From: Curtobacterium herbarum | GTDB lineage: Bacteria; Actinomycetota; Actinomycetes; Actinomycetales; Microbacteriaceae | NCBI RefSeq assembly: GCF_016907335.1 | Contig: NZ_JAFBBT010000001.1 | Span: 2,728,001 to 2,792,000 of the forward strand | Direction of reading: 5' to 3' | Length of the DNA: 64,000 nt | Part shown: positions 1 to 64,000 of the stretch, piece after piece | How positions within the stretch are numbered: the stretch's first letter is position 1 | How the letters are laid out: every line of letters starts with the position of its first letter | The notes under the pieces: model-generated | Databases searched by the model: none | Seen by the model: the letters and a program-made list of their open reading frames with translations, nothing else | Told to the model about the DNA's origin: nothing | Made by a program: the position numbers and the translations under genes

Positions 1-343
1 CGTGTCCGCCGTTGCCCTTGAGACGCACGGTGTCGAACGGCAGGTCGAGCTCGTCGTGGACCAGGATCAGGTCCTCCGGCGAGGCGGAGTAGAACCCGAG
101 GACAGCCGACACCGGCCCCCCGGAGGTGTTCATGAACGACCCGGGCTTCGCGAGGACGAGCTTCGGGCCGCCCGGCACCAGGCGCCCCTCGGCGACCTGG
201 TTCGGGGTCTTGTGCTTCTTGAACGTGGCACCCATGCGGGCGGCCAGTTCGTCGAGGACCATCTGGCCGACGTTGTGGCGGTTGCCCGAGTAGTCGGGCC
301 CGGGGTTCCCGAGCCCGACCACGACGAACGAACGATCTGCCAT
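1..343 (-). CDS. pth: Peptidyl-tRNA hydrolase, 5' part (runs off window)
   Basis: The first 114 codons read MADRSFVVVGLGNPGPDYSG followed by RHNVGQMVLDELA, the N-terminal signature of bacterial Pth, including the catalytic His in NRHNVG and the later SFMNTSG motif. The enzyme hydrolyses peptidyl-tRNAs released by stalled or abortive translation and recycles tRNA in the cytosol. The ATG at 343 is the only start that begins right at the family N terminus. It lies 33 bp after the rplY stop, so the two are probably co-transcribed, the usual rplY-pth order in actinobacteria. The C-terminal half is outside the window. Confidence 0.93.
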   Translation of the reverse strand, partial: MADRSFVVVGLGNPGPDYSGNRHNVGQMVLDELAARMGATFKKHKTPNQVAEGRLVPGGPKLVLAKPGSFMNTSGGPVSAVLGFYSASPEDLILVHDELDLPFDTVRLKGNGGH

Positions 344-376
344 CAGCGTCGACCAGATGCCTCTTCGGAGTGCTGC

Positions 377-1009
377 TTACTCGGAGTCGACCGGAGCGGA
401 GCCGCCCTCGGCACCGGCTTCGGCGCCGGCCTCGGCGGAGGCCTCGTCCGCGGCCTCGTCGTCAGCGGTGCCACGCGGGGTGACGATCTGCACGACGAGT
501 GCCTCGGGGTCGGTCTCGAGCTCGGCGCCCTCGGGGAGGGTCAGCTCGGAGGCGACGATCTGCTTGCCGTCCTCGAGGCCCTCGACGTCGACGACGACGT
601 GCTCGGGGATGTCCGTCGCGAGGACGAGCAGCGAGACGGTGTTGAGGTCCTGCACGTGGATGGTGCCGGAGAAGGACTCGCCCTCGACGACCACGGGGAC
701 GTCGACGGTGACCTTCTCGCCACGGCGGAGGACGACGAGGTCGATGTGCTCGATGATCTGACGCACCGGGTCACGCTGGACGTCCTTGACGAGGGCGAGC
801 TGCGCCGCACCCTCGATGTCGAGGTCGACGACCGCGTTGGCGGTACGGACGAGCAGCATGGTCTCGTGGCCCGGCAGGCTGATGTGCTTCGGCTCGGTGC
901 CGTGGCCGTAGACGACGGCGGGGATCTTGTCGGCAGCGCGGAGCTTGCGCGCCGCACCCTTGCCGAACTTGGTGCGGACTTCCGCCGCGAGCTTGGTGTA
1001 GTCAGCCAT
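377..1009 (-). CDS. rplY: 50S ribosomal protein L25/general stress protein Ctc
   Basis: The 210-residue product has the long (TL5/Ctc) architecture: an N-terminal L25 domain that binds 5S rRNA (about residues 1-95, with KGAARKLRAADKIPAVVYG), then the beta-rich TL5 C-terminal domain (with HVVVDVEGLEDG), and a low-complexity Ala/Glu tail of about 35 residues. The ATG at 1009 follows an AGGAGG ribosome site five bases upstream. It lies just ahead of pth on the same strand. The acidic tail is common in actinobacterial homologues and is not a sign of damage. Confidence 0.95.
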   Translation of the reverse strand: MADYTKLAAEVRTKFGKGAARKLRAADKIPAVVYGHGTEPKHISLPGHETMLLVRTANAVVDLDIEGAAQLALVKDVQRDPVRQIIEHIDLVVLRRGEKVTVDVPVVVEGESFSGTIHVQDLNTVSLLVLATDIPEHVVVDVEGLEDGKQIVASELTLPEGAELETDPEALVVQIVTPRGTADDEAADEASAEAGAEAGAEGGSAPVDSE

Positions 1010-1075
1010 GATGCCTCCTGGTGTCGGGACGACGCCGGAGTGCCGGCATCGGGGGTCTGTGGTGTTGCAACTCGA

Positions 1076-1089
1076 ACGCGTGCACGCGT
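1076..1089. promoter_or_regulatory. 14-bp perfect palindrome upstream of rplY
   Basis: ACGCGTGCACGCGT is a perfect palindrome in the 211-bp gap (1010-1220) between rplY and the preceding gene. A minus-strand -10-like TAGGCT lies further upstream (1179-1174), so the palindrome would fall in the rplY leader. It could be an operator or a leader hairpin. No regulator can be named. Confidence 0.35.
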
Positions 1090-1220
1090 GAGGAACGGTC
1101 CCAGAGTCTGGCCGGGTCTCCCACTGCGTCGATCACGGCCGCGCGTACGCGGCCCTCGCCGAAGTCGTGGGCAAGCCTACCAGTACCAGCCCGGGCGTGT
1201 CGCACCTCCGGTCGAGGCGG

Positions 1221-2246
1221 TCAGTCCAGGTCGTGGCGCCGACGGCGGGCTGCCACGAGGTCCGCACGCGCCCGGTCGCTCGCCTGCTCCGCGTCGTCGC
1301 GCTCGTGGCCGAGGCGCTCGGCCTCGGCGTCGAGGTCCGCCCGGTCTCCCCCGAGCTCACGGAGCTGTCGTTCGAGGTCCTGCCTGCGGCGCTCGAGGTC
1401 GGTGCGTCGTGCCGCGACGTCCTCGAGGGCGGACTCGGCGCCGTCGAGCGCGGCATCGGCGTCACGGGACGCCTGGCGGGCCTGCCGTTCGGCGTCCCGG
1501 GCAGCCCGACGCTCCGCTGCCGGGTCGCGTTGCGCGGGAGCCGCCGGGTCGCGTTCCGCGGGAGCCGCCGGACGGGAGGCACGCCCCGGCCCCGCCGCGT
1601 CCGTCCTCGTGTCCGCAGGGTCGGCAGGGTCGCGGTCGCGGGTGCCCACGGGACCGGAGGAGCGGGATCGACGTGCGCCGCGCCTCCCGGCCGTGATCGG
1701 GATGGGCGGGGCGTCGCTGCCGGACCACGCGTCGGGGACCGCGTCCGGCACGGCGAGGGCGCCGTCGAGGTCGACGTCCTCGAAGCCGACGCTCTCGAGC
1801 GGTTGCACGAGGAGCCCGGAGCGGACGGCGGCTCCGGCGTGCGGGTCGGCCATCGCGGCTTCGATCGTGGCGCGGACCTGCTGCAGGACCGCCGGCGTCA
1901 CGGGGTGGCCGGCGTCGTCGGCCAGGTCCGCCCCGGCCTGCACCAGGGCCCGCACCACGCTCGTGCGCTGGCGACGGAGCACGCTGATCTCCTGCGGGTC
2001 CGCGTTCGCCTGGGCCGCGCGGAGGGACGGGCCGAGGTCGACCGCCTCGTCGAGGGCCTGCTCGTTCGCCAGCAGGTCGACCACCCAGGCGGCCGGAGCC
2101 GGCTTCCGGAGCTTCCCGATCGCCGCGGCGGTCTCGCGGTCGTCCGTGCGCACTGCCCGCTGCCTGACGGTCCGCTCGGCGACGAAGTCCGTGGGAACGA
2201 CGAGCAGGAGCTCGCGGGCGGCCGCGGCGAGCGTGTCGATGTCCAC
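1221..2246 (-). CDS. Hypothetical protein with C-terminal coiled coil
   Basis: 341 residues from a GTG start. The first ~170 residues form an Ala/Arg-rich helical domain (VPTDFVAERTVRQ, then APAAWVVDLL) also found in uncharacterised actinobacterial proteins. Residues ~175-235 are Pro/Arg-rich, with several RDPA-type short repeats around SRPAAPAERDPAAPAQ. The last ~100 residues are a charged heptad-rich stretch (ERRRQDLERQLRELGG) that should form a coiled coil. There is no signal peptide or membrane segment. It starts 25 bp after the mannonate dehydratase stop, so read-through from the uronate operon is possible, but nothing ties it to sugar metabolism. Confidence 0.7.
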   Translation of the reverse strand: MDIDTLAAAARELLLVVPTDFVAERTVRQRAVRTDDRETAAAIGKLRKPAPAAWVVDLLANEQALDEAVDLGPSLRAAQANADPQEISVLRRQRTSVVRALVQAGADLADDAGHPVTPAVLQQVRATIEAAMADPHAGAAVRSGLLVQPLESVGFEDVDLDGALAVPDAVPDAWSGSDAPPIPITAGRRGARRSRSSGPVGTRDRDPADPADTRTDAAGPGRASRPAAPAERDPAAPAQRDPAAERRAARDAERQARQASRDADAALDGAESALEDVAARRTDLERRRQDLERQLRELGGDRADLDAEAERLGHERDDAEQASDRARADLVAARRRRHDLD

Positions 2247-2271
2247 GCTCGCCGAGGCTACCCGCGGTGTC

Positions 2272-3648
2272 TCACCAGTCGTGGACGGTGCCGTCGGCCA
2301 GGCGGTTGAACGGCAGGTAGGCCTGCTCGTACGGGTACTTGCCCGCCTCGTCGACGTCGAGCGACACCCCGAGGCCGGGTTCGTCGCCCGGGTGCAGGTA
2401 GCCGTCGGTGAACGTGAACGACTGCCGGAACACCTGGTTCGTGCGGGGACCGTGCTGCATGTACTCCTGGATGCCGAAGTTGTGGATCGCGAGTCCGACG
2501 TGCATCTGGGCGGCGAGCCCCACCGGCGAGATGTCGGTCGGCCCGTGGAACCCGGACTTGACCTGGTACAGCGCGGCGTACTCCATCGTCTTCTTCAACG
2601 GGGTGACCCCGCCCATGTGCGTCACAGCGCCACGGACGTAGTCGATCAGCTGGTCGCGGATGATGTCCTTGAAGTCCCAGATGGTGTTGAAGACCTCGCC
2701 GATCGCGAGCGGCGTCGTGGTGTGCTGCCGGACGAGCTTCAGGGCCTCCTGGTTCTCGGCGGGGGTGCAGTCCTCGAGCCAGAAGAGGTCGTACGGCTCG
2801 AGGGACTTGCCGAGCTTGGCGGCCTGCAGCGGGGTCATCCGGTGGTGGCCGTCGTGCAGGAGCGGCAGCTCGGGGCCGAACTCGTTGCGGACCGCCTCGA
2901 ACACGGCGGGCACGTGCCGCATGTAGGCGCGGGTGTCCCAGTCCTCCATGGCCGGGAAGGCTCCGCGTTGTGCCGGCTCGAAGTCGTACCGCACCCCCTC
3001 GTTGCCCGACGTGGTGGTGTTGGACGCGATGCCGTAGATGGACTCCAGGCCCGGCACACCGGTCTGGACGCGGATCGAACGGTAGCCCTCGGCCTGGTGC
3101 GCGCGGATCGAGTCGAACAGCTCGGGTAGTTCCTTGCCCGAGGCGTGGCCGTACGCCATCAGTCCGGTGCGGGAGGCGCCGCCGAGCAGCTGGTAGAGCG
3201 GCATGCCGGCGACCTTGGCCTTGATGTCCCAGAGCGCCATGTCGACGGCGGCGATCGCGGCCATGGTCACGGGGCCGCGCCGCCAGTACGACGACCGGTA
3301 CAGGAACTGCCAGGTGTCCTCGATGCGGCTGGCATCGCGACCGATCAGCAGCGGCACGACGTGTTCGGACAGGTACGCAGCCGAGGCGAGCTCCCGCCCG
3401 TTGAGCGTCGCGTCGCCGAGCCCGACCACGCCGTCCGCGGTCGTGATGCGCAGGGTGACGAAGTTCCGGTCCGGGCTGGTCACGATGACCTCGGCCGTGT
3501 CGATCAGCTGTCCGCGGTCGGCGCTGGCCCAGGTGTCGGGGCGCCCCGCGGTGGCGTCGCCGCTGCGGTCGTCCGTCGCGCCCGGCACGGGTGTTGCCGG
3601 GTCGGTCGTGTTCGTCGTCCCGGTCGGGACGGGGGTGGCGTCGGTCAT
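2272..3648 (-). CDS. manD: D-mannonate dehydratase, enolase superfamily (ManD/RspA)
   Basis: 458 residues. The enolase-superfamily metal ligands are visible: Asp in LLHDGHHR, Glu in [11 protein letters not shown], Glu in AIGEVFN; later come HMGG and HGPTDISPV. The Arg-Tyr-rich loop [16 protein letters not shown] is typical of the ManD subgroup, which dehydrates D-mannonate to 2-keto-3-deoxy-D-gluconate. The first ~40 residues are a Thr/Pro-rich extension not seen in most ManD proteins, so a later start is possible. Its ATG overlaps the stop of the fructuronate reductase (ATGA), giving translational coupling. With UxaC and the reductase it completes glucuronate to KDG. Some ManD-like proteins have low activity or other acid-sugar substrates. 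Confidence 0.9.
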
Positions 3649-4922
3649 GCGGTGACTCCTTCGTCGGCGAGCTGGCGGGCCGCTGCCGCGGCGGTGCGGA
3701 TGCGGTCGGCCGCGGCGGTGACGGCCGCGACCACGGGTGTGGTGTCGAGGTCGGGCGCGACGACGGCCAGGACGTCGTGCACGTCCGAGCCTGCTCCCGG
3801 TGCACCCGGATCGTTCACGAGGTCCGGCTGCGTGGTCACGTGGAGCCACCACGCCGCGAGGAGCGTCGCCGCCCCGGGACCGATGCCGGCCGCCGGGTCA
3901 CGGTCGAGGCGGTGCTGGACGACGTCGACCACGCGCACGGGCAGCTTCTGCGAGCCGCCGGACGCGATCTGCACCAGGGTGTGCCGGATGCGCGGGTTCG
4001 CGAAGCGCTCCACCAGGGCAGCTCGTGCTCCCGCGATCTCGTCCGCGGGCAGCGGGAGCTCCTGGGCGGCCTCGTCCCAGAGGGCCTCGACCGCGGAGCG
4101 GCACACGGGGTCGGCCATCGCCCGCTCGACGGTCTCGTGGCCGAGCAGCAGTCCGAGGTAGGCGAGCAGGGAGTGCGACCCGTTGAGGAGCCACAGCTTC
4201 CGCTGCTCGTACGGGGTGACGTCGTCCACGACACGGACGCCCGCGGTCTCCCACGCGGGGCGCTCCCCCGCGAAGGCGTCCTCCACCACCCACTCGGTGA
4301 AGGGCTCCGTGACGACGGGCACCCGGTCGCCGTCAAGGGCTCCGGGCAGCGCGGCGAGCGCCGCGACGTCGTCCTCGGTCGTCGCCGGGGTGATCCGGTC
4401 GACCATCGAGCTCGGGAACGTCACGGAGGCGTCGATCCAGACCTGGAGGCCCGGGTCGGTCACGGCGTCGCGCACGGCCTGGCGCAGGACCTCGCCGTTG
4501 TGGGTGAGGTTGTCGAGGCTCATGAGCGTCAGCGGCCCGGCGTCCGCACGCCGGCGGGCGTCGAGGCCACTGACGAGGCGTGCCGGGACGTCGGAGCCCT
4601 TGCGGTACCCCTGCTCGGTGACGGTCAGGGTGACGACGGTCGTGTCCGGTGACGCGAGCGCCGTCGTCCACGCGGCGTCGTCGCTGCCCGGGTGCGCCGC
4701 GACGACGACGTCGACCACCTCGGCCGTGTCGCCGTCCGCCGCGCGGGTGACGAGCGTGTAGCGACCGTCCTGCGCGGCGAGTGCCTCGGCCATGTCCGGG
4801 GAACGCCCGGTGAACGCGGTGATGCCCCAGGGCTGCCCCGTCGCGTGCTGTGTGTACCAGGCGAGGTGGGCGCGAGCGAAGGCACCGACCCCGAGGTGGA
4901 CGATGCCGGGTCGACGGCTCAC
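3645..4922 (-). CDS. uxuB: Mannitol dehydrogenase family protein, likely D-fructuronate reductase
   Basis: 425 residues. The N terminus ([19 protein letters not shown]) is the Rossmann motif of polyol-specific long-chain dehydrogenases, and [16 protein letters not shown] carries the family Lys...Asn...His catalytic set. In this neighbourhood (UxaC, ManD) the expected reaction is NADH-dependent reduction of D-fructuronate to D-mannonate. Mannitol or arabinitol dehydrogenase activity cannot be excluded from sequence. The start is GTG at 4922, overlapping the previous stop as GTGA; the stop overlaps the manD ATG as ATGA. This makes it the middle link of a tightly coupled operon. Confidence 0.88.
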
Positions 4923-5806
4923 GCGGTCACCGGCACCAGGGAGCGCAGGTAGGCCAGGTTGTCGGCCGTGCGCTCTGCCAGGGGTAGGTCGGTGGAGAAG
5001 TCCTCGATCGTCACCCAGCCGTCGTACCCGAACGTGCGCAGGTCGTCGAGGTACGCCGACACCGAGGCCTGACCGGACCGCAGCGGCGCCCACTCGTGCT
5101 GCCAGGTGCTGCTGCCGTCGGCCCGGGTGTCGCCGGTGTCGACCCAGCGGGCGTTCTTCACGTGCACGTGCGCCAGGTACGGGCCGAGGAGCTCGAACGC
5201 GGCGAGGTGGTCCTCGTGGCCCTCGATCACGAGGTTGCCGAGGTCGTGGATGACCCCGACGTGCTCCGGGTCGAGGCCGTCGACGAGCCGCAGGGCCGCC
5301 GAGGCCGAGGGCGTGATGGTCATGTGGTGCAGCTCGACCAGGGCCTTGACTCCGAGGTCCGCCGCACGGGACACCGCCCACTCGAGGTCGGCGCGGGTGC
5401 GGTCGAACAGCTGCGGGTAGGTCTCACCGGTGCGGGTCTTCTCCTGCCGGTAGACGGGCATGCTGACCCGCACCTGCCGGGCACCGAGCTCGCTCGTCAC
5501 GCGGAGCATCGTCTCGACGCCCTCGTGGTCCGACGCCTGCTGGTAGCCGCCGATGCCCGAGTACGCGAGCCCGGCGCCGTCGGTGATCCGGGCGATCTCC
5601 CCGACCTGGTCGGTGATGCCCGTGTACTGCCAGGTCGATTCGTTGCCGGCCCAGAAGGCGCGCTCGGCTGGCACCGTGGTGCCGTCGGCGGGACGGTCGT
5701 CGACGATCCGCCACTCGATGCCGTCCCAGCCCTGCGCGGCGAGGGTCTCCGCCGCCTGCGACGGGGTCCAGTCGGGGGTGGACGCGGTGAACACGGAGAA
5801 CTTCAT
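4919..5806 (-). CDS. Sugar phosphate isomerase/epimerase family TIM barrel
   Basis: 295 residues of the AP-endonuclease-2-like xylose isomerase TIM-barrel fold. Visible features are a first strand MKFSVFTAS, ALVELHHMTI with a likely metal-binding Glu, GVIHDLGNLV (Asp), AHVHVKNARW (His) and WVTIEDFS (Glu), the expected divalent-metal ligand positions. Family members isomerise or epimerise sugars and keto-acids. The exact substrate cannot be read, but the operon implies a uronate or derived keto-sugar. The ATG overlaps the preceding stop (ATGA). Confidence 0.85.
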   Translation of the reverse strand: MKFSVFTASTPDWTPSQAAETLAAQGWDGIEWRIVDDRPADGTTVPAERAFWAGNESTWQYTGITDQVGEIARITDGAGLAYSGIGGYQQASDHEGVETMLRVTSELGARQVRVSMPVYRQEKTRTGETYPQLFDRTRADLEWAVSRAADLGVKALVELHHMTITPSASAALRLVDGLDPEHVGVIHDLGNLVIEGHEDHLAAFELLGPYLAHVHVKNARWVDTGDTRADGSSTWQHEWAPLRSGQASVSAYLDDLRTFGYDGWVTIEDFSTDLPLAERTADNLAYLRSLVPVTA

Positions 5807-7023
5807 CGGGTGGCTCCTTCTGCTGCGGCGACGGGCGAGGCGTGCACGACGGGGACGACGTCGTCGTACCGTCCGTCGATGACGTCGTCGATGCGCACGG
5901 GCTGTCCCAGCGTGGCGCTCACGTAGAGACCGCGGACCGTGGCGAGGGACACGAGGGCGTCGTCGACGGTGACGCCCGGGTCGCGACCGGTGCGGATCGC
6001 GTCGACGATGTCGTCGTACTGCCGGCCGTGCCCGGCGAGGAAGTGCTCGGCCTCCGGCGGCCCACCGACGACGTGCTCGGTGGGGACGACGTCGGACTTC
6101 TGGTCGACGGCGTCGGCGACCGCGGTGGCGTTCGCCGTGGTGGCGGCCGACTCGAGCGTGTCGGCGTCCGGCGCGACGTGGAAGTAGGCGAGTCGGTCGT
6201 CGTCGACGACGGCCGACCCCTGCGTGCCGTACACGGCGTAGCGGGCGGACAGGCCCGGGTACGCGGCCGTGGTGCAGTGGATGACCCCGAGCGCGCCCGT
6301 GTCGAAGCGGACGGTGGCGACGGCGGTGTCCTCGACCTCGATCCGGTCGTGGGCGAGCAGCCCGATCTGCGCGGAGATCTCCACCGGACGTCCGAGGCTC
6401 CAGACGAGCAGGTCGACGGTGTGCACCCCCTGGTTCATCACCGCGCCGCCGCCGTCGAGCTCCCAGGTGCCGCGCCAGTCGCCGGAGTCGTAGTAGCCCT
6501 GCGAGCGGTACCACGCCACGCTCGCGACACCCGAGGTCACCCGGCCGAAGCCGCCTCCGTGTGCGGCTCGCGCTACCGCGACGGACGCCGGGTCGAAGCG
6601 GTGCTGGCTGATGACGCTGACGACCAGCCCGCGTTCACGGGCGGACGCGGCGAGCGCGGCGATCTGCCGGGCGCGGGGCATGGTGGTGTCGAGGGGCTTC
6701 TCGATCACGACGTGCTTGCCCGCGTCGAGCGCCGCCTCGGCCAGCTGGACGTGCATGCCCGACGGCGAGCAGATGGCGACGACGTCGATGTCGGTCTGGG
6801 CGATGGCGTCCTCGATGGTGGCGGTCGTGAGCGGGCGGGGTGCCCCGGTGGCCTCGATCTCGTCGGCGGCGCCGGTGGCCGCGGCCGGGACCGCGTCGAC
6901 GAGGGCGACGACGACGAGACCGTCGTTCGCGAGGGCGACGCGGGCGTGGTGGCGCCCGATGACGCCCGCGCCGACGACGGCCAGGCGGAGCGGTGCGGTG
7001 GGGCTGGTGGTGTCTGCGGTCAT
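5803..7023 (-). CDS. Gfo/Idh/MocA family oxidoreductase
   Basis: 406 residues. The N-terminal Rossmann motif is LAVVGAGVIGRHHA, followed by AICSPSGMHVQL and the family EKP signature (HVVIEKPLDTT). The C-terminal dimerisation/substrate domain contains GGGAVMNQGVHTVDLL, with the His normally positioned at the active site. Such NAD(P)-dependent enzymes oxidise sugars, inositols or glycosides. Flanked by two TIM-barrel isomerases, it may act in a 3-keto or epimerisation step that feeds an oligo- or modified uronide into the UxuB/ManD route. It is coupled on both sides by 4-bp ATGA overlaps. Confidence 0.87.
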   Translation of the reverse strand: MTADTTSPTAPLRLAVVGAGVIGRHHARVALANDGLVVVALVDAVPAAATGAADEIEATGAPRPLTTATIEDAIAQTDIDVVAICSPSGMHVQLAEAALDAGKHVVIEKPLDTTMPRARQIAALAASARERGLVVSVISQHRFDPASVAVARAAHGGGFGRVTSGVASVAWYRSQGYYDSGDWRGTWELDGGGAVMNQGVHTVDLLVWSLGRPVEISAQIGLLAHDRIEVEDTAVATVRFDTGALGVIHCTTAAYPGLSARYAVYGTQGSAVVDDDRLAYFHVAPDADTLESAATTANATAVADAVDQKSDVVPTEHVVGGPPEAEHFLAGHGRQYDDIVDAIRTGRDPGVTVDDALVSLATVRGLYVSATLGQPVRIDDVIDGRYDDVVPVVHASPVAAAEGATR

Positions 7024-7871
7024 CGCAGGGTCACTCCGATCTGGTCGGTGAGGGTGCGGAAGGCCCGGCCGGCGCGGCCGAACGCCGCGGGGCCGGAGAA
7101 CCCGCCGAGGGCTGTGACGTCGGTCAGGTGCGGTTCGAGCGAGGCGTACCCGGAGTAGCCGGCGTCCAGCAGTGCCGTGAGCGTGCGCAGGAGCTCGCCG
7201 TCGCCCTGGCCCGCGGGGACCACGGACGAGTCGGCGGCGAGGGCGTCCTTCACCTGCAGGTAGTCGACGTAGGGGGCGAGCTGCGCCCAGCCGTCGGTGA
7301 AGGGCCGCACGCCGCACTGGACGTAGTTGGCGTTGTCCCACGCGAGCCGGAGCGACGAGGACCCGACGCTCTCGACGAGGTCGAGCACCCGGGAGGGCAC
7401 GTCGCCGTAGATGTCCTTCTCGTTCTCGTGCAGCAGGGTGATGCCCTCGCGCTCCGCCAGGTCGGCGAGCGCCCGCATCCGGACGAGCACGTCGTCGCGG
7501 ACGGACTCGGCGGCGCGGCCCGCGAAGTAGAACGAGAAGATCCGGATGTTCGTCGTGCCGAGGGCGTGCGCGGCGGCGATCGCGCGCCGGAGCCGGACGA
7601 GCTCGTGTTCGACGGGTTCGTCGACCGGGACCTTGCCGATCGGCGACGCGATCGCGGACACGGTCTGGCCACGCTCGTCGAACAGGCGGTGCAGCCCGGC
7701 GAGCTGCTCGTCGTCGAGGTCGACGACGTTGACGCCCCAGGCACTGCGGACCTCGATCGCGTGCGCGCCGAGGGCCTGCAGGACCGCGACCTGGACGACG
7801 GGGTCGGCGTCGATCTCGTCGCCGAAGCCGGACAGTTCCCAAGTGGGTCGATCGCTGGTGGGCTGGGTCAT
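7020..7871 (-). CDS. Sugar phosphate isomerase/epimerase family TIM barrel
   Basis: 283 residues, a second and only distantly related AP-endonuclease-2-like barrel (ELSGFGDEIDADP at the start, HAIEVRSAWG, TLLHENEKDIYGD, RLAWDNANYVQCG, YASLEPHL). HENE, AWDNAN and the final SLEPH fit the metal-ligand positions of the fold. FGDEI near the N terminus resembles inosose isomerase/dehydratase-like actinobacterial members. Its stop overlaps the Gfo/Idh start (ATGA), and 79 bp separate it from the upstream permease gene. Confidence 0.85.
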   Translation of the reverse strand: MTQPTSDRPTWELSGFGDEIDADPVVQVAVLQALGAHAIEVRSAWGVNVVDLDDEQLAGLHRLFDERGQTVSAIASPIGKVPVDEPVEHELVRLRRAIAAAHALGTTNIRIFSFYFAGRAAESVRDDVLVRMRALADLAEREGITLLHENEKDIYGDVPSRVLDLVESVGSSSLRLAWDNANYVQCGVRPFTDGWAQLAPYVDYLQVKDALAADSSVVPAGQGDGELLRTLTALLDAGYSGYASLEPHLTDVTALGGFSGPAAFGRAGRAFRTLTDQIGVTLR

Positions 7872-7950
7872 TGCGTTCCCTTCATGAGGACCAGGGTGAC
7901 CGGCGGGGCGGACGCGCGCCGGGCCTCCAGTCCGATCTGTGGACGAGTCG

Positions 7951-8901
7951 CTACTTCACACTCCCGGCGGTCAGCCCGCCGACGAGGTAGCGCTGGAAGA
8001 TCAGGTACAGGGCGACGACCGGCAGCGCGCAGACGATCGACGCGGCCATCATCTGGCCGTAGATCGGGACCGCGCCGCCCTCCTGGGTCGTCCCGAGCAC
8101 CTGCAGGACCACGGCGACGGTCCGGGTGTTCGGGGTCGTCATGATCGTGGAGAACAGGACGTCGTTCCAGCCGAGCAGGAAGGCGAAGATCGCGGACACG
8201 ACGATCCCCGGCCAGGACAGCGGCAGGACGATCTTCGTGAGGATCCCCGTCGAGGACGCGCCGTCGATGCGGGCCGCTTCCTCGAGTTCCTTCGGCAGCC
8301 CGCGGAGGTAGGTCACCATCACCCAGGTGGAGAACGGCAGGGCGAACGTCAGGTAGGTGACGAACAGGCCCCACCGGGTGCCGATGATCTGCACACCCGT
8401 GGCGCTGGCGATGTTGGCGAAGACGACGAACACCGGCAGCAGCAGGAGCGTGCCGGGGATCGACTGCAACGCGAGCAGGCCGCGGAGGAACGTCAGGCGC
8501 CCGAGGAACCGGAAGCGGACGAGCACGTAGGCCGTCGACACGGCGAGCGCGGCACTGCAGACGGCGACCGCGCCGGCGGTCAGGATGCTGTTGACGAGTC
8601 CCTGTCCGAGGGCGACCGTCGACCAGATGTCGGTGTAGTTGGCGAGGGTGAACTCGGACGGGAAGTACTCGCCGCGGGCGACCGCGACGTCCGAGTTGAC
8701 CGAGCCGAAGACGATGTAGAGCACCGGGACGGCGATGAACGCGACGATGACGGCGATCACGGTGACGAGCAGCCAGCGCGGCAGCAGTCGGGTGACGTCG
8801 GTGTCGTAGGGACGCTTCGGCCGGCGACCACCGCCCGGGGCCGTGATGCTCTCGGTGAGCGTGGCGGTCGGACGGGTCCTGGTGGTGCTGTACCCGCTCA
8901 T
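7951..8901 (-). CDS. Carbohydrate ABC transporter permease (MalG type)
   Basis: 316 residues with six predicted membrane segments, starting at LLVTVIAVIVAFIAVPVLYI after a ~35-residue basic cytoplasmic tail. The EAA loop that contacts the ATPase is clear (EEAARIDGASSTGILTKIV). It pairs with the MalF-type permease whose stop overlaps its start (ATGA) and with the lipoprotein binding protein at the head of the operon. No ATP-binding subunit is encoded here, so a shared MsmK-like ATPase elsewhere is likely. Confidence 0.93.
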   Translation of the reverse strand: MSGYSTTRTRPTATLTESITAPGGGRRPKRPYDTDVTRLLPRWLLVTVIAVIVAFIAVPVLYIVFGSVNSDVAVARGEYFPSEFTLANYTDIWSTVALGQGLVNSILTAGAVAVCSAALAVSTAYVLVRFRFLGRLTFLRGLLALQSIPGTLLLLPVFVVFANIASATGVQIIGTRWGLFVTYLTFALPFSTWVMVTYLRGLPKELEEAARIDGASSTGILTKIVLPLSWPGIVVSAIFAFLLGWNDVLFSTIMTTPNTRTVAVVLQVLGTTQEGGAVPIYGQMMAASIVCALPVVALYLIFQRYLVGGLTAGSVK

Positions 8902-9944
8902 GCGCGTGCTCCCTCGACGTCGGCGGCGGCCGGGGCGGCCAGCACGGCGCGGTCGGCGCGGCGCTGCTTCCGGTTCGGGCCCGCGTCGTCACCGGTGTCG
9001 AGCTGGACGGCCCGCAGGTAGACGAAGAGCGGGATGGCGACGATCACGAGCGAGCAGATCGCCATCGCGGCGGAGAGGCCGAAGCGGAACGACTGGAAGC
9101 TCGCGATGTACGTCAGGACGGGCATGACCTCGACACTCGACGGCAGCGGGATGCCGAACAGGACGAACGGCAGCGTGAAGTTGTTGATGTTGTGCAGGAT
9201 CGCGATGATCACCGCCAGGCTCAGCGGACCGCGCAGGTACGGGAACACGACGTCGCGGAGCTTGATCCACCAGGTCGCGCCGTCGAGCGACGCGGCCTCG
9301 TGGACCTCGAGGTCCACGGCCTGGAGGCCCGCCAGGCTCAGCAGGTACACGAACGGCCACGACGTCCAGACCATGACGCCGGCGAGCGCCCAGTAGGACG
9401 CCGGACCGTTCAGCCAGAGCACGTCGGTGTGCAGGACCGAGTTGACGACGCCCTGCGGCTGGAGCATCGTGCGGAAGAACGTGCCGACGACGAACGCCGG
9501 GAGCACGTAGGGGATCAGGTAGACCGAGCGGACGAGTCCCCGACCGCGGAACCGGTTCTGCGTCGAGATCGCGGCGGCGACCCCGATCGGGACGGTGACG
9601 GCGGTGACGAGCACGGCGAGCGACACCGAGATCCAGATGGAGTGCAGCAGCGGCGAGTTCGTGAACGCCTCGGTGAAGTTCGCGAAGCCGACGAACGGCG
9701 CGCTGAACCACTGCCGGAGCGTGTACTGGTCGAGGTCGAGCATCGCGATGAAGAACCCGACGAGCAGCGGGACCACGATGATCGCGAGCATGAGGAGACC
9801 ACCGGGGAGCAGCATCCAGAGCGGACGTTCCCGCTTGTACAGCGGGGTCGTGCCGTGCGGGCGGACCGGGCGGTGCCCGTCCGTCCGCCCGGGTGCGGAC
9901 GCGGTGCGTGACTGCGTGTCGGTGCGTGGCTGCGTGTCGGTCAT
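8898..9944 (-). CDS. Sugar ABC transporter permease (MalF type)
   Basis: 348 residues. About 40 polar N-terminal residues with Thr/Arg repeats (DTQPRTDTQSRT) precede the first membrane helix (LLMLAIIVVPLLVGFFIAML). The EAA motif reads HEAASLDGATWWIKLRDVVF. The C-terminal ~30 residues are charged and Ala-rich. It belongs to the CUT1-type importer with the next permease and the preceding binding protein. Its ATG shares one base with the binding-protein stop (TGATG), and its own stop overlaps the next permease start. Confidence 0.93.
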   Translation of the reverse strand: MTDTQPRTDTQSRTASAPGRTDGHRPVRPHGTTPLYKRERPLWMLLPGGLLMLAIIVVPLLVGFFIAMLDLDQYTLRQWFSAPFVGFANFTEAFTNSPLLHSIWISVSLAVLVTAVTVPIGVAAAISTQNRFRGRGLVRSVYLIPYVLPAFVVGTFFRTMLQPQGVVNSVLHTDVLWLNGPASYWALAGVMVWTSWPFVYLLSLAGLQAVDLEVHEAASLDGATWWIKLRDVVFPYLRGPLSLAVIIAILHNINNFTLPFVLFGIPLPSSVEVMPVLTYIASFQSFRFGLSAAMAICSLVIVAIPLFVYLRAVQLDTGDDAGPNRKQRRADRAVLAAPAAADVEGARA

Positions 9945-11284
9945 CACAGCCCTCCGTTCTTCTGCCGGTCGAGCGTGGCCTGGGCGTCCCGCTGCGCGTC
10001 CTGCAGGCGCTTGCGGAGTTGGTCGTCGGTGACCTCGCCGCGCTTGAGCGACGGGATCGACTGCACGACGACGTCGACGAGCGCGAGCTGGATGTCCGAC
10101 CAGGCGCCGGTGAAGGCGGTGGGCTTGGACAGGCGCCCGGCGTCGATGATGGGCTTGAGCTGGGGGTTCTCCGCCGCGAGCTGCGCGGCGGCGTCCACGT
10201 TGGTGGGCAGGTTGCCGAACAGGTCGTAGTACTCGAGCTGCGCCTTCTTCGTGCTCAGCTGCTTGATGAACCGGAACGACAGGTCCTGCTTGGTGCCGTA
10301 GTCGGCGACGACGAAGTTGTCGCCGGACAGGATGCTGGCGGCCTCGATGCCGTCGGTCGGGCGTTCGGTGGCGCCGGGCGGCACGGTCGGCAGCAGGGCG
10401 AACGCGTACTTGCCGTCGACCTTCGTGTCCTTGAACGAGTTGATGGCGGTGGTCGTCGTCATCGGGAAGAAGGCCGCCTTGCCGTCGGTGAACTGCGCGA
10501 GGGCTTGGGCGTTGTTCCACCCGATCGCTGCCTTGTCCACGACGCCGTCCTTCGTGACCCAGTCGAAGTACGTCCGGTAGGCCCGCTGCACGGCGTCCGC
10601 GTCGAGCTCGGCCTTCGAGCCGTCGACGATCGTGTTGCCGGCGTTCTCGGACATCCCCCAGATGAACTTCCACGGGTCGAACCCGTCGGCGTAGGCGATC
10701 GCCATGCCGTGCCGGTCACCGGTGGTGGTGGCCTTCGCGTCCGCCGTGAGCTGGTCCCACGTGGTCGGCATCTCGGTGATGCCGGCCTGGGCGAGCAGGT
10801 CCGTGTTGACCGCCATCACGAACGGGCGGCTGGCGAACGGGATGCCGATCTGCTTCGACGCGCTCGGACCCGAGATGCCGAACGACGCGGGGTCGAACTG
10901 GTCCTTGCCGCCGATGGCGTCCCACTGCTCCTTGCCCATCCGGACGAAGGCGCCGGTGGCGTAGGCGGTCGGGGTGAAGGTGGTGCCGATCGCGTAGACA
11001 TCCGGGCCCTGGCCCGAGATGACGCTCGTCTGGATGGCGGTCAGTTCCTCCTGGCCGGAGGAGTACGTCTCCCACTGGATGTCCGCACCGGTGGTGCGCT
11101 TGAACTCGGCGGCGGTGTCCCGCTGCCACTGCTTGCGTTGGTCGGGGTAGGTCGTGTCCGCGCCCATCATGACGCGGAGCGTGTTGGGGTCGTCGCCACT
11201 GCCGTTGACGATCGCGCATCCCTGCAGGGACAGCGTCGCGAGGGCGACCACGACCACGGAACCGATCAAGGTCCGTGTCTTCAT
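9944..11284 (-). CDS. Extracellular sugar-binding lipoprotein of an ABC importer
   Basis: 446 residues. A lipoprotein signal (KTRTLIGSVVVVALATLSLQ ending in a Cys lipobox LQGC) anchors it to the outer face of the membrane. The body is a family-1 solute-binding protein (GQGPDVYAIGTTFTPTAYA, then WDQLTADAK, and DGKAAFFPMTTT). It should capture the mono- or oligo-uronide taken up by the two downstream permeases. It is the first gene of the minus-strand operon and faces lacI across the operator at 11372-11407. The substrate cannot be named from sequence. Confidence 0.92.
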   Translation of the reverse strand: MKTRTLIGSVVVVALATLSLQGCAIVNGSGDDPNTLRVMMGADTTYPDQRKQWQRDTAAEFKRTTGADIQWETYSSGQEELTAIQTSVISGQGPDVYAIGTTFTPTAYATGAFVRMGKEQWDAIGGKDQFDPASFGISGPSASKQIGIPFASRPFVMAVNTDLLAQAGITEMPTTWDQLTADAKATTTGDRHGMAIAYADGFDPWKFIWGMSENAGNTIVDGSKAELDADAVQRAYRTYFDWVTKDGVVDKAAIGWNNAQALAQFTDGKAAFFPMTTTTAINSFKDTKVDGKYAFALLPTVPPGATERPTDGIEAASILSGDNFVVADYGTKQDLSFRFIKQLSTKKAQLEYYDLFGNLPTNVDAAAQLAAENPQLKPIIDAGRLSKPTAFTGAWSDIQLALVDVVVQSIPSLKRGEVTDDQLRKRLQDAQRDAQATLDRQKNGGL

Positions 11285-11371
11285 GGGGGTTTCCTCCTCG
11301 AAGCCTCCACCCGAGCGGCGCTGCTCGGGGTGTCGCCGGGGCGAGCCGGCTGACGACCACTGTCGCGCGGG

Positions 11372-11407
11372 TGGCAACAGGCGGCAACCGGTTGCCACTT
11401 GTTGCCA
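11372..11407. promoter_or_regulatory. Composite 36-bp palindromic operator, probable LacI-family site
   Basis: The core GGCAACCGGTTGCC (11383-11396) is a perfect 14-bp palindrome. It is flanked at exactly symmetrical distances by TGGCAACA (11372-11379) and TGTTGCCA (11400-11407), so four GGCAAC half-sites share one centre. Inner and outer pairs could bind two dimers or a tetramer. The position between the divergent binding-protein gene and lacI suggests control of both by the adjacent regulator. Confidence 0.8.
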
Positions 11408-11421
11408 GAGCGGCCTAGCGT
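11392..11421 (+). promoter_or_regulatory. Probable lacI-uxaC promoter
   Basis: TTGCCA (11392-11397) and TAGCGT (11416-11421) are separated by 18 bp and match actinobacterial sigma-70-type -35 and -10 boxes. The -35 box lies in the right half of the palindromic operator, so a bound repressor would block it. That predicts autoregulation. Confidence 0.55.
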
Positions 11422-11454
11422 TCGGGACGTGCAGCACAGGACAGGGAGGTTCGC

Positions 11455-12498
11455 GTGACCGAGACCGACTCGTCCCGCCGCGTCACGATCCGCGACGTCG
11501 CCACCGCGACCGGTGTCGCACCGTCGACGGTGTCCCGTGCCCTGTCACTCCCCGACCGCGTGAACCCCGTCACGCAGCAGCGCATCCAGCAGGCCGCCCG
11601 CGACCTCGGCTACGTCGCGAACTCGCAGGCCCGGGCGCTGACGTCCGGCCGGACGCGGGCGGTCGCGGTCCTGGTGTCCGACATCACCAACCCGTTCTAC
11701 TTCGACGTCATCCGGGGCACGCAGCACCAGCTCGCCGCCGCCGGGTGGACGCAGCTGCTCGTCGACACCGAGGAGTCCGCCGACGCCGAGATGGCCGCCC
11801 TGAGCGCGGTGTCCACGAAGGCCGACGGCGTCGTGCTCACCGCGTCGCGCCTGTCCGACGTCCAGATCGCGAAGTTCACCGAGCGCACCCCGCTCGTGGT
11901 GGTCAACCGCCGACCGGCCGGGGTGCCGTCCGTGCTCATCGACACCCCGGGCGGTGTCGAGCAGGCCGTGCAGCACCTCGTGTCGCTCGGGCACCGTGAC
12001 GTCCTGTACGTCGCCGGACCGGACAGCTCGTGGTCGAACGAACGTCGCTGGCGCGCCCTGGTCCGTGTCGCGAAGCGCCTGGACGTCCGCGTCGCCCGCA
12101 TCGGTCCGCACGCCCCGTTCGTCGACTCGGGTGCCGCCGCCGCGGACGCCGCCGTCAACGCGGGAGCGACGGCGTGCATCGCGTTCAACGACCTCATCGC
12201 GATCGGCATGCTCGGCCGGCTCCGGGAGCGCGGTGTCCGCGTGCCCGAGGACATCAGCATCGTCGGCTGCGACGACATCTTCGGCGCTGACTTCTGCAAC
12301 CCACCGCTCACCACGATGACGTCACCGATCGAACGGGCCGGCCGCGTCGCGATCCGGATGCTCCTCGGCCGGCTCGGTGCCGTCCCGGCCGACGAGCTCC
12401 CCGGCGAGCAGATGAGCGGTGCCGTCGCCCTGCCGACGCACCTCACCGTCCGCGAGTCGACCGGCCCCGTGCCGGCCATCCACCACCGTCCGTCCTGA
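11455..12498 (+). CDS. LacI-family transcriptional regulator of the uronate cluster
   Basis: 347 residues with an N-terminal helix-turn-helix (VTIRDVATATGVAPSTVSRA) and hinge (YVANSQARALTSGRT), then the periplasmic-binding-protein-like effector domain (VSDITNPFYFDVIRG, ISIVGCDDIFGADFC). The GTG start follows AGGGAGG six bases upstream. It lies 11 bp before uxaC on the same strand and diverges from the transport/catabolic operon, so it probably represses both until a uronate or derivative binds. The operator in front of it fits this role. Confidence 0.92.
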   Translation: MTETDSSRRVTIRDVATATGVAPSTVSRALSLPDRVNPVTQQRIQQAARDLGYVANSQARALTSGRTRAVAVLVSDITNPFYFDVIRGTQHQLAAAGWTQLLVDTEESADAEMAALSAVSTKADGVVLTASRLSDVQIAKFTERTPLVVVNRRPAGVPSVLIDTPGGVEQAVQHLVSLGHRDVLYVAGPDSSWSNERRWRALVRVAKRLDVRVARIGPHAPFVDSGAAAADAAVNAGATACIAFNDLIAIGMLGRLRERGVRVPEDISIVGCDDIFGADFCNPPLTTMTSPIERAGRVAIRMLLGRLGAVPADELPGEQMSGAVALPTHLTVRESTGPVPAIHHRPS

Positions 12499-12509
12499 AG
12501 GAGCCGACG

Positions 12510-13955
12510 ATGCCCCGTACCGACACCGCCACCGCCACCCCGCTGGCGCCGCACCCCGACCGGCTGTTCGCCGCCGACCCGGGAGCGCGTGCGGTCGCGC
12601 GCACCCTGTACGAGGCTGTCGCCCATGCGCCGATCATCTCCCCGCACGGGCACGTCGACGCGGCCCTGATCGCGGACGACCAGCCGTTCGCCGACCCCGC
12701 CGCGCTGCTGATCACGCCGGACCACTACGTCCTGCGGCTCCTGCACGCGAACGGTGTCGGACTGGAGGCGCTGGGTCGCGCCGACCTGTCGGGGACCGGC
12801 ACCGTGCCTCCCGGCCGACAGATCTGGCGGAACCTGGCGGAGCACTGGGACGACTTCCTCGGCACCCCCGTCCGGTACTGGTTCGAGACGGAGCTGCACG
12901 ACGTCTTCGGGCTGACGGAGCAGCCGTCGGCCGCGAACGCGGACGCGCAGTACGACCACATCGCCGCCCTGCTGCAGCAGCCGCAGATGCGGCCGCGCGC
13001 CCTGTTCGACGCCTTCGGCATCGAGGTCCTCGCCACCACCGACGCCCCGGACGCCGACCTCGCCGCGCACGCACGGCTCGCCGCCGACCCCACCTTCCGC
13101 GGCCGAGTGGTCCCCACCTTCCGTGCGGACGCCGTCTTCGACCCGTCCCGACCGGACTGGAGGCTCGTGGTCGCGTCCGTCGGCCAGGCCGCCGGCATCG
13201 ACACGGGAACCCACGACGGGCTGCTCGCGGCACTCCGCGCACGTCGGCAGTACTTCATCGAGCACGGTGCGACCGCGACGGACACCGGGGTGCTCGACGC
13301 CGGGTCGACCCCGCTGTCACCGTCGGAGCGCGCGCGGATCCACGCCGCTGCGCTGCAGGGGCCGGCCGGGGTGACCGCGGCGGAGGCCGTGGCCTACCGG
13401 CACGACATGCTCTTCCGGTGGGCCGAGATGAGCGTCGACGACGGCCTGGTCATGCAACTGCACCCGGGGGTCGTCCGGAACCACCACGCGCCGACCCTCG
13501 AGCGCTTCGGGCCGGACACCGGGCACGACCTGCCCGGGGTCGGCGCGTTCACCGAGCCGCTGCGGCCGCTGCTCGAGGCCTTCGGCACCGCTCCCGGCTT
13601 CCACCTGGTGCTGTTCACCGTCGACGAGACCGTGTTCTCGCGGGAGATCGGGCCGCTCGCCGGGTTCTACCCCGCGGTGTACGCCGGGGCACCGTGGTGG
13701 TTCATCGACACCCCCGCAGCGATCGGCCGCTACCGGTCGGCGATCACCGACTCGACGTCGTTCACGAAGACGTCCGGGTTCATCGACGACACCCGGGCGT
13801 ACTGCTCCATCCCCGCGCGGCACGACATGGCGCGGCGGGCGGACGCTGCGTACCTGGCGTCGCTCGTCGTGACGCACCAGGTGTCCGAGGAGGACGCCGT
13901 CCGTGTGGCGCAGCGGATCGTGTCGGACATCCCGCGGGCGACGTTCAAGTTGTAG
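12510..13955 (+). CDS. uxaC: Glucuronate isomerase (uronate isomerase)
   Basis: 481 residues, close to the usual ~470. It has the amidohydrolase-related UxaC signatures ISPHGHVDAALIADD (metal-binding HxH), RYWFETELHDVFG, EVLATTDAPDADL, VVPTFRADAVFDP and the C-terminal WWFIDTPAAIGRYRS. It interconverts D-glucuronate and D-fructuronate (or galacturonate and tagaturonate), the first step of the Ashwell pathway. The ATG follows a GAAGGAG ribosome site. It is co-transcribed with lacI, while the next two enzymes are on the opposite strand. Confidence 0.95.
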   Translation: MPRTDTATATPLAPHPDRLFAADPGARAVARTLYEAVAHAPIISPHGHVDAALIADDQPFADPAALLITPDHYVLRLLHANGVGLEALGRADLSGTGTVPPGRQIWRNLAEHWDDFLGTPVRYWFETELHDVFGLTEQPSAANADAQYDHIAALLQQPQMRPRALFDAFGIEVLATTDAPDADLAAHARLAADPTFRGRVVPTFRADAVFDPSRPDWRLVVASVGQAAGIDTGTHDGLLAALRARRQYFIEHGATATDTGVLDAGSTPLSPSERARIHAAALQGPAGVTAAEAVAYRHDMLFRWAEMSVDDGLVMQLHPGVVRNHHAPTLERFGPDTGHDLPGVGAFTEPLRPLLEAFGTAPGFHLVLFTVDETVFSREIGPLAGFYPAVYAGAPWWFIDTPAAIGRYRSAITDSTSFTKTSGFIDDTRAYCSIPARHDMARRADAAYLASLVVTHQVSEEDAVRVAQRIVSDIPRATFKL

Positions 13956-13995
13956 GGGTGTGGCGCGCAGCTCGTGGTGCGGGCTCGCGCTCCGG

Positions 13996-14045
13996 GCTCT
14001 GGCGCTCCTCGTCAGGGCAGGCTCTGGCGCTCCTCGTCAGGGCAG
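13996..14045. repeat. Perfect 25-bp tandem duplication at the uxaC/gntK junction
   Basis: Two identical adjacent 25-bp copies (13996-14020 and 14021-14045) begin GCTCTGGCGCTCCTCGTCAG. The second copy contains the gntK stop codon and last codons, so the 3' end of gntK has been duplicated just beyond itself. Confidence 0.95.
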
Positions 14046-14564
14046 GAGGGCGAGGATGCGCGCGACCGTCTCGTCGACACTGCCCACGATCGGGACGGCA
14101 GCGCCGGCCTCGTCGTCCGCGGGACGCTCGAGCGTGGTGAACTGCGAGTCGAGCAGCGAGTTCGGCATGTACTCGTGGTGCCGGTGCGACTGCCGGTCCG
14201 CGATGAGCTCCCGCGAGCCGTCGAGGTAGGCGACGAAGAGCTCGGGTGCACTCGACCGCAGCCGGTCCCGGTAGACGCGCTTCAGGGCGGAGTTCGCCAT
14301 CACGCAGCGCTTCCCGGCGTCCTCCACCTGGGCGATCCGAGCGGCGCACGCGTCGAGCCACGGCCAGCGGTCCTCGTCGGTCAGGGGTGTGCCCTGCCGC
14401 ATCTTCTCCTTGTTCGACGCCGGGTGCAGGTCGTCGGCGTCGACGAACTCCGCGGGTTCCCCACGGTCGTGCAGCGCCGTCGCGAGGGCAGCGCCGATCG
14501 TGGACTTCCCGGAGCCGGAGACCCCCATGACGAGGACGGGAGGCAGGGGCGTTCGATCGCTCAT
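14037..14564 (-). CDS. gntK: Gluconokinase
   Basis: 175 residues, the normal size for GntK-type kinases. The P-loop is VLVMGVSGSGKSTIG, followed by FVDADDLHPASNKEKM and PLTDEDRWPWLD, all characteristic of the family, and HEYMPNSLLDSQFTTLE near the end. It phosphorylates D-gluconate to 6-phosphogluconate, the substrate of the enzyme encoded by the divergent gnd gene. It converges with uxaC over an 81-bp gap that holds a 25-bp tandem repeat. Confidence 0.95.
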   Translation of the reverse strand: MSDRTPLPPVLVMGVSGSGKSTIGAALATALHDRGEPAEFVDADDLHPASNKEKMRQGTPLTDEDRWPWLDACAARIAQVEDAGKRCVMANSALKRVYRDRLRSSAPELFVAYLDGSRELIADRQSHRHHEYMPNSLLDSQFTTLERPADDEAGAAVPIVGSVDETVARILALLP

Positions 14565-14640
14565 CCCTCCACCGTATGGGCGAGGGCACGCGTTCTCCCC
14601 AGGTTGCCGCAACACCCCGGCGGTCCCAGCCCGCCAGACG

Positions 14641-14646
14641 TAGCGT
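14641..14646 (+). promoter_or_regulatory. -10 box (TAGCGT) of gnd
   Basis: TAGCGT matches the TAnnnT -10 consensus and recurs upstream of lacI (11416) and the acyl-CoA ligase (26604). It lies nine bases before an in-frame ATG at 14656 and 30 bases before the GTG at 14677. Initiation here would give a nearly leaderless ATG or a short leader to the GTG. Confidence 0.5.
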
Positions 14647-14676
14647 GGGCAGGACATGACGACGAGGGAGAACATC

Positions 14677-16134
14677 GTGGCAGACAGCAACGGTCAGGCG
14701 AACATCGGGGTCATCGGCCTCGCGGTGATGGGCTCGAACCTGGCGCGGAACCTCGCGTCACGCGAGGGCAACACCGTCGCGGTCTACAACCGCACCTACG
14801 CCCGCACCGAAGAGCTCATGAACGAGCACGGCGACATGGGCTTCATCGCGTCCGAGGACATCGACGGGTTCGTGGCGTCCCTGTCGAAGCCGCGCACCGC
14901 GATCATCATGGTCCAGGCCGGCAAGGGCACCGACGCGGTGATCTCGCAGCTCGCCGACCGGTTCGAGGAAGGCGACATCATCGTCGACGGCGGCAACGCC
15001 AACTTCCACGACACCATCCGCCGCGAACACGACCTCAAGGACAAGGGCCTGAACTTCGTCGGCACCGGCATCTCCGGTGGCGAAGAGGGTGCCCTGCACG
15101 GGCCGTCGATCATGCCCGGCGGCTCCGACGAGGCCTGGGAGACCCTCGGGCCGATCCTCAAGTCGATCGCCGCCGTGGCCGAGGGCGAGCCGTGCGTGAC
15201 CCACGTCGGCACCGACGGAGCGGGTCACTTCGTGAAGATGGTCCACAACGGCATCGAGTACGCCGACATGCAGCTCATCGCCGAGTCGTACGACCTGCTC
15301 CGCCGCGTCGGTGGCTACAGCGTCGACCAGCTCGTGCAGGTGTTCGACGAGTGGAACAAGGGCGACCTCGAGTCCTACCTGATCGAGATCACCGGTGAAG
15401 TCCTCAAGCAGCAGGACGCCGACACCGGCACGCCGCTCGTCGACCTGATCCGCGACGAAGCGGGCTCGAAGGGCACCGGGGTCTGGACCGTGCAGAACGC
15501 GGTCGGGCTCGGCATCCCGGTCTCCGGCATCGGCGAGGCGGTCTTCGCCCGTGCGGTGTCGTCGAAGCCGACGCAGCGCGAAGCGGTGCGGAAGTCCGTC
15601 ACGAAGCGCCCCGACATCGCCGAGGTGCCGGACACCTTCGCCGACGACGTCCGCGCCGCGCTCTACGCCTCGAAGGTCGTCGCGTACGCGCAGGGCTTCG
15701 ACCTCATCATCGCCGGGGCGAAGGAGTACGACTGGGACATCGCGCTCGGCGACATGGCGAAGATCTGGCGCGGCGGCTGCATCATCCGTGCGCAGTTCCT
15801 CAACCGCATCGTCGAGGCGTACGACAAGGACCCGGAGCTCGCGTCCCTGCTCGTCGACCCGTACTTCGCGAACGCCGTCGCCGAGGGTGAAGCAGCCTGG
15901 CGTCGCATCGTCGGGATCGCCGCGGCGTCGGGGATCCCGGCACCGGGGTTCTCGTCGGCGCTGTCGTACTTCGACTCGCTGGCGTCCGAGCGCCTGCCTG
16001 CCGCCCTGATCCAGGGGCAGCGTGACTTCTTCGGCGCGCACACGTACCAGCGCACGGACAAGGACGGCACGTTCCACACGCTGTGGTCCGACGACGGGCG
16101 TCCCGAGGTCGAGCAGGAGCCGTCGACGCACTGA
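14677..16134 (+). CDS. gnd: 6-phosphogluconate dehydrogenase, decarboxylating
   Basis: 485 residues from GTG 14677, which has GAGGGAG six bases upstream; an in-frame ATG at 14656 would add seven residues and could be used if the message is leaderless. Motifs: NADP-binding GVIGLAVMGSNLARNLA, IIVDGGNANFHDT, GTGISGGEEGALHGPSIMPG and the catalytic HFVKMVHNGIEYADMQLIAE. It converts 6-phosphogluconate to ribulose 5-phosphate with NADP reduction. It diverges from gntK, forming a gluconate entry into the pentose-phosphate pathway. A strong 15-bp hairpin follows the gene. Confidence 0.95.
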   Translation: MADSNGQANIGVIGLAVMGSNLARNLASREGNTVAVYNRTYARTEELMNEHGDMGFIASEDIDGFVASLSKPRTAIIMVQAGKGTDAVISQLADRFEEGDIIVDGGNANFHDTIRREHDLKDKGLNFVGTGISGGEEGALHGPSIMPGGSDEAWETLGPILKSIAAVAEGEPCVTHVGTDGAGHFVKMVHNGIEYADMQLIAESYDLLRRVGGYSVDQLVQVFDEWNKGDLESYLIEITGEVLKQQDADTGTPLVDLIRDEAGSKGTGVWTVQNAVGLGIPVSGIGEAVFARAVSSKPTQREAVRKSVTKRPDIAEVPDTFADDVRAALYASKVVAYAQGFDLIIAGAKEYDWDIALGDMAKIWRGGCIIRAQFLNRIVEAYDKDPELASLLVDPYFANAVAEGEAAWRRIVGIAAASGIPAPGFSSALSYFDSLASERLPAALIQGQRDFFGAHTYQRTDKDGTFHTLWSDDGRPEVEQEPSTH

Positions 16135-16150
16135 CACCGACCGTTCCGAC

Positions 16151-16183
16151 ACCGGGGGCCTCGTCGTGGACGAGGCCCCCGGT
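16151..16183 (+). terminator. Hairpin terminator of gnd
   Basis: A perfect 15-bp stem (ACCGGGGGCCTCGTC and its complement) with a 3-base loop starts 16 bp after the gnd stop. There is no T-tract, as is common for actinobacterial terminators. Confidence 0.8.
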
Positions 16184-16220
16184 GCGTCCGGGCAGGGCAT
16201 CGCCGGTGCGCGGGCCGGCT

Positions 16221-16270
16221 GGGCTGGGCTGGGCTGGGCTGGGCTGGGCTGGGCTGGGCTGGGCTGGGCT
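16221..16270. repeat. (GGGCT)10 microsatellite
   Basis: Ten uninterrupted GGGCT units with partial units on both sides, between the convergent gnd and the membrane-protein gene at 16289. Copy number is likely to vary between strains. Confidence 0.95.
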
Positions 16271-16288
16271 GGGCCCGGCCGGGCTGGC

Positions 16289-16987
16289 TCAGGCGACGAT
16301 GCGCTCGCGGGCCAGGCGGGCCAGGAGCTCGTCCAGGCGGTCACCGCGGCCGAGCAGACGATCCGAACCGGGAGCGGCCCGGACGAAGAACGTCGCGACC
16401 GCCGTGGTGTCGTCGGGGCGGACGTAGTGCACGACGATCGCCGGCGCGGTCCGTCGCCCGGCACCCGGCACCAGGACGTCCTCGACCCCGACGTGCACGA
16501 CGCGGCTCCACCGGATGACGAGCAACCGGGTGGCCCGGCGCTCGTCGAGTTCCCAGAGGGACGCCTCGGTGGCTCCGAACGCCCAGGTCACGTGCTGCGC
16601 GAGCGGGACCTCGGGACGGACGGCCTCCAGCGTTCCCCGGAGCTCCGGGGTCGCCGAGGCCGGCACGAGCCACACGGTCGGGTCGACCCGACGGACGGCG
16701 ACGGCGAGCACGTCGTCCGCCCGCCGACGGGCGATGGCTCGGGCACGGACGACGGCGACCACGATGACCGTCACCCCGATGGCGACGGCGGCGACCTCGG
16801 CGATGCCGAACGCGGTCAGGTCGGCGTCGGGGTCGGCGTTCACGACGATGATGCGGGCGGTCACCAGGGCGGCCCAGAGTCCGACGATCGCCCACCGCAG
16901 TGCCAGGAGCCGACGGTACGGCGACCAGCGTTCCCGGTCGCCGCGGGCACGACCAGGACCCGGAACACGGATCGGTCGCCTCGGCAC
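16289..16987 (-). CDS. Hypothetical membrane protein
   Basis: 232 residues from GTG. A basic N terminus is followed by two membrane helices (WAIVGLWAALVTARIIVV, VAAVAIGVTVIVVAVV) and a ~140-residue soluble part with WSRVVHVGVEDVLV and VVHYVRPDDTTAVATFFV. The layout (two helices, then a beta-rich domain that contains a substrate-like WSRV strand) recalls bacterial PH-domain proteins, but the match is not firm. It stands alone between convergent gnd and divergent molybdopterin oxidoreductase genes. Confidence 0.7.
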   Translation of the reverse strand: MPRRPIRVPGPGRARGDRERWSPYRRLLALRWAIVGLWAALVTARIIVVNADPDADLTAFGIAEVAAVAIGVTVIVVAVVRARAIARRRADDVLAVAVRRVDPTVWLVPASATPELRGTLEAVRPEVPLAQHVTWAFGATEASLWELDERRATRLLVIRWSRVVHVGVEDVLVPGAGRRTAPAIVVHYVRPDDTTAVATFFVRAAPGSDRLLGRGDRLDELLARLARERIVA

Positions 16988-17091
16988 GGTGACGATCCTG
17001 CCACGACGACGGCGTCCACCGGCACGCCCCGGGATGAACGATCCGCCAACCCGTCCCCGCGGTGGACCGCCCGTTCACAGCGGCACTGACC

Positions 17092-17097
17092 TACCAT
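17092..17097 (+). promoter_or_regulatory. -10 box for a leaderless transcript
   Basis: TACCAT lies exactly six bases before the GTG at 17104, and no ribosome site precedes that GTG. This spacing is typical of leaderless actinobacterial mRNAs and supports the chosen start. Confidence 0.6.
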
Positions 17098-17103
17098 CCG
17101 AAG

Positions 17104-18696
17104 GTGACCGAGCCTGACCCGCGCCTCCTCCCGAACCGTCGCTGGGCCGCAGCCCTCGTCGGGGTGATCGCGATGCTGGCGTTCCTGGCCGTCGCGGAGC
17201 TCGGTGCGCTGCTGCTCGGCGGTGCCGGCAGCCCGCTGGTCGCCGTCGGTTCCGCCGTCATCGACCTGGCACCCCGAGGTGCGAAGGACCTGATGGTGTC
17301 GCTGTTCGGCACCGGCGACAAGGTGGCCCTGTTCGCGCTGATGACGGTCCTGCTCGTGGTCATCACGGCCGGCGCGGGCGTCCTCGAGCGTCGCCGACCG
17401 CCGTTCGGTGCGCTGGTCTTCGCCGCCGGCGGGGTGCTCGCGCTGCTCGCCGTCACCACCCGTTCCGGCAGCGGCACCTTCGACGGCGCCCCCACGGTCC
17501 TCGGTGTCGCCGCGTCGATCATCGCCCTCCGGCTCCTCCTGCAGCGCCTCCGCCGGTGGGAGGACGCACGCGCCGTCCCGACCGCCGCTGCCGACCGGAC
17601 CGGAGCGGACCGCGCCGGAGCGGTCCAGCGACGGGCCTTCATCGGGTGGGCGGTGACCACCGCAGCGGTCGCGGCGGCGGTGGGCGGCGCCTCCCGTCTG
17701 GGGTCGGCGTCCCTGCAGGCGGCAGCCGCGATCCGTCGGGCCGTGCGCCTGCCGGAACCGGCGACCACCGCGGCACCGGTGCCGAGCGGAGCCAGCCTGG
17801 ACGTCACGGGGATCACGCCGTACGTCACCCCGAACGCCGACTTCTACCGGATCGACACCGCCCTCCGCGTGCCGTCGATCGACCCCGCCGACTGGTCACT
17901 GAAGATCCACGGCGAGGTCGAGGAGACGGTCGAGATCACCTGGGCCGAACTGCTGGCCCTGCCGCTCGAAGAGCACATGGCCACCCTGAGCTGCGTCTCG
18001 AACGAGGTCGGCGGCAACCTGATCGGCAACGCGCTCTGGCTCGGGTACCCGATCCGGTCGCTCCTCGCCCGCGCCCGGCCGACGTCCGGTGCCGACATGG
18101 TCCTGTCGCGGAGCATCGACGGGTTCACCGCCGGCACGCCGCTCGACGTGCTGCAGGACGAGGGCACGCAGGCGCTCGTGGCCGTCGGCATGAACGGTTC
18201 GCCGTTGCCGGCCGAGCACGGTTTCCCGGCTCGACTGGTGGTGCCGGGCCTGTTCGGGTACGTCTCCGCCACCAAGTGGGTGACCGAGCTCGAGGTCACC
18301 CGGTTCGCGAAGGCGCAGGGCTACTGGACGCCGCGCGGGTGGTCCGAGCGCGGTCCGGTGAAGCTCGAGTCGCGGATCGACACCCCCTCCGACGGCACCT
18401 CGGTCAAGGTCGGCGACCGGGTCCCGATCGCGGGCGTCGCCTGGCAGCCGCACATCGGTGTGAAGGCCGTGCAGGTGAAGGTCGGGTCCGCCGGGTGGCA
18501 GGACGCCGAGCTCGCCGACTCGGTCTCCGCCGACACCTGGCGGCAGTGGGTCTACCGGTGGACGGCCGTCGCCGGGCAGCACGAGGTGCAGGTCCGCGCG
18601 GTCAGCGCCGACGGCGAGGTGCAGACGAGCGTGCAGCGTCCGCCGGCCCCGAACGGCGCTACCGGCTGGCACGGGGTCACCATCTCCGCGTCCTGA
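17104..18696 (+). CDS. Membrane-anchored molybdopterin-dependent oxidoreductase, sulfite oxidase family
   Basis: 530 residues. The N-terminal ~190 residues carry about four membrane helices (VGVIAMLAFLAVAELGALLL, VALFALMTVLLVVITAGAGV, others), then a helix at ~190-205 tethers the catalytic domain outside. The catalytic domain has the sulfite-oxidase fold: FYRIDTALRVPSIDPADW, the molybdenum-ligating Cys297 in TLSCVSNEVGGNLIG, RSIDGFTAGTP, GFPARLVVPGLFGY. The last ~100 residues are the Mo-co dimerisation domain (IAGVAWQPHIGVKAVQVKVG). It probably oxidises or reduces a sulfur or oxyanion substrate at the cell surface; no haem partner is encoded nearby. Confidence 0.88.
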   Translation: MTEPDPRLLPNRRWAAALVGVIAMLAFLAVAELGALLLGGAGSPLVAVGSAVIDLAPRGAKDLMVSLFGTGDKVALFALMTVLLVVITAGAGVLERRRPPFGALVFAAGGVLALLAVTTRSGSGTFDGAPTVLGVAASIIALRLLLQRLRRWEDARAVPTAAADRTGADRAGAVQRRAFIGWAVTTAAVAAAVGGASRLGSASLQAAAAIRRAVRLPEPATTAAPVPSGASLDVTGITPYVTPNADFYRIDTALRVPSIDPADWSLKIHGEVEETVEITWAELLALPLEEHMATLSCVSNEVGGNLIGNALWLGYPIRSLLARARPTSGADMVLSRSIDGFTAGTPLDVLQDEGTQALVAVGMNGSPLPAEHGFPARLVVPGLFGYVSATKWVTELEVTRFAKAQGYWTPRGWSERGPVKLESRIDTPSDGTSVKVGDRVPIAGVAWQPHIGVKAVQVKVGSAGWQDAELADSVSADTWRQWVYRWTAVAGQHEVQVRAVSADGEVQTSVQRPPAPNGATGWHGVTISAS

Positions 18697-18782
18697 CGGG
18701 AGGCGTGGGTCACCGCCCGCGCGTCCGTCCCGTCGGCGAGACGCCCCCGTCGTCACCCGGCGGGGCCGAAGTGGTCCGACGC

Positions 18783-18906
18783 CGCTGAATTCTGCGGCGT
18801 CTCAACGACTGCGCTGCGTCTCGGTGACTGCGCTGCGTCTCACCGACTCTGCGGCGTCTCAGCGACTCGGCGGTGTCTCGGGGCGCTCGACGGCGTCTCG
18901 GCCCGG
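18783..18906. repeat. Degenerate ~20-bp tandem repeat between convergent genes
   Basis: About six imperfect units of the form CTGCGGCGTCTCNNCGA fill the 215-bp gap between the oxidoreductase and the methyltransferase gene, which converge here. No coding potential is seen. Confidence 0.8.
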
Positions 18907-18911
18907 CGCCG

Positions 18912-19691
18912 TCAGGCGGGGAGGGTCGCGACGACGCAGGTGCCGTCGACCTCGTCGTCGCGGGCGAGTTCGGCCGTGAAGCCGGCCGCCCGGAAGAGTC
19001 CCGCCGACACCGGCGCCTGGACGCCCGACACCTCGATGACGACGGCGCCGCCCGGCCGGAGCCACTCGGCCGCACCGGCAGCGATCCGCCGGTGCACGTC
19101 CAGGCCGTCCGCCCCGCCGTCGAGGGCGACCCGGTGCTCGTGGTCGCGAGCCTCGGTCGGCATCGAGGCGATGGCGTCGGTCGGCACGTACGGGGCGTTC
19201 ACCGTGAGGACGTCGACCTGTCCACGGAACCGGGTCGGCAGGGGCGCGAAGAGGTCACCCGTGACGACGATCCCCCGGTCGCCGAGGTTCTCGGCGGCGA
19301 CCTCGGTGGCGTCCGGGTCGATGTCGGCGGCGACGAGGTCGAGCGCGCCGATCCGTTCGAGCAGCGCCATCCCGATCGCCCCGGCACCGCAGCAGAGGTC
19401 GACGACCCGGTCGTAGCGGTGCAGACGCCGGGCGGCCTCGGTGACGACGACCCGGGTGCGAGCCCGCGGCACGAAGACGCCGGGTGTCACGCGGACGCGG
19501 TGCCCGTCGAAGGCCGCCCAGCCGAGGACGTACTCGAGGGGCTCCCCGGCCAGGCGCCGCTGCAGCAGCCCGCGGAGCCGCGTCGGGTCGCCGTCCCCGG
19601 CCGCGAGCAGCAGGTCGGCTTCTTCCTCGGCGAAGACGCTCCCGCCGGCCCGGAGTCGGGCGGCGAGGGCGTCCCGCGGGGTCGGTGCCAC
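18912..19691 (-). CDS. Putative protein N5-glutamine methyltransferase (PrmC-related)
   Basis: 259 residues. An N-terminal helical domain (AGGSVFAEEEADLLL, LAGEPLEYVLGWAAF) precedes a SAM-binding domain with VVDLCCGAGAIGMALL and VAADIDPDATEVA. The glutamine-binding motif, NPPY in PrmB and PrmC, is N165-A-P-Y here. NAPY is the variant described for the TIGR03704 family, whose target protein is unknown, so this is probably not the release-factor enzyme itself. It lies 16 bp downstream of prs on the same strand. Confidence 0.85.
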   Translation of the reverse strand: MAPTPRDALAARLRAGGSVFAEEEADLLLAAGDGDPTRLRGLLQRRLAGEPLEYVLGWAAFDGHRVRVTPGVFVPRARTRVVVTEAARRLHRYDRVVDLCCGAGAIGMALLERIGALDLVAADIDPDATEVAAENLGDRGIVVTGDLFAPLPTRFRGQVDVLTVNAPYVPTDAIASMPTEARDHEHRVALDGGADGLDVHRRIAAGAAEWLRPGGAVVIEVSGVQAPVSAGLFRAAGFTAELARDDEVDGTCVVATLPA

Positions 19692-19707
19692 GGATGCGTC
19701 CGAGGAC

Positions 19708-20685
19708 TCAGGCGGCGCCGTCGAACATCGACGTCACCGAGCCGTCGTCGAACACCTCGTGGATGGCGCGCGCGATGAGCGGTGCGATCGGCAGGACCTC
19801 GAGCTTGTCCCAGCGCTTCTCGAGCGGGACCGGCAGCGTGTCTGTGACGACGACACGGTCGATGAACTCGCTCTGCAGCAGCTCGGTCGCCGGGTCGGAG
19901 AACACCGCGTGGGTGGCTGCGACGACGACGCCCTTGGCGCCGCTGGCCTTGAGCGCTTCGGCTGCCTTGGCGATGGTGCGGCCGGTGTCGATGAGGTCGT
20001 CGACGAGCAGGCACCAGCGGCCGGCGACGTCACCGACGATCTCGTGCACCGAGACCTGGTTCGGGACGAGCGGGTCTCGGCGCTTGTGGATGATCGCCAG
20101 CGGTGCGCCGAGCTTCTCGGACCAGATGTCGGCGACGCGCACGCGGCCCATGTCGGGCGACACCACGGTCAGGGTCGCGGGGTCGAGCATCTCGCGGAAG
20201 CGCTCGAGGAGCACCGGCATGGCGAACAGGTGGTCGACCGGGCCGTCGAAGAAGCCCTGGATCTGCGGGGCGTGCAGGTCGACGCTCATGATGCGGTGGG
20301 CGCCGGCGGCCTTGAACAGGTCGGCGACCAGGCGGGCCGAGATCGGCTCGCGCCCACGGCCCTTCTTGTCCTGGCGCGCGTACGGGTAGAAGGGGGCGAC
20401 GACGGTGATGCGCTTGGCCGAGGCACGCTTCAGTGCGTCGACCATGATGAGCTGCTCCATGAGCCACTCGTTGATCGGGGCGGTGTGCGACTGGATGACG
20501 AAGGCGTCGCATCCGCGGACCGACTCGTCGAAGCGGGCGTACAGCTCACCGTTGGCGAAGGTCCGGGCGTCGGTCGGGACGAGGTCGACACCGAGCTCTT
20601 CCGCGATCGACTTCGACAGCTCCGGGTGCGCTCGCCCTGCGACCAGGACGAGTCGCTTCTGGCCGGTTGTCTTGATTCCGGACAC
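19708..20685 (-). CDS. prs: Ribose-phosphate diphosphokinase (PRPP synthetase)
   Basis: 325 residues, the standard length. Signatures: FANGELYARFDESVRG, the catalytic flexible loop VVAPFYPYARQDKKGRGREP, DLHAPQIQGFFDGPVDHLFA and the PRPP-binding VDDLIDTGRT. It makes PRPP from ribose 5-phosphate and ATP for nucleotide, His and Trp synthesis. It follows glmU by 112 bp on the same strand, the conserved glmU-prs order of actinobacteria. A 6-bp hairpin (20704-20720) lies in the short leader. Confidence 0.96.
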   Translation of the reverse strand: MSGIKTTGQKRLVLVAGRAHPELSKSIAEELGVDLVPTDARTFANGELYARFDESVRGCDAFVIQSHTAPINEWLMEQLIMVDALKRASAKRITVVAPFYPYARQDKKGRGREPISARLVADLFKAAGAHRIMSVDLHAPQIQGFFDGPVDHLFAMPVLLERFREMLDPATLTVVSPDMGRVRVADIWSEKLGAPLAIIHKRRDPLVPNQVSVHEIVGDVAGRWCLLVDDLIDTGRTIAKAAEALKASGAKGVVVAATHAVFSDPATELLQSEFIDRVVVTDTLPVPLEKRWDKLEVLPIAPLIARAIHEVFDDGSVTSMFDGAA

Positions 20686-20797
20686 GTGTGGTGCTCACTC
20701 CCTGACCCCGTGAAGGGGTCGATCTGACCCGCCGGGGCCGATGTCCTGGGCTCCGGTCGGGGCCCACCGCTGACGGCCACGGGGACCGTCGAAGGTG

Positions 20798-22225
20798 TCA
20801 TTCGCCTCGCGCGCGCCGAGCTGCCTCGGCCGCCGGGGTTCCGGGTCGGTTCTCCTCGACCCATCCCTCGGTGTTGCGCTGTGGGGCGTAGCTGATCGCG
20901 AGCGACCCGGCCGGCACATCCTTGCGGACGGTCGTGCCTGCACCGGTGTACGCCCCGTCGCCAATCCTAACCGGGGCGACGAACACGTTGTGCGACCCGG
21001 TCCGGACGTCCGAGCCGATGACGGTGCGGTGCTTGTGCACGCCGTCGTAGTTCGCCGTGATGGTGTTCGCACCGATGTTGGAGTCGTCCCCGACCTCGGT
21101 GTCGCCGATGTACGACAGGTGCGGGACCTTGCTGCCGCGGCCGATCACGGCGTTCTTGGTCTCGACGAAGGTACCGATCTTGCCGCGCGCGCCCAGGAAC
21201 GTACCGGGACGCAGGTACGCGAAGGGCCCGACCGAGGCACCGTCACCGATGACCGCCAGGGTCGCGTCGACCCGGTTCACGGTGGCGCCGGAGCCGACCT
21301 CGGTGTCGCGCAGGGTGGTGCCCGGCCCGACGACGGCCCCGCTCGCGATGGCCGTCGCGCCGATCAGCTGGGTGTCCGGCAGCAGTTCGGCGTCGGGTTC
21401 GATCGTGACGTCCAGGTCGATCCAGGTCGAGGCCGGGTCCTGCACGGTGACGCCGGCCAACTGGTGCCGACGGACGATGCGGGCGTTGAGCTCACGCGCG
21501 GCGTCGGAGAGCTGCGCGCGGTCGTTGATGCCGACGACGAGCCACGGGTCGGTGAGCGTCACGACGTCGACCCGTCCGCCGCGGGCTGCGACGAGCTCCG
21601 GGACGTCGGTGATGTACTTCTCCCCCTGGGCGTTCTCGGTCGTCAGGGACGGCAGGACCGCACGCAGGTGGGTGACGTCGAACGCGTAGATGCCGGCGTT
21701 CGCCTCGGTGATCCGCAGCTGCTCCGGTGTGGCGTCCTTGTGCTCGACGACCCCGGCGAACGCACCGTCGGCGTCACGCACGATCCGTCCGAGTCCGGTC
21801 GGGTCGGGCGCGATCGCGCTGACGAAGGTGGCTCCGTGCCCGCCGTCGCCGTGGGCGTCGACGAGGGTGCGGAGGCTCGGCGCGTCGAGCAGCGGGACGT
21901 CGCCGGACAGCACCACGACGACGCCGTCGAAGTCGGCAGGGAGCGCGTCCACCGCGACCTCCACAGCGCGCCCGGTGCCGGGGACGTCGTCCTGGTCCAC
22001 GATGCGGGCGTCGGGTGCTCGCTCGGTGATCTCCGCGGCGACGCGGTCACGCTCGTGTCGCACGACGACGACGACGTGGTCCGGGGACAGTGACTCCGCG
22101 GTGCGGAGCACGTGGGCGATCAGGGGCAGGCCGGCGAGCCGGTGCAGCACCTTGGGGAGCGAGGACTTCATGCGCGTGCCCTGCCCGGCGGCGAGGACGA
22201 CGACGGCGATCCGCTGGTCGGTCAT
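20798..22225 (-). CDS. glmU: Bifunctional GlmU (UDP-GlcNAc pyrophosphorylase/GlcN-1-P acetyltransferase)
   Basis: 475 residues. The N-terminal uridyltransferase has VVVLAAGQGTRMKSSLPKVL, and the C-terminal left-handed beta-helix acetyltransferase has hexapeptides around GPFAYLRPGTFLGARGKIGT and KVPHLSYIGDTEVGDDSNIG. It makes UDP-GlcNAc for peptidoglycan and other envelope polymers. The ATG at 22225 fits the family N terminus; an ATG three codons upstream is also possible. It heads the glmU-prs run; its upstream region is the long repeat array. Confidence 0.96.
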   Translation of the reverse strand: MTDQRIAVVVLAAGQGTRMKSSLPKVLHRLAGLPLIAHVLRTAESLSPDHVVVVVRHERDRVAAEITERAPDARIVDQDDVPGTGRAVEVAVDALPADFDGVVVVLSGDVPLLDAPSLRTLVDAHGDGGHGATFVSAIAPDPTGLGRIVRDADGAFAGVVEHKDATPEQLRITEANAGIYAFDVTHLRAVLPSLTTENAQGEKYITDVPELVAARGGRVDVVTLTDPWLVVGINDRAQLSDAARELNARIVRRHQLAGVTVQDPASTWIDLDVTIEPDAELLPDTQLIGATAIASGAVVGPGTTLRDTEVGSGATVNRVDATLAVIGDGASVGPFAYLRPGTFLGARGKIGTFVETKNAVIGRGSKVPHLSYIGDTEVGDDSNIGANTITANYDGVHKHRTVIGSDVRTGSHNVFVAPVRIGDGAYTGAGTTVRKDVPAGSLAISYAPQRNTEGWVEENRPGTPAAEAARRARGE

Positions 22226-23076
22226 GCGTCCCATCCTGGCCCACGGCCCCGGCATCGTCCGACCGTCGTGCCGTTCAGTGGAGAACTCCGCGGTGAACCG
22301 CATCGGTGCAGGAGAACCCGCACCGGACCGACACCGCCACACCTGGCCAGGCCGGCCCCGGACCTCCCGGCTGTCACCGATCGCCGTGCCAGGCGCCGGC
22401 CAGCCGACCGCGACACTCCCGGGTGCCGGTCGCCCAGAGGTCACGAAGTGTCGCTCCGAGCCCGCGAGAACGACGCTTCGTGACCCCTCGGCGGACTGAG
22501 CGGCAAGTCGTGCGACCCCGGCAGCCCACGGACGGGAGGCACACACAACGTCCGGCACCGAGCCTCCCGCCCGCCCGGCGGCCGCGACACCCCCGGGTGC
22601 CGGTCGCCGAGAGGTCACGAAGTGTCGCTCCGAGCGTGCGAGAACGACGTTTCGTGACCCCTCGGCGGAACTGAGCGGCAGGTCGTGCGACCCCGGCAGC
22701 CCACGGACGGGAGGCACACACAACGTCCGGCACCGAGCCTCCCGCCCGCCCGGCGGCCGCGACACCCCCGGGTGCCGGTCGCCGAGAGGTCACGAAGTGT
22801 CGCTCCCAGCGCGCGAGAACGACGTTTCGGGACCCCTCGGCGGAACTGAGCGGCAGGTCGTGCGACCCCGGCAGCCGACGGACGGGAGGCACACACAACG
22901 TCCGGCACCGAGCCTCCCGCCCGCCCGCCGGCCGCGACACCCCCGGGGGCCCGGCGCCGAGAGGTCACGAAGTGTCGCTCCCAGCGTGCGAGAACGACGT
23001 TTTGTGACCCCTCGGCGGAACTGAGCGGGGTGTTGTGACCGGTCGGCCGCAGGCCACAGGCCGCAGGCCGCAGGCC
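22226..23076. other. 850-bp intergenic region containing a 175-bp tandem array
   Basis: No gene is supported on either strand. 22226-22440 holds the glmU 5' region, and 22441-23028 is the repeat array. Open frames through the array exist in several frames but simply repeat with the array and have no ribosome sites or recognisable domains. Confidence 0.8.
22441..23028. repeat. Four tandem copies of a ~175-bp repeat
   Basis: Copies begin TCACGAAGTGTCGCTCC at 22441, 22615, 22790 and 22965 (periods 174, 175, 175); the last is truncated after ~64 bp. Each unit has an inverted repeat GTCACGAA...TTCGTGAC spanning ~45 bp and, about 90 bp later, a degenerate GGGAGGC...GCCTCCC hairpin resembling the terminator hairpins elsewhere in the window. 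Copies differ at few positions, so the expansion is recent. It lies between the 3' end of the MFS gene and glmU. Confidence 0.97.
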
Positions 23077-24471
23077 TCAGGCCGCCGCAGCCGCCGCCGG
23101 CTCGTCGCGGACGAAGGCCATCAGCACCAGCCCCGCGACCAGGACCACGACGACCCCGAGGATCCCGTACCGCGTCGACCCGCTGATCGTCACCGCGAGC
23201 CCGAACAACGCCGGCGCGATGAACGACGCCGCCCGCCCGGTCGTGGCGTAGAGGCCGAAGAGCTCACCCTCGCGGCCGGGCGTCGCGAGCTTCGCCAGGT
23301 ACGCCCGGGAGGACGACTGCACCGGCCCGACGAACATGCAGAGCCCGAGGCCGAGCACCCAGAACGACGCCTGCGCGGACCCGGCGAACAGCACCGCGGT
23401 ACCGAACACCGACAGGCCGACCAGGGACACCATGATGAGCGGCCGGGACCCGAAGCGGTCGTCGAGCCGGCCGGAGACGACGGTGGAGATGCCGGCGACG
23501 ACGTTGGCCACGATCGCGAACATGATGACGCCGGACGGGCTGAAGCCGAACACCTGTGCGGCGATGATCCCGCCGAACGTGAACACGGCACCGACGCCGT
23601 CGCGGAACACGGCGCTGGCGAGCAGGAAGGCCAGGACGTTCCGGCGGGTGCGCCAGAGCCGGGCGACGTCCCGTCCGAGGTCGGCGTAGGCGGACCAGAG
23701 GGACCCGCGGCGGCTCGGGTCGGCCGGGGCCTCGGGCACGACGACGAACAGCGGGATCGAGCTGACGGCGAGCCAGACGGCGGCGATGCCGATCGCGACG
23801 CGCACGTCCCACTGCCCGGTGGCGACGGTCGCGGGCAGCTGCAGGAGCCCGCCCTTGCCGTCGACGCCGAAGTCCTGGATGCAGAGCAGGAGCAGCACGA
23901 TGAGCAGGACGATGCCGCCGAAGTACCCGGCGGCCCAGCCGATCGCGGACACCCGGCCGGTCTTCGGCCCGGTGGCGACCTGGCCGAGCATGGCGTTGTA
24001 CCCGACGCAGGCGATCTCGTACGCGACCGTGCCGATGCCGATCAGGGCGGCGCCGAGCACCAGGTAGGGCTGGGCGGGGGCGACGAAGACCATGCCGACG
24101 ATCGACAGGACGATGCCGATCGTGGCGATGAACACCGAGCGCTTCCGGTGACCGGAGGTGTCGGCGAGCCGGCCGATCGCGGGTGCGACGAGGGCGACGA
24201 CGATGCCGGCGACGGTCAGCGCGGTGGAGACGGTCGCGGCGTTGTGGGCGAGTTCGCGTTCGACGGCGGCGGCTGCGGCGGACGAGGACCCCTCGGCAGC
24301 GACGAGTGCCGGGTCGACGAACGCCCGGCTGGCCAGGTACGTGCTGAACACGAACGTGGTGACGACGGCGTTGAAGGCTGCGGAGCCCCAGTCCCAGAGC
24401 GCCCACGACAGCAGTGCCCGACGCCGGAGCGGGGTCGGCGGAGCCTCGGCGGTCGTCGGCGTACCGGTCAT
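23077..24471 (-). CDS. MFS transporter, UMF1 (Atg22-like) family
   Basis: 464 residues with about 11-12 membrane helices. The N-terminal LLSWALWDWGSAAFNAVVTTFVFS is the hallmark of the UMF1 family, which also includes vacuolar effluxer Atg22. Other family-like segments are IGRLADTSGHRKRSVFI (MFS loop 2-3) and FVGPVQSSSRAYLA. The substrate is unknown for bacterial members. The last residues are Ala-rich. It has no obvious operon partner; the AraC gene upstream ends ~100 bp before its start. Confidence 0.88.
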   Translation of the reverse strand: MTGTPTTAEAPPTPLRRRALLSWALWDWGSAAFNAVVTTFVFSTYLASRAFVDPALVAAEGSSSAAAAAVERELAHNAATVSTALTVAGIVVALVAPAIGRLADTSGHRKRSVFIATIGIVLSIVGMVFVAPAQPYLVLGAALIGIGTVAYEIACVGYNAMLGQVATGPKTGRVSAIGWAAGYFGGIVLLIVLLLLCIQDFGVDGKGGLLQLPATVATGQWDVRVAIGIAAVWLAVSSIPLFVVVPEAPADPSRRGSLWSAYADLGRDVARLWRTRRNVLAFLLASAVFRDGVGAVFTFGGIIAAQVFGFSPSGVIMFAIVANVVAGISTVVSGRLDDRFGSRPLIMVSLVGLSVFGTAVLFAGSAQASFWVLGLGLCMFVGPVQSSSRAYLAKLATPGREGELFGLYATTGRAASFIAPALFGLAVTISGSTRYGILGVVVVLVAGLVLMAFVRDEPAAAAAA

Positions 24472-24568
24472 GGCGGAACCGTAGCGCCTCCGGGTGTCCG
24501 CGGAGGTGTCCAGCAGCGTGTCCGGCACCGTGCCCGGTGGCGTCCGACCCACGGACGGGAGGCGCGAC

Positions 24569-25582
24569 TCACCGCCGCAGGGTCTGCTTCGGGTACTCGC
24601 CGAACCGCTCCGCGTACGCCGCCGAGAACCGCCCGAGGTGCGCGAAGCCCCACCGCGTGGCGACCTGTCCGACCGAGACCGTCCGGGAGTCCCGGACCAG
24701 GAGCTCCTCGTGCACCCGGTCCAGCCGCACCTGCCGCAGGTAGGCCAGCGGCGACAGCCCGAAGGTGCGCCGGAACGACTCCTGCACGCTGCGGACGCTG
24801 AGCCCGGCGACCCGCGCCAGGTCGGTGATCGTGATCGGGTCGTCGGCGTGCGCGTGGATGTGCTCGACGACGGCGCGGAGCTTGGCCTGCCGCGGGTGCA
24901 GCAGTTCGGCGGGCAGCTGGTCGAGCTGCGGCGGCACGACCTGCAGGAAGGCGTCGACGGTGTGCCGCTTCGCCTCGTTCCAGACGAGCGAGCCGGTCCC
25001 GCCCTCCCGCAGTGCACGGGCCAGGGCGCCGAGGGAGTCCCGCCACCGCCGGACGGCCAGGGCGTCCGCGGGTCGCAGGTGGTCGAAGCGCATCTCGAGG
25101 GTGCCGACGTCGAAGCGTTCGGCAGCGACCTCCCGGACGAAGCCGCGGTCCAGGTGGACCAGCTGCTGGTCGTAGTCGGTGGCGACGAAGACGACGTCCC
25201 GGTGCGCCGGGAACAGCATCGGCTGCCCGACCCGGAGAGGGACCCGGTCGCGCAGGGTGTCCGGTGTGCCGGAGCCCGCGGTGAGCCAGCTCATCACCAG
25301 GTCGTCGCTCGGTGCGGAGGCCCCACGGAGGAAGCCGTTCATGGTGGACCGGCGCATCGAGACGTCGGAGTCGCCGACCGCTGTGTAGCGGTAGGAGAAC
25401 TCCCCCTCGGTCCGGCGCGACAGCCACTGCTTGCCGGAGTAGATGCCGGCGAGGTCGCGGACGGCTGCGTCGGGGTCGGTGCCGACCACCTCGAACCGCA
25501 CCGGGACCGCGGAGTCGGCGAGCGCCTCCCGTCCGGCGAGTTCGCGGGTCTCTGCGGGCTCGGGCGCAAGCGGCGCGCTCAC
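24569..25582 (-). CDS. AraC-family transcriptional regulator
   Basis: 337 residues from GTG 25582 (an in-frame start further upstream would add up to ~22 residues). The N-terminal ~220 residues are the AraC-binding-like domain of this paralogue group (FSYRYTAVGDSDVSM, PMLFPAHRDVVFVATDYDQQ). The C-terminal ~105 residues contain two HTH motifs (ITITDLARVAGLSVRSVQES; QVATRWGFAHLGRFSAAYAE) ending KQTLRR. It diverges from the MarR gene across a 104-bp gap with a GGATATCC palindrome. Close relatives lie at 45019 and 54174. The target is unknown. Confidence 0.88.
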   Translation of the reverse strand: MSAPLAPEPAETRELAGREALADSAVPVRFEVVGTDPDAAVRDLAGIYSGKQWLSRRTEGEFSYRYTAVGDSDVSMRRSTMNGFLRGASAPSDDLVMSWLTAGSGTPDTLRDRVPLRVGQPMLFPAHRDVVFVATDYDQQLVHLDRGFVREVAAERFDVGTLEMRFDHLRPADALAVRRWRDSLGALARALREGGTGSLVWNEAKRHTVDAFLQVVPPQLDQLPAELLHPRQAKLRAVVEHIHAHADDPITITDLARVAGLSVRSVQESFRRTFGLSPLAYLRQVRLDRVHEELLVRDSRTVSVGQVATRWGFAHLGRFSAAYAERFGEYPKQTLRR

Positions 25583-25618
25583 GTCGTCACCACACTGGAC
25601 CGGGAACCAGCGGTATCT

Positions 25619-25626
25619 GGATATCC
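25619..25626. promoter_or_regulatory. GGATATCC palindrome in araC/marR divergent promoter
   Basis: An AT-containing palindrome in otherwise GC-rich DNA, overlapping GGTATCTGGATATCC, sits midway between the divergent AraC and MarR genes. It may be an operator for either. TATCCT-like -10 sequences overlap it. Confidence 0.35.
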
Positions 25627-25686
25627 TTGCCGCGAGCATGCCGGTCCCCACTCCGGTGTGTCGTGACGCACGGAGGAGGGCATCCG

Positions 25687-26136
25687 GTGAGTGACCTCGA
25701 CGTGATGGGTGCCCTGACCCGTCTCGAGCAGGCCTCGACAGCGCTGCGCAACCGACTGCGTGACCGGACCGGTGTGTCCGGCACGGACCTGTCGGTGCTG
25801 CAGTACGTGTGGCGTGCGAAGTCCGGCGACCGTTCGGTGCGCGTGAAGGACCTGACGTCGCACCTCGGGCTGACCGGTCCCGCGGTGACCGGGATCATCG
25901 ACCGGCTGGAACGGCAGGGGATCCTGCAGCGTGTGCCGAACCCGGAGGACGGTCGGAGCCGGTTCATCGAGCTGACGCCCGGGCAGGAGCAGGTGTTCGC
26001 AGCAGCGCTGGACAGCACCAACGAGCAGTTGCACGAACTCCTGTCCTCCTTCTCGGAACGAGAGCGGCGACGCCTCGTCCGCATCGTCGACCGCATCGTC
26101 GCGGCGCTCGACGGCGGAGTGCCGCCCACGACGTAG
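25687..26136 (+). CDS. MarR-family transcriptional regulator
   Basis: 149 residues with the winged-helix core: LSVLQYVWRAKSG, VRVKDLTSHLGLTGPAVTGI and the wing LQRVPNPEDGRSRFIELT. The GTG start follows GGAGGAGG about eight bases upstream. It diverges from the AraC gene and probably controls itself and perhaps that gene. Nothing in the sequence identifies the ligand. Confidence 0.9.
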   Translation: MSDLDVMGALTRLEQASTALRNRLRDRTGVSGTDLSVLQYVWRAKSGDRSVRVKDLTSHLGLTGPAVTGIIDRLERQGILQRVPNPEDGRSRFIELTPGQEQVFAAALDSTNEQLHELLSSFSERERRRLVRIVDRIVAALDGGVPPTT

Positions 26137-26302
26137 TGCAGGTTAGGGGCCTGTCGGTTCGTGGGCGAAGCAATTGTCCACGCAGCGCGGATGGGTCACT
26201 TCTCTACCTACTTGCACGGGCACGGCTCCGAACGTCGCCGTACCGTCGGAATCGACCGGGACTCCCCTCGCACGGGGGTCACCGCCGACGGGAAGGGACA
26301 CC

Positions 26303-26452
26303 ATGGGTATGTACGAGACCGAACCGGGCGTCGATCCGGTGCGCATCACCACCATCCGCCGCATGCGCCGTCGCTGGAAGCACGGCGAGCAGCCCACCGA
26401 GGACCAGGGACTGTTCGACGACCTCTTCGTGGCGACGACCGAACCGCGCTGA
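26303..26452 (+). CDS. Small hypothetical protein (49 aa)
   Basis: The 49-residue frame begins MGMYETEPGVDPVRITTIRR and continues with a strongly basic MRRRWKHGE, then an acidic/hydrophobic end (DQGLFDDLFVATTEPR). The ATG has a GGAAGGGA ribosome site five to eight bases upstream, and a perfect terminator hairpin begins 34 bp after the stop. That gene-like packaging argues it is translated. A basic middle and acidic amphipathic tail suggest a nucleic-acid or protein-binding peptide. No family is recognised. Confidence 0.65.
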   Translation: MGMYETEPGVDPVRITTIRRMRRRWKHGEQPTEDQGLFDDLFVATTEPR

Positions 26453-26486
26453 TCCAGCGCCCTCGACGCAGCGGCGTCGAGACACT

Positions 26487-26526
26487 GACGGGAGGCCCGT
26501 GGCGGGATCGCCACGGGCCTCCCGTC
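26487..26526 (+). terminator. Hairpin terminator A (shared-arm family)
   Basis: A perfect 18-bp stem GACGGGAGGCCCGTGGCG with loop GGAT, 34 bp after the small gene's stop. The outer arm GACGGGAGGC is shared with hairpins at 28379, 35153 and 37100. Confidence 0.85.
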
Positions 26527-26548
26527 CGTCCTGGGGCCGTCCCTCTCT

Positions 26549-26560
26549 CCCCCCCCCCCC
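26549..26560 (+). repeat. 12-C homopolymer tract
   Basis: Twelve consecutive Cs, preceded by a CT-rich stretch, lie 44 bp upstream of a TAGCGT -10-like box (26604-26609) and 144 bp upstream of the acyl-CoA ligase start. Runs of this length are rare, slip easily, and are also prone to sequencing error. Confidence 0.95.
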
Positions 26561-26703
26561 GGTGGCCGCCGAACGGGGGCTGCATGCGGACCCCGGCGCT
26601 GGGTAGCGTCAGGAGGGTGGTCGCACCCGACGGCCGCGCGCGCGTCGTCTCACCAGCGGCGCGACCGAGGGCGACGACGCCCGCACCGACGAAGAGGGGC
26701 ACG

Positions 26704-28254
26704 ATGTCCACCACCACCGGACTGGGAACACTGAACGTCGCCACGATCGTGGCCGAGGGGGCGCGACGGCACCGCAGCAAGGTCGCCGTCGTCACCGCGC
26801 TGCCCGACGGCGTCCACGAGCTGACGTACGGCGACCTGTGGGAGCGGGTCCGCCAGACCGCCGGCGGCCTGCGGGCCCGCGGGGTCGAGCGCGGCGACCG
26901 GGTCGCGGTGATGCTGCCGAACGTGCCCGAGTTCCTGGTGGCGTACTTCGCCGTCCTCGCGATGGGGGCCGTCGTCGTGCCGATCCACCTGCTGTTCAAG
27001 CGTGAGGAGATCACGCACGTCCTCGGTCGCTCCGGTGCCCGGATGCTCATCGCCGCCGGTTCCGTGCTGGCCGAGGCCGGTCCCGCAGCGGCCGACACCG
27101 GCGCTCTCGTCGTCGGCGTCGGTGCCGGCGAGGACGTCCTCTCACTGACCACGCTGTCGTCCGAGGGGGAGCCGCTCGACGCCGTCGTCGCGACGAACCC
27201 CCTGGACCCCGCCACGATCCTGTTCACCAGCGGCACCACCGGTCAGCCGAAGGGCGCCGTCGGGTCGCACTTCGCGCTCGTCGAGCAGGTCAACGTCTGC
27301 ATCATCGACGTGTTCGACCTGCGCGAGGACGACATCGTGTTCGGCGGCCTGCCGCTGTTCCACACGTTCGGGCAGACGGTCGTGATGAACACCACGCTCC
27401 GCCGCGGAGCGACGATCGTGCTGCTCCCCCGCTTCGACGCTGCGACCGCACTGCAGCTCTGCACCGAACAGCAGGTGACGGCGTTCCTCGGCGTCCCGAC
27501 GATGTTCATCGCCCTCCTCGGGGCGGCGGAGCAGCACGACGCCCGGCCGCCGTTCCGCTGGTGCGTCTCCGGCGGCGCCGCACTGCCCGCCGCCGTGCTG
27601 GAGCGGTTCGAGTCGACCTTCCGGGCGCCGATCCAGGAGGGCTACGGGCTGACCGAGACCTCCCCCGTCGTCTCGGTGAACCCGCGTGGGGTCCCGGGCC
27701 GTGCCGGCAGCGTCGGCCCCGCCGTCTGGGGTGTCGAGGTCGTCGTCGTGGACGCCGAGGTCGAGGGGCGCATCGTGCCGGTACCGGTCGGGGAACCGGG
27801 CGAGATCGTCGTCCGGGGCCACAACCTGTTCCTCGGCTACCTCGACGACCCGGAGTCGACCGAGGCCGCGATGGCCGACGGGTACCTGCGCACCGGGGAC
27901 ATCGGCGTGCTCAGCGAGGACGGGTACGTCAGCATCGTGGACCGCAAGAAGGACCTGATCCTGCGGAACGGCTACAACGTCTACCCGTCCGAGATCGAAG
28001 CGGTGCTGCACCGGCACGAGGACATCGCGTCGGCCGCGGTGTTCGGCGTCGACCACCCGGTGCACGGACAGGAGGTGCACGCGGCCGTCGTCCTCCGCGA
28101 CGGCGCCGCCGGGTCCGACGGGGTCGACGCGTTCGTCCGCGAGCGGGTCGCCTCGTTCAAGTACCCGCGGGTCTACCACGTGGTGGACGTGCTGCCGATC
28201 GGACCGAGCGGGAAGGTGCTGCGGCGCGAGCTGACGCGGGAGTACAGCGACTGA
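26704..28254 (+). CDS. AMP-dependent acyl-CoA synthetase, long-chain fatty-acid type
   Basis: 516 residues with all ANL-superfamily motifs: ATILFTSGTTGQPKGA (P-loop), PLFHTFGQ, GYGLTETSPVV, YLRTGDIG, DRKKDLILRNGYNVYPSEIE and the C-terminal PSGKVLRREL with the adenylation Lys. It activates a carboxylic acid, probably a fatty acid, as acyl-AMP and acyl-CoA in the cytosol. The ATG has GAGGGG five bases upstream; an in-frame GTG at 26617 would add 29 residues but has no good site. It stands alone, followed by a 13-bp tandem repeat and a 46-bp palindrome. Confidence 0.92.
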   Translation: MSTTTGLGTLNVATIVAEGARRHRSKVAVVTALPDGVHELTYGDLWERVRQTAGGLRARGVERGDRVAVMLPNVPEFLVAYFAVLAMGAVVVPIHLLFKREEITHVLGRSGARMLIAAGSVLAEAGPAAADTGALVVGVGAGEDVLSLTTLSSEGEPLDAVVATNPLDPATILFTSGTTGQPKGAVGSHFALVEQVNVCIIDVFDLREDDIVFGGLPLFHTFGQTVVMNTTLRRGATIVLLPRFDAATALQLCTEQQVTAFLGVPTMFIALLGAAEQHDARPPFRWCVSGGAALPAAVLERFESTFRAPIQEGYGLTETSPVVSVNPRGVPGRAGSVGPAVWGVEVVVVDAEVEGRIVPVPVGEPGEIVVRGHNLFLGYLDDPESTEAAMADGYLRTGDIGVLSEDGYVSIVDRKKDLILRNGYNVYPSEIEAVLHRHEDIASAAVFGVDHPVHGQEVHAAVVLRDGAAGSDGVDAFVRERVASFKYPRVYHVVDVLPIGPSGKVLRRELTREYSD

Positions 28255-28291
28255 CGGCGGCGGCCCGGCGCACGTGGGCGGGGCGTGCCCC

Positions 28292-28377
28292 GGGGGCACG
28301 CTCCGGGGGCACGCTCCGGGGGCACGCTCCGGGGGCACGCTCCGGGGGCACGCTCCGGGGGCACGCTCCGGGGGCAC
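28292..28377. repeat. 13-bp tandem repeat, 6.6 copies
   Basis: Six perfect copies of GGGGGCACGCTCC plus eight bases of a seventh, ending one base before hairpin B. It sits between the convergent acyl-CoA ligase and acyltransferase genes. It is a candidate variable-number locus. Confidence 0.97.
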
Positions 28378-28378
28378 A

Positions 28379-28424
28379 ACGGACGGGAGGCCCGTCACCA
28401 GCTGGTGACGGGCCTCCCGTCCGT
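28379..28424. terminator. 46-bp perfect palindrome, bidirectional terminator B
   Basis: The left arm starts ACGGACGGGAGGCCCGTCAC and the 23-bp arms are perfectly complementary with no spacer. It lies between the acyl-CoA ligase stop (28254) and the acyltransferase stop (28467) and could end transcription from both strands. Outer arm shared with the hairpin family. Confidence 0.85.
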
Positions 28425-28466
28425 GTCGTGGCCGGGCTGCTGCCGGGCGCGCGCCGCTGCCGGGTG

Positions 28467-31061
28467 TCAGCGCGGGATGACCGAGAACAGGAACTTCCGC
28501 CGGATCATGTACCAGCTGAGCAGGATGAGCGCGGTGTGGACGGCGGTGCCGATCCAGACGTTGCCGTAGTCCAGGGGCAGCGACGCGATCACCAGCGCGA
28601 AGAAGACCTGCCACACGAACACGTAGAGGCTGGCCTGCCCGAGCGGGATCCACAGCCACCCGATGACGGCGTTCACGGGCTTCCAGAACACCGTCAGGAT
28701 CGCGTACGAGACGATCGCGAAGAACGCGATGTCGACCAGGCGGCCCCACTGCAGGTCCACGCGCTGGTACGCGGTGTTGTACAGGTCCTGGTACATCGAC
28801 GCCGGGAACGGCACCGGGGTGAAGTCGAACCGGTCGCCCGCCCAGACGTAGACCAGGAAGGCCGCGTACCCGCAGATCAGCACGCCGATCAGCACCTTGC
28901 CGAGCCGGCCGGTCAGCGCCCGCGTGATCTGGCGACGGTAGTACCCGAGCACCAGGCCGTGGGTGAACACCACCTGCCAGGTCAGCAGCGGGAAGACCGC
29001 GTCGAACTGCGAGTTCAACGGCTTGAAGTCCGGGTTCACCGCCTGGAAGACGTAGAGCGCCCAGCTGACGACGAGCAGCGCCCACCAGTACCCGCGCCGG
29101 ATCACCCACATGAACACCGGGATGAACAGGCTGAGCACCACGAACAGGCCCATGATGTTGAACGGCCACGGGCCCATCTCGAGCAGCAGGAACTGCCGGA
29201 TGGCGTACCAGGGCGGCGGGTAGGCCAGCAGCTGCATCGCGTTCGGGTACAGGTCGTACACGCGACCCTCGGCCTGCATGCCGCCCAGGCCGGTCCCCCG
29301 GTCGGTGAACGTCGTGATCGCGTCCGTGTCGAGCAGCGGGACGAAGCTCAGGGCGAAGACGATGAGGATCACCGCGAGCGTGACGAGGTACTGCTTCCGG
29401 GCGCGCTTCCACGCACCGATCGCCGACGCCCACTCGCCGAACCGGGCGATGCCGAGCGGGTAGACCATGCCGAGCACCATGCCGGAGAGGAACACGAACA
29501 TCTCGGCGCCGGTGATCGCCCCGACCGCGTGCAGCGTCAGGTACGAGTACGGGCCGGCGACCTCGATGTGCGTGATCACCACGGCCAGGATGATGAACCC
29601 GCGGAACAGGTCGAGCCGCAGGTCACGCCCCGGTTTGCCGTCGTCCGGGTACCGCCAGCTGGGCACGAGCCGTCCGACCAGGCCGCTGACCACGAACACC
29701 AGCGCGAGCCCCGCCGACAGCCAGACGATCCACGCCATCTGGTCGCCGCCGGTGTCGAGCTGCTGGTTCGTCGCGACGGCACCCTGCTGGGCCGTCACCC
29801 GGTCGGTGACCGGACCGAACACGAAGCGGTCGGCGCCCTCCAGGTCGGACCGGAACGACGCGGCCGTCCTCGACGCATCGGTGAAGCGCCAGTCGACGAC
29901 GCGGTTGCCGGCCTCCGGTTCGCGGCGCTCGGCCTCCACGAAGGTGACGCCGCGGATCTCGGGGGTCGTGCGCACCTCGGCGATGACCTGTCGCCACCAG
30001 GCCTGCTTGACCGCGAGCTCCGTGGCGACGCCGCTGAGCGAGCGGTCGTAGAGCGCACCGGTGTCCAGGAGCAACGGTCGGTCCCGGTCGACGGCGAACC
30101 GGTCCGTGAACGAGCGGGACTGCTGCTGGTCGTAGCCCCAGCGCTCGGCGAAGCGCTGCGCGACCTCGTCGGACGCCGGCACCTCGTTCCGGGTCAGCGG
30201 GACGTCGCGGCCGGCGGCCTCGGTGGCCTTCCCCTTGCCGAAGAAGAACATCGACAGCCCGACCCAGTCCACCGACGACGCCCCGGGCCAGTACGGCTCG
30301 TACGGGTCGTCGGCCGCGGTGATCTGGCCGTCGCCGTTCGTGTCGAGCTTCTCGGTGTCGGTCGCCGACAGGTCCGCCAGGCGGCCGGCCGACGAGCCGA
30401 ACGGGTAGCCGGCACCGTACGAGGGCGACCACACCATGCGGGCGTCCGACTTCCCCGCGTGCACGTGGCGCGCCAGGGTCCGGAAGGCCTGCACGAACTG
30501 GGTCGGCTGCTGGCCCCAGCGCACCCACGTGCCGTTCATCTGCGGGGCGAAGCGGACCAGGACCTGGGTGTCGTACTGCCGGTGGGCGCGCTCGAACAGC
30601 GTGTTCGCGTGGCGGGCATCGGCCGTCGTCAGGGACTCGAGGGACTGGTCCGGCACCAGGCTGACGACGAGCACGGCGCCCTGTGCGGCGGCGGCCCGGG
30701 TGGAGCGGAGGAACTGCTCCTGGGCGCCCCCGTCGAGCGGGTAGGCGATCTCGACGCCGTACATCGACGGGGTCGCACCGAGGCGGCCCTCGTAGCCGTC
30801 GGGAGCGTCGGAGCCCCAGTCCAGGTCGGGGCCGAACCAGGTCCGGCCGGATGCGGGTCCGACGGCCGATCCCTTCGGCGGCGTCGCGGTCGGCGTGCCC
30901 GTCGGCGTGCTCGTCGCGGTACCCGTCGGTCCGCTCGTCGCAGTGCTGGTGGGTGTGCTCGTCGGTGCGCTCGTCGCCGCGTTCGCCGGCAGGGCACCGC
31001 CCAGCAGGACCACGCCGGCGACGAGGAGGAGGGCGACGATGCGCGCCACGAGCTGCCTCAC
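28467..31061 (-). CDS. Secreted GH26-like domain fused to OpgC-type membrane acyltransferase
   Basis: 864 residues from GTG 31061. A signal peptide (VARIVALLLVAGVVLLGGAL, then PANA) and a Thr/Pro/Ser linker (~30-70) precede a glycosidase-like TIM barrel (~75-420): LVRFAPQMNGTWVRWG, DARMVWSPSYGAG, an EF-hand-like DTNGDGQITAADD, SVDWVGLSMFF. GH26 enzymes have HEMNG and a later Glu; here the positions are Gln174 (APQMNG) and Asp333 (LLLDTGALY), so it may be non-catalytic. From ~430 come a membrane anchor and the OpgC acyltransferase domain (LRLDLFRGFIILAVVITHIE; about 10 helices). It probably O-acylates and binds an extracellular glucan. The GTGA overlap couples it to the ATPase gene. Confidence 0.87.
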   Translation of the reverse strand: MRQLVARIVALLLVAGVVLLGGALPANAATSAPTSTPTSTATSGPTGTATSTPTGTPTATPPKGSAVGPASGRTWFGPDLDWGSDAPDGYEGRLGATPSMYGVEIAYPLDGGAQEQFLRSTRAAAAQGAVLVVSLVPDQSLESLTTADARHANTLFERAHRQYDTQVLVRFAPQMNGTWVRWGQQPTQFVQAFRTLARHVHAGKSDARMVWSPSYGAGYPFGSSAGRLADLSATDTEKLDTNGDGQITAADDPYEPYWPGASSVDWVGLSMFFFGKGKATEAAGRDVPLTRNEVPASDEVAQRFAERWGYDQQQSRSFTDRFAVDRDRPLLLDTGALYDRSLSGVATELAVKQAWWRQVIAEVRTTPEIRGVTFVEAERREPEAGNRVVDWRFTDASRTAASFRSDLEGADRFVFGPVTDRVTAQQGAVATNQQLDTGGDQMAWIVWLSAGLALVFVVSGLVGRLVPSWRYPDDGKPGRDLRLDLFRGFIILAVVITHIEVAGPYSYLTLHAVGAITGAEMFVFLSGMVLGMVYPLGIARFGEWASAIGAWKRARKQYLVTLAVILIVFALSFVPLLDTDAITTFTDRGTGLGGMQAEGRVYDLYPNAMQLLAYPPPWYAIRQFLLLEMGPWPFNIMGLFVVLSLFIPVFMWVIRRGYWWALLVVSWALYVFQAVNPDFKPLNSQFDAVFPLLTWQVVFTHGLVLGYYRRQITRALTGRLGKVLIGVLICGYAAFLVYVWAGDRFDFTPVPFPASMYQDLYNTAYQRVDLQWGRLVDIAFFAIVSYAILTVFWKPVNAVIGWLWIPLGQASLYVFVWQVFFALVIASLPLDYGNVWIGTAVHTALILLSWYMIRRKFLFSVIPR

Positions 31062-31468
31062 CGGTCGCACACCAACACCCAGACGTTCCGCCCACCCTCG
31101 TGGTGGTGTTCGAGTCGGTCGAGCGCCGCGATCGCCAGGGCCAGGCCGCGGCCGCCCTCGTCCTCCGGGTCGGCCATCGTCACGGCGCCGAGGTCGATGT
31201 CCACCGGCATGCCGTTGTCCGACAGGACCGCGACGAGCTCGGTGTCGTGGGCGGTCAGGTCGAGGACGAACCGGCGCCCCTCGTGCGGGTCCGACCGTCG
31301 GGTGTGCTCGATGACGTTCGCGGCGACCTCCACCAGGGCGGTCTCCAACCGGAAGCGCATCGTCGGGTCGTCGATGCCCTGGCCGTCCCACCACGCCGCG
31401 AAGGTGTCCTGCACCGTGTCGAGCGACGCCGGGACCGCGGGGACGTCGATGCTCGCGTGCGTGCTCAC
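31058..31468 (-). CDS. RsbW-like ATP-binding protein (HATPase_c)
   Basis: 136 residues, a stand-alone GHKL ATPase fold: N box EVAANVIEH (Asn51), G1 box SDNG (83-86), G2 box EGGRGLALA (104-112). Such proteins act as anti-sigma-factor kinases that phosphorylate a STAS antagonist, or as partners of PP2C phosphatases. No sigma factor, STAS or PP2C gene is nearby. Start and stop both overlap neighbours by 4 bp (GTGA), so it is made together with the polysaccharide synthase and the acyltransferase. A direct regulatory role on that machinery is inferred only. Confidence 0.85.
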   Translation of the reverse strand: MSTHASIDVPAVPASLDTVQDTFAAWWDGQGIDDPTMRFRLETALVEVAANVIEHTRRSDPHEGRRFVLDLTAHDTELVAVLSDNGMPVDIDLGAVTMADPEDEGGRGLALAIAALDRLEHHHEGGRNVWVLVCDR

Positions 31469-33489
31469 AGAGGCCCTCCGACCGTCGTGGACTCGTGCTC
31501 CAGGGGCACCGGAGCCTCGGGCCCGCGGTACCGCACCGCCCGGATCACGATGCTGAAGATGAACAGGTCGAAGACGACCCAGGCGGTGTTGACCAGCGGC
31601 GCGATGCCCTCCGCCTGCCCGGTCAGGTACCGGATGCCGATCATCACCAGGGCCGCGGCGAGCGCCGCCATCGCGACGAGCTGCGGCTTCACCAGGTCCC
31701 AGCGCGGCTTGACGTCCGTGGTGTCACGGACCTTCGGCGTCACACGGAAGCCGAGCGGTCGGCCGCGGAACACGTTCTCGAACGCACTCGTGACCGACTC
31801 GATCCACACCGGGAAGAGTGCCAGCGAGTACTGCTGCCCGCGCCACGTCGGTCTGCCCGCCGCGACCACCCAGAACAGCAGCTGGTTGAGCACCAGGAAC
31901 GGGATCAGCCGGGCGAAGAAGTCGGTGCTGTACGCCTGGACCGGGACGACGCCGAACGACAGGCAGAGCACCGGCGCAGCGATGTAGACCACGGCGGCGA
32001 AGCCCGACAGGTAGCTCCACATCGTCGAGAAGTACATCAGGCGCTGCCCGAACGACAGGCCCTTCTGCACAAGGGGGTTCTCGCGGAAGAACACCTGCAT
32101 GGTGCCCTGCGCCCAGCGGAGCCGCTGCACGAGCATCGTCTCGAGGTCCTCGGGTGCGAGCCCCTTCGCCAGGATCTCGTCGTGGTACGCGGACCGCCAG
32201 CCGAGGCCGTGCAGGCGCATCGCGGTCGCCATGTCCTCGGTCACCGAGATGGTGGCCAGCGGCATGATCGCCTGGGCCTCGTCGTCGCGGTTCACGTCGA
32301 GCGCCCGGGCGAGCACCGCGATCGACTCGATCGCGGCCACCGGGGACGCACCCCGCTGTCCGAGGACGTCGAGCGCGGCGTCGTCGAGACCGGCGAAGGT
32401 GTTCGCGTCGGTCGACATCGCGGCGAGTTCCTGGAGGTCCGCGCGTACCGACTCGAGGTCCGCGGCGGCGAACCGGAACGCGATCGCGTCGATGCCGCGC
32501 TGGAACCGGTAGGTCACGTCGCCGAGCGGTTCGCCCGCGGCGCTCTCGTCGCGCGCACGGTCGACGACCCCCTCGGCGTCGTCGAGGGCGATGAGCACGC
32601 GCTCGTCGGTCTCGGTCTCGCGCGCCCGGCCCAGGAGCTTCTTGGCGGTCTTGATGGTGCGCTGGACACTAGTCTCGACCTCGCGCACGTACCGCGTGAT
32701 GCCGAGCTGCATCAGCGCCTCCCGCCGGAGGATCGCGTTCGACCCGCAGAAGAACGCGGCGTTCCAGCCGTCCTTCGACTGCTGGATCGGCCCGTAGAAC
32801 AGCGGCGCCTGACTGCCGAGCGGGTCCGAGTCGGGCACGTTCTCGAACCACTGCGGGGTCTGCACGAGCGCCATCCGCTCGTCCTTGAAGTACCCGAGGG
32901 TGCGGTCGAGGATCGACGGCTCCGGCACCTGGTCGGCGTCGAGGATGAGCAGGAACTCCCCCTGCGTGGCGAGCAGCGCGTTGTTCAGGTTGCCGGCCTT
33001 GGCGTGCCGGGGGCGGTCCACCCAGTCCTTGCCGCGGGTGATCACGCCGAGCCCCGCGGACTCGGCGGCCGCACGCATCTCGGGGCGGTTGCCGTCGTCG
33101 AGGATCCACGTGGTGTGCGGGTGCGTGATCGCCTTCGCCGCGAGGGCGGTGCGCATCACCAGGTCGATCGGTTCGTTGTAGGTGGTGATGAAGACGTCGA
33201 CCGTCACGTCGGTGCTCGGCTTCGTCGGCGGTTCGCCACGCTCGCGGAGCTTCCACGCCCCGAACGCGAAGAGCACCGAGTCGATCACGCTGTACGTCTC
33301 GGCGAGGATCAGCGGCACGGCTATCCACCACGAGTGCCAGTTCACCGAGGCGATCCAGCGCCAGCCGACGTAGTTCAGGCCGGACACCGCGGCGAGCACG
33401 GCCACGGTCCGGACGGCCAGGAGCCGGCGGCGCGGCGTTCCGACGGTCAGTCGACGTCGATCGCGTCGACCGACGTCCAACGCCGTCAT
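31465..33489 (-). CDS. Cellulose-synthase-like processive GT2 glycosyltransferase
   Basis: 674 residues. Two N-terminal membrane helices precede the GT2 domain with the processive D,D,D,QxxRW set: DDG (131-133), DADQ (184-187), TED (416-418), QRLRW (455-459). FCGSNAILRREA (247-258) is the BcsA-like FCGS loop. Several membrane helices follow (from ~475), forming the export channel. It should polymerise a UDP-sugar into a beta-glucan-like chain and extrude it. No PilZ domain is present, so c-di-GMP control like BcsA is not expected. An extra ~140-residue helical insert lies between FCGS and TED. First gene of a three-gene coupled operon. Confidence 0.92.
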   Translation of the reverse strand: MTALDVGRRDRRRLTVGTPRRRLLAVRTVAVLAAVSGLNYVGWRWIASVNWHSWWIAVPLILAETYSVIDSVLFAFGAWKLRERGEPPTKPSTDVTVDVFITTYNEPIDLVMRTALAAKAITHPHTTWILDDGNRPEMRAAAESAGLGVITRGKDWVDRPRHAKAGNLNNALLATQGEFLLILDADQVPEPSILDRTLGYFKDERMALVQTPQWFENVPDSDPLGSQAPLFYGPIQQSKDGWNAAFFCGSNAILRREALMQLGITRYVREVETSVQRTIKTAKKLLGRARETETDERVLIALDDAEGVVDRARDESAAGEPLGDVTYRFQRGIDAIAFRFAAADLESVRADLQELAAMSTDANTFAGLDDAALDVLGQRGASPVAAIESIAVLARALDVNRDDEAQAIMPLATISVTEDMATAMRLHGLGWRSAYHDEILAKGLAPEDLETMLVQRLRWAQGTMQVFFRENPLVQKGLSFGQRLMYFSTMWSYLSGFAAVVYIAAPVLCLSFGVVPVQAYSTDFFARLIPFLVLNQLLFWVVAAGRPTWRGQQYSLALFPVWIESVTSAFENVFRGRPLGFRVTPKVRDTTDVKPRWDLVKPQLVAMAALAAALVMIGIRYLTGQAEGIAPLVNTAWVVFDLFIFSIVIRAVRYRGPEAPVPLEHESTTVGGPL

Positions 33490-33751
33490 CGGCGCACCCC
33501 TGTTGAACCGTCGCTGCAGTGCACGGCGTCCCTCCTGATCCCCGAGATCCCGTGCACGCGGTTGCCGCGCACGGGTGTCGCACCGAAGCCGTCAGTGGGT
33601 CCAGGGTCCGCGGGCGACGCCGTCCGCTCGGCGTCGTTCGGGTCGACTCCGGCGTGCTGTCTTGTCTACCGCAGCAGGGCGACACCTGTCAGCACGATGC
33701 CCCGATCTGGGGACGCCGGATGCGCGTCGCGGCGATGTGCAGGACAGCCGG
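33490..33751. other. Upstream region of the polysaccharide operon
   Basis: 262 bp without a supported gene. It holds an imperfect hairpin (33549-33574; CCCGTG and CGCGG arms pairing with CCGCG and CACGGG). No clear promoter boxes are seen. Confidence 0.4.
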
Positions 33752-34075
33752 TCAGGACGGCAGGTGCCGGATCCACCACGCGTGGGAGCGGATCCGCCCG
33801 ACCAGTTCGGTGAACGTCCGCGATCGCTCGAGGTCGGGTCGGCCGTCGTCGTGCACCAGGTACCGGTCGGAGAGCCGTCCGGATCCGGCTCCGAGCAGCG
33901 CCTCGAGATCGCGGAGGACCGTGTTCCGATCCGCTCGGGTGAGTGGGACGCTCCGTAGCCGGTCCGCCGCGGCCTGGAAGCGCTCGGCGTTGCGGCCGCC
34001 GACGTCGTCGACCTCGCGCACGAGCGGCACGATCGCATCGACCGCGTCCGCCAGTCGTTCCACTCGCCCCCGCAC
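33752..34075 (-). CDS. Hypothetical protein
   Basis: 107 residues from GTG. Mostly helical and charged, with GSGRLSDRYLVHDDGRPDLE in the middle and HAWWIRHLPS at the end. No signal peptide, membrane helix or recognisable domain. GTG codon choice and GC pattern match the neighbours. It points away from the polysaccharide operon's promoter region and has no obvious partner. Confidence 0.55.
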   Translation of the reverse strand: MRGRVERLADAVDAIVPLVREVDDVGGRNAERFQAAADRLRSVPLTRADRNTVLRDLEALLGAGSGRLSDRYLVHDDGRPDLERSRTFTELVGRIRSHAWWIRHLPS

Positions 34076-34191
34076 GACGCGAGCCTAGACGCGCCGCCGT
34101 GTTCGGACGACGCCACCGCCGGTACAGCTGGTGTGGGCAGCGCTGGTCTCATTCCGAGAGTGGGTCCACGCGCTCCCCCGCTGACCGCAGG

Positions 34192-34566
34192 TCAGACGCG
34201 GCGGCGTTCCACCATCCACCGCAGGTGCGCGCCGAAGACCGACCCCGCCAGGCTGCACATCATGTAGGGCAGGAGGGCTGCCCCCCAGCCGTCGAGCACC
34301 CGTGTGAAGACCAGGGCGGCGACGATGATCCCGCCGACCATCAGGACGGCCGAGACGTCGGGCCGGAACACCGCGAACACGATCGCCGCCCAGAGCAGAC
34401 CCACGACGAAGCCCACCACGAGCGAGGGCAGGAGGACACTCCCACCGGGTCCCGCGATGCCGATCGGTACGGCGATGCCCACCACCAGCAGGCACGCCGC
34501 CGCGATCAGGTTGACGGGGTGCTGACGCTGACCGCGCCACGGCCGCGCCTTGGTCACTCCGGCCAC
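34192..34566 (-). CDS. Hypothetical small membrane protein
   Basis: 124 residues from GTG (a second GTG four codons later is possible). Four membrane helices: NLIAAACLLVVGIAVPIGIA, VLLPSLVVGFVVGLLWAAIV, AVLMVGGIIVAALVFTRVL and ALLPYMMCSLAGSVFGAHL, with basic ends (KARPWRGQRQ; RWMVERRRV). Function unknown. It follows the WXG100 gene on the same strand but behind a terminator hairpin. Confidence 0.65.
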   Translation of the reverse strand: MAGVTKARPWRGQRQHPVNLIAAACLLVVGIAVPIGIAGPGGSVLLPSLVVGFVVGLLWAAIVFAVFRPDVSAVLMVGGIIVAALVFTRVLDGWGAALLPYMMCSLAGSVFGAHLRWMVERRRV

Positions 34567-34703
34567 GGTTCCCCGTCCTTCATCCCCTCGTGCACCGTGT
34601 CGGTGGCGGTCCCGATCCCACGGCCGACCAGCGCCGAGACATCTCTGGTCGCGCTGGTGCTGACAGCAGCCCGGGTGACCCGATCCCCCACGGACGACAG
34701 CAG

Positions 34704-34734
34704 CCCGGCCCGTCGAGGTGATCGACGGCCCGGG
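34704..34734 (-). terminator. Hairpin terminator of the WXG100 gene
   Basis: Arms CCCGGCCCGTCGA and TCGACGGCCCGGG with a 5-base loop and one mismatch, 19 bp past the WXG100 stop. Confidence 0.7.
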
Positions 34735-34752
34735 CCCTGTCCGAACGGCTGC

Positions 34753-35034
34753 TTACGCGCCGCCACCCGCGGTGAAGATGTCCTGCGAGATCTTGTCGAG
34801 CTGCGTGCGGAGCTGCTCGAGTTCGGTCTTCGCCTTGTCCAGCGCAGCCTTCGTCTCGGGCCAGGTCGACCCACGGAAGTTCGACGCCAGCGGGCCGTCC
34901 CACACGTTCGAGTCGGACAGCACGCGCCCCTGGGCGTCGAGCTGCGAGATCTGGTCCGTGAAGCCACCGTTCACGATGGACTGGATCTGGCGGATGGCGG
35001 TCTTCGCCTGTTCGGTCGAAAGCACACGCGACAT
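34753..35034 (-). CDS. WXG100-family small secreted protein
   Basis: 93 residues, the usual size of ESAT-6-like proteins: two helices around a central W-D-G turn (SNVWDGPLASNF, residues ~43-55), with heptad-like KAALDKAKTELEQLRTQLDK in helix two. The ATG follows AGAGGGG. Such proteins are exported by type VII secretion as hairpin dimers. No FtsK/EccC-type ATPase or second WXG gene lies in the window, so this is an orphan. It may chaperone or accompany a toxin such as the Rhs protein at 58871, which is speculative. Confidence 0.85.
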   Translation of the reverse strand: MSRVLSTEQAKTAIRQIQSIVNGGFTDQISQLDAQGRVLSDSNVWDGPLASNFRGSTWPETKAALDKAKTELEQLRTQLDKISQDIFTAGGGA

Positions 35035-35152
35035 GGTGAACCCCTCTTTTTCTCTTCGTACCTGCACCCCCGCGCAGAAGATCCCCCGGAGGCTCTGACG
35101 TGCTCAACCATACCGGCTCCCGGGGCCGACAGGCCAGGTTCTCCACAGACAG

Positions 35153-35192
35153 GACGGGAGGCCCGACACCAACTGGTGTCGGGCCTCCCGTC
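35153..35192 (-). terminator. Hairpin terminator C (shared-arm family)
   Basis: A perfect 19-bp stem GACGGGAGGCCCGACACCA with a 2-base loop, 29 bp past the helicase stop. Same outer arm as hairpins A, B and D. Confidence 0.85.
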
Positions 35193-35221
35193 AGGACGCG
35201 TCGGTCGCGGTCGTCGCTGCG

Positions 35222-37063
35222 TCAGTCGCGGTCGTCGCGCGTGTGGCGCGGCTTGCGGTCGTCGTAGCCGCCGCGGTCGTCACGCGGACTGCGGTCGTCA
35301 CGGTCGCCGTAGCGCGCGCCGTCACGACGGGTGCCGCTCTCGCGACGCACCCCGCCCCGGCTGTCCGCGCGGATCTCGATGAGCTTGCCGCTGATGCGGG
35401 TGTCGCGCAGACGGTCGAGGACGCCGGAGTCCATGTCGGCCGGCAGCTCCACGACGGAGAAGTCCGGACGGATCTGGATCGCCCCGAAGTCGTCACGGCG
35501 CAGGCCGCCCTCGTTCGCGAGCGCGCCGACGATCTGACGCGGCTCGACACGGTGGCGGCGGCCGACCTCGATGCGGTAGGCGGTCATCGGCACCGAGCGG
35601 CGACGACGGTCCCCGCCACCGCTGTCGCCGTCGCGGTCACGGGCCGGGCGGTCGTCGCGGCTGCGACGCTCGTCACGCTCGATCTGCTGGCGCGCGCGGT
35701 CGTCCGCCGGGTCGAGGAGCAGCGGGGTGTCCCCCTGCGCCACGACGGCGAGCGCCGCGGCGACGTCCGACTCCGGCACGTCGTGGTGCTCGACGTAGTG
35801 GGCGATGATGTCGCGGAACGCGCTGACGCGGGACTCCTGCCCGAGGGCGGCGGTGATCGCGTCGTCGAAGCGGGTCAGGCGCGTGGAGTTGACGTCCTCG
35901 ACGCTCGGCAGCTGCATCTGGGTGAGCGGCTGGCGGGTGGCCTTCTCGATCGCGGTGAGCAGGCGACGCTCACGCGGGGTGACGAAGCTGATCGCGGCAC
36001 CCGAACGGCCGGCACGACCGGTGCGGCCGATGCGGTGCACGTACGACTCGGTGTCGATCGGGATGTCGAAGTTGACCACGTGGGTGATGCGGTCGACGTC
36101 GAGGCCGCGGGCGGCGACGTCGGTGGCGACCAGGATGTCGAGCTTGCCGGACTTGAGCTGGTTGACCGTGCGCTCGCGCTGGGCCTGGGCGACGTCACCG
36201 CTGATGGCGGCGGCCGCGTACCCGCGGGCGCGGAGCTTCTCGGCCAGGGTCTCGGTCTCGCTCTTGGTGCGGACGAAGACGATCATGCCCTCGAAGTCCT
36301 CGACCTCGAGGATGCGGGTCAGCGCGTCGACCTTCTGCGGGTACGACACGACCAGGTAGCGCTGCGTCGTGTTCGCCGAGGTGGTCGTCTTCGCCTTGAC
36401 CGTGATCTCGGCCGGGTCGTTGAGGTACTGCTTCGAGATGCGGCGGATCTGCGCGGGCATCGTCGCGGAGAAGAGCGCGACCTGCTTCGTGTCCGGCGTC
36501 TCGGCGAGGATCGTCTCGACGTCCTCGGCGAAGCCCATCTTGAGCATCTCGTCGGCCTCGTCGAGCACCAGGTACTTCAGCTCGGACAGGTCGAGGGTGC
36601 CCTTGGCGATGTGGTCCATGATGCGACCGGGGGTACCCACGACGACGTCGACGCCGCGACGGAGGGCGGACAGCTGCACGCCGTACGCCTGGCCGCCGTA
36701 GACGGGCAGGACGTGGACGTGCTTCATGTGGGCCGCGTACTGCTCGAACGCCTCGCAGACCTGGAGTGCGAGCTCACGGGTCGGGGACAGGACGAGCGCC
36801 TGCGGCAGCTTCGAGCCGGCCTCCATGCGGGACAGCACGGGCAGCGCGAACGCGGCGGTCTTGCCGGTACCGGTCTGGGCCAGGCCGACGACGTCGCGGC
36901 CCTCGAGCAGGATCGGGATGGTGGCGGCCTGGATCGCGGAGGGGGTCTCGTACCCGATGTCCTTGACGGCCTTGAGGACGGGGTCGCTGAGCCCGAGGTC
37001 GGCGAAGGTGATCACGGGCTCCTCGTCGACGGCTTCGGCGGGGGTGGTGTTCTCGGTGCTCAT
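35222..37063 (-). CDS. DEAD-box RNA helicase (DeaD/CsdA type)
   Basis: 613 residues. Helicase core: Q motif FADLGLSDPVLKAVKDIGY, AQTGTGKT, PTRELALQ, VLDEADEM, SAT, and HRIGRTGRAGR. After ~450 residues there is an acidic/Arg-Asp-rich linker, then a DbpA-like RNA-binding domain (MTAYRIEVGRRHRVEPRQIV) and a basic RD/RG tail. It unwinds structured RNA during ribosome assembly, mRNA decay and cold growth. The ATG at 37063 is supported by the MSTENTTP start typical of relatives. Hairpin C terminates it. Confidence 0.94.
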   Translation of the reverse strand: MSTENTTPAEAVDEEPVITFADLGLSDPVLKAVKDIGYETPSAIQAATIPILLEGRDVVGLAQTGTGKTAAFALPVLSRMEAGSKLPQALVLSPTRELALQVCEAFEQYAAHMKHVHVLPVYGGQAYGVQLSALRRGVDVVVGTPGRIMDHIAKGTLDLSELKYLVLDEADEMLKMGFAEDVETILAETPDTKQVALFSATMPAQIRRISKQYLNDPAEITVKAKTTTSANTTQRYLVVSYPQKVDALTRILEVEDFEGMIVFVRTKSETETLAEKLRARGYAAAAISGDVAQAQRERTVNQLKSGKLDILVATDVAARGLDVDRITHVVNFDIPIDTESYVHRIGRTGRAGRSGAAISFVTPRERRLLTAIEKATRQPLTQMQLPSVEDVNSTRLTRFDDAITAALGQESRVSAFRDIIAHYVEHHDVPESDVAAALAVVAQGDTPLLLDPADDRARQQIERDERRSRDDRPARDRDGDSGGGDRRRRSVPMTAYRIEVGRRHRVEPRQIVGALANEGGLRRDDFGAIQIRPDFSVVELPADMDSGVLDRLRDTRISGKLIEIRADSRGGVRRESGTRRDGARYGDRDDRSPRDDRGGYDDRKPRHTRDDRD

Positions 37064-37099
37064 GGTGAGAACGGTATCCCGTTTTCGGGCTGGACCCCA

Positions 37100-37147
37100 G
37101 ACGGACGGGAGGCGCGTGGCGGCGCCGCCACGTGCCTCCCGTCCGTC
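37100..37147 (-). terminator. Hairpin terminator D (shared-arm family)
   Basis: Two 24-bp arms with no spacer and a single mismatch (G-U in RNA); the left arm starts GACGGACGGGAGGCGCGTGG. It begins 11 bp after the SDR stop. Outer arm shared with A, B and C. Confidence 0.85.
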
Positions 37148-37158
37148 ACGGGGTCGGT

Positions 37159-37917
37159 TCAGACGACGGACCAGCCGCCGTCGCTCGGCAGGACCACCCC
37201 GTTGACGTTCGCGGAGCCGTCGCTGAGGAGCCACGTGATGGCCGCTGCGAGCTGGTCCGCGGAGGCGGCGGCGGGCACGATGAGCTGGCTGATCGGCCCG
37301 ATGCGACCGGCGGCGTACTCGCTGCCCATCGGTGCTTCGATGTTGGTCGCGACCGCTCCCGGTGCGACGGCGTTCGCCCGGATCCCCTGCGGGCCGTGGA
37401 AGAACGCGACGCTCCGGGTGAAGCCGACGACCGCGTGCTTCGACGACGTGTAGGCGACGCCGGCGGTGGACCCGCGGAGGGCGGCCTCGGAGGCGACGTT
37501 CACCACCGAGCCCTTGCCGGCGGCGATCATCAGCGGCAGCACGGCACGGGTCAGGCGCATCGGCCCGGTCAGGTTGACGCTGAACACGCGCTCCCAGGTC
37601 GCGTCGTCGACCTCGGTGGGCGGCAGGAAGCGGTCCATGATGCCGGCGACGTTCGCCAGTCCGTCGACCCGGTCGCCGGCGGCGACGAGGACGGCGTCGA
37701 TCGTCTCCTGGGCGGTGACGTCCCCGACGACGGTCTCGAGGTCGTGGCCGTCGAGTTCGGTGCGGAGGTCGTCGAGCCGGTCGGCGACGACGTCGGTGGC
37801 GACGACCCGGCCGCCCTCCCGTGCGATGCGGACGGCGGTGGCCCGGCCGATGCCGGATCCCGCCCCGGTGACGACGACGGTGCTGCCGGTGAACCGTCCT
37901 GCGGTGGTGTCGGTCAT
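37159..37917 (-). CDS. SDR-family NAD(P)-dependent oxidoreductase
   Basis: 252 residues, classical SDR length. Cofactor motif VVVTGAGSGIGRATAVRIA, Asp in VVGDVTA, NVAG in GLANVAGIMDRF, catalytic Ser-Tyr-Lys in NVASEAALRGS and YTSSKHAVVG, and the C-terminal LLSDGSANVNGVVLPSDGGW. The substrate is unknown. It diverges from a TetR gene over 134 bp that contain nine 7-bp repeats, so the TetR protein is its likely regulator. Hairpin D terminates it. Confidence 0.9.
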   Translation of the reverse strand: MTDTTAGRFTGSTVVVTGAGSGIGRATAVRIAREGGRVVATDVVADRLDDLRTELDGHDLETVVGDVTAQETIDAVLVAAGDRVDGLANVAGIMDRFLPPTEVDDATWERVFSVNLTGPMRLTRAVLPLMIAAGKGSVVNVASEAALRGSTAGVAYTSSKHAVVGFTRSVAFFHGPQGIRANAVAPGAVATNIEAPMGSEYAAGRIGPISQLIVPAAASADQLAAAITWLLSDGSANVNGVVLPSDGGWSVV

Positions 37918-37937
37918 GGTGTCTCCTCTTCGAGTCG

Positions 37938-38000
37938 TGCGCGGTGCGCGGTGCGCGGTGCGCGGTGCGCGGTGCGCGGTGCGCGGTGCGCGGTGCGCGG
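37938..38000. repeat. Nine perfect 7-bp repeats in a divergent promoter
   Basis: Nine uninterrupted TGCGCGG units lie 20 bp upstream of the SDR start and 51 bp from the TetR start. Copy-number change would shift promoter or operator spacing for one or both genes. A GCACTGAGTGC inverted repeat (38012-38022) next to it is a candidate TetR operator. Confidence 0.95.
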
Positions 38001-38051
38001 ACCCAGTTGTAGCACTGAGTGCCGGAAGTTCGCCTGCGAGAGGATGAGCAC

Positions 38052-38621
38052 ATGACCGACCGGCCGACAGGGCGTCCCCGCACGATCGATCCGGACGCCG
38101 TGTCGCTCGCCGCACTGCGCCTGTTCGACGACCGGGGCTACGACAGCGTCTCGATGGACCAGGTCGCCGCGGCCGCCGGGGTCAGCCGACGCTCGCTGTT
38201 CCGGCTGTTCCCGACGAAGGCGTCGCTCGTGTGGGGCGGCCTCGAGGAGTTCGCCGACCGTCTCCGTGCAGCGCTCGACGACCGGCCACTCGACGAGTCC
38301 GGCAGCGACGGCCTCCGCGCCGCGTATCGGGCTGCCGCGACCTTCCCTGACGCCGCCGTCGAGACCACCCGACACCGGCTCCGGGTGATCCGCACGAACC
38401 CGACGCTCGACCGGGAGGGCGCACCCCGGATCGCCGGGCTGGAGGACCGGTTGACACGGTTCGTCGCCGAGCGTGACCACGCGGACCCGTCCGACCTGGG
38501 CCCCGCGGTGCGTGCAGCCGCCTACGCCGGGGCCGCCATCGCCGCCCTGACCTGGTGGGCGGAGCACGACGACGGGCGACCGGAGGACGTCGTGGACCGG
38601 GCGCTGCGCGGGCTCGCCTGA
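38052..38621 (+). CDS. TetR-family transcriptional regulator
   Basis: 189 residues. HTH: ALRLFDDRGYDSVSMDQVAAAAGVSRRSLFRLF, spanning residues ~18-52 (quoted by parts: GYDSVSMDQVAAAAGVSRRS). The ligand domain is less conserved (AAYAGAAIAALTWWAEHDD). The ATG follows GAGAGGA. It diverges from the SDR gene and probably represses it and itself through the nearby GCACTGAGTGC site. It converges with the MarR gene, leaving only 13 bp. Confidence 0.88.
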   Translation: MTDRPTGRPRTIDPDAVSLAALRLFDDRGYDSVSMDQVAAAAGVSRRSLFRLFPTKASLVWGGLEEFADRLRAALDDRPLDESGSDGLRAAYRAAATFPDAAVETTRHRLRVIRTNPTLDREGAPRIAGLEDRLTRFVAERDHADPSDLGPAVRAAAYAGAAIAALTWWAEHDDGRPEDVVDRALRGLA

Positions 38622-38634
38622 CGCCTCCGTCGAC

Positions 38635-39189
38635 TCAGGGCACCGAGCGCCCGCCCTCCGACTGCTCGCCGAGCGGGCGTCCGTCCTCGCCACCGGCGCC
38701 GAGCACCTCGGCAGCACGGTCGTTGAACCGCGCCAGCAGCCGGGCGAGGTCGCGCAGCTCGTCCCCGTCGAACACGCTCGTCACGTCGTCGAACACCGCG
38801 TCCCCCTGCGCGTCGAGGCCGTCGAGCAGGGCACGTCCGGCCGGCGCCAGGGCGAGCAGGGCTGCGCGACCGTCGTCCGGGTCCGGGGTGGTGCGGACGT
38901 AGCCGGCCTCGACGAGCCCCGCGATCCGCCGACTGACCACCGGCCGCGACAGACCGGTGCGCTCCGCGACGGCGGTCGAGCGGACCTCCCCCAGCCGCTC
39001 GACGGCCCGCAGGATCACCCGCGCGGTGGGGTCGAGGCCGCCGGACTGCTCGATGAGCACGGTCCGCAGGGTCTGGCGCACCCAGAGGCGGTCGAGCTGG
39101 CGGCGGAGCAGCCGCTCGGCCTCGGTCCGATCCCCGGAAGGCCGATCGTCGACGCGCCGATCGTCGTCGGGGCGGGGGTCCTCGGGCAC
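38635..39189 (-). CDS. MarR-family transcriptional regulator
   Basis: 184 residues from GTG 39189. A charged ~25-residue N-terminal arm precedes the winged helix (ILRAVERLGEVRSTAVAERT, GLSRPVVSRRIAGLVEAGYV, wing RTTPDPDDGRAALLAL). TACGAT lies exactly six bases before the GTG, so the mRNA is probably leaderless. It diverges from a DHA2 drug exporter, and a CAACTAGTTG palindrome overlaps both promoters: a classic MarR arrangement for autoregulation and control of the pump by its substrates. Confidence 0.88.
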   Translation of the reverse strand: MPEDPRPDDDRRVDDRPSGDRTEAERLLRRQLDRLWVRQTLRTVLIEQSGGLDPTARVILRAVERLGEVRSTAVAERTGLSRPVVSRRIAGLVEAGYVRTTPDPDDGRAALLALAPAGRALLDGLDAQGDAVFDDVTSVFDGDELRDLARLLARFNDRAAEVLGAGGEDGRPLGEQSEGGRSVP

Positions 39190-39195
39190 GGCGCC

Positions 39196-39245
39196 ATCGT
39201 ACGACGCGCCAACTAGTTGCTTGCAGAACGCAATGGATGTAAAGT
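39196..39245. promoter_or_regulatory. Divergent marR/exporter promoters with MarR operator
   Basis: Plus strand: TTGCTT (39217-39222), 17-bp spacer, TAAAGT (39240-39245) for the exporter. Minus strand: TACGAT (39201-39196) for the leaderless marR. The perfect palindrome CAACTAGTTG (39210-39219) overlaps the exporter -35 box and lies upstream of the marR -10 box. Confidence 0.65.
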
Positions 39246-39361
39246 TGCGGAGCCTGCAAGGTTTCAGGTTGCGCAGCGGCCCCTCCGTGGCCCACGTACC
39301 CGCCTCGCCTCCGCCCGACGACGCACTCGCCGTCCGGCACGTCGAACCAGAAGGACCCGCA

Positions 39362-41506
39362 TTGTCAACAGCCACCGCACAGACGCCGGTGTCGGGCCGG
39401 AGCGCCGCCACCACCGGCGCGCCCGGTCAGCAACCCCTGATGACCCACCGCCAGATCCTGCTCGTCATCTACGGGCTGATGGCCGGCATGTTCCTGTCGT
39501 CCCTCGGGCAGACGGTCTTCGGCACCGCGATCCGCACCATCGGCGACGACCTGCACGGTCTCGACCAGCAGGCGTGGGTGACCACCGCCTACCTGATCAC
39601 GTCGACGATCGCGACACCGATCTACGGCAAGCTCTCCGACATCTTCGGCCGCCGTCCGCTCTACATCTTCGGCATCGTGGTCTTCATCCTCGGCGCCGTC
39701 CTGTCGTCGATGTCCACGTCGATGCTCATGCTCGCCGCCTTCCGCGCGGTGCAGGGCATCGGTGCCGGCGCACTGATGTCGCTGCCGCTCGCGATCATGG
39801 GCGACATCCTCGCCCCGCGTGAGCGCGCCAAGTACCAGGGCTACTTCCTCGCCGTCTTCGGCATCTCGAGCGTCATCGGCCCGCTCATCGGCGGTCTGCT
39901 CGCCGGCGCGTCCGAGATCCTGTTCATCACCGGCTGGCGCTGGGTGCTCCTCATCAACGTGCCGATCGGCATCGCCGCGCTCATCATGGTGATCGTCTTC
40001 CTGCACCTGCCGAAGGTGCACGACAAGCGCGACAAGCCGGTCGTCGACTGGTGGGGCGCGACCTCGGTCATCGTCACCCTCGTCCCGCTGCTCCTGGTCG
40101 CCGAGCAGGGCCGCACGTGGGGCTGGGGCTCCCCCGCCGCCCTCGCCTGCTACGTCATCGGCGCCGTCGGCCTGGTCGCCCTGCTGATCATCGAGTCGAA
40201 GATGGGCGACGCGGCGATCATCCCGCTGAAGCTCTTCCGCTCGGGCACGTTCTCGATGGCGACGATCATCGGGTTCCTCGTCGGCTTCGCGATGTTCGGC
40301 GCCATGCTGACCATCCCGCTGTACCTGCAGATCGTCGTCGGCCTCAGCCCGACCGAGTCCGGCTTCGCCACGCTGCCCCTGGTCGGCGGCCTGATGATCG
40401 CCTCGATCACGTCCGGTCAGATCGTCGCCCGCGTCGGCCGCTACCGGGTCTTCCCGGTGATCGGCACCGCGCTGGTGTCCGCCGGCTACGTCGTCCTGAC
40501 CTTCATGTCGATCGACAAGCCGCTCTGGTTCCTGATGATCGGCATGTTCCTCATCGGTCTCGGACTCGGTTCGGTCATGCAGTCCCTGACGCTCGCGTCG
40601 CAGGGCTCGGTCGAGGCGAAGGACATGGGCGTCGCGACCAGCTCGGCGACCTTCTTCCGCCAGATCGGCGGCACGCTCGGCACCGCCGTGCTGCTCTCGA
40701 TCCTGTTCTCGGTGATGCCCGCCAACATCGTGCACGCCACCGCGAACAAGGCCGACCTGACAGCGGCACTGGACGCAGCGCTCAACCCGACCGTCGCCAG
40801 CGCGAAGGCGAACCAGGGCGTCATGGACCAGATCTGGGACCCGATCGTCGACCCGATCCAGGACAGCATCGACTCCGGCCTGGTCCGCGGCACCACCGCC
40901 GCGAAGCAGGCCGCGGACCAGGCCGTCACCCAGCAGGTCACAGCAGCCGTCCAGGCGCAGGTCGCCGCCGGCACGGTCCCCGCGGCCGCCGCCGAGACCG
41001 TGATCGCCCAGCAGGTCGCCGACGCCACCCCGCAGGCCGAGGCCACCGCCCTCGCGACGGCCGCCGACCAGGCGCACGCCAGCGTCGTCGACGGACAGCT
41101 CGCGGTCGACTGGACGGACGCCGGACAGCGCGGCTACTGGGTCGACCAGGTCGTCCCGGACCTCGTCAAGCAGATCGACAAGGGCGCGAACGACGACTCG
41201 AGCGCCTCGGCCACGAACGACACCTCGTTCCTGACCGGTGCCGACACCCGCCTGACCCGTCCGTTCATGGCCGGCTTCAACGCCTCGTCCGTCACGATCT
41301 ACTGGGTCGGACTCGCCGTGATCCTGCTCGCCTTCGTGCTCACCTGGTTCTTCAAGGTCCCGCCGCTGCGGCAGCGTTCGGCCCTGCAGGAGCAGGCGGA
41401 CATCTCCGCGGAGGCACAGCTCGAGGCCGACGCCGGCATGGCCGCGGCCGAGGCTGGTTCCTTCACCGGTCCGATGACCGGCTCCACGCCGACCCAGCGT
41501 CGGTGA
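39362..41506 (+). CDS. DHA2-family MFS multidrug exporter
   Basis: 714 residues from a TTG start (39362) with AGAAGGA upstream, the only start fitting the N terminus. Fourteen membrane helices, motif A GKLSDIFGRRPLYI and motif C-like GISSVIGPLIGGLLAG mark a drug:H+ antiporter of the EmrB/QacA type. An Ala/Gln-rich ~190-residue insert (about 452-643, with QAADQAVTQQVTAAVQAQVA) lies before the last helix and should be outside the cell. The cytoplasmic tail is acidic and Ala-rich. It is controlled by the divergent MarR and perhaps by the downstream TetR. Confidence 0.93.
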   Translation: MSTATAQTPVSGRSAATTGAPGQQPLMTHRQILLVIYGLMAGMFLSSLGQTVFGTAIRTIGDDLHGLDQQAWVTTAYLITSTIATPIYGKLSDIFGRRPLYIFGIVVFILGAVLSSMSTSMLMLAAFRAVQGIGAGALMSLPLAIMGDILAPRERAKYQGYFLAVFGISSVIGPLIGGLLAGASEILFITGWRWVLLINVPIGIAALIMVIVFLHLPKVHDKRDKPVVDWWGATSVIVTLVPLLLVAEQGRTWGWGSPAALACYVIGAVGLVALLIIESKMGDAAIIPLKLFRSGTFSMATIIGFLVGFAMFGAMLTIPLYLQIVVGLSPTESGFATLPLVGGLMIASITSGQIVARVGRYRVFPVIGTALVSAGYVVLTFMSIDKPLWFLMIGMFLIGLGLGSVMQSLTLASQGSVEAKDMGVATSSATFFRQIGGTLGTAVLLSILFSVMPANIVHATANKADLTAALDAALNPTVASAKANQGVMDQIWDPIVDPIQDSIDSGLVRGTTAAKQAADQAVTQQVTAAVQAQVAAGTVPAAAAETVIAQQVADATPQAEATALATAADQAHASVVDGQLAVDWTDAGQRGYWVDQVVPDLVKQIDKGANDDSSASATNDTSFLTGADTRLTRPFMAGFNASSVTIYWVGLAVILLAFVLTWFFKVPPLRQRSALQEQADISAEAQLEADAGMAAAEAGSFTGPMTGSTPTQRR

Positions 41507-41511
41507 CCACC

Positions 41512-41562
41512 CGGGCCGCCCGCACGGCCGCCGACACCCGTCGGCGACGCGCGGGCGGCCCG
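41512..41562 (+). terminator. Two-level hairpin after the exporter
   Basis: Arms CGGGCCGCCCGC (41512-41523) and GCGGGCGGCCCG (41551-41562) enclose an inner hairpin GCCGAC-ACCC-GTCGGC. It may attenuate rather than abolish read-through into the TetR gene. Confidence 0.65.
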
Positions 41563-41591
41563 TTCCCCTTCTCCCCAACCGGAGGTCGCCC

Positions 41592-42200
41592 GTGACCACC
41601 ACGGCAGCACCCGCGCCCGACAGCGCCGTCGGCAGCACCGAGCCCTGCACGCTCCGCGAGCGCAAGAAGCAGCAGACCCGGCAGGCGATCCACGACGCCG
41701 CACTGACCCGCATCACCGAGCACGGCCTGGACGGTGTCACGGTCGAGCAGATCTGCGCCGACGCCGACGTGTCCCCCCGCACGTTCTTCAACTACTTCTC
41801 GTCGAAGGCCCACGCGGCCATCGGCCTCGACACCGTCGAGGTCCCCGACGCCGTCCGCGACCGGTTCGCCGCCGCCGACGGTCGGTTGATCGACGACGTC
41901 TGCGACCTCGTCGCGCACACCGTGCCGCTCTCCGCGGACCGTGCCCGCGCGAAGGAGCTGCTGGTCCGTCGTCCCGAGATGACCTCGATGGTGATGCGCT
42001 GGATGGCGGAGTCGCGGCAGTCCCTCGTCGCCGCGGTGAGCACCCGCACCGACGAGGACACGGCACGGACCGCCGTCGCGCTCGTGATGTCGGCGCTGAC
42101 CGAGGCGGCACACCGCTTCAGCGTGCAGAGCCAGGCGGACCTGGCCACGCGCCTCCGGGGCGTCGTCGCCGAGATGGCCGCGCTCGTCACCGACCGCTGA
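41592..42200 (+). CDS. TetR-family transcriptional regulator
   Basis: 202 residues from GTG with GGAGGTC upstream. HTH motif: RQAIHDAALTRITEHGLDGV, TVEQICADADVSPRTFFNYF, typical of TetR proteins linked to exporters (many have SPRTFFNYF). The C-terminal domain is short and helical (LVRRPEMTSMVMRWMAESRQ). It lies 85 bp behind the DHA2 exporter on the same strand, so the exporter is flanked by two regulators. It converges with the lipoprotein gene, leaving 18 bp. Confidence 0.9.
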   Translation: MTTTAAPAPDSAVGSTEPCTLRERKKQQTRQAIHDAALTRITEHGLDGVTVEQICADADVSPRTFFNYFSSKAHAAIGLDTVEVPDAVRDRFAAADGRLIDDVCDLVAHTVPLSADRARAKELLVRRPEMTSMVMRWMAESRQSLVAAVSTRTDEDTARTAVALVMSALTEAAHRFSVQSQADLATRLRGVVAEMAALVTDR

Positions 42201-42218
42201 CCCGACCGACCCCGCCGA

Positions 42219-42851
42219 TCACGGCGTCGGAGGCACGTCCCCCGTCATGACGACCCGGCCGGCCGCGTCGTCCCACCGGTAGGTCGCGGTGGCGCGGCCG
42301 CTCGCCTCGGCGTTCGACTCGCCGTCGCGCGGGAACTCGTAGGTCACGGACAGGGCCGCATCCGAGGTCCGCGTCACGCCCGGCTCGAACGAGTACTGCT
42401 CCTTCGTTGCCGTCCCGAGGTACGTGCCATCGTGGAACAGCAGGATCGCCGACGGTGAGCTGCCGCTCGACATGGCCGGACGCAGCACCACCCACGACAG
42501 TGCGGCACACGGGTCGTACCCGCCCCGTTCGGCCGCGGCGGTGTCCCACGTCGCACCCTCGATGCCGGCCGGCGGTCCGAGACGGTCCGCCGCCTGCTGG
42601 ATCGCGCTCGTCGGGTCCTCGGCGCCGCAGGTCGGCGTCGCGCTCGGCTGCGGCGTCTGCACCGGTGCCGGAGTCGTCGCCGCTGCCGTCGGGGTCGCCG
42701 TCGACCCGCCCGACGGTGCGACGGTCTGCGTGACCGTCGGCGTCGGTGCCGGGGCCGACCCCGACGAGCACCCGGTGAGCGCGATCGAGACGAGCCCGAG
42801 CGGGACGAGGCCGCGGAGCACGGCGGGACGGAGTCGCGAACTGGTTCCCAT
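42219..42851 (-). CDS. LppP/LprE-family lipoprotein
   Basis: 210 residues from ATG 42851, which has GGCAGGA seven bases upstream (an ATG three codons earlier is too close to it). Lipoprotein signal: LVPLGLVSIALTGC with a Cys acylation site followed by SSGSAPAP. A Thr/Pro-rich linker precedes a ~130-residue domain of the LppP_LprE family (DPCAALSWVVLRP, ILLFHDGTYLGTATK). Mycobacterial members are envelope lipoproteins of uncertain function. No operon partner. Confidence 0.85.
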   Translation of the reverse strand: MGTSSRLRPAVLRGLVPLGLVSIALTGCSSGSAPAPTPTVTQTVAPSGGSTATPTAAATTPAPVQTPQPSATPTCGAEDPTSAIQQAADRLGPPAGIEGATWDTAAAERGGYDPCAALSWVVLRPAMSSGSSPSAILLFHDGTYLGTATKEQYSFEPGVTRTSDAALSVTYEFPRDGESNAEASGRATATYRWDDAAGRVVMTGDVPPTP

Positions 42852-42913
42852 GTGGAACATCCTGCCGGGCGGTCGCGGCGCGTCCACAGAGGACGTGGAG
42901 GTCGGCAGCGCAT

Positions 42914-42959
42914 CCGGCCGGGAGGTCCGGGGCGGGCGGGATCCGTGCCTCCCGTCCGG
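42914..42959 (-). terminator. Degenerate shared-arm hairpin
   Basis: GGGAGG and CCGG (left) pair with CCTCCC and CCGG (right) around a ~22-base loop, 52 bp after the AraC stop at 43012. It resembles a decayed member of the GACGGGAGGC hairpin family. Confidence 0.45.
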
Positions 42960-43011
42960 CAGCCGGTCGCCGGTCAGTGGCTGCCGACCACCCGGCGGCC
43001 AGCGTCGCCGG

Positions 43012-44205
43012 TCAGGAGCGGTCGCCGGACCGCCGGAGCGCGCGCAGGTCGCGGAGGAAGGCGGTCGGCGTGGTGCCGCGCTCCTCCTTGAAGAGCTGCT
43101 GGAGCCGGCGGGGACGCAGCCCGGCGGCCGCGGCGATGTCGGCGACCGTGCACACGTCGTCGAGGTGGTTCTCGATGTAGGCGACCGCCTGTCGGATGCG
43201 CCACGACGACCGCCCGTCCGGCCGCTGCGAGGTGGCCGCCCGCAGGGTCACCGAGGGGTCCTCGCCGAACCGGGCACGGTAGGCGGTCGCGAACCGACTG
43301 GGGTTCGTGAAGCGCCAGCGGCGGGCGACCTCGAGGACGCTGTTCGGCGACTCCCCGCGGAGCAGCTCGCGGCGGACCTCGTCCAGCCGCTGGTCGCGGA
43401 GGAAGCCGTTCGGGGTGACGCCGAGGGTCCGGGCGAAGACCTCCTGCAGGCCTCGTTCGCTCAGCCCGGCGGCGGCGGCGATGGCCGGCACCGAGGGGCG
43501 TTCGCGGGCGTGCTCCTCGACGAAGGCGATCGCGTCCCGCAGGCGGCTGGCGGTCGGGACGTCGTCACCGCGGTCACGGAGCGGGAAGGTGTCGAGGACG
43601 ACGGTGGCCAGGCGCCGGTTCAGCGCCGTCCGCATCGCCCCGCGGACCCGTTCGTCCATCAGCGTCGGGCTGACCTCGCTGAGCAGTCGTCGGAGCGGCT
43701 CGCGCCGGGCGACCCGCTCGTCCTGCTGGTCGAACAGGACCGGCCCGTCCGGCATCGGGTACCCGAGCTCGCCCGCCGTCTTGCGGAGGAACGCGTCCGA
43801 GATGTGGACGCCGTTGTAGACGGTCTCCTCGGACTCGAAGCGGTACGCCTCGGAGGCGGACGCGATGTACGGGCTGCCCGGTTCGATGATCCGGGTCCGG
43901 TCGGCGAAGTGCATCTCGAGGCGCCCCTGCTGCAACCAGAACACGACGTGGTCGTCCCGCGGGCCGATCACCCCACCGCGACGGCCGCCGCGGGCGTTCA
44001 TACGGCGGAGCGTCAGGTCGTCGTTGCCGATGACGAAGTACTCGTACTGCGTGCCCGCGGTCGCGTAGGTCTCGGACGCGACGGCGGTGTCGCGGCGGAG
44101 GTCCTGGCCGGAGTACTCGGACCGGAAGATCGCGGTGTAGTCCGAGCCGCCCGCATCCGTGAACCGCTGCTTGCGGAACCCGTTGGCGTCGTCGATCGGT
44201 GGCAC
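43012..44205 (-). CDS. AraC-family regulator with an extra C-terminal HTH module
   Basis: 397 residues from GTG. The N-terminal cupin-like effector domain runs to ~210 (QYEYFVIGNDDLTLRRMNAR, VFWLQQGRLEMHFADRTRII). A complete AraC DNA-binding domain lies at ~218-321 (VPAIAAAAGLSERGLQEVFA; RWRFTNPSRFATAYRARFGE). A second, partial AraC module follows at ~335-397 (VADIAAAAGLRPRRLQQLFK, then TTPTAFLRDLRA) with the first HTH only. This tandem arrangement is unusual for the family. It is more diverged from the other three AraC proteins in the window. Target unknown. Confidence 0.88.
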   Translation of the reverse strand: MPPIDDANGFRKQRFTDAGGSDYTAIFRSEYSGQDLRRDTAVASETYATAGTQYEYFVIGNDDLTLRRMNARGGRRGGVIGPRDDHVVFWLQQGRLEMHFADRTRIIEPGSPYIASASEAYRFESEETVYNGVHISDAFLRKTAGELGYPMPDGPVLFDQQDERVARREPLRRLLSEVSPTLMDERVRGAMRTALNRRLATVVLDTFPLRDRGDDVPTASRLRDAIAFVEEHARERPSVPAIAAAAGLSERGLQEVFARTLGVTPNGFLRDQRLDEVRRELLRGESPNSVLEVARRWRFTNPSRFATAYRARFGEDPSVTLRAATSQRPDGRSSWRIRQAVAYIENHLDDVCTVADIAAAAGLRPRRLQQLFKEERGTTPTAFLRDLRALRRSGDRS

Positions 44206-44270
44206 CCGACCATCTTCTCATCCAGAGAACGCAGGATCCCGAGGTTCACCCGGACTGGGGTGAGGACCGC

Positions 44271-44531
44271 TCAGGTGCGGATGAGCGGTGCCCAGAACGC
44301 GTCCGCGCCGTCCTGCTGCACGGCGTCGCCCTCGAAGCGCCAGCCGTAGCCGCCGACGAAGTCCTGCGCGGCCGCGAGTTCGTCGACCCCGTCGTCCTCC
44401 GCGCGGTCGAACACGTGCACGCCGTGCCCGATCGCGACGCCGCTGGCACCGAGCAGGGTGAGGTCCCACCGGCCGTCCCCGGAGCGTTCGATGCGGACGA
44501 CGGCGGCCTGGTCTGCGGGGAAGTCGGACAT
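44271..44531 (-). CDS. Hypothetical small protein
   Basis: 86 residues: MSDFPADQAAVVRIERSGDG, WDLTLLGASGVAIGHGVHVF, then DDGVDELAAAQDFVGGYGWR and a short end. The alternation of beta-strand segments and the FVGGYGWRFEGDAVQQDGAD stretch suggests a small alpha/beta fold (DUF-type). No membrane or signal segment. It lies 35 bp downstream of the 55-residue gene on the same strand and is probably co-transcribed with it. Confidence 0.65.
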   Translation of the reverse strand: MSDFPADQAAVVRIERSGDGRWDLTLLGASGVAIGHGVHVFDRAEDDGVDELAAAQDFVGGYGWRFEGDAVQQDGADAFWAPLIRT

Positions 44532-44566
44532 GTGGCCGAGCCTACGGGTGGCGCGGTCGGCGCGGC

Positions 44567-44734
44567 TCAGACGACGGTGAAGAAGTCGGCGTAGGTGGGT
44601 TCGGCGGGCGTCGAGCCGGCCGTGCGACGGGAGACCATCGCGTCGATCTCGTCGGGGTGGCTGAGACCACGGCGGTGCCATTCGTCGGCCTGCAGCCGGA
44701 GTTCGTGGAGGGAGGGTCGGACGCGCTCGTTCAC
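44567..44734 (-). CDS. Hypothetical small protein (55 aa)
   Basis: A 55-residue frame from GTG 44734 with AGGAAGAG seven bases upstream, beginning VNERVRPSLHELRLQADEWH and ending YADFFTVV. Arg/His/Asp-rich and helical in the first half (HRRGLSHPDEIDAMVSRRTA). No known domain. Good ribosome site, codon third-position GC and position just ahead of the 86-residue gene argue it is real. Confidence 0.6.
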   Translation of the reverse strand: MNERVRPSLHELRLQADEWHRRGLSHPDEIDAMVSRRTAGSTPAEPTYADFFTVV

Positions 44735-44922
44735 GGTGCGCTCTTCCTGCTGGTGCGCCCGACCCGAAGGGTTCGGAGGCGCAGGGACAGCATCTCCCGC
44801 GGGCCCCGCGGAGCCAAGCCCGCAGCCCCGGGAGTACGCCCGCTGGACACGGTGTCCGGTCCGCGCACCGCGGTTGCTCCGGGCTGGTCGGGGCGGCCCG
44901 TGACGTGGTCCGACGGGAGGCG

Positions 44923-45034
44923 CGTCACGCGCTCCGACGAGCGGTGCGTCGTGCGTTCCGTCTGGAGGGCCGTCACGCGTTCCGACGAGCGCGCGTCACG
45001 CGGTCCGTGGGAGGGCCGTCACACGCTCCGACGA
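44923..45034. repeat. ~47-bp imperfect direct repeats at the 3' end of an araC gene
   Basis: CGTCACGCGCTCCGACGA-like segments recur at 44923, 44971 and 45017 with related sequence between. The third copy contains the stop codon and last codons of the AraC gene at 45019, so the gene end appears duplicated downstream. The gap 44735-45018 shows no other feature. Confidence 0.75.
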
Positions 45035-45984
45035 CGACGGAGCGTCACCGAGGGCGGCTCGCCGAACGTGGCCGCGTAGGTGCCCGAGAAGCGCCCCAGG
45101 TGCCCGACGCCCCAGCCGAGTGCGATCTGCGCCACGGTCGCCGTGTCCGGGTCGGCCGCACTGAGTTCGGCACGCACCCGGTGCAGCCGGACCTGGCGGA
45201 GGAAGTGCATCGGTGACGCGCCGGTGTGCCGACGGAACGAGGCCTGCAGCGACCGCACGGCGACACCGGCCGCGACGCTGACGTCGGTGATCGTGATCGG
45301 CCGCCGGGCGTTCGCCACCATCCACTCCTGGGCGAGCCGCATGGTCGCCGGCCCCTCGCTGAGCAGCCCGGCCGGCGGCACCGGACGGGCGTCGAAGGTC
45401 GCGGCGACCGCTTCGGCGACGGTGGTGTTGACGGCTGCGCGCCGGTCGCGGGCGGTGCCGGGATCGAGCAGTGCGCCGGCCGCGGCGGAGATCACGAGAC
45501 GGAGCTGCTGGAGCGCGGCGGGATCGGGCCGCGCGGCGAACTGCAGCGGTGCCGGCAGGTCGCCCTGGCGTGCCGCGGCGACGGACTCGAGGAACGACCG
45601 GTCGAAGCGGATCAGGTGCTGCACGGTCGGCGCCGCGCTGAACGTGAAGTCCCGCCCGGCCGGGTACATCACCGGGACGCCCGGCAGCATGTCGACCGGC
45701 GCGGTGGACCCGGTGTCGATCCGGATGCCCGGGGCGGATGCCCAGGCCAGCACGTAGTCGTCCCCGGGGTCGATCGTCCCCCAGCGCCGTGCGGCCACGG
45801 ACGAGGTCCCCACCGTCACGTCGTGGTCCCCGACGGCCCGGTACCGCCACGAGAACCCCTCGGTCGCTGCGTCCCCGATGTGGATGTCCTGGCTTCCGTA
45901 GACGTGCTCGTAGAACGCGACCGCTTCGTCGACGGCGATGCCGCGGCGGTCGACGTGGACGAGGGGTTGTTCGACGGAGTCCAT
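45019..45984 (-). CDS. AraC-family transcriptional regulator
   Basis: 321 residues. The N-terminal domain matches the paralogue group at 24569 and 54174 (FSWRYRAVGDHDVTVGTSS, PVMYPAGRDFTFSAAPTVQH). The DNA-binding domain has ITITDVSVAAGVAVRSLQAS and ALGWGVGHLGRFSGTYAATF, ending SVTLRRRRSV. The ATG at 45984 opens the region between it and the GlsB-like gene. Its stop lies in a local direct repeat. Target unknown; it may respond to a substrate similar to those of its paralogues. Confidence 0.87.
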   Translation of the reverse strand: MDSVEQPLVHVDRRGIAVDEAVAFYEHVYGSQDIHIGDAATEGFSWRYRAVGDHDVTVGTSSVAARRWGTIDPGDDYVLAWASAPGIRIDTGSTAPVDMLPGVPVMYPAGRDFTFSAAPTVQHLIRFDRSFLESVAAARQGDLPAPLQFAARPDPAALQQLRLVISAAAGALLDPGTARDRRAAVNTTVAEAVAATFDARPVPPAGLLSEGPATMRLAQEWMVANARRPITITDVSVAAGVAVRSLQASFRRHTGASPMHFLRQVRLHRVRAELSAADPDTATVAQIALGWGVGHLGRFSGTYAATFGEPPSVTLRRRRSV

Positions 45985-46052
45985 GCACTGCCCAGTGTGC
46001 CGCCGACCACCGACAACCCGTGCCCCGCAGGATCGGAGCGCCCCGGACGCAC

Positions 46053-46086
46053 GGAGAGCCCCGCACCAGCAGGTGCGGGGCTCTCC
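46053..46086 (-). terminator. Hairpin terminator of the GlsB-like gene
   Basis: A perfect 15-bp stem GGAGAGCCCCGCACC with loop AGCA, 32 bp past the stop at 46119. It lies 68 bp upstream of the araC start on the same strand. Confidence 0.8.
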
Positions 46087-46118
46087 GAGTTCCCGACGAC
46101 GTGCGCCGGGGAGGGCTG

Positions 46119-46388
46119 TCAGGCGCGGGCGCCGCGACGACCGGTGATCGCACCCCAGATGAGGAGGACGATGATCGCGCCGACGATGGCGATGATCCAC
46201 GACTGGATGCTGAAGAAGCCGTCGTAGCCCACGTTGAAGATGAGGCCGCCGAGCCAGCCGCCGATGAGGGCGCCGATGACACCGAGGACGAGCGTGGCGA
46301 TCCAGCCGCCACCCTGACGACCGGGGAGGATCAGCTTGGCGATGGCGCCGGCGATGAGGCCGAGGAGGATGAAGCCGAGGAAGCTCAT
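46119..46388 (-). CDS. GlsB/YeaQ/YmgE-family stress membrane protein
   Basis: 89 residues, the usual size. Three membrane helices with the family's Gly-rich pattern: FILLGLIAGAIAKLILPGRQ, WIATLVLGVIGALIGGWLGG, IIAIVGAIIVLLIWG. Members are induced by acid, osmotic or general stress; the molecular role is unknown. It is the last gene of a minus-strand stress-protein region that runs from 50705. A strong hairpin follows. Confidence 0.92.
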   Translation of the reverse strand: MSFLGFILLGLIAGAIAKLILPGRQGGGWIATLVLGVIGALIGGWLGGLIFNVGYDGFFSIQSWIIAIVGAIIVLLIWGAITGRRGARA

Positions 46389-46521
46389 GGGAGTGCCTTT
46401 CAGGACGGGCACCGCGAGGTGCCGTTGTGGTGCAGGTGTGCCACCCGGTCGGGCGGCGGAGCGGTCGAGTTCGACGCTCCCGGATGGGCGGTACCGATCA
46501 GGTGGTGACCGGCAGTGCCAA

Positions 46522-46638
46522 TCAGATGCTGTCGAGCAGACCGTCACGCGACTGCTCGGCGAACAGAGCGGTCATGTCGATGGCTTCGGTCGGGGTGTCC
46601 CCGTCCACGGATGTGGGGCGCGTGGGCGTCGAGTGCAT
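46522..46638 (-). CDS. Candidate 38-aa peptide
   Basis: A 38-codon frame from ATG 46638, starting MHSTPTRPTSVDGDTPTEAI and ending FAEQSRDGLLDSI. GGAAGGA lies nine bases upstream. The N-terminal part is Thr/Pro/Asp-rich; the C-terminal part (DMTALFAEQSRDGLLDSI) is amphipathic. An AT-richer inverted repeat upstream may be its promoter. No family recognised; a leader, signalling or modified peptide is possible but unproven. Confidence 0.45.
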   Translation of the reverse strand: MHSTPTRPTSVDGDTPTEAIDMTALFAEQSRDGLLDSI

Positions 46639-46692
46639 CTGACCGGTCCTTCCGAGGTGCTGCGTGTACCGCTCCACTCTGCTCTCGGAAAA

Positions 46693-46709
46693 GTAGTTAG
46701 GCACACTAC
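46693..46709 (-). promoter_or_regulatory. Inverted repeat/promoter upstream of the 38-aa peptide
   Basis: GTAGT-N7-ACTAC lies in an unusually AT-rich stretch 55 bp upstream of the peptide ATG. On the minus strand it includes TAACTA, a plausible -10 box. It resembles a dimeric repressor site. Confidence 0.35.
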
Positions 46710-46748
46710 ACAGTCGACGTTGCGCTATGCGGACAAGAGCTGCCGAGC

Positions 46749-47171
46749 TCAGCCGACGAAACGCGACCAGAGGCCCGAGACGACGGGCCACACGTCGCCC
46801 GCGCGGTCCGCCGACCCGATCGCGACGGCGACGAGCGGGAAGAGCGTGACCCCGACCGTGGCGAGGAGCGCGAGCACCACCGCGGTCCAGGCGGTCGCGC
46901 TGTGCCGCCGTGTCACCGCCAGGAGCAGGAGCGCCAGGACGACGACCGCGCCGACGAGGGTCACGAGCGTCACGCGGAGGAACGGGAACGGCACGAGCCC
47001 GGCCGTGGTCCCCGTGATGCCGGCGAGGAAGCCGACGAGCGGCAGGAACGCCCCGATCCCGAGCAGGAGGACCGCGACCAGTCCGACGCCGCTCGCGACC
47101 CAGACCCCGCGCGGCCTGGGCCGGGTGGCAGCCACCTGACGGCGGATCCGCCGCTCGGCCCAGGCGCTCAC
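46749..47171 (-). CDS. Hypothetical membrane protein of the stress operon
   Basis: 140 residues with four helices (VASGVGLVAVLLLGIGAFLP, TLVTLVGAVVVLALLLLAV, TAWTAVVLALLATVGVTLFP and others) after a basic amphipathic N terminus (SAWAERRIRRQVAATRPRPR). The GTG start overlaps the stop of the Asp23-LEA gene (GTGA), so it is translated with it. Function unknown; it may help place Asp23-type proteins at the membrane. Confidence 0.75.
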   Translation of the reverse strand: MSAWAERRIRRQVAATRPRPRGVWVASGVGLVAVLLLGIGAFLPLVGFLAGITGTTAGLVPFPFLRVTLVTLVGAVVVLALLLLAVTRRHSATAWTAVVLALLATVGVTLFPLVAVAIGSADRAGDVWPVVSGLWSRFVG

Positions 47172-48205
47172 GGTCGGTCCGTGGCCGTGTCGTCGACGGC
47201 GCCGGCGCGGACGGCCTGTGCCGCGCGGCGCACGTCGTCCGCAGCGTCCTCGAGGGCGTCGGCAGCAGCCTCCGGGCCGGAGCCCGCCGTGTCCGCCGGG
47301 GCCGCAGCGTCTGCCGGCGCCGCCGTGTCCGCCGGGGCCGGTACGTCTGCCGCGTCGGCCGCGTCGGCCCGGTGTCGCGCCTCCGCCATGCCGTCCGCGA
47401 CGTCGTCGCCGACCTGCTCGGCCGCGGCGGTCGCCGCCTCCTGTGCGGAGTCGGCCGCATCGGCGGCGCGGTCGGCGACGTCCGAGGCGGTGCGCCGTGC
47501 CGTGTCCGCCGCGTCCGAGGTCGCCTCGCCGGCGGCGTCGGCGGCGTCCGAGACCGCGTCACGGGCGTGCCCGGCGGCGTCCCGTGCCGAGGCGGCAGCG
47601 TCCGAGGCCGTCGCGGACGCCGCCGCGAGGGCGTCGGAAGCGACGGACTTCGTCGTGTCGGCCGCCGATCGAGCGCGCTCCCCTGCGGACTTCGCCGCGT
47701 CGGAGACGGTGTCCGCCGCGTCCGAGGCCGCGCCACGCACGGACTCGACGGCCTCGTCGAGCTTCGAGGGCTCGTCGTCGAACGGGCCGTGCACGTCGAG
47801 GACGCGGACGTCGACCTCGACGTGGTCGGGCAGTTCGGCGAGCTGGGCGAGGGCGGCGCCGACCTGCGAGCGGACCTCGGCGGCGACCGCCATCACGGGG
47901 TGCGGGTAGCTGACGACGACGGCGACCGAGACGTCGAGCGTGCCGTCGGCGTCGTCGACGCGGACGCCGAGGGCGCTGCCGCTGCGTCCGAGTCGGCTGC
48001 GGACCTGGTCGGCCGCACGCTCGGCGAGCCCGCCGAGGTGGTGGACCCCGTCGACACCGAGGGCGGTGACCGCCGCGGTCCGGGCAGCGACGGTGACGGC
48101 CGCGGCGTCCTCGGGGAGCGGGGCGGTCAGGGACGCGGGCAGGTCAACGGGGGTGAGCTGCGTGTGTGCGTGCGTGTCGTGCTGCACGGGGGTGTCGTTC
48201 TGCAT
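47168..48205 (-). CDS. Asp23/Gls24-family protein with LEA-like C-terminal repeat
   Basis: 345 residues. The N-terminal ~135 residues are an Asp23/Gls24 domain (TALGVDGVHHLGGLAERAAD, DVSVAVVVSYPHPVMAVAAE). From ~145 the protein is almost entirely Ala, Asp, Ser, Thr and Lys in 7/11-residue rhythms (ASDAADTVSDAAKSAGERAR; AADTTKSVASDALAAASATA), like group-3 LEA desiccation proteins, ending in an Ala/Pro/Asp tail. Starts at ATG 48205. It probably forms a membrane-associated stress scaffold with an added disordered, protective tail. Confidence 0.85.
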   Translation of the reverse strand: MQNDTPVQHDTHAHTQLTPVDLPASLTAPLPEDAAAVTVAARTAAVTALGVDGVHHLGGLAERAADQVRSRLGRSGSALGVRVDDADGTLDVSVAVVVSYPHPVMAVAAEVRSQVGAALAQLAELPDHVEVDVRVLDVHGPFDDEPSKLDEAVESVRGAASDAADTVSDAAKSAGERARSAADTTKSVASDALAAASATASDAAASARDAAGHARDAVSDAADAAGEATSDAADTARRTASDVADRAADAADSAQEAATAAAEQVGDDVADGMAEARHRADAADAADVPAPADTAAPADAAAPADTAGSGPEAAADALEDAADDVRRAAQAVRAGAVDDTATDRP

Positions 48206-48238
48206 GGTTTCCTCCTCGGATCGAGCGGGCCGTGAGCG

Positions 48239-48281
48239 CACGACGGGGCACCGCGCTCGAACGCGCGCGTGCCCCGTCGTG
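48239..48281 (-). terminator. Hairpin terminator of the CsbD gene
   Basis: A 13-bp perfect stem CACGACGGGGCAC/GTGCCCCGTCGTG with a 17-base GC-rich loop, 11 bp past the CsbD stop. Confidence 0.8.
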
Positions 48282-48292
48282 TCAGCTGGTCG

Positions 48293-48466
48293 CTACTTGC
48301 GGAAGACGTCCTTGACGTCCTCGCCGGTCTGCTTCGCGCTCGCGGCGGCCTGGTCCTTCTTGCCTTCGGCGACCTTGGAGTCGTCGTTGGTCGCGTTGCC
48401 GAAGGCCTCCTTGGCCTTGCCCGCGATGTCCTGAGCAGCGTTCTTGATCTTGTCGTCGAGTCCCAT
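48293..48466 (-). CDS. CsbD-family stress protein
   Basis: 57 residues: MGLDDKIKNAAQDIAGKAKE, then FGNATNDDSKVAEGKKDQAA and a short KQTGEDVKDVFRK end. This is the CsbD pattern (helical, Lys/Asp/Ala-rich, GKAKE...G core). Members are small general-stress proteins, sigma-B-controlled in Bacillus, of unknown mechanism. The ATG follows AAGGAG. Three AGTACGACC repeats sit 55-81 bp upstream. Too short to be noticed by length filters. Confidence 0.92.
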   Translation of the reverse strand: MGLDDKIKNAAQDIAGKAKEAFGNATNDDSKVAEGKKDQAAASAKQTGEDVKDVFRK

Positions 48467-48520
48467 GACGGGCTCCTTCCGTTCGTGCGGTCAATGGTTC
48501 GACCGCGGTGGTGTGGTGTG

Positions 48521-48547
48521 GGTCGTACTGGTCGTACTGGTCGTACT
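48521..48547 (-). repeat. Three 9-bp repeats upstream of csbD
   Basis: GGTCGTACT occurs three times in tandem (minus strand AGTACGACC). A 12-bp version of the same motif precedes the TerD-like gene at 55946-55981. Confidence 0.9.
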
Positions 48548-48593
48548 GGTGGTGCTGGTGGTGCCGCCGGCCGGGAGGCCCGTGGCACGTCCG

Positions 48594-49157
48594 TCAGGCG
48601 ACGCGCTTGGCCTTCGAGAGGGCCGAGCGGGTGCCGCCGGTGAGGTGGACCAGGACCGGCACCTCGCGACCGAGGGTCCGGTCGAGGGTGGCGATCGCCG
48701 AGTCCACGGCATCGAGGACCGTGACGGCGTCCCCGCCGCGGCGGACCGCGACACGGAGCCGTGCGGCACGGTGCTTGCGCACCGTGTACATGTCGACCTT
48801 CGACGAGACGACGTCGTGCACGCCGGCCAGTTCGTGGTCGATGACGTCACGGACGAGGGCCACGTTCACGGTGACCTCGTCGTCGCCCTGGGCTTCACGG
48901 ACGGCGACGGCGGTGCCGCCACGGCCACGGGTGAAGACCCAGACGAGTGCGAGGACGACCACGACGAGGCAGACCGCCGCGACGATCCACAGCGAGGTCG
49001 CGGGGACCTCGACGCGGTCGGGGAACGTCAGGTACGGCTGGAGTGCGTCACGGACGGCCGGCAGGACACCGGCGCCCATGGCGAGGCCGACCACGACGGC
49101 GACGAGGCCGAGCACGAACAGGATGATCCGGTTCAGGGTGCGGTTGCTCGAGGTCAT
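48594..49157 (-). CDS. AmaP-like alkaline-shock membrane-anchor protein
   Basis: 187 residues. Two N-terminal membrane helices (IILFVLGLVAVVVGLAMGAG; LWIVAAVCLVVVVLALVWVF) separated by ~30 residues, then a soluble domain (DEVTVNVALVRDVIDHELAG, LRVAVRRGGDAVTVLDAVDS). This layout matches AmaP, which anchors Asp23 to the membrane in Staphylococcus. Its ATG overlaps the preceding stop (ATGA). It closes the tightly linked part of the operon. Confidence 0.8.
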   Translation of the reverse strand: MTSSNRTLNRIILFVLGLVAVVVGLAMGAGVLPAVRDALQPYLTFPDRVEVPATSLWIVAAVCLVVVVLALVWVFTRGRGGTAVAVREAQGDDEVTVNVALVRDVIDHELAGVHDVVSSKVDMYTVRKHRAARLRVAVRRGGDAVTVLDAVDSAIATLDRTLGREVPVLVHLTGGTRSALSKAKRVA

Positions 49158-49729
49158 GACAGGGTGCCCTTCTCGCTGACGCGGACGGTGACGTGGCGGC
49201 CGAACCGGTCGTCCAGGCGACCCAGGCGTTCGGCGACGGCGTGCTCGACGGCTGCCGAGTCCACCGGGACGCCGGACATCGGGACGACGTGCACCTCGGT
49301 CCGGGCGCCACGGGCGCTCGCGGTGGTGTGGGCGTCCGGCACACCGGCGGCGAGGCCGGCGGCGTTCCGGGCGGTCGAGGCGATGATCGACGAGTCGATG
49401 ACCACGGCGCCGCGGTCGTGCGGCACCACGGAGCGGTGCTGCCGGCCGGGCTTCAGGGCCAGGACGACGAGGACCACACCGGCGATGACGAGCACCGCGG
49501 CGATCACCTCGACGAGGGTGACGAAGGTCGCGTCCGGCTTGAGTGCGGCGTCCACCGCGGTCTGCGGGTCGGCCAGCAGTGGCGCCGCACCGACCGCACG
49601 GAGGACCGACTCGGTGCCGATCCACGCCGCGACCAGGACGAGCACCACCAACGCCACGGACACTGCCGTGGACCGGGAACGGTGCACGCTGCGGCGACGC
49701 AGCCGGCGTTCGACGGAACTGCTGCTCAT
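49154..49729 (-). CDS. DUF6286-type membrane protein
   Basis: 191 residues. A basic N terminus (SVERRLRRRSVHRSRSTAV) leads into a first helix (VSVALVVLVLVAAWIGTESV) and, after ~40 outside residues, a second (FVTLVEVIAAVLVIAGVVLV). The C-terminal soluble domain (RTEVHVVPMSGVPVDSAAVE) resembles the AmaP soluble part. Commonly found in actinobacterial Asp23 operons. Linked by a 4-bp overlap to the AmaP-like gene and 12 bp after the Asp23-like gene. Confidence 0.75.
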   Translation of the reverse strand: MSSSSVERRLRRRSVHRSRSTAVSVALVVLVLVAAWIGTESVLRAVGAAPLLADPQTAVDAALKPDATFVTLVEVIAAVLVIAGVVLVVLALKPGRQHRSVVPHDRGAVVIDSSIIASTARNAAGLAAGVPDAHTTASARGARTEVHVVPMSGVPVDSAAVEHAVAERLGRLDDRFGRHVTVRVSEKGTLS

Positions 49730-49741
49730 GGTGTTCTCCTC

Positions 49742-50059
49742 CTACCGGACCCGGGTGTCGCGCTCGCGCACGATCCCGGTCAACTCGATGCGTGCCGACC
49801 CGACACGACGCCCCGTGAGGGCGCTGACACGGCTCCGGACCTCGGCCGCCGCGGTGGTGGCCTCCTGGACCAGGTCCGTACCGGCAGCGACCGGGCCGGT
49901 GATCTCCAGGGCCAACGCCCCACGGGCGTCGCCGAGTTCCACCCGCACCCGCTTCGCGGGCGCTCCGAGCCGCTCGGCGGCGACGGCGCGCGCACACGAG
50001 GTCAGGGCGCGGGTGGTGATCTCGACACGGCCCGGAACGGTGCCCGGGCCGCCGGTCAC
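49742..50059 (-). CDS. Small Asp23/Gls24-like protein
   Basis: 105 residues from GTG 50059 (GTGA overlap with the DUF2273 stop). Pattern VEITTRALTSCARAVAAERL, RVRVELGDARGALALEITGP, VRSRVSALTGRRVGSARIEL gives the alternating beta-alpha arrangement of Asp23 domains, and the end (VRERDTRVR) is basic. A divergent paralogue of the larger Asp23 protein at 50244. Confidence 0.75.
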   Translation of the reverse strand: MTGGPGTVPGRVEITTRALTSCARAVAAERLGAPAKRVRVELGDARGALALEITGPVAAGTDLVQEATTAAAEVRSRVSALTGRRVGSARIELTGIVRERDTRVR

Positions 50060-50247
50060 CGGGAGCTCCGGCGTCCGGTCAGCACGTCGGTCAGGGCGTT
50101 CCGGTCGATGCGACCGGTGACGAGGGCCGCGACGAGTGCTCCGATCGCGGCGAACACGACGACCAGGACGAAGCCCCAGAAGCCGAACTGCAGTGCGACG
50201 ACTGCCAGGATGGCGCCGATCAGGGCGCCGCTCAGTGTGGTGCTCAT
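50056..50247 (-). CDS. DUF2273 small membrane protein
   Basis: 63 residues with two tightly spaced helices (TTLSGALIGAILAVVALQFG; FVLVVVFAAIGALVAALVTG) and a basic tail (RNALTDVLTGRRSSR). DUF2273 proteins are regular partners of Asp23 in alkaline-shock operons. ATG overlaps the Asp23 stop (ATGA) and the stop overlaps the next start (GTGA). Confidence 0.9.
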   Translation of the reverse strand: MSTTLSGALIGAILAVVALQFGFWGFVLVVVFAAIGALVAALVTGRIDRNALTDVLTGRRSSR

Positions 50248-50705
50248 GCGACTCGCGACTCCTTCTTGTCGTCGTCCTCGTCGTCGTCACCCGGGATGAA
50301 GACGTCCTGGATGGTGACGTTGACCTCGGCGACCTCCATGCCGACGATCTGCTCGAGCGCGCGGGAGACCGACGAGCGGACGCCCTCGGCGACCTGCTGC
50401 AGCGGCACCGGGTACTCGGCGACGATCGTGATGTCGGCGGCGACCTGCTTCTCGCCGACCTCGACCTTGACGCCCTGGCCGTGGTCACGCTGGCCGATGG
50501 CGTCGCGGATCGCACCGATGGCACGCGCTGCGCCGTTGCCGAGCGAGTGCACGCCGTTGACCTCGCGGGCGGCGATGCCGGCGACCTTCGAGACGACGGT
50601 GTCGTCGATGACGGTCTTGCCCGAGGCGGCGTGGTTGCCGGTGTTCTTCGTCCCCGTCGCGCTGGTGGCGAGGGTGCTCGGGGTGGTCGTGGTGGTGTCA
50701 GCCAT
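50244..50705 (-). CDS. Asp23/Gls24-family envelope stress protein
   Basis: 153 residues. An N-terminal Thr/Ser-rich stretch (ADTTTTTPSTLATSATGTKN) precedes the Asp23 domain (GIAAREVNGVHSLGNGAARA, VAADITIVAEYPVPLQQVAE, VRSSVSRALEQIVGMEVAEV), which ends in an acidic GDDDEDDDKK. First gene of the operon; the ATG at 50705 has GGAAGGAGAC upstream. Asp23 proteins associate with the membrane through AmaP and support envelope homeostasis. Confidence 0.9.
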   Translation of the reverse strand: MADTTTTTPSTLATSATGTKNTGNHAASGKTVIDDTVVSKVAGIAAREVNGVHSLGNGAARAIGAIRDAIGQRDHGQGVKVEVGEKQVAADITIVAEYPVPLQQVAEGVRSSVSRALEQIVGMEVAEVNVTIQDVFIPGDDDEDDDKKESRVA

Positions 50706-51049
50706 GGTGTCTCCTTCCGAATGGCCCGCCGGGCGTTCCCAGCGGGTGCTGTTCACGGATGAGACGGGCTGGAGAGGACGTTCGTCACGGCGTCGTCACG
50801 ACTTCCAGCGGGATGCCAGGAACGCGCCCCTCCGGGGGGTCTGATCTGTACCCCGATGCCGTCCGACTGCCGATAGCGGCTCGGTCCGTGCGCGGGATCC
50901 CCGATCCGGGGTGACCCACCGATCCGCGTGGGCACGGCGATCGACCGGTGCCGCGCCTCCCGGCCGTGGGCACGCGCGGCCGACGCTCGCGCGCACGAGG
51001 GGTACAGCGGGGCTGGGGAGCCGGGCGGCTCGACCGGTAGGAACGAGTC
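50706..51049. other. Divergent promoter region, asp23 operon/hydrolase-dehydrogenase operon
   Basis: 344 bp with no gene. A CCCCGATCCGGGG inverted repeat lies near 50898-50912, and GGGGTACAG on the minus strand (50850 region) resembles a sigma-B-type -10 element but lacks a convincing -35. TAGGAA precedes the hydrolase ATG by about eight bases as a ribosome site. Confidence 0.35.
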
Positions 51050-52399
51050 ATGACTGCGACCGCGTTCTGTCTCCACGCCCTCGGGTCGAGTTCTGAGGAG
51101 TTCGCCGCGTTGCGCGCCCGGCTCAGCGGCACGGTCGACCTGGTCGGCATCGACCTCCCCGGCTTCGGGTCCAGCTCCGCCGTCACCGGCACGACCGTCG
51201 AGGAGATGGCCGTGCACGTCGAGCGGGCCATCGGCACGAGCGGCGCCACCGAGTGGGCGCTGGTCGGCCACTCGATGGGCGGCAAGGTCGCCTCGGTCGT
51301 CGCCGGTCGCACGATGAGCGGGGCGAACGGACTGTTCGGGCTGCGGGCCGTCGTGCTCCTGGCCGCGTCTCCCCTCTCCCCCGAGCCCATGGACGAGGAG
51401 CGCCGCGCGTCGATGCTCGCCTGGGCCGCCGACCACGAGATCGGTCCCGACGAAGCCGCCGAGTTCGTCGACGCGAACACCGCCGACCGACTCGCTCCGG
51501 AGCCGTACGCGATGGCCGTCCACGACGTCCGGCGCGCCGACCCCGCAGCCTGGACCGCATGGCTGCTCCGCGGCAGCCGCGAGGACTGGTCCGACGCGAT
51601 CGCACCGAGCCCGGTGCCCGCACTCGTGCTCGCCGGAGCCGAGGACGGCGACCTGGGACCGGACGCTCAGCGCGAGGTGAACCTGCCGCACTGGCCGCGC
51701 GGCGAGTTCGACGTGGTCCCGGGAGCCGCCCACCTGCTGCCGTGGGAGCAGCCCGACGCCGTCGCCGACCGGATCCGCTCCTTCTGGGAACGCCGAGTCG
51801 ACCACGGCCCCGCCGTCCCCGCCGCGTCGGCCCGGATCATCGCCTCACCCCGCGTGAGCGCCAAGAACCGCGGTGTCCTGGCCGCCCGCGCGCTGCCGGA
51901 CGACCCGGCCGCACGACCGCGCGCGCTCTCCGTCGCACAGCTCGACACGCTCCGCGCCGTCGCCCGCGTCGTGGTGCCGCAGCCCGCCGAGCGACAGATC
52001 GACCTGGCGATCCGCGTCGACGCGCAGCTGGCCGACGGTCTGGGTGACGGCTGGCGCGTCGACGGGCTGCCCGCCGACGCGGACGCCTACCGGGCAGCGC
52101 TCGACGTGCTCGCCCCGGAGGCCGCCGTCTCGGACGAGCGCCTGGCCGACGTCCTCGACGCGGTCGACGACGGCACGTACACCCCCGCCGGCGGCATCCT
52201 CGACGGCGGGCAGTTGCGCGCCTGGTTCGAGGACGCCGGCGTCGACCTCGTCAAGCAGTGGCTCGCCCACCCGGCGACGATGGCCGCGATCGACTACGAC
52301 GGCTTCGCCAACGGCGGGGACGGCGTGCGCAAGCAGGGCTTCCAGCTGCTGGGAGCCGGACAACGCGAAGCATGGGAACCGGACGGAGCAACACCATGA
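51050..52399 (+). CDS. Alpha/beta-hydrolase fused to a gluconate-2-dehydrogenase-subunit-3-like domain
   Basis: 449 residues. The first ~245 form an alpha/beta-hydrolase: FCLHALGSSSEEF, nucleophile Ser75 in GHSMGGK, VLAGAEDGDL (Asp) and His228 in GAAHLLPWEQP. After a ~40-residue linker (SAKNRGVLAARALPDDPAAR), residues ~290-449 match the small subunit found next to actinobacterial GMC dehydrogenases (DUF5987/gluconate 2-dehydrogenase subunit 3: LDTLRAVARVVVPQPAERQI, YTPAGGILDGGQLRAWFEDA, WLAHPATMAAIDYDGFANGG). The two parts are usually separate genes. The stop overlaps the flavoprotein ATG (ATGA), so the fusion and its partner are made together. Confidence 0.87.
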   Translation: MTATAFCLHALGSSSEEFAALRARLSGTVDLVGIDLPGFGSSSAVTGTTVEEMAVHVERAIGTSGATEWALVGHSMGGKVASVVAGRTMSGANGLFGLRAVVLLAASPLSPEPMDEERRASMLAWAADHEIGPDEAAEFVDANTADRLAPEPYAMAVHDVRRADPAAWTAWLLRGSREDWSDAIAPSPVPALVLAGAEDGDLGPDAQREVNLPHWPRGEFDVVPGAAHLLPWEQPDAVADRIRSFWERRVDHGPAVPAASARIIASPRVSAKNRGVLAARALPDDPAARPRALSVAQLDTLRAVARVVVPQPAERQIDLAIRVDAQLADGLGDGWRVDGLPADADAYRAALDVLAPEAAVSDERLADVLDAVDDGTYTPAGGILDGGQLRAWFEDAGVDLVKQWLAHPATMAAIDYDGFANGGDGVRKQGFQLLGAGQREAWEPDGATP

Positions 52400-53985
52400 G
52401 GCTCGAACACCAGCGCCACCACGGCGAGGACGAGATCGTGGACGCGGTCGTCGTCGGCACCGGAGCGGGCGGCGCACCGCTGCTCGCGAGCCTGGCGCGC
52501 GCGGGCCTCCGCGTCGTCGCGCTCGAGGCCGGCCGCAACACCGAACCGGGCGACCACCTGCCCGACGAGGTCGAGGCACCGGCGGACATCAACTGGATGG
52601 AGGAGCGGATCAGCGGCGGCGGCGCCCCGACCGCCTTCGGTCCGAACAACAGCGGCACCGGGGTCGGCGGTTCGACACTGCACTGGGGAGCCTTCACGCC
52701 CCGTCCGAGTGCGCACGACCTGCACCTGGCGACGGAGTCCGGGCAGGGGCACGACTGGCCGATCGACCACGCCGAGCTGATCCGCTACATCGAGCAGGTC
52801 GAGCACGACGTGGGGGTCGCCGGACCCGAGCACTACCCGTGGGACCCGTCCCGTCGGTACGCGATGCGCCCGCCCGGTCGGAACGCGTCGTCGGACATGA
52901 TGATGCGGGGCGCCGCGGCGGTCGGCATCACCGCGACCGACGCCCCGGTCGCCCTCACCACCGAGGACCGGCACCAGGAGCACCACGGTCTCCGGCACGC
53001 CTGCGTCTCGTGCGGTTCCTGCCACCAGGGCTGCCGCAACGGCGCGAAGGTGTCGATGGACACCACCTACCTGCCCGCCGCCGTCGCGTTCGGTGCGGAG
53101 ATCCGCCCCGAGGCCTTCGTGCACGGCATCGAGCTCGACGCCCGCGGCCAGGTCGAGGCGGTCGTGTACCGCCAGGGCGGCCGCGACCACCGGCAGCGGA
53201 CCCGCGCGCTCGTGCTCGCCGCCGGTGGTGTCGAGACCCCACGCCTGCTGCTGCACACCGGACTGGCGAACAGCAGCGACCAGGTCGGTCGGAACTTCAC
53301 CGCCCACGGCGCCACCCAGGTGTGGGCACGGTTCGACGAGTCGATGCGGTCGTACCGCGGCTACCCCTCGTCGATCATCACCGAGGACTTCATCCGCCCG
53401 AGCGACGCGGACTTCGCCGGTGGCTACCTGATCCAGAGCCTGGGCGTGCAGCCGCTGACCTTCGCGACCTCCCTGGTCCGGGGCGGCGGCCTCCGTGGCG
53501 CGGCCCTCGTGCAGGCGATGCGCGACTACCCGCACATGGCCGGCGTCGGGATCAACGCCGAGTGCCTGCCGTACGAGGACAACCGGCTCGTGCTCGGTGA
53601 CGAGGTCGACGAGCACGGCATCCGCAAGGCCACGATCACCTTCACCCCGGGTGAGAACGAGGACGCCATCGGCCGGCACGCGGTGCGCACGATGACGGCC
53701 ATCGTCGAGGCGGCCGGCGGGCAGGACGTCCGGGTCCTCGAACGGACCGCGCACACCATCGGCACCGCGCGCATGGGTGCCGACGCCGGCAGTTCGGTCG
53801 TCGACGCCGCGGGTCGCTCGTGGGACGTCCCGAACCTGTGGGTCTGCGACAACTCGGTGTTCCCGAGTGCGGTCATCGCCAACCCGGCCCTGACGATCAT
53901 GGCGCTGTCCCTGCGGACGGCCGACCGCATGCTCCGCGGGGACGCGGCGGCAGACCGGGCGGCGGGCCAGGTGGTCGCTGCCTGA
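52396..53985 (+). CDS. GMC-family FAD-dependent oxidoreductase, dehydrogenase large subunit
   Basis: 529 residues. FAD site VVVGTGAGGAPLLASLARAG and ADINWMEERISGGGAP, GTGVGGSTLHWGAFTPR, and the C-terminal catalytic block HTIGTARMG...NLWVCDNSVFPS...NPALTIMALSLRTA. A Cys set C203-x2-C206-x2-C209-x3-C213 (ACVSCGSCHQGC) fits an iron-sulfur cluster as proposed for related FAD dehydrogenases. It probably oxidises a sugar, alcohol or sterol and passes electrons to the fused small subunit. Co-translated with the upstream fusion. Confidence 0.92.
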   Translation: MRLEHQRHHGEDEIVDAVVVGTGAGGAPLLASLARAGLRVVALEAGRNTEPGDHLPDEVEAPADINWMEERISGGGAPTAFGPNNSGTGVGGSTLHWGAFTPRPSAHDLHLATESGQGHDWPIDHAELIRYIEQVEHDVGVAGPEHYPWDPSRRYAMRPPGRNASSDMMMRGAAAVGITATDAPVALTTEDRHQEHHGLRHACVSCGSCHQGCRNGAKVSMDTTYLPAAVAFGAEIRPEAFVHGIELDARGQVEAVVYRQGGRDHRQRTRALVLAAGGVETPRLLLHTGLANSSDQVGRNFTAHGATQVWARFDESMRSYRGYPSSIITEDFIRPSDADFAGGYLIQSLGVQPLTFATSLVRGGGLRGAALVQAMRDYPHMAGVGINAECLPYEDNRLVLGDEVDEHGIRKATITFTPGENEDAIGRHAVRTMTAIVEAAGGQDVRVLERTAHTIGTARMGADAGSSVVDAAGRSWDVPNLWVCDNSVFPSAVIANPALTIMALSLRTADRMLRGDAAADRAAGQVVAA

Positions 53986-54173
53986 CCGGCGACAGCTGGT
54001 CGGTGATAACACCTCCGTGACGAGCGCGTCAACCCCTGAACGCTTCACGGACGGCTGCGTACCGTGTCAATCAGCGAGCTCCGCTCGACGTCCAGTTCCG
54101 CGAACGTCGACGGAGTGCTGACAGGGACAGCAGCGATCCGGCCGCCTGCGCGGTGGTCGACAGGGAGACGATC

Positions 54174-55181
54174 ATGACCAGCATGCTCGACGCCATCGCC
54201 CGGCGGGCCGAGACCACGACGCGGGGAGCCGATGCGGTCGGACCGGTGCGGATCGAGGCCGCCGGGAGCTCGAGCGACGCGGTCGTCGCCGACGTCGGTC
54301 GCCTCTACGACGGACACGACTGGGAGGCCCGGACCACCGACCACCCCTTCGCCTACCGGTACAGCGCGGTCGGCGACAGCGACGTGACGCTCCGCCGCTC
54401 CCAGATCGGCGGCACGATCCGCGGGGCGATCCCCCGGTCAGCCGACTACGTCGTGCAGTGGATCACCGCCGGGTACGGGGTCCCCGACGTCACCGAGGAC
54501 CGGGTGCCGCTGCAGCTCGACGTGCCGATGCTCTTCCCGACCGCCCGCGAGTTCGTCTTCGAGTACCAGGACTACGACCAACGGCTCGTGCACATGTCCC
54601 GCCGACTCGTCCACGAGGTCGCCGACGAGCTGTTCCACACCGGACAGGTCACCGACCTCGGCATCGACCACCTGCGCACCCTCGACCCCGCCGCGATCAC
54701 GCAGTGGCGGAGCAGCCTGGCCATGCTGTCCCGGGAGCTGAAGACGGGCGGCGTCGACACCCTGCTCTGGCACACCCTGACGCGCGGGACCGCGGCCGCG
54801 TTCCTCCGGATGTACCCGCCGACCGCGACGGCCCTGCCGCCCGCCGTGCTGCTGCCCCGACGGACCCGGTTGCGCGCCGCCGTCGAGTACGTCCACGAAC
54901 ACGTCGCCGAGCCGATGAGCGTCTCGGACATCGCCGAGGCCGCCGGGCTGAGCGTCCGCGCCACCCAGGAGGCGTTCCAGCGACACCTGGACCAGACCCC
55001 GATGACGTACCTGCTGCGGGCTCGGCTGGACCGGGTCCGCCGTGACCTCCTGCAGGCGGACGCCTCGGCGACGTCCGTGCAGGACATCGCACGGCGCTGG
55101 GGCTTCGCGCACCTCGGCCGGTTCTCGGCGGCGTACCGGAACGAGTTCGGCGAGTACCCGCGGGCGACGCTGCGCAGCTGA
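54174..55181 (+). CDS. AraC-family transcriptional regulator
   Basis: 335 residues from ATG 54174 (CAGGGAG ten bases upstream; GTG 54153 would add seven). N-terminal domain of the paralogue group (FAYRYSAVGDSDVTLRRSQI, PMLFPTAREFVFEYQDYDQR). DNA-binding domain: MSVSDIAEAAGLSVRATQEA and RRWGFAHLGRFSAAYRNEFG, ending RATLRS. A GGTGATAACACC inverted repeat (54002-54013) lies upstream. Likely to control the preceding dehydrogenase operon or itself. Confidence 0.88.
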   Translation: MTSMLDAIARRAETTTRGADAVGPVRIEAAGSSSDAVVADVGRLYDGHDWEARTTDHPFAYRYSAVGDSDVTLRRSQIGGTIRGAIPRSADYVVQWITAGYGVPDVTEDRVPLQLDVPMLFPTAREFVFEYQDYDQRLVHMSRRLVHEVADELFHTGQVTDLGIDHLRTLDPAAITQWRSSLAMLSRELKTGGVDTLLWHTLTRGTAAAFLRMYPPTATALPPAVLLPRRTRLRAAVEYVHEHVAEPMSVSDIAEAAGLSVRATQEAFQRHLDQTPMTYLLRARLDRVRRDLLQADASATSVQDIARRWGFAHLGRFSAAYRNEFGEYPRATLRS

Positions 55182-55236
55182 GCACGGCGTGCCGACGCCG
55201 CGTCCGCTCCGCTGAGCCGCGCTGTCACCCGGCTCC

Positions 55237-55935
55237 CTACTTGTAGGCGTTGACCGGCCCGGCGTCCATCGTCACGGACCCGTCGGCGTTCACCACGGGC
55301 CGCCGCTCGGACTTCGGCGCCGAGTACAGCTCGACCTTCTCGACGTGCACCTGCTCGCCGTTCGTGATGACGCCGGGCACGCACGAGTAGACCTTGTCGT
55401 TGCTGTCGGCGTCGCGAGCCGCGATCTCGACGACGTCGCCTGCGCCGTTGTCGATCGTCATGCCGACCTGGTACCGGCGGAACGACCCGGTGCCGTTCGA
55501 CTGCGCCGAGTAGACCACCGGCACGATGCGGTCGATCTCCGGCGTCAGGGTGATCTCGACGACCTCGTCCGCCATCGTCGTCGCGCCCCGGGCACCGCGT
55601 CGCTGGTCGCCGAGGTGCACCACGGCGCCGTCGGCGGTCCGCGGTGTGAACGCCCGGTCGGTCTTCGTGCCGAACTGCGACACCGTCTCGACGTGCCCGT
55701 CCCGGTAGCGGACCAGGGCGTACACGTCGTAGTCGGTGCTGTTCGGCCAGGAGATCGTGACCGTCGTCTTCTGGGTCTTCCGGAGGCTGACGGTCTGACG
55801 CTTCTCGAGGCTGATGCGTCCGGTGGCGACGCCGAGGTCCGTGACCGGGCCGGTCGCCGGCGCGGCCGGTGCCGCAGGTGCCGCAGGTGCCGCTGCGACC
55901 TCGTCCTGCTTGTTCTTCTTGCCGATCCCGAACAT
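55237..55935 (-). CDS. TerD-family protein
   Basis: 232 residues. MFGIGKKNKQDE start, an Ala/Pro linker (~12-30), then a TerD-like beta-sandwich: VSLRKTQKTTVTISWPNSTD, YDVYALVRYRDGH, AVVHLGDQRRGA, EIDRIVPVVYSAQSNGTGSF. TerD proteins bind calcium and occur in tellurite and general stress loci; ligands like DYDVYA are visible. Only one copy is seen, without terABC-type neighbours, so a general stress role is more likely than tellurite resistance. A 12-bp repeat lies in its leader. Confidence 0.82.
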   Translation of the reverse strand: MFGIGKKNKQDEVAAAPAAPAAPAAPATGPVTDLGVATGRISLEKRQTVSLRKTQKTTVTISWPNSTDYDVYALVRYRDGHVETVSQFGTKTDRAFTPRTADGAVVHLGDQRRGARGATTMADEVVEITLTPEIDRIVPVVYSAQSNGTGSFRRYQVGMTIDNGAGDVVEIAARDADSNDKVYSCVPGVITNGEQVHVEKVELYSAPKSERRPVVNADGSVTMDAGPVNAYK

Positions 55936-55945
55936 GTCGTCCCCC

Positions 55946-55981
55946 GTCGTCGTACTGGTCGTCGTACTGGTCGTCGTACTG
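55946..55981 (-). repeat. Three 12-bp repeats in the TerD-gene leader
   Basis: GTCGTCGTACTG occurs three times, ending 11 bp upstream of the start codon (minus strand CAGTACGACGAC). It shares the AGTACGAC core with the repeat upstream of csbD (48521-48547). Confidence 0.9.
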
Positions 55982-56142
55982 GTCGTCGATGACCATGGTG
56001 CCGTGGAGGCGGCCACACGGCCAGCGACCGCCCCGTTCTGTGGAGAACCGACGAGGTCACGACCACCTGTGCAGGGCCAGTCGAGGCGCCAGCTGGTGGC
56101 GAGCCTCCAGTGCGGTCGGCACCGACGGGTAGAACTGGTGTC

Positions 56143-56655
56143 ATGACCCGACGCAGCTCCTTCCACCCCACCCCCGACATCCCCGGACCCGGTCAGGAGT
56201 CCGTGTGGGACTACCCGCGCCCGCCGCGGGTCGAGCGGACCGACGCCCGCGTCGTCGTCCGGCTCGGCGGTCAGGTCATCGCCGACACGACCGGGGCGGT
56301 CCGGGTGCTCGAGACCAGTCACCCGCCGGTCTACTACCTGCCGATCGCGGACTTCGTGCCCGACGCCCTCGTCCCCACCAGCGGGTCGAGCATGTGCGAG
56401 TTCAAGGGCAGTGCCTCGTACTTCGACGTGCACGGCGGCGACCAGGTCGTCGGGCGCGGCGCCTGGACCTACCGGACGCCGTGGGAGGGCTACGGCGAAC
56501 TGCGCGACCTGGTGGCCGTGTACCCGTCGCAGATGGACTCGTGCGAGATCGCCGGCGAACGGGTCCGCGCGCAGGCCGGTGACTTCTACGGCGGCTGGAT
56601 CACCGCGGACATCGTCGGTCCGTTCAAGGGCGAGCCGGGGACGCTCGGGTGGTGA
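56143..56655 (+). CDS. DUF427 domain protein
   Basis: 170 residues. DUF427 core: RVVVRLGGQVIADTTGAVRV, LETSHPPVYYLPIADFVPDA, CEFKGSASYFDVHGGDQVV and the late VAVYPSQMDSCEIAGERV. The fold is a small beta-barrel of unknown function. The ATG is at 56143. The downstream gene starts in a GTGA overlap, so both are made together. Confidence 0.9.
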   Translation: MTRRSSFHPTPDIPGPGQESVWDYPRPPRVERTDARVVVRLGGQVIADTTGAVRVLETSHPPVYYLPIADFVPDALVPTSGSSMCEFKGSASYFDVHGGDQVVGRGAWTYRTPWEGYGELRDLVAVYPSQMDSCEIAGERVRAQAGDFYGGWITADIVGPFKGEPGTLGW

Positions 56656-56966
56656 CGGAGGCTCCGCTGCCGTCCGGCACCACCCGTCGCCGGGTCGAGC
56701 TCCGGCTGCACGAGCCGTGGTTCGCCTGGGGCGCGCGGCCGACCGTCGTCGTGGACGGCGTCAGCCAGCCGGCGCAGTGGGGGTCCGGCACGTGGGCGCT
56801 GCCCGACGCGGGCAGCGTGGAGTTCGCCGTCTTCGGCATCAACCGCAGGTGGCGGTTCGGCGCGGCCTCGGTGCGCGTCGATGCGGCGGCAGCGGCGGGT
56901 GCGGTGATCGAGTACCGGGCCGGTGCGCTGCCGTTCGGGCCGGGGACGCTGGTCGTGCGCGGCTGA
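56652..56966 (+). CDS. Hypothetical beta-rich protein coupled to DUF427
   Basis: 104 residues from GTG 56652 (GTGA overlap; GTG 56649 is alternative). Strand-rich sequence RVELRLHEPWFAWGARPTVV, VDGVSQPAQWGSGTWALPDA, VEFAVFGINRRWRFGAASV suggests a single beta-sandwich. No signal peptide. Function unknown. Confidence 0.65.
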   Translation: MTEAPLPSGTTRRRVELRLHEPWFAWGARPTVVVDGVSQPAQWGSGTWALPDAGSVEFAVFGINRRWRFGAASVRVDAAAAAGAVIEYRAGALPFGPGTLVVRG

Positions 56967-56987
56967 GGAACCGACCGGGCCGGCGGT

Positions 56988-57059
56988 CGTCGGGCCGTCG
57001 GGCCGTCGGGCCGTCGGGCCGTCAGGCCGTCAGGCCGTCAGGCCGTCAGGCCGTCAGGC
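56988..57059. repeat. Nine 8-bp tandem repeats at a convergent junction
   Basis: Four CGTCGGGC followed by five CGTCAGGC units without interruption. On the minus strand CGTCAGGC reads GCCTGACG, so the stop codon of the gene at 57054 lies inside the last unit. Confidence 0.97.
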
Positions 57060-57347
57060 CCGTTCGGACCGGCGGGCCAGGACGGTGCGGGTGCGCTCCT
57101 CGAGGTCGCCGATGAACTCCCGGTGCTCGGGCTCGAGCAGGTCGTCCGCCGCGGGCTCGGCGAGCAGGGGGACGCCGGGTCCGAGGAGCACCTCGACGGC
57201 GATCGGCACGCCCGCGATGTCGACGGCCGGGATCGCGACGAGGTCGCTGCTGCCGGCCTGTCCGAGGGCGACCGCGTACCGCATCACCGCGGAGGCGGCG
57301 GCACTGCTGGTGAGGACGGATGTCAGTCCGTAGACGACGTACTTCAT
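57054..57347 (-). CDS. Hypothetical protein
   Basis: 97 residues: MKYVVYGLTSVLTSSAAASA, AVALGQAGSSDLVAIPAVDI, AGVPIAVEVLLGPGVPLLAE, then HREFIGDLEERTRTVLARRS. A beta-alpha pattern without a membrane or signal segment. The stop is embedded in the 8-bp repeat array. Function unknown. Confidence 0.6.
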   Translation of the reverse strand: MKYVVYGLTSVLTSSAAASAVMRYAVALGQAGSSDLVAIPAVDIAGVPIAVEVLLGPGVPLLAEPAADDLLEPEHREFIGDLEERTRTVLARRSERA

Positions 57348-57681
57348 GGTGAACCGGGTTCTGACCAGTTCGATGCGTGCACGGCGGAGGCCGGCGGTGT
57401 GTGCACAGGTGTGGACCCCCGGGGAGAGGCGGGGCACCCGCAACCGAGTCAGGGCAACGGTCTCGTCGGGAACGCACGCATCGGGATGGTCCGTACGGGG
57501 CTCAACCTACACCGGCGGTCCCGGTTCGACGATGGCTGTCGTCCAGCGTTCACCCGGGCCGTCGACCCTGGCCGTCGACCCGGGCCAGCAGCGGGCCGCT
57601 CGATCGTCCGCCGCCGTCCGCGCACCCCCGTACGATCGTGTCGGGGAGCGGGGGCCGGATGTCCGAGGACCGGGTGGTGTC
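57348..57681. other. Divergent promoter region
   Basis: 334 bp without a supported gene. A TACGAT -10-like box lies at 57631-57636 on the plus strand. A nine-codon frame beginning MSEDRVVSW (57659) ends in a TGGTGA that overlaps the GTG candidates of the next gene and could act as a coupling leader. Confidence 0.35.
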
Positions 57682-58212
57682 GTGGTGACGGCCAGGGTGC
57701 TCCCCTGCGCACCGCGGAGTGCCACTGCGCTGCGGATCGGGGACCTCATCGGGGTCCAGGGGACCACCGGGCGGTGGGCGTGCCTCCAGGTCGTCGAGCT
57801 GATGCCCCGGAAGCGCACGCCGTTGATCGTCGCCCTCCTGCCGTGGCAGGGCGACGGCCCACCGACGGCCGACGCGGTCCGTGGGCTCCCGCCGATCGAC
57901 CGGGCGTTGACCCGCATCGAGGTCTTCACGGAGGGCGGGCTGCAGGTCGTCGACACCGTGGAACCCGCCGACGCCGGGCAGGAGCAGTGGACCGGGCCCA
58001 GCTACGTCGGCAAGTCGACCCTGGTGTGGGGCTGGATGGCCACGATCCGGCTCGCCGGGGAGTACGCGGACACCGGCGTGTTCCGCACCCGGCGAGCGGA
58101 GAGCACGGACGGGCACGGGCCGACGCCGGACCCGTCGACGCCGGGCCCGTCGACGCCGGACCCGTCGACGCCGGACCCGTCGACGCCGGGCCCTTCGACG
58201 ACGGACCGCTGA
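57682..58212 (+). CDS. Hypothetical protein with Pro/Ser/Thr-rich tail
   Basis: About 176 residues; GTG 57682 and GTG 57685 are both possible starts. The folded part (TALRIGDLIGVQGTTGRWAC, LQVVELMPRKRTPLIVALLP, LTRIEVFTEGGLQVVDTVEP) is beta-rich. The last ~28 residues are repeats of PDPST/PGPST encoded by a 15-bp tandem repeat. No known family. It ends 31 bp from the convergent PH-like gene. Confidence 0.55.
   Translation: MVTARVLPCAPRSATALRIGDLIGVQGTTGRWACLQVVELMPRKRTPLIVALLPWQGDGPPTADAVRGLPPIDRALTRIEVFTEGGLQVVDTVEPADAGQEQWTGPSYVGKSTLVWGWMATIRLAGEYADTGVFRTRRAESTDGHGPTPDPSTPGPSTPDPSTPDPSTPGPSTTDR
58131..58205 (+). repeat. 15-bp coding tandem repeat
   Basis: Five near-identical CCCGTCGACGCCGGA/G units encode the P-(S)-T-P tail of the preceding protein. 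In-frame copy changes would alter tail length without a frameshift. Confidence 0.93.
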
Positions 58213-58243
58213 GCGTCGGACGCGCGGGAGGCCCGGGGCCCGG

Positions 58244-58768
58244 TCAGCGCTTCGTCGGTCCGCCGGGGGCGACGTACGCGCCCCACGGACCGGGAGCGTG
58301 CTGCTCCAGCCACGCGCAGAGCTCACGGAAACCCGCGTACACGGAGAACACCGCGAAGAGCTTCCGGCGCCGGGCGTCGCGGGCGTTGAAGCCCGACCAG
58401 CGGCTGGCCTCGGTCTCGATCGTGGCGATGTCGGACGCCGACACCGTCCGCCACTGGCCGAAGCCGGAGCGGACGCGGAGGTGGTCCGGGAACGCCTCGA
58501 CGGCGGAGCGGGCGAGGCCGATCGTCAGGACGACCACCAGGGCGCAGACGACGAGGAACACCACGACGGCGATGAGGAACCCGGTCTCGGTGTCGTCACG
58601 CCCGGCCGTCGCCAGCAGCAGGAGCGCCGCGACGAGGAACCCGGCGACCGCCACGACGCGGGCGACCATGTACTGCCATCGACGCCGTCGGACACGGAAG
58701 AGCGGCCCGTCGCCGGCTGCACTGCGGCCCGCACTGCGCTCGCCCTGGGATGGTGCTGGAGTCGCCAT
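58244..58768 (-). CDS. Membrane protein with PH-like domain (bPH-type)
   Basis: 174 residues. A Ser/Gly-rich basic N terminus, two helices (VARVVAVAGFLVAALLLLAT; FLIAVVVFLVVCALVVVLTI), then a soluble part with SGFGQWRTVSASDIATIETE and KLFAVFSVYAGFRELCAWLE, the pattern of bacterial PH-domain proteins. Function unknown. It diverges from the Rhs gene, sharing a 102-bp promoter region. Confidence 0.65.
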   Translation of the reverse strand: MATPAPSQGERSAGRSAAGDGPLFRVRRRRWQYMVARVVAVAGFLVAALLLLATAGRDDTETGFLIAVVVFLVVCALVVVLTIGLARSAVEAFPDHLRVRSGFGQWRTVSASDIATIETEASRWSGFNARDARRRKLFAVFSVYAGFRELCAWLEQHAPGPWGAYVAPGGPTKR

Positions 58769-58801
58769 GCAGAACACCCTACGAGAAGTCGGCTGGTCCG
58801 G

Positions 58802-58807
58802 TAGCAT
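58802..58807 (+). promoter_or_regulatory. -10 box of the Rhs gene
   Basis: TAGCAT lies 63 bp upstream of the Rhs ATG in the divergent gap and matches the TAnnnT boxes seen before other genes in the window. No clear -35. Confidence 0.4.
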
Positions 58808-58870
58808 CGGGATGTTCGGCGCTGCTGTGGGGACATCGACAGTGCTCGACGACGACTCGGGGGGAACATC

Positions 58871-61800
58871 ATGACAGATCCGCACGGCAACGAACCGGTC
58901 GAGTTCGACGACGCGACGGCAGAGGCGCTCATCAGCGCACTGTCGACGACCGCGTCGAGCGTCGAGTCGCAGAGCGGGCCCCGTTCCTCCTACAAGACCA
59001 CGGGCCTGGCGGAGTTCCGCGGGCACTTCGCGGAGCTGTTCGACCAGAACGGCACCACCGCAGCGATCGGTGCACGAGACCTGGTGTCGACGATGCGCAC
59101 GGTCTCGGGCTGGGTGCAGACGATGCAGGCGGCCGCGAAACGCGAGAACGACCGTCGTCGCCGTGCGCGGGAGTTCGACGAGCGGCAGGCGAACCGGAAC
59201 CTGGTCGAGCGCTGGCACGACGACTGGTTCGGGGGCGAGAAGGCACCGACCGAGCAGGCCGAGCCGAAGCCGACCTTCAGCGACCCGACCGTCTCGGTCG
59301 GCAGCCGGCAGACCCCGAACCCGGGTTCCGGCGGCGGGGGCGGTGGCGGGACCTCGTCCGCGAAGCCCGAGGACCTCCGCTCCTTCGCGACCGGTTCGTC
59401 CCAGCTGAACGCCGACCTGTCCGGCAAGCCCGGCGCACTGCGGGGCAAGTTCGAGGACTTCGCCGCGAAGTGTCACTGGGGCACGATCAGCTCGTCCGGA
59501 CTCGTCAGCGGGTTCGAGAAGTGGCTCAGCGACAACGACCAGGACGTCACGTGGGCGAACACCGTCGCGGACGCCTTCGCCGCCGCGGGTGGCGAGGGAT
59601 CGGTGTCCACCGTCTCGGATGCCGCGCTGGGTGCCGCACTGCAGGCCGCAGGTGTCTCGGCGACCCGGTCCGCGCTCGCGTTCGAGCCGCCGACGGCGTA
59701 CGGCGCGCAGCCCACGACGGGCTTCTCGATGGACCCGGTCAACACCACGACCGGCAACTTCGTCGAGCCGGAGACGGACCTGACCTTCCTGCCCGCATCG
59801 GCCAGCCTCGCGGTCACGCGGATGTACAACTCGCTCGACCGGCGGGTCGGTCTGTTCGGTCCCGGCTGGGCGTCCGTCCTCGAGACCCGACTGCTGCTCG
59901 ACGACGAGGGCGCGTCCCTGGTCGAGGCCGACGGCCGTCAGATCCGGTTCCCCCGCAGCGGCGCGGGTTGGGACCGTGGTGTCGGCGAGAACCGGTGGCT
60001 CGCCGCCGAGGACGACCTGCTCGTCGTCCGCGACAACACCGGCGTCCGGATCGACTTCACCCCCGCCGGGGTCTGGGTCGGCCAGAGCGCCGGCCCCGGG
60101 ACCGCCGTCCACGTCGACCGCGATGCCGACGACCTCCCGGTGCGCCTGCGCCACGAGCGCGGGCGGTCGGTGGACGTCGAGTACGTCGGCGGTCGCGTCG
60201 CCGTGCTCCGGGCCTCCGACGGCCGTCGTGTCGAGTACGGCTACGACGACCGGCTCCGTCTGGTCTCGGTGACCGCGGCGACCGGCACCCGGCGGTACGG
60301 GTGGAACGAGGACGACCTCGTCGTCACGGTGACGAACGCGGCGGGCGTGGTCGAGGCCGACAACACGTACGACGCGGACCGACGGGTCGTCGAGCAGCGC
60401 AGCCCGCACGGGCGCCGTGTCCGCTTCGCCTACCTGCCCGGACGCGTCACGGCGATCTCCGACGACGACGGGTCGCGGTCGAACGCCTGGATCGCGGACC
60501 CGAAGGGCCGACTGGTCGGCGTCATCGACTCGGACGACCAGCGCCAGTCGATGTCGTACGACCCGCACGGCAACCTGGTGTCGTCGACGGCCCGCGACGG
60601 CTCGGTGGCGGTGCACGCCTACGACGCACGCGGCCGCCGCGTCCGCACGGTGACGCCCTCGGGTGCCGACGTGACCACCGGCTACGACGAGCACGACCGC
60701 GTCACCACCGTGGTGGCCGAGTCCGGAGCCGTCACGACGTTCGCGTACCAGGGCGAGGACCGCGACCCCTCGGTGATCACCGACCCGCTCGGCGGCCGGA
60801 CCGAGCTGACCTGGCAGGACGGCCTGCTCGTCCGCGCGGTCGACCCGACCGGGGTGGCGTTCACCCTGACGCACGACGCCCACGGCGAGCTGGCGTCGGT
60901 GACCAACACCGTCGGCGACACGACGCGCATCGAGCGTGACCTCCTCGGGCAGGTCACCGCCGTGGTGAGCCCGTCGGGCGCTCGGACGGAGTACCGGTAC
61001 GACGCGGCCGGCAACGTCGTCGCGCGGCAGGACCCGGACGGTGCCGTCTGGCGGTCCGAGTTCGACCCGGCCGGACGCGTCACCGCGCAGGTCGACGCGA
61101 CCGGCGCCCGGACGAGCATCGCGTACGGTCCCGACGGCGAGGTCGCCTCGGTGACGGACGCGCTCGGTCGCGTCACCAGCCAGACCCACGACGACCAGGG
61201 GAACACCGCATCGGTGACCCTCCCGGACGGCGCCTCGTGGTCCTTCGCACACGACGCCCTCTCACGCCTGCGTGCGGTCACCGACCCGACCGGCGCACGC
61301 TGGCTGCGGGAGTACTCGGTGGACGGCGCGCTGACGGCGACGGTCGACCCGACCGGCGTCCGGCAGGAGTCGAGCGCGGACCCGAGCACCGGCGTCCAGA
61401 CCCTCCGTGACGCGTTCTCGACGTCGGCCGTGCGGTTCGACGAGTTCGGTCGTCCGGTCGAGCGGACCAGTGACGCCACCGGAGCCGAGCTCGTCACGTA
61501 CGACGCCGCGGGCAACCCGGTCGAGCTCGTCGACGGCGAGGGCGGCCTGACCCGCCTGGAGCGCGACCTGGCCGGTCGGGTGGTCGCGCTGACGACGCCC
61601 ACCGGCGCCCGCAGCACCTACGAGTACGACGCGTGTGGCCGTCCGGCCGCCTCGGTCGACCCCCTCGGCGCGCGGACCACCCTGGCGTACGACGCCGAGT
61701 CCCGGGTCATCGCGCGGACCCTGCCCACGGGCGAGGTCGAGCGCACCGAGTACGACGCCGTCGGACGAGTGGTCACCCGTTCGACGCCGGGTTCCGGCAC

Positions 61801-64000
61801 GACGCGGTACCGCTGGGACACGGCCGGGAGGCTCGTCTCCGTCCAGGACGCACGCTTCGGCCGTCGTCGGTTCCGTCACGACGCCGCGGGGCAGGTCACC
61901 GAGGTCGTCGACGGGCTCGGTGGCATCACCCGCTACGGGTACGACACCCGTGGTCGCGTGGTCACGGTGACCGACCCGACCGGCGCGGTCACCCGCCGCG
62001 CGTACGACGCCGCGGACCGTCTGGTCGCCGAGACCGACCCGCTCGGCCGGACGTCGACGATCGAGTACGACGACGCCGGCCGTCCGGTGCGCCAGACCGG
62101 CCGCGACGGGCGGGTCGTCGTCTGGTCGTACGACGCGGCCGGCCGACGCCAGCGACTCGAGGTCGACGGCACCCTGCAGGGCGAGGTCTCGCACGACCCC
62201 GTCGGTCGCCGGATCATCGTCACCGACCACACCCGTGGCGCGGGCCGGACGCTCGACCACGAACTGCAGTACGACCGCCGCGGGCTGCTCGTCCGTCGCG
62301 CGCGCGGCGACCAGGCGGTGGCGTGGGAGTACGACGCCGACGGTCTCCGCGCAGCACGCACCGACCCGGACGGCACCCGCAGCGAGATGCGCCGCGACAC
62401 CGCCGGCCGACTCGTGGCCGTCGAGCGGGACGGACGCCCGGCCGGGACCTTCTCGTACGACGCCGCCGGTCGGGTGGTCGAGTCGGGTTCGGGCGACCTC
62501 GTGCAGCACTGGACGTACCGCGCCGGTGCCCTCGTCGCCCACACCGCCACGACGCCCGACGGCGTGTCCGAGACCACCGTGGAGCGCGACGACGACGACC
62601 GCATCTCCGCGATCTCCGGTGCCGACGGACGCGTGACCTACCGGCACGATGCCGCCGGTCAGCTGGTCAGCGCGCTCGACGACGACGGTCGTGGGCGCAC
62701 CTGGACGTACGACGCTGGCGGCCGACTCGTCGCCGAGACCGTCGACGGGGTGGAGACCCGCCACGAGTACGACGCCGCCGGCGTCCTCCTGGCGTCGACG
62801 ACGGACGGCGAGCGGACCGAGTACGTCGCGGACGGCCTCGGACGTCGGGTCCGCCGCACCACGCCGGACGGCGCGACCACGGAGTACACCTGGTCCGCGC
62901 TCGGGTACCTGGGCGGAGTCGTCGAACGCGACGCCGAGTACCGCGAGACCGACCGTGTCGACCTCTGGGTGGACGTGCTCGGCGAGCTCGCCGACGCCGG
63001 CGGGGCCGAGACGTGGTGGGACACCGCCGCCCTCGTGCCGACGCTCGTCAGCGTCGCCGGGACCTCGCTGCTCGAACTCCCGGGCGGGGTCACCCTGGTC
63101 GGGGACGCCGCCGACACGAACGGCTGGCGCGGTGCCCGCGCGACCGATGCGCAGGACCCGTGGGCGGTGCTGGCGGCTGCCACGGGCCTCCAGTCCGAAC
63201 TGGGTCTGCCGACCGGCGTGACGCTGTCCGCCACCGGCGGCCTCGGTGTCGGCGGTCTCGAGTGGCTCGGTGCCCGCGTCTACGACCCGGTCGCGCGGGG
63301 CTTCCTCTCGGCCGACCCGCTTGCGCCCGTCGTGGGCGCCGGCTGGGCCGGCAACCCGTACTCGTACGCGGGCAACGACCCGCTGCACGCGATCGACCCG
63401 CTGGGACTGCGCCCGGCGACGGACGAGGACCTCAAGGCGTACAACGACGCCCGGGTCGGCAACTTCGCCACGGCGGGGAACTGGATCGCCGACCACAAGG
63501 AGGCGATCGCCGCCTACGCCGCGATCGGAGTCGGGGTCGCCCTGATGTTCGTGCCCGGGGGCGCGCTCGTCACCCTGGCGATGGCCGCGACGTCCGGTGG
63601 TCTGCTCGCGGGTGGCTTCTCGGTCCTGAAGCAGGGGCCGGACAGCGGCAACGTGAACTGGGGCGAAGTCGGACGGCAGTCGCTCATCGGGTTCGGCACC
63701 GGCCTGCTCGGCGGCGGTGTCGCGTCCGGGATGAAGGCCGCGGCCGGCGCCTCGACCGTCGTGGGCAGCACGGGCACCGGTGTGGCGTCGACGGTGGGCC
63801 GCGGGATCATGAGCCAGACCGGTCGTGCTGCGACCGCCGCGAGTGTCGAGGGCGGCGCGTCCAACGGCGTCGACTACATGACGGACCCGGCACTCGAAGG
63901 CAAGCGCAACGTGTCGGACTTCCTGCAGACCACCGGAGCCGGTGTGGTGAGCGGGGCGGGTAGCAGCGTGGCGTCGTCTGCGATGCAGAAGGGGCTCGAC
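58871..64000 (+). CDS. Rhs-repeat polymorphic toxin, 5' part (toxin end outside window)
   Basis: 1710 codons from ATG 58871 to the window edge, no stop. Residues ~1-150 are helical and charged (FAELFDQNGTTAAIGARDLV, WHDDWFGGEK), an export-type N terminus, then a Gly-rich linker. DUF6531 begins ~288 (DPVNTTTGNFVEPETDLTFL). The RHS/YD shell runs ~320-1515 with dozens of YDxxGR-type repeats (EYDACGRPAASVDP, RYGYDTRGRVVTVTDP) and ends in the core marker NPYSYAGNDPLHAIDPLGL (Asp1509). The ~195-residue tail has a hydrophobic pair (AIAAYAAIGVGVALMFVPGG...) and begins the variable toxin region. Such shells encapsulate a toxin used in contact killing; the immunity gene would lie just downstream. Confidence 0.93.
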   Translation, partial: MTDPHGNEPVEFDDATAEALISALSTTASSVESQSGPRSSYKTTGLAEFRGHFAELFDQNGTTAAIGARDLVSTMRTVSGWVQTMQAAAKRENDRRRRAREFDERQANRNLVERWHDDWFGGEKAPTEQAEPKPTFSDPTVSVGSRQTPNPGSGGGGGGGTSSAKPEDLRSFATGSSQLNADLSGKPGALRGKFEDFAAKCHWGTISSSGLVSGFEKWLSDNDQDVTWANTVADAFAAAGGEGSVSTVSDAALGAALQAAGVSATRSALAFEPPTAYGAQPTTGFSMDPVNTTTGNFVEPETDLTFLPASASLAVTRMYNSLDRRVGLFGPGWASVLETRLLLDDEGASLVEADGRQIRFPRSGAGWDRGVGENRWLAAEDDLLVVRDNTGVRIDFTPAGVWVGQSAGPGTAVHVDRDADDLPVRLRHERGRSVDVEYVGGRVAVLRASDGRRVEYGYDDRLRLVSVTAATGTRRYGWNEDDLVVTVTNAAGVVEADNTYDADRRVVEQRSPHGRRVRFAYLPGRVTAISDDDGSRSNAWIADPKGRLVGVIDSDDQRQSMSYDPHGNLVSSTARDGSVAVHAYDARGRRVRTVTPSGADVTTGYDEHDRVTTVVAESGAVTTFAYQGEDRDPSVITDPLGGRTELTWQDGLLVRAVDPTGVAFTLTHDAHGELASVTNTVGDTTRIERDLLGQVTAVVSPSGARTEYRYDAAGNVVARQDPDGAVWRSEFDPAGRVTAQVDATGARTSIAYGPDGEVASVTDALGRVTSQTHDDQGNTASVTLPDGASWSFAHDALSRLRAVTDPTGARWLREYSVDGALTATVDPTGVRQESSADPSTGVQTLRDAFSTSAVRFDEFGRPVERTSDATGAELVTYDAAGNPVELVDGEGGLTRLERDLAGRVVALTTPTGARSTYEYDACGRPAASVDPLGARTTLAYDAESRVIARTLPTGEVERTEYDAVGRVVTRSTPGSGTTRYRWDTAGRLVSVQDARFGRRRFRHDAAGQVTEVVDGLGGITRYGYDTRGRVVTVTDPTGAVTRRAYDAADRLVAETDPLGRTSTIEYDDAGRPVRQTGRDGRVVVWSYDAAGRRQRLEVDGTLQGEVSHDPVGRRIIVTDHTRGAGRTLDHELQYDRRGLLVRRARGDQAVAWEYDADGLRAARTDPDGTRSEMRRDTAGRLVAVERDGRPAGTFSYDAAGRVVESGSGDLVQHWTYRAGALVAHTATTPDGVSETTVERDDDDRISAISGADGRVTYRHDAAGQLVSALDDDGRGRTWTYDAGGRLVAETVDGVETRHEYDAAGVLLASTTDGERTEYVADGLGRRVRRTTPDGATTEYTWSALGYLGGVVERDAEYRETDRVDLWVDVLGELADAGGAETWWDTAALVPTLVSVAGTSLLELPGGVTLVGDAADTNGWRGARATDAQDPWAVLAAATGLQSELGLPTGVTLSATGGLGVGGLEWLGARVYDPVARGFLSADPLAPVVGAGWAGNPYSYAGNDPLHAIDPLGLRPATDEDLKAYNDARVGNFATAGNWIADHKEAIAAYAAIGVGVALMFVPGGALVTLAMAATSGGLLAGGFSVLKQGPDSGNVNWGEVGRQSLIGFGTGLLGGGVASGMKAAAGASTVVGSTGTGVASTVGRGIMSQTGRAATAASVEGGASNGVDYMTDPALEGKRNVSDFLQTTGAGVVSGAGSSVASSAMQKGLD

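Follow-up and report, generated by a model that had tools for sequence, protein, structure and literature searches.

Partner switches built from a PP2C phosphatase, a STAS protein with a DSSG serine and an RsbW-type GHKL kinase are represented by RsbU/RsbV/RsbW and SpoIIE/SpoIIAA/SpoIIAB, the circuits of sigma-B and sigma-F. Control of polysaccharide or biofilm formation by a STAS protein, a kinase and a phosphatase is likewise described for SypA/SypE of Vibrio fischeri and HmpUVW of Nostoc, and the target on which SypA acts is given as unknown (PMC8256260). In the SiaABCD system of Pseudomonas aeruginosa, the partner protein SiaC attaches to an enzyme, SiaD, at its helical stalk (PMC8457831). 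The three protein types of the sigma-B and sigma-F circuits were found in the operon family described below. A search of the open-access literature, covering titles and the openings of abstracts, returned nothing on this operon, which is no proof that a description is absent.

The window, i.e., the whole stretch of 64,000 nt that was analysed (G000:C1:2728001-2792000), belongs to a Curtobacterium genome of 3.52 Mb. The initial annotation had described three genes joined by two GTGA overlaps and translated together; the genes lie on the minus strand, and the coordinates and both overlaps were confirmed in the sequence (Table 1). Comparison of the last four bases showed that the GT2 gene ended in GTGA in all 39 STAS-less relatives and the ATPase gene in 33 of the 39, and translation of the trio as a unit is plausible. 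The closest named relative among the matches listed, from which entries for this genome may be missing, was Curtobacterium salicis WW7, the GT2 of which was 99% identical.

Table 1. Features of the operon and of its downstream neighbour, in positions of the window.
Feature	Position	Strand	Basis or remark
BcsA-like GT2 synthase, 674 aa, without PilZ	31465..33489	-	Pfam matches and BcsA fold
Helical insert of GT2, about residues 264-408, proposed docking domain	32266..32700	-	directly before the VTED motif
GTGA stop/start overlap, GT2-ATPase	31465..31468	-	read in the sequence
RsbW-like GHKL ATPase (ATP1), 136 aa, GTG start	31058..31468	-	PF13581; RsbW 6m36 profile match
GTGA stop/start overlap, ATPase-OpgC	31058..31061	-	read in the sequence
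GH26-like domain fused to OpgC-type membrane acyltransferase, 864 aa	28467..31061	-	OpgC_C; GH26-like by family
Gln174 codon at the GH26 acid/base Glu position (RFAPQMNG)	30540..30542	-	family alignment
Convergent AMP-binding ligase, downstream neighbour, outside the system	26701..28254	+	also adjoins a STAS-bearing Curtobacterium operon

In the surroundings of the operon, five larger proteins between 23 and 38 kb of the window (MFS, AraC, MarR, helicase and short-chain dehydrogenase) were scanned, as were the AMP ligase and three small proteins. It had been noted earlier that neither a sigma factor nor a STAS gene was nearby. The first observation was consistent with the neighbouring proteins scanned and with the matches to the SigB/F/G model, all of which lay outside the window, and the second was borne out by the three STAS-domain matches of the genome, none of which fell inside it.

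The GT2 synthase was matched by Cellulose_synt (E 2.8e-21) and Glycos_transf_2 (E 2.6e-15), and the catalytic and membrane fold of BcsA was recognized in it. The alignment to E. coli BcsA ended at BcsA residue 683 of 886, near the C-terminus of the GT2, and the claimed lack of a PilZ domain holds, as no PilZ family was matched at E 0.01. The protein differed from BcsA by an insert of approximately 148 residues, which is flanked by E. coli BcsA residues 447 and 448 with none of the BcsA residues missing (family profile positions 244 to 393). A structure predicted from 15 sequences was poor (pLDDT 58) and was superseded by a later model, in which the helices of the insert were located at residues 256-292, 296-317, 322-358, 364-378 and 384-396. 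The insert region (residues 255-425) was matched at E 0.001 by at least 1719 database proteins when 7999 candidates were scored, and each of the 120 matches listed spanned 97-100% of the region.

The ATPase, ATP1, was matched by HATPase_c_2 (PF13581) at E 3.1e-14 and 53.5 bits, above the cut-off, and the profile of the ATPase family matched the RsbW structure 6m36 at E 5.8e-7. The N box and the GRGLA motif were unbroken in 39 of 39 STAS-less ATPases. The G1 box was degenerate in the Arthrobacter-type ATPases (loci L139 and L148), hence kinase activity is not assured across all relatives.

In the third protein the OpgC_C domain was found at residues 479-852 with E 1.7e-52 and 178.9 bits against a cut-off of 21.4, and the N-terminus, judged by eye, was hydrophobic and resembled a signal peptide. 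The assignment of the preceding domain was made at the family level: PF02156 was matched in 8 of 13 family members (best E 1.1e-5), the window protein itself being unlisted at E 1, and the family profile matched the GH26 beta-1,3-xylanase 2ddx at E 5.5e-6. The position of Gln174 is presumably that of the acid/base residue in the GH26 motif, and it is backed by the alignment to 2ddx. All 38 STAS-less rows, 37 from named loci and one from the window, had glutamine there, whereas glutamate (RFAPEMNG) occupied the position in all 39 STAS-bearing rows, which represent 37 distinct sequences. These counts omit loci L072, L143, L145, L195 and L197, where the match was too short or did not start in the N-terminal half, and those lacking an OpgC match, for instance L070, which lies at the end of a contig. 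The presumed nucleophile was aspartate in the 38 STAS-less rows; in the STAS-bearing rows it was D in 21, E in 7, Q in 1 and R in 3, and 7 rows were too short. The GH26-like domain of the window protein is probably not a normal hydrolase, and it may bind or guide the polymer.

A GT2 relative was encoded at 166 loci, and the homologous operons at the best 80 were scanned with profiles derived from a subset of these 80. The possibility raised with the initial annotation, that the ATPase would be missing from most of them, did not materialize, since the gene was present at 78 of the best 80. The main Curtobacterium clade, which accounted for 39 of the 80 loci, showed the order GT2-ATPase-GH26/OpgC with the ATPase at 39/39 and with STAS and PP2C genes at 0/39. 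The other 41 loci originated from one Curtobacterium, Frigoribacterium, Microbacterium, Aeromicrobium, Nocardioides, Arthrobacter, Paenarthrobacter and unclassified relatives. There, a STAS gene followed the GT2 gene at 40 loci, the ATPase was found at 39, and a PP2C scoring above 200 bits was located nearby at 36, just upstream in 25 cases, downstream on the opposite strand in 10 and downstream on the same strand in one. The complete form of the operon was PP2C-GT2-STAS-RsbW-GH26/OpgC. Neither STAS nor ATPase accompanied the whole GT2 at locus L145, and locus L114 had the STAS without the ATPase.

Pfam searches of representatives identified a SpoIIE-type PP2C, STAS and HATPase_c_2, and three of the four PP2Cs scanned possessed a GAF or receiver domain. 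The STAS protein exceeded the cut-off of the anti-sigma-antagonist model TIGR00377, and its phosphorylation site, DSSG, was present in 63/63 operon rows (57 distinct) and 28/28 rows of unlinked copies (23 distinct). Because homologous operons carry a STAS and a SpoIIE-type PP2C, the ATPase was regarded as the kinase-type member of a partner-switching module, and an orphan ATPase with a new system of its own was ruled out. The view of ATP1 as a stand-alone protein had to be abandoned, given the STAS and strong PP2C genes outside the main Curtobacterium clade and the STAS and second ATPase genes elsewhere in the window genome.

The module accompanied one kind of synthase. In samples drawn at the class and phylum levels, STAS and ATPase genes adjoined the synthase at 20 of 22 insert-bearing loci, and at 0 of 37 BcsA-like loci without the insert, for which the flanks inspected reached about 5 kb at most (Fisher p 8e-14, uncorrected for kinship). 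Of the two insert-bearing loci devoid of the module, L204 lies at a contig end and L210 holds a fragment of the GT2. Locus L267, with an insert-less GT2, was scored as lacking the module; a STAS match of 59 bits was situated 2.7 kb away on the other strand, with no ATPase.

A PP2C, a STAS protein and an RsbW-like ATPase are the parts of the sigma-B and sigma-F circuits, and the STAS protein is recognized by TIGR00377, so that a classical anti-sigma or general transcription switch might merely travel with the polysaccharide operon. We considered this quite unlikely. The module is tied to a single GT2 subtype with an extra domain, no sigma factor of the SigB/F/G type appeared among the neighbours scanned, and none in the window genome exceeded the cut-off of TIGR02980, the best score being 132.9 bits against 234.35. 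The five matches to the sigma model all lay outside the window, and the best of them were an RpoD-type, a second RpoD/SigB-like and a FliA/WhiG-like protein. A target from the SigB/F/G group was set aside for this genome, no match being above the cut-off, and the insert-bearing GT2 was the only candidate target identified.

The history of the operon was traced in 66 Curtobacterium genomes. The STAS-less operon was present in 59 of them, the complete operon in two (G051 and G064) and another complete GT2-STAS-ATPase operon in one (G040); no insert-bearing GT2 of this kind was found in G004, G021, G025 (65% completeness) and G050. The AMP ligase is common to the window operon and the complete Curtobacterium operon; therefore, the STAS and PP2C genes were lost at the same locus. 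The STAS-less ATPases, represented in the tree by 14 of 39 sequences, formed a single clade (100/99) beside those of the complete Curtobacterium and Frigoribacterium operons, which indicates one loss event. The absence of STAS and PP2C from the window operon is thus a lineage-specific loss.

The lost STAS gene had a counterpart elsewhere in the genomes. Exactly one STAS of this family (E 0.001) was detected in 61 of the 66 genomes, and two were detected in none. It resided within the GT2 operon in three genomes and was unlinked in 58, namely in 57 of the 59 STAS-less genomes and in G004; the two STAS-less genomes without it were poor assemblies (G009, 790 contigs; G022, 73% complete). The genomes with the complete operon, G051 and G064, had no unlinked STAS. 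In the window genome this protein, STAS2, is encoded at G000:C1:1972938-1973225 within a frame of 127 aa, contains the DSSG motif and lies beside a second ATPase, ATP2; the other two STAS matches of the genome occur in frames of 579 and 549 aa. Match coordinates likewise placed a second ATPase match beside the unlinked STAS of the other genomes.

STAS2, of which the tree included 10 of 28 rows, grouped with the STAS of the G040 operon (96/94), and ATP2, included with 8 rows, grouped with the ATPase of the same operon (99/93). The G040 operon is located between ppc and an AraC-type gene, STAS2-ATP2 takes the same place in the window genome, and the ppc locus of G051 and G064 retains only the PP2C of the module. 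Based on the groupings, the shared neighbours and the PP2C remnant, the common ancestor probably had both operons. We concluded from these sequence comparisons that the STAS2-ATP2 pair at ppc is the remnant of a second GT2 operon, the GT2 of which is gone. The main clade has probably kept GT2, ATP1 and OpgC of one operon together with STAS and ATP2 of the other.

The remaining component, the phosphatase, may also be supplied from outside the operon: the window genome contained four SpoIIE-domain (PP2C) frames above the cut-off, none of them in the operon. Relatives of the operon PP2C numbered 0, 0 and 1 in G021, G025 and G050, the genomes with neither STAS nor GT2. The 61 genomes in which the STAS was detected had 2-6 each, and G022 and G009 had 2 and 3, respectively. 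The STAS was found in 60 of 62 genomes with the GT2 and in one of four without it (Fisher p 0.0009, kinship not being corrected for). The exception, G004, keeps STAS2-ATP2 although no insert-bearing GT2 was found in it, hence the pair may have another target, and this genome speaks against the GT2 being the exclusive one.

The evolution of ATP1 after the loss was examined by estimating dN/dS with the NG86 method, only pairs with dS of 0.2-1.5 being used. The median for ATP1 of STAS-less operons was 0.35; two sets of ATPases from STAS-bearing operons gave 0.40 and 0.41, and the medians for STAS2 and ATP2 were 0.14 and 0.29. ATP1 remains under purifying selection, and relaxed selection was ruled out, as dN/dS was not raised relative to STAS-bearing operons. 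On the STAS-less branch itself, ATP1 evolved faster than the GT2 core, with a ratio of ratios of 2.28 (95% 1.10-5.04); an acceleration of the insert was not significant (1.48; 0.70-3.21 by bootstrap of sites). Fixed changes on the stem at sites invariant in the outgroup were nevertheless enriched in the insert, with 8/79 against 8/353 in the rest (p 0.003); they amounted to 8/75 in the ATPase (p 0.002) and to 5/272 in the OpgC fusion (p 0.78).

The rapid change of ATP1 on the stem, the disappearance of the STAS and PP2C genes from the operon and the substitution of Glu by Gln in the GH26-like domain on the same branch, a sign of changed constraint, could be taken to mean that ATP1 is a decaying relic of the lost module, retained only through coupling to its neighbours. 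This is highly improbable, as no stop codon interrupted the gene in any of the 59 STAS-less Curtobacterium genomes, the N box and GRGLA persisted in each of the 39 sequences, and dN/dS was no higher than in the STAS-bearing operons.

We proposed, and regard as moderately probable, that the synthase is controlled through its insert by a partner switch based on serine phosphorylation, with the STAS protein as the probable link and, in this lineage, in trans. The ATPase would be the RsbW-type kinase arm of a partner-switching module that specifically serves a cellulose-synthase-like GT2. A PP2C with a GAF or receiver sensor would strip the phosphate from the STAS serine, and the RsbW-like kinase would re-phosphorylate it. 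The phosphorylation state would set the binding of the module to the helical insert beside the VTED finger motif in the catalytic domain, stimulating or restraining the synthesis of a putative polymer, and the module would replace the c-di-GMP/PilZ switch of BcsA. The STAS protein would most likely be the direct ligand of the insert, for which SiaC and SiaD offer a precedent, and the ATPase would be the STAS kinase. In the main Curtobacterium clade, the retained ATP1 would share, in trans and with ATP2 of the ppc locus, the one STAS of this family that the genome encodes. Of the ideas in the initial annotation, a regulatory switch that acts on the synthase, c-di-GMP not being the signal, is still the best reading; a system consisting of the ATPase alone is not supported.

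The partner contacting the insert was sought by covariation. Distances from 51 non-redundant complete operons were correlated across the family after the insert distances had been corrected for the GT2 core. The residual correlation of the insert was 0.38 with the STAS (p 0.002) and 0.12 with the ATPase (p 0.054). Five contiguous control regions of the GT2 gave values from -0.19 to 0.13 with the STAS and from 0.11 to 0.20 with the ATPase; for the 140 most variable core columns they were 0.28 and 0.31, respectively. The stronger correlation with the STAS moderately favours it as the partner of the insert. Inside Curtobacterium, a mirror-tree comparison of 21 genomes was not decisive because the insert, STAS2, ATP2 and ATP1 all correlated and the permutation p ignores kinship; with three controls (17 genomes), the values were 0.41 for insert-STAS2, 0.41 for insert-ATP2 and 0.28 for insert-ATP1.

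These data bear on a different arrangement, in which the ATPase itself would be the direct effector, binding the GT2 as RsbW binds sigma-B, and the STAS would only titrate the ATPase. The Curtobacterium ATP1 alone would then inhibit or license the synthase, with the ATP level or STAS2 as the input. ATP1 is the only regulator retained in every STAS-less operon (39/39 named loci and 59/59 genomes), and its first codon shares bases with the stop codon of the GT2 gene. Purifying selection acts on it, and it outpaced the GT2 core on the STAS-less branch. We nevertheless considered the arrangement unlikely: the insert covaried more with the STAS than with the ATPase family-wide, other regions of the GT2 equalled the insert in their covariation with the ATPase, the insert showed no significant acceleration, and the STAS was kept elsewhere in 57 of 59 genomes.

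More generally, and leaving the effector as either the STAS or the kinase, the switch acting on the insert would be post-translational and independent of c-di-GMP, and the two reciprocally decayed operons of Curtobacterium would constitute one trans-encoded module with several PP2C inputs and a single STAS. This wider scheme is put forward tentatively, as a possibility somewhat short of an even chance. The partner switch on the insert, if true, would join PilZ/c-di-GMP as a means of controlling processive beta-glycan synthases. One synthase subtype with one extra domain also provides a concrete candidate target here. In the Curtobacterium clade, nature has performed a deletion experiment, which reveals the parts that can go or move and makes the choice between the STAS and the kinase as the effector directly testable.

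The window contains a reduced, lineage-specific form of a partner-switching module whose probable target is a cellulose-like synthase. All of its members come from known families; as far as the literature searched shows, the wiring is new, i.e., the synthase insert, the lack of a SigB/F/G sigma factor and the reciprocal decay of two operons. Unlike in the sigma-B and sigma-F switches, no SigB/F/G-group sigma factor exceeded the cut-off in the genome, the module accompanies a GT2 that bears an insert of its own, and in this lineage STAS and PP2C are unlinked from the operon. In the accessible portions of the sources on SypA/SypE and HmpUVW no synthase target is named, whereas here the gene order ties the module to one synthase subtype, with the insert as the candidate target. 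In SiaABCD, the target is a diguanylate cyclase, while the candidate target here is a glycan synthase; the PP2C of locus L106 matched the SiaA model weakly (E 7.5e-5), reaching 21.5 bits when the cut-off is 700. Compared with the BcsA cellulose synthase, the GT2 lacks PilZ, carries the extra residues before VTED and scored 337.5 bits with TIGR03030, the curated BcsA equivalog model, below its cut-off of 699.1. Finally, OpgC and GH26-like domains are fused in this family, and the acid/base Glu of the latter is replaced by Gln in the STAS-less clade.

The STAS-ATPase pair located at the ppc locus, which is unlinked to the polysaccharide operon of Curtobacterium herbarum, is what remains of a second GT2 operon whose own GT2 gene is gone. 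The second operon was found to be still complete in another Curtobacterium genome, G040. The positions of the pair and of the other features recorded are listed in the table.

Features of the C. herbarum genome (window positions unless a contig or locus is named)
Feature	Position	Remarks
Tandem repeat, 175-bp unit, 3.6 copies	22394-23028	95% match
Tandem repeat, 13-bp unit, 6.8 copies	28290-28377	perfect; between the convergent AMP-binding ligase gene and the OpgC gene end
Asp codon, GH26-like domain	30063-30065	presumed nucleophile position
Gln codon, GH26-like domain	30540-30542	acid/base position
104-aa protein	34753-35067	weak WXG100 match, E 0.0074, under cut-off
Tandem repeat, 7-bp unit GTGCGCG, 9.1 copies	37937-38000	perfect; near the short-chain-dehydrogenase gene start
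Second STAS-ATPase pair	G000:C1:1972525-1973261 (= L188:6502-7298)	ppc-like gene on one side, AraC-type regulator on the other

In the operon ATPases of the loci L139 and L148 (Arthrobacter, Paenarthrobacter), the G1 box has lost its usual DxG, while the N box and GRGLA were kept, and, judging by the missing DxG, ATP binding in this clade is questionable. Extra, more distant ATPase matches, beyond the operon ATPase and the one paired with STAS, were also observed in five Curtobacterium genomes (G011, G034, G035, G048 and G049); the identity of these matches was 36-41% where they were long, and some of them lay within frames of ~450-500 aa.

In the GH26-like domain of the fusion protein, E was replaced by Q at the acid/base position on the very branch where STAS and PP2C were lost. 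Matches to the GH26-like half were also recorded in other Actinomycetota (loci L252, L253 and L266) near BcsA-like GT2 genes lacking the helical insert, hence the GH26-like partner was more widespread than the switch.
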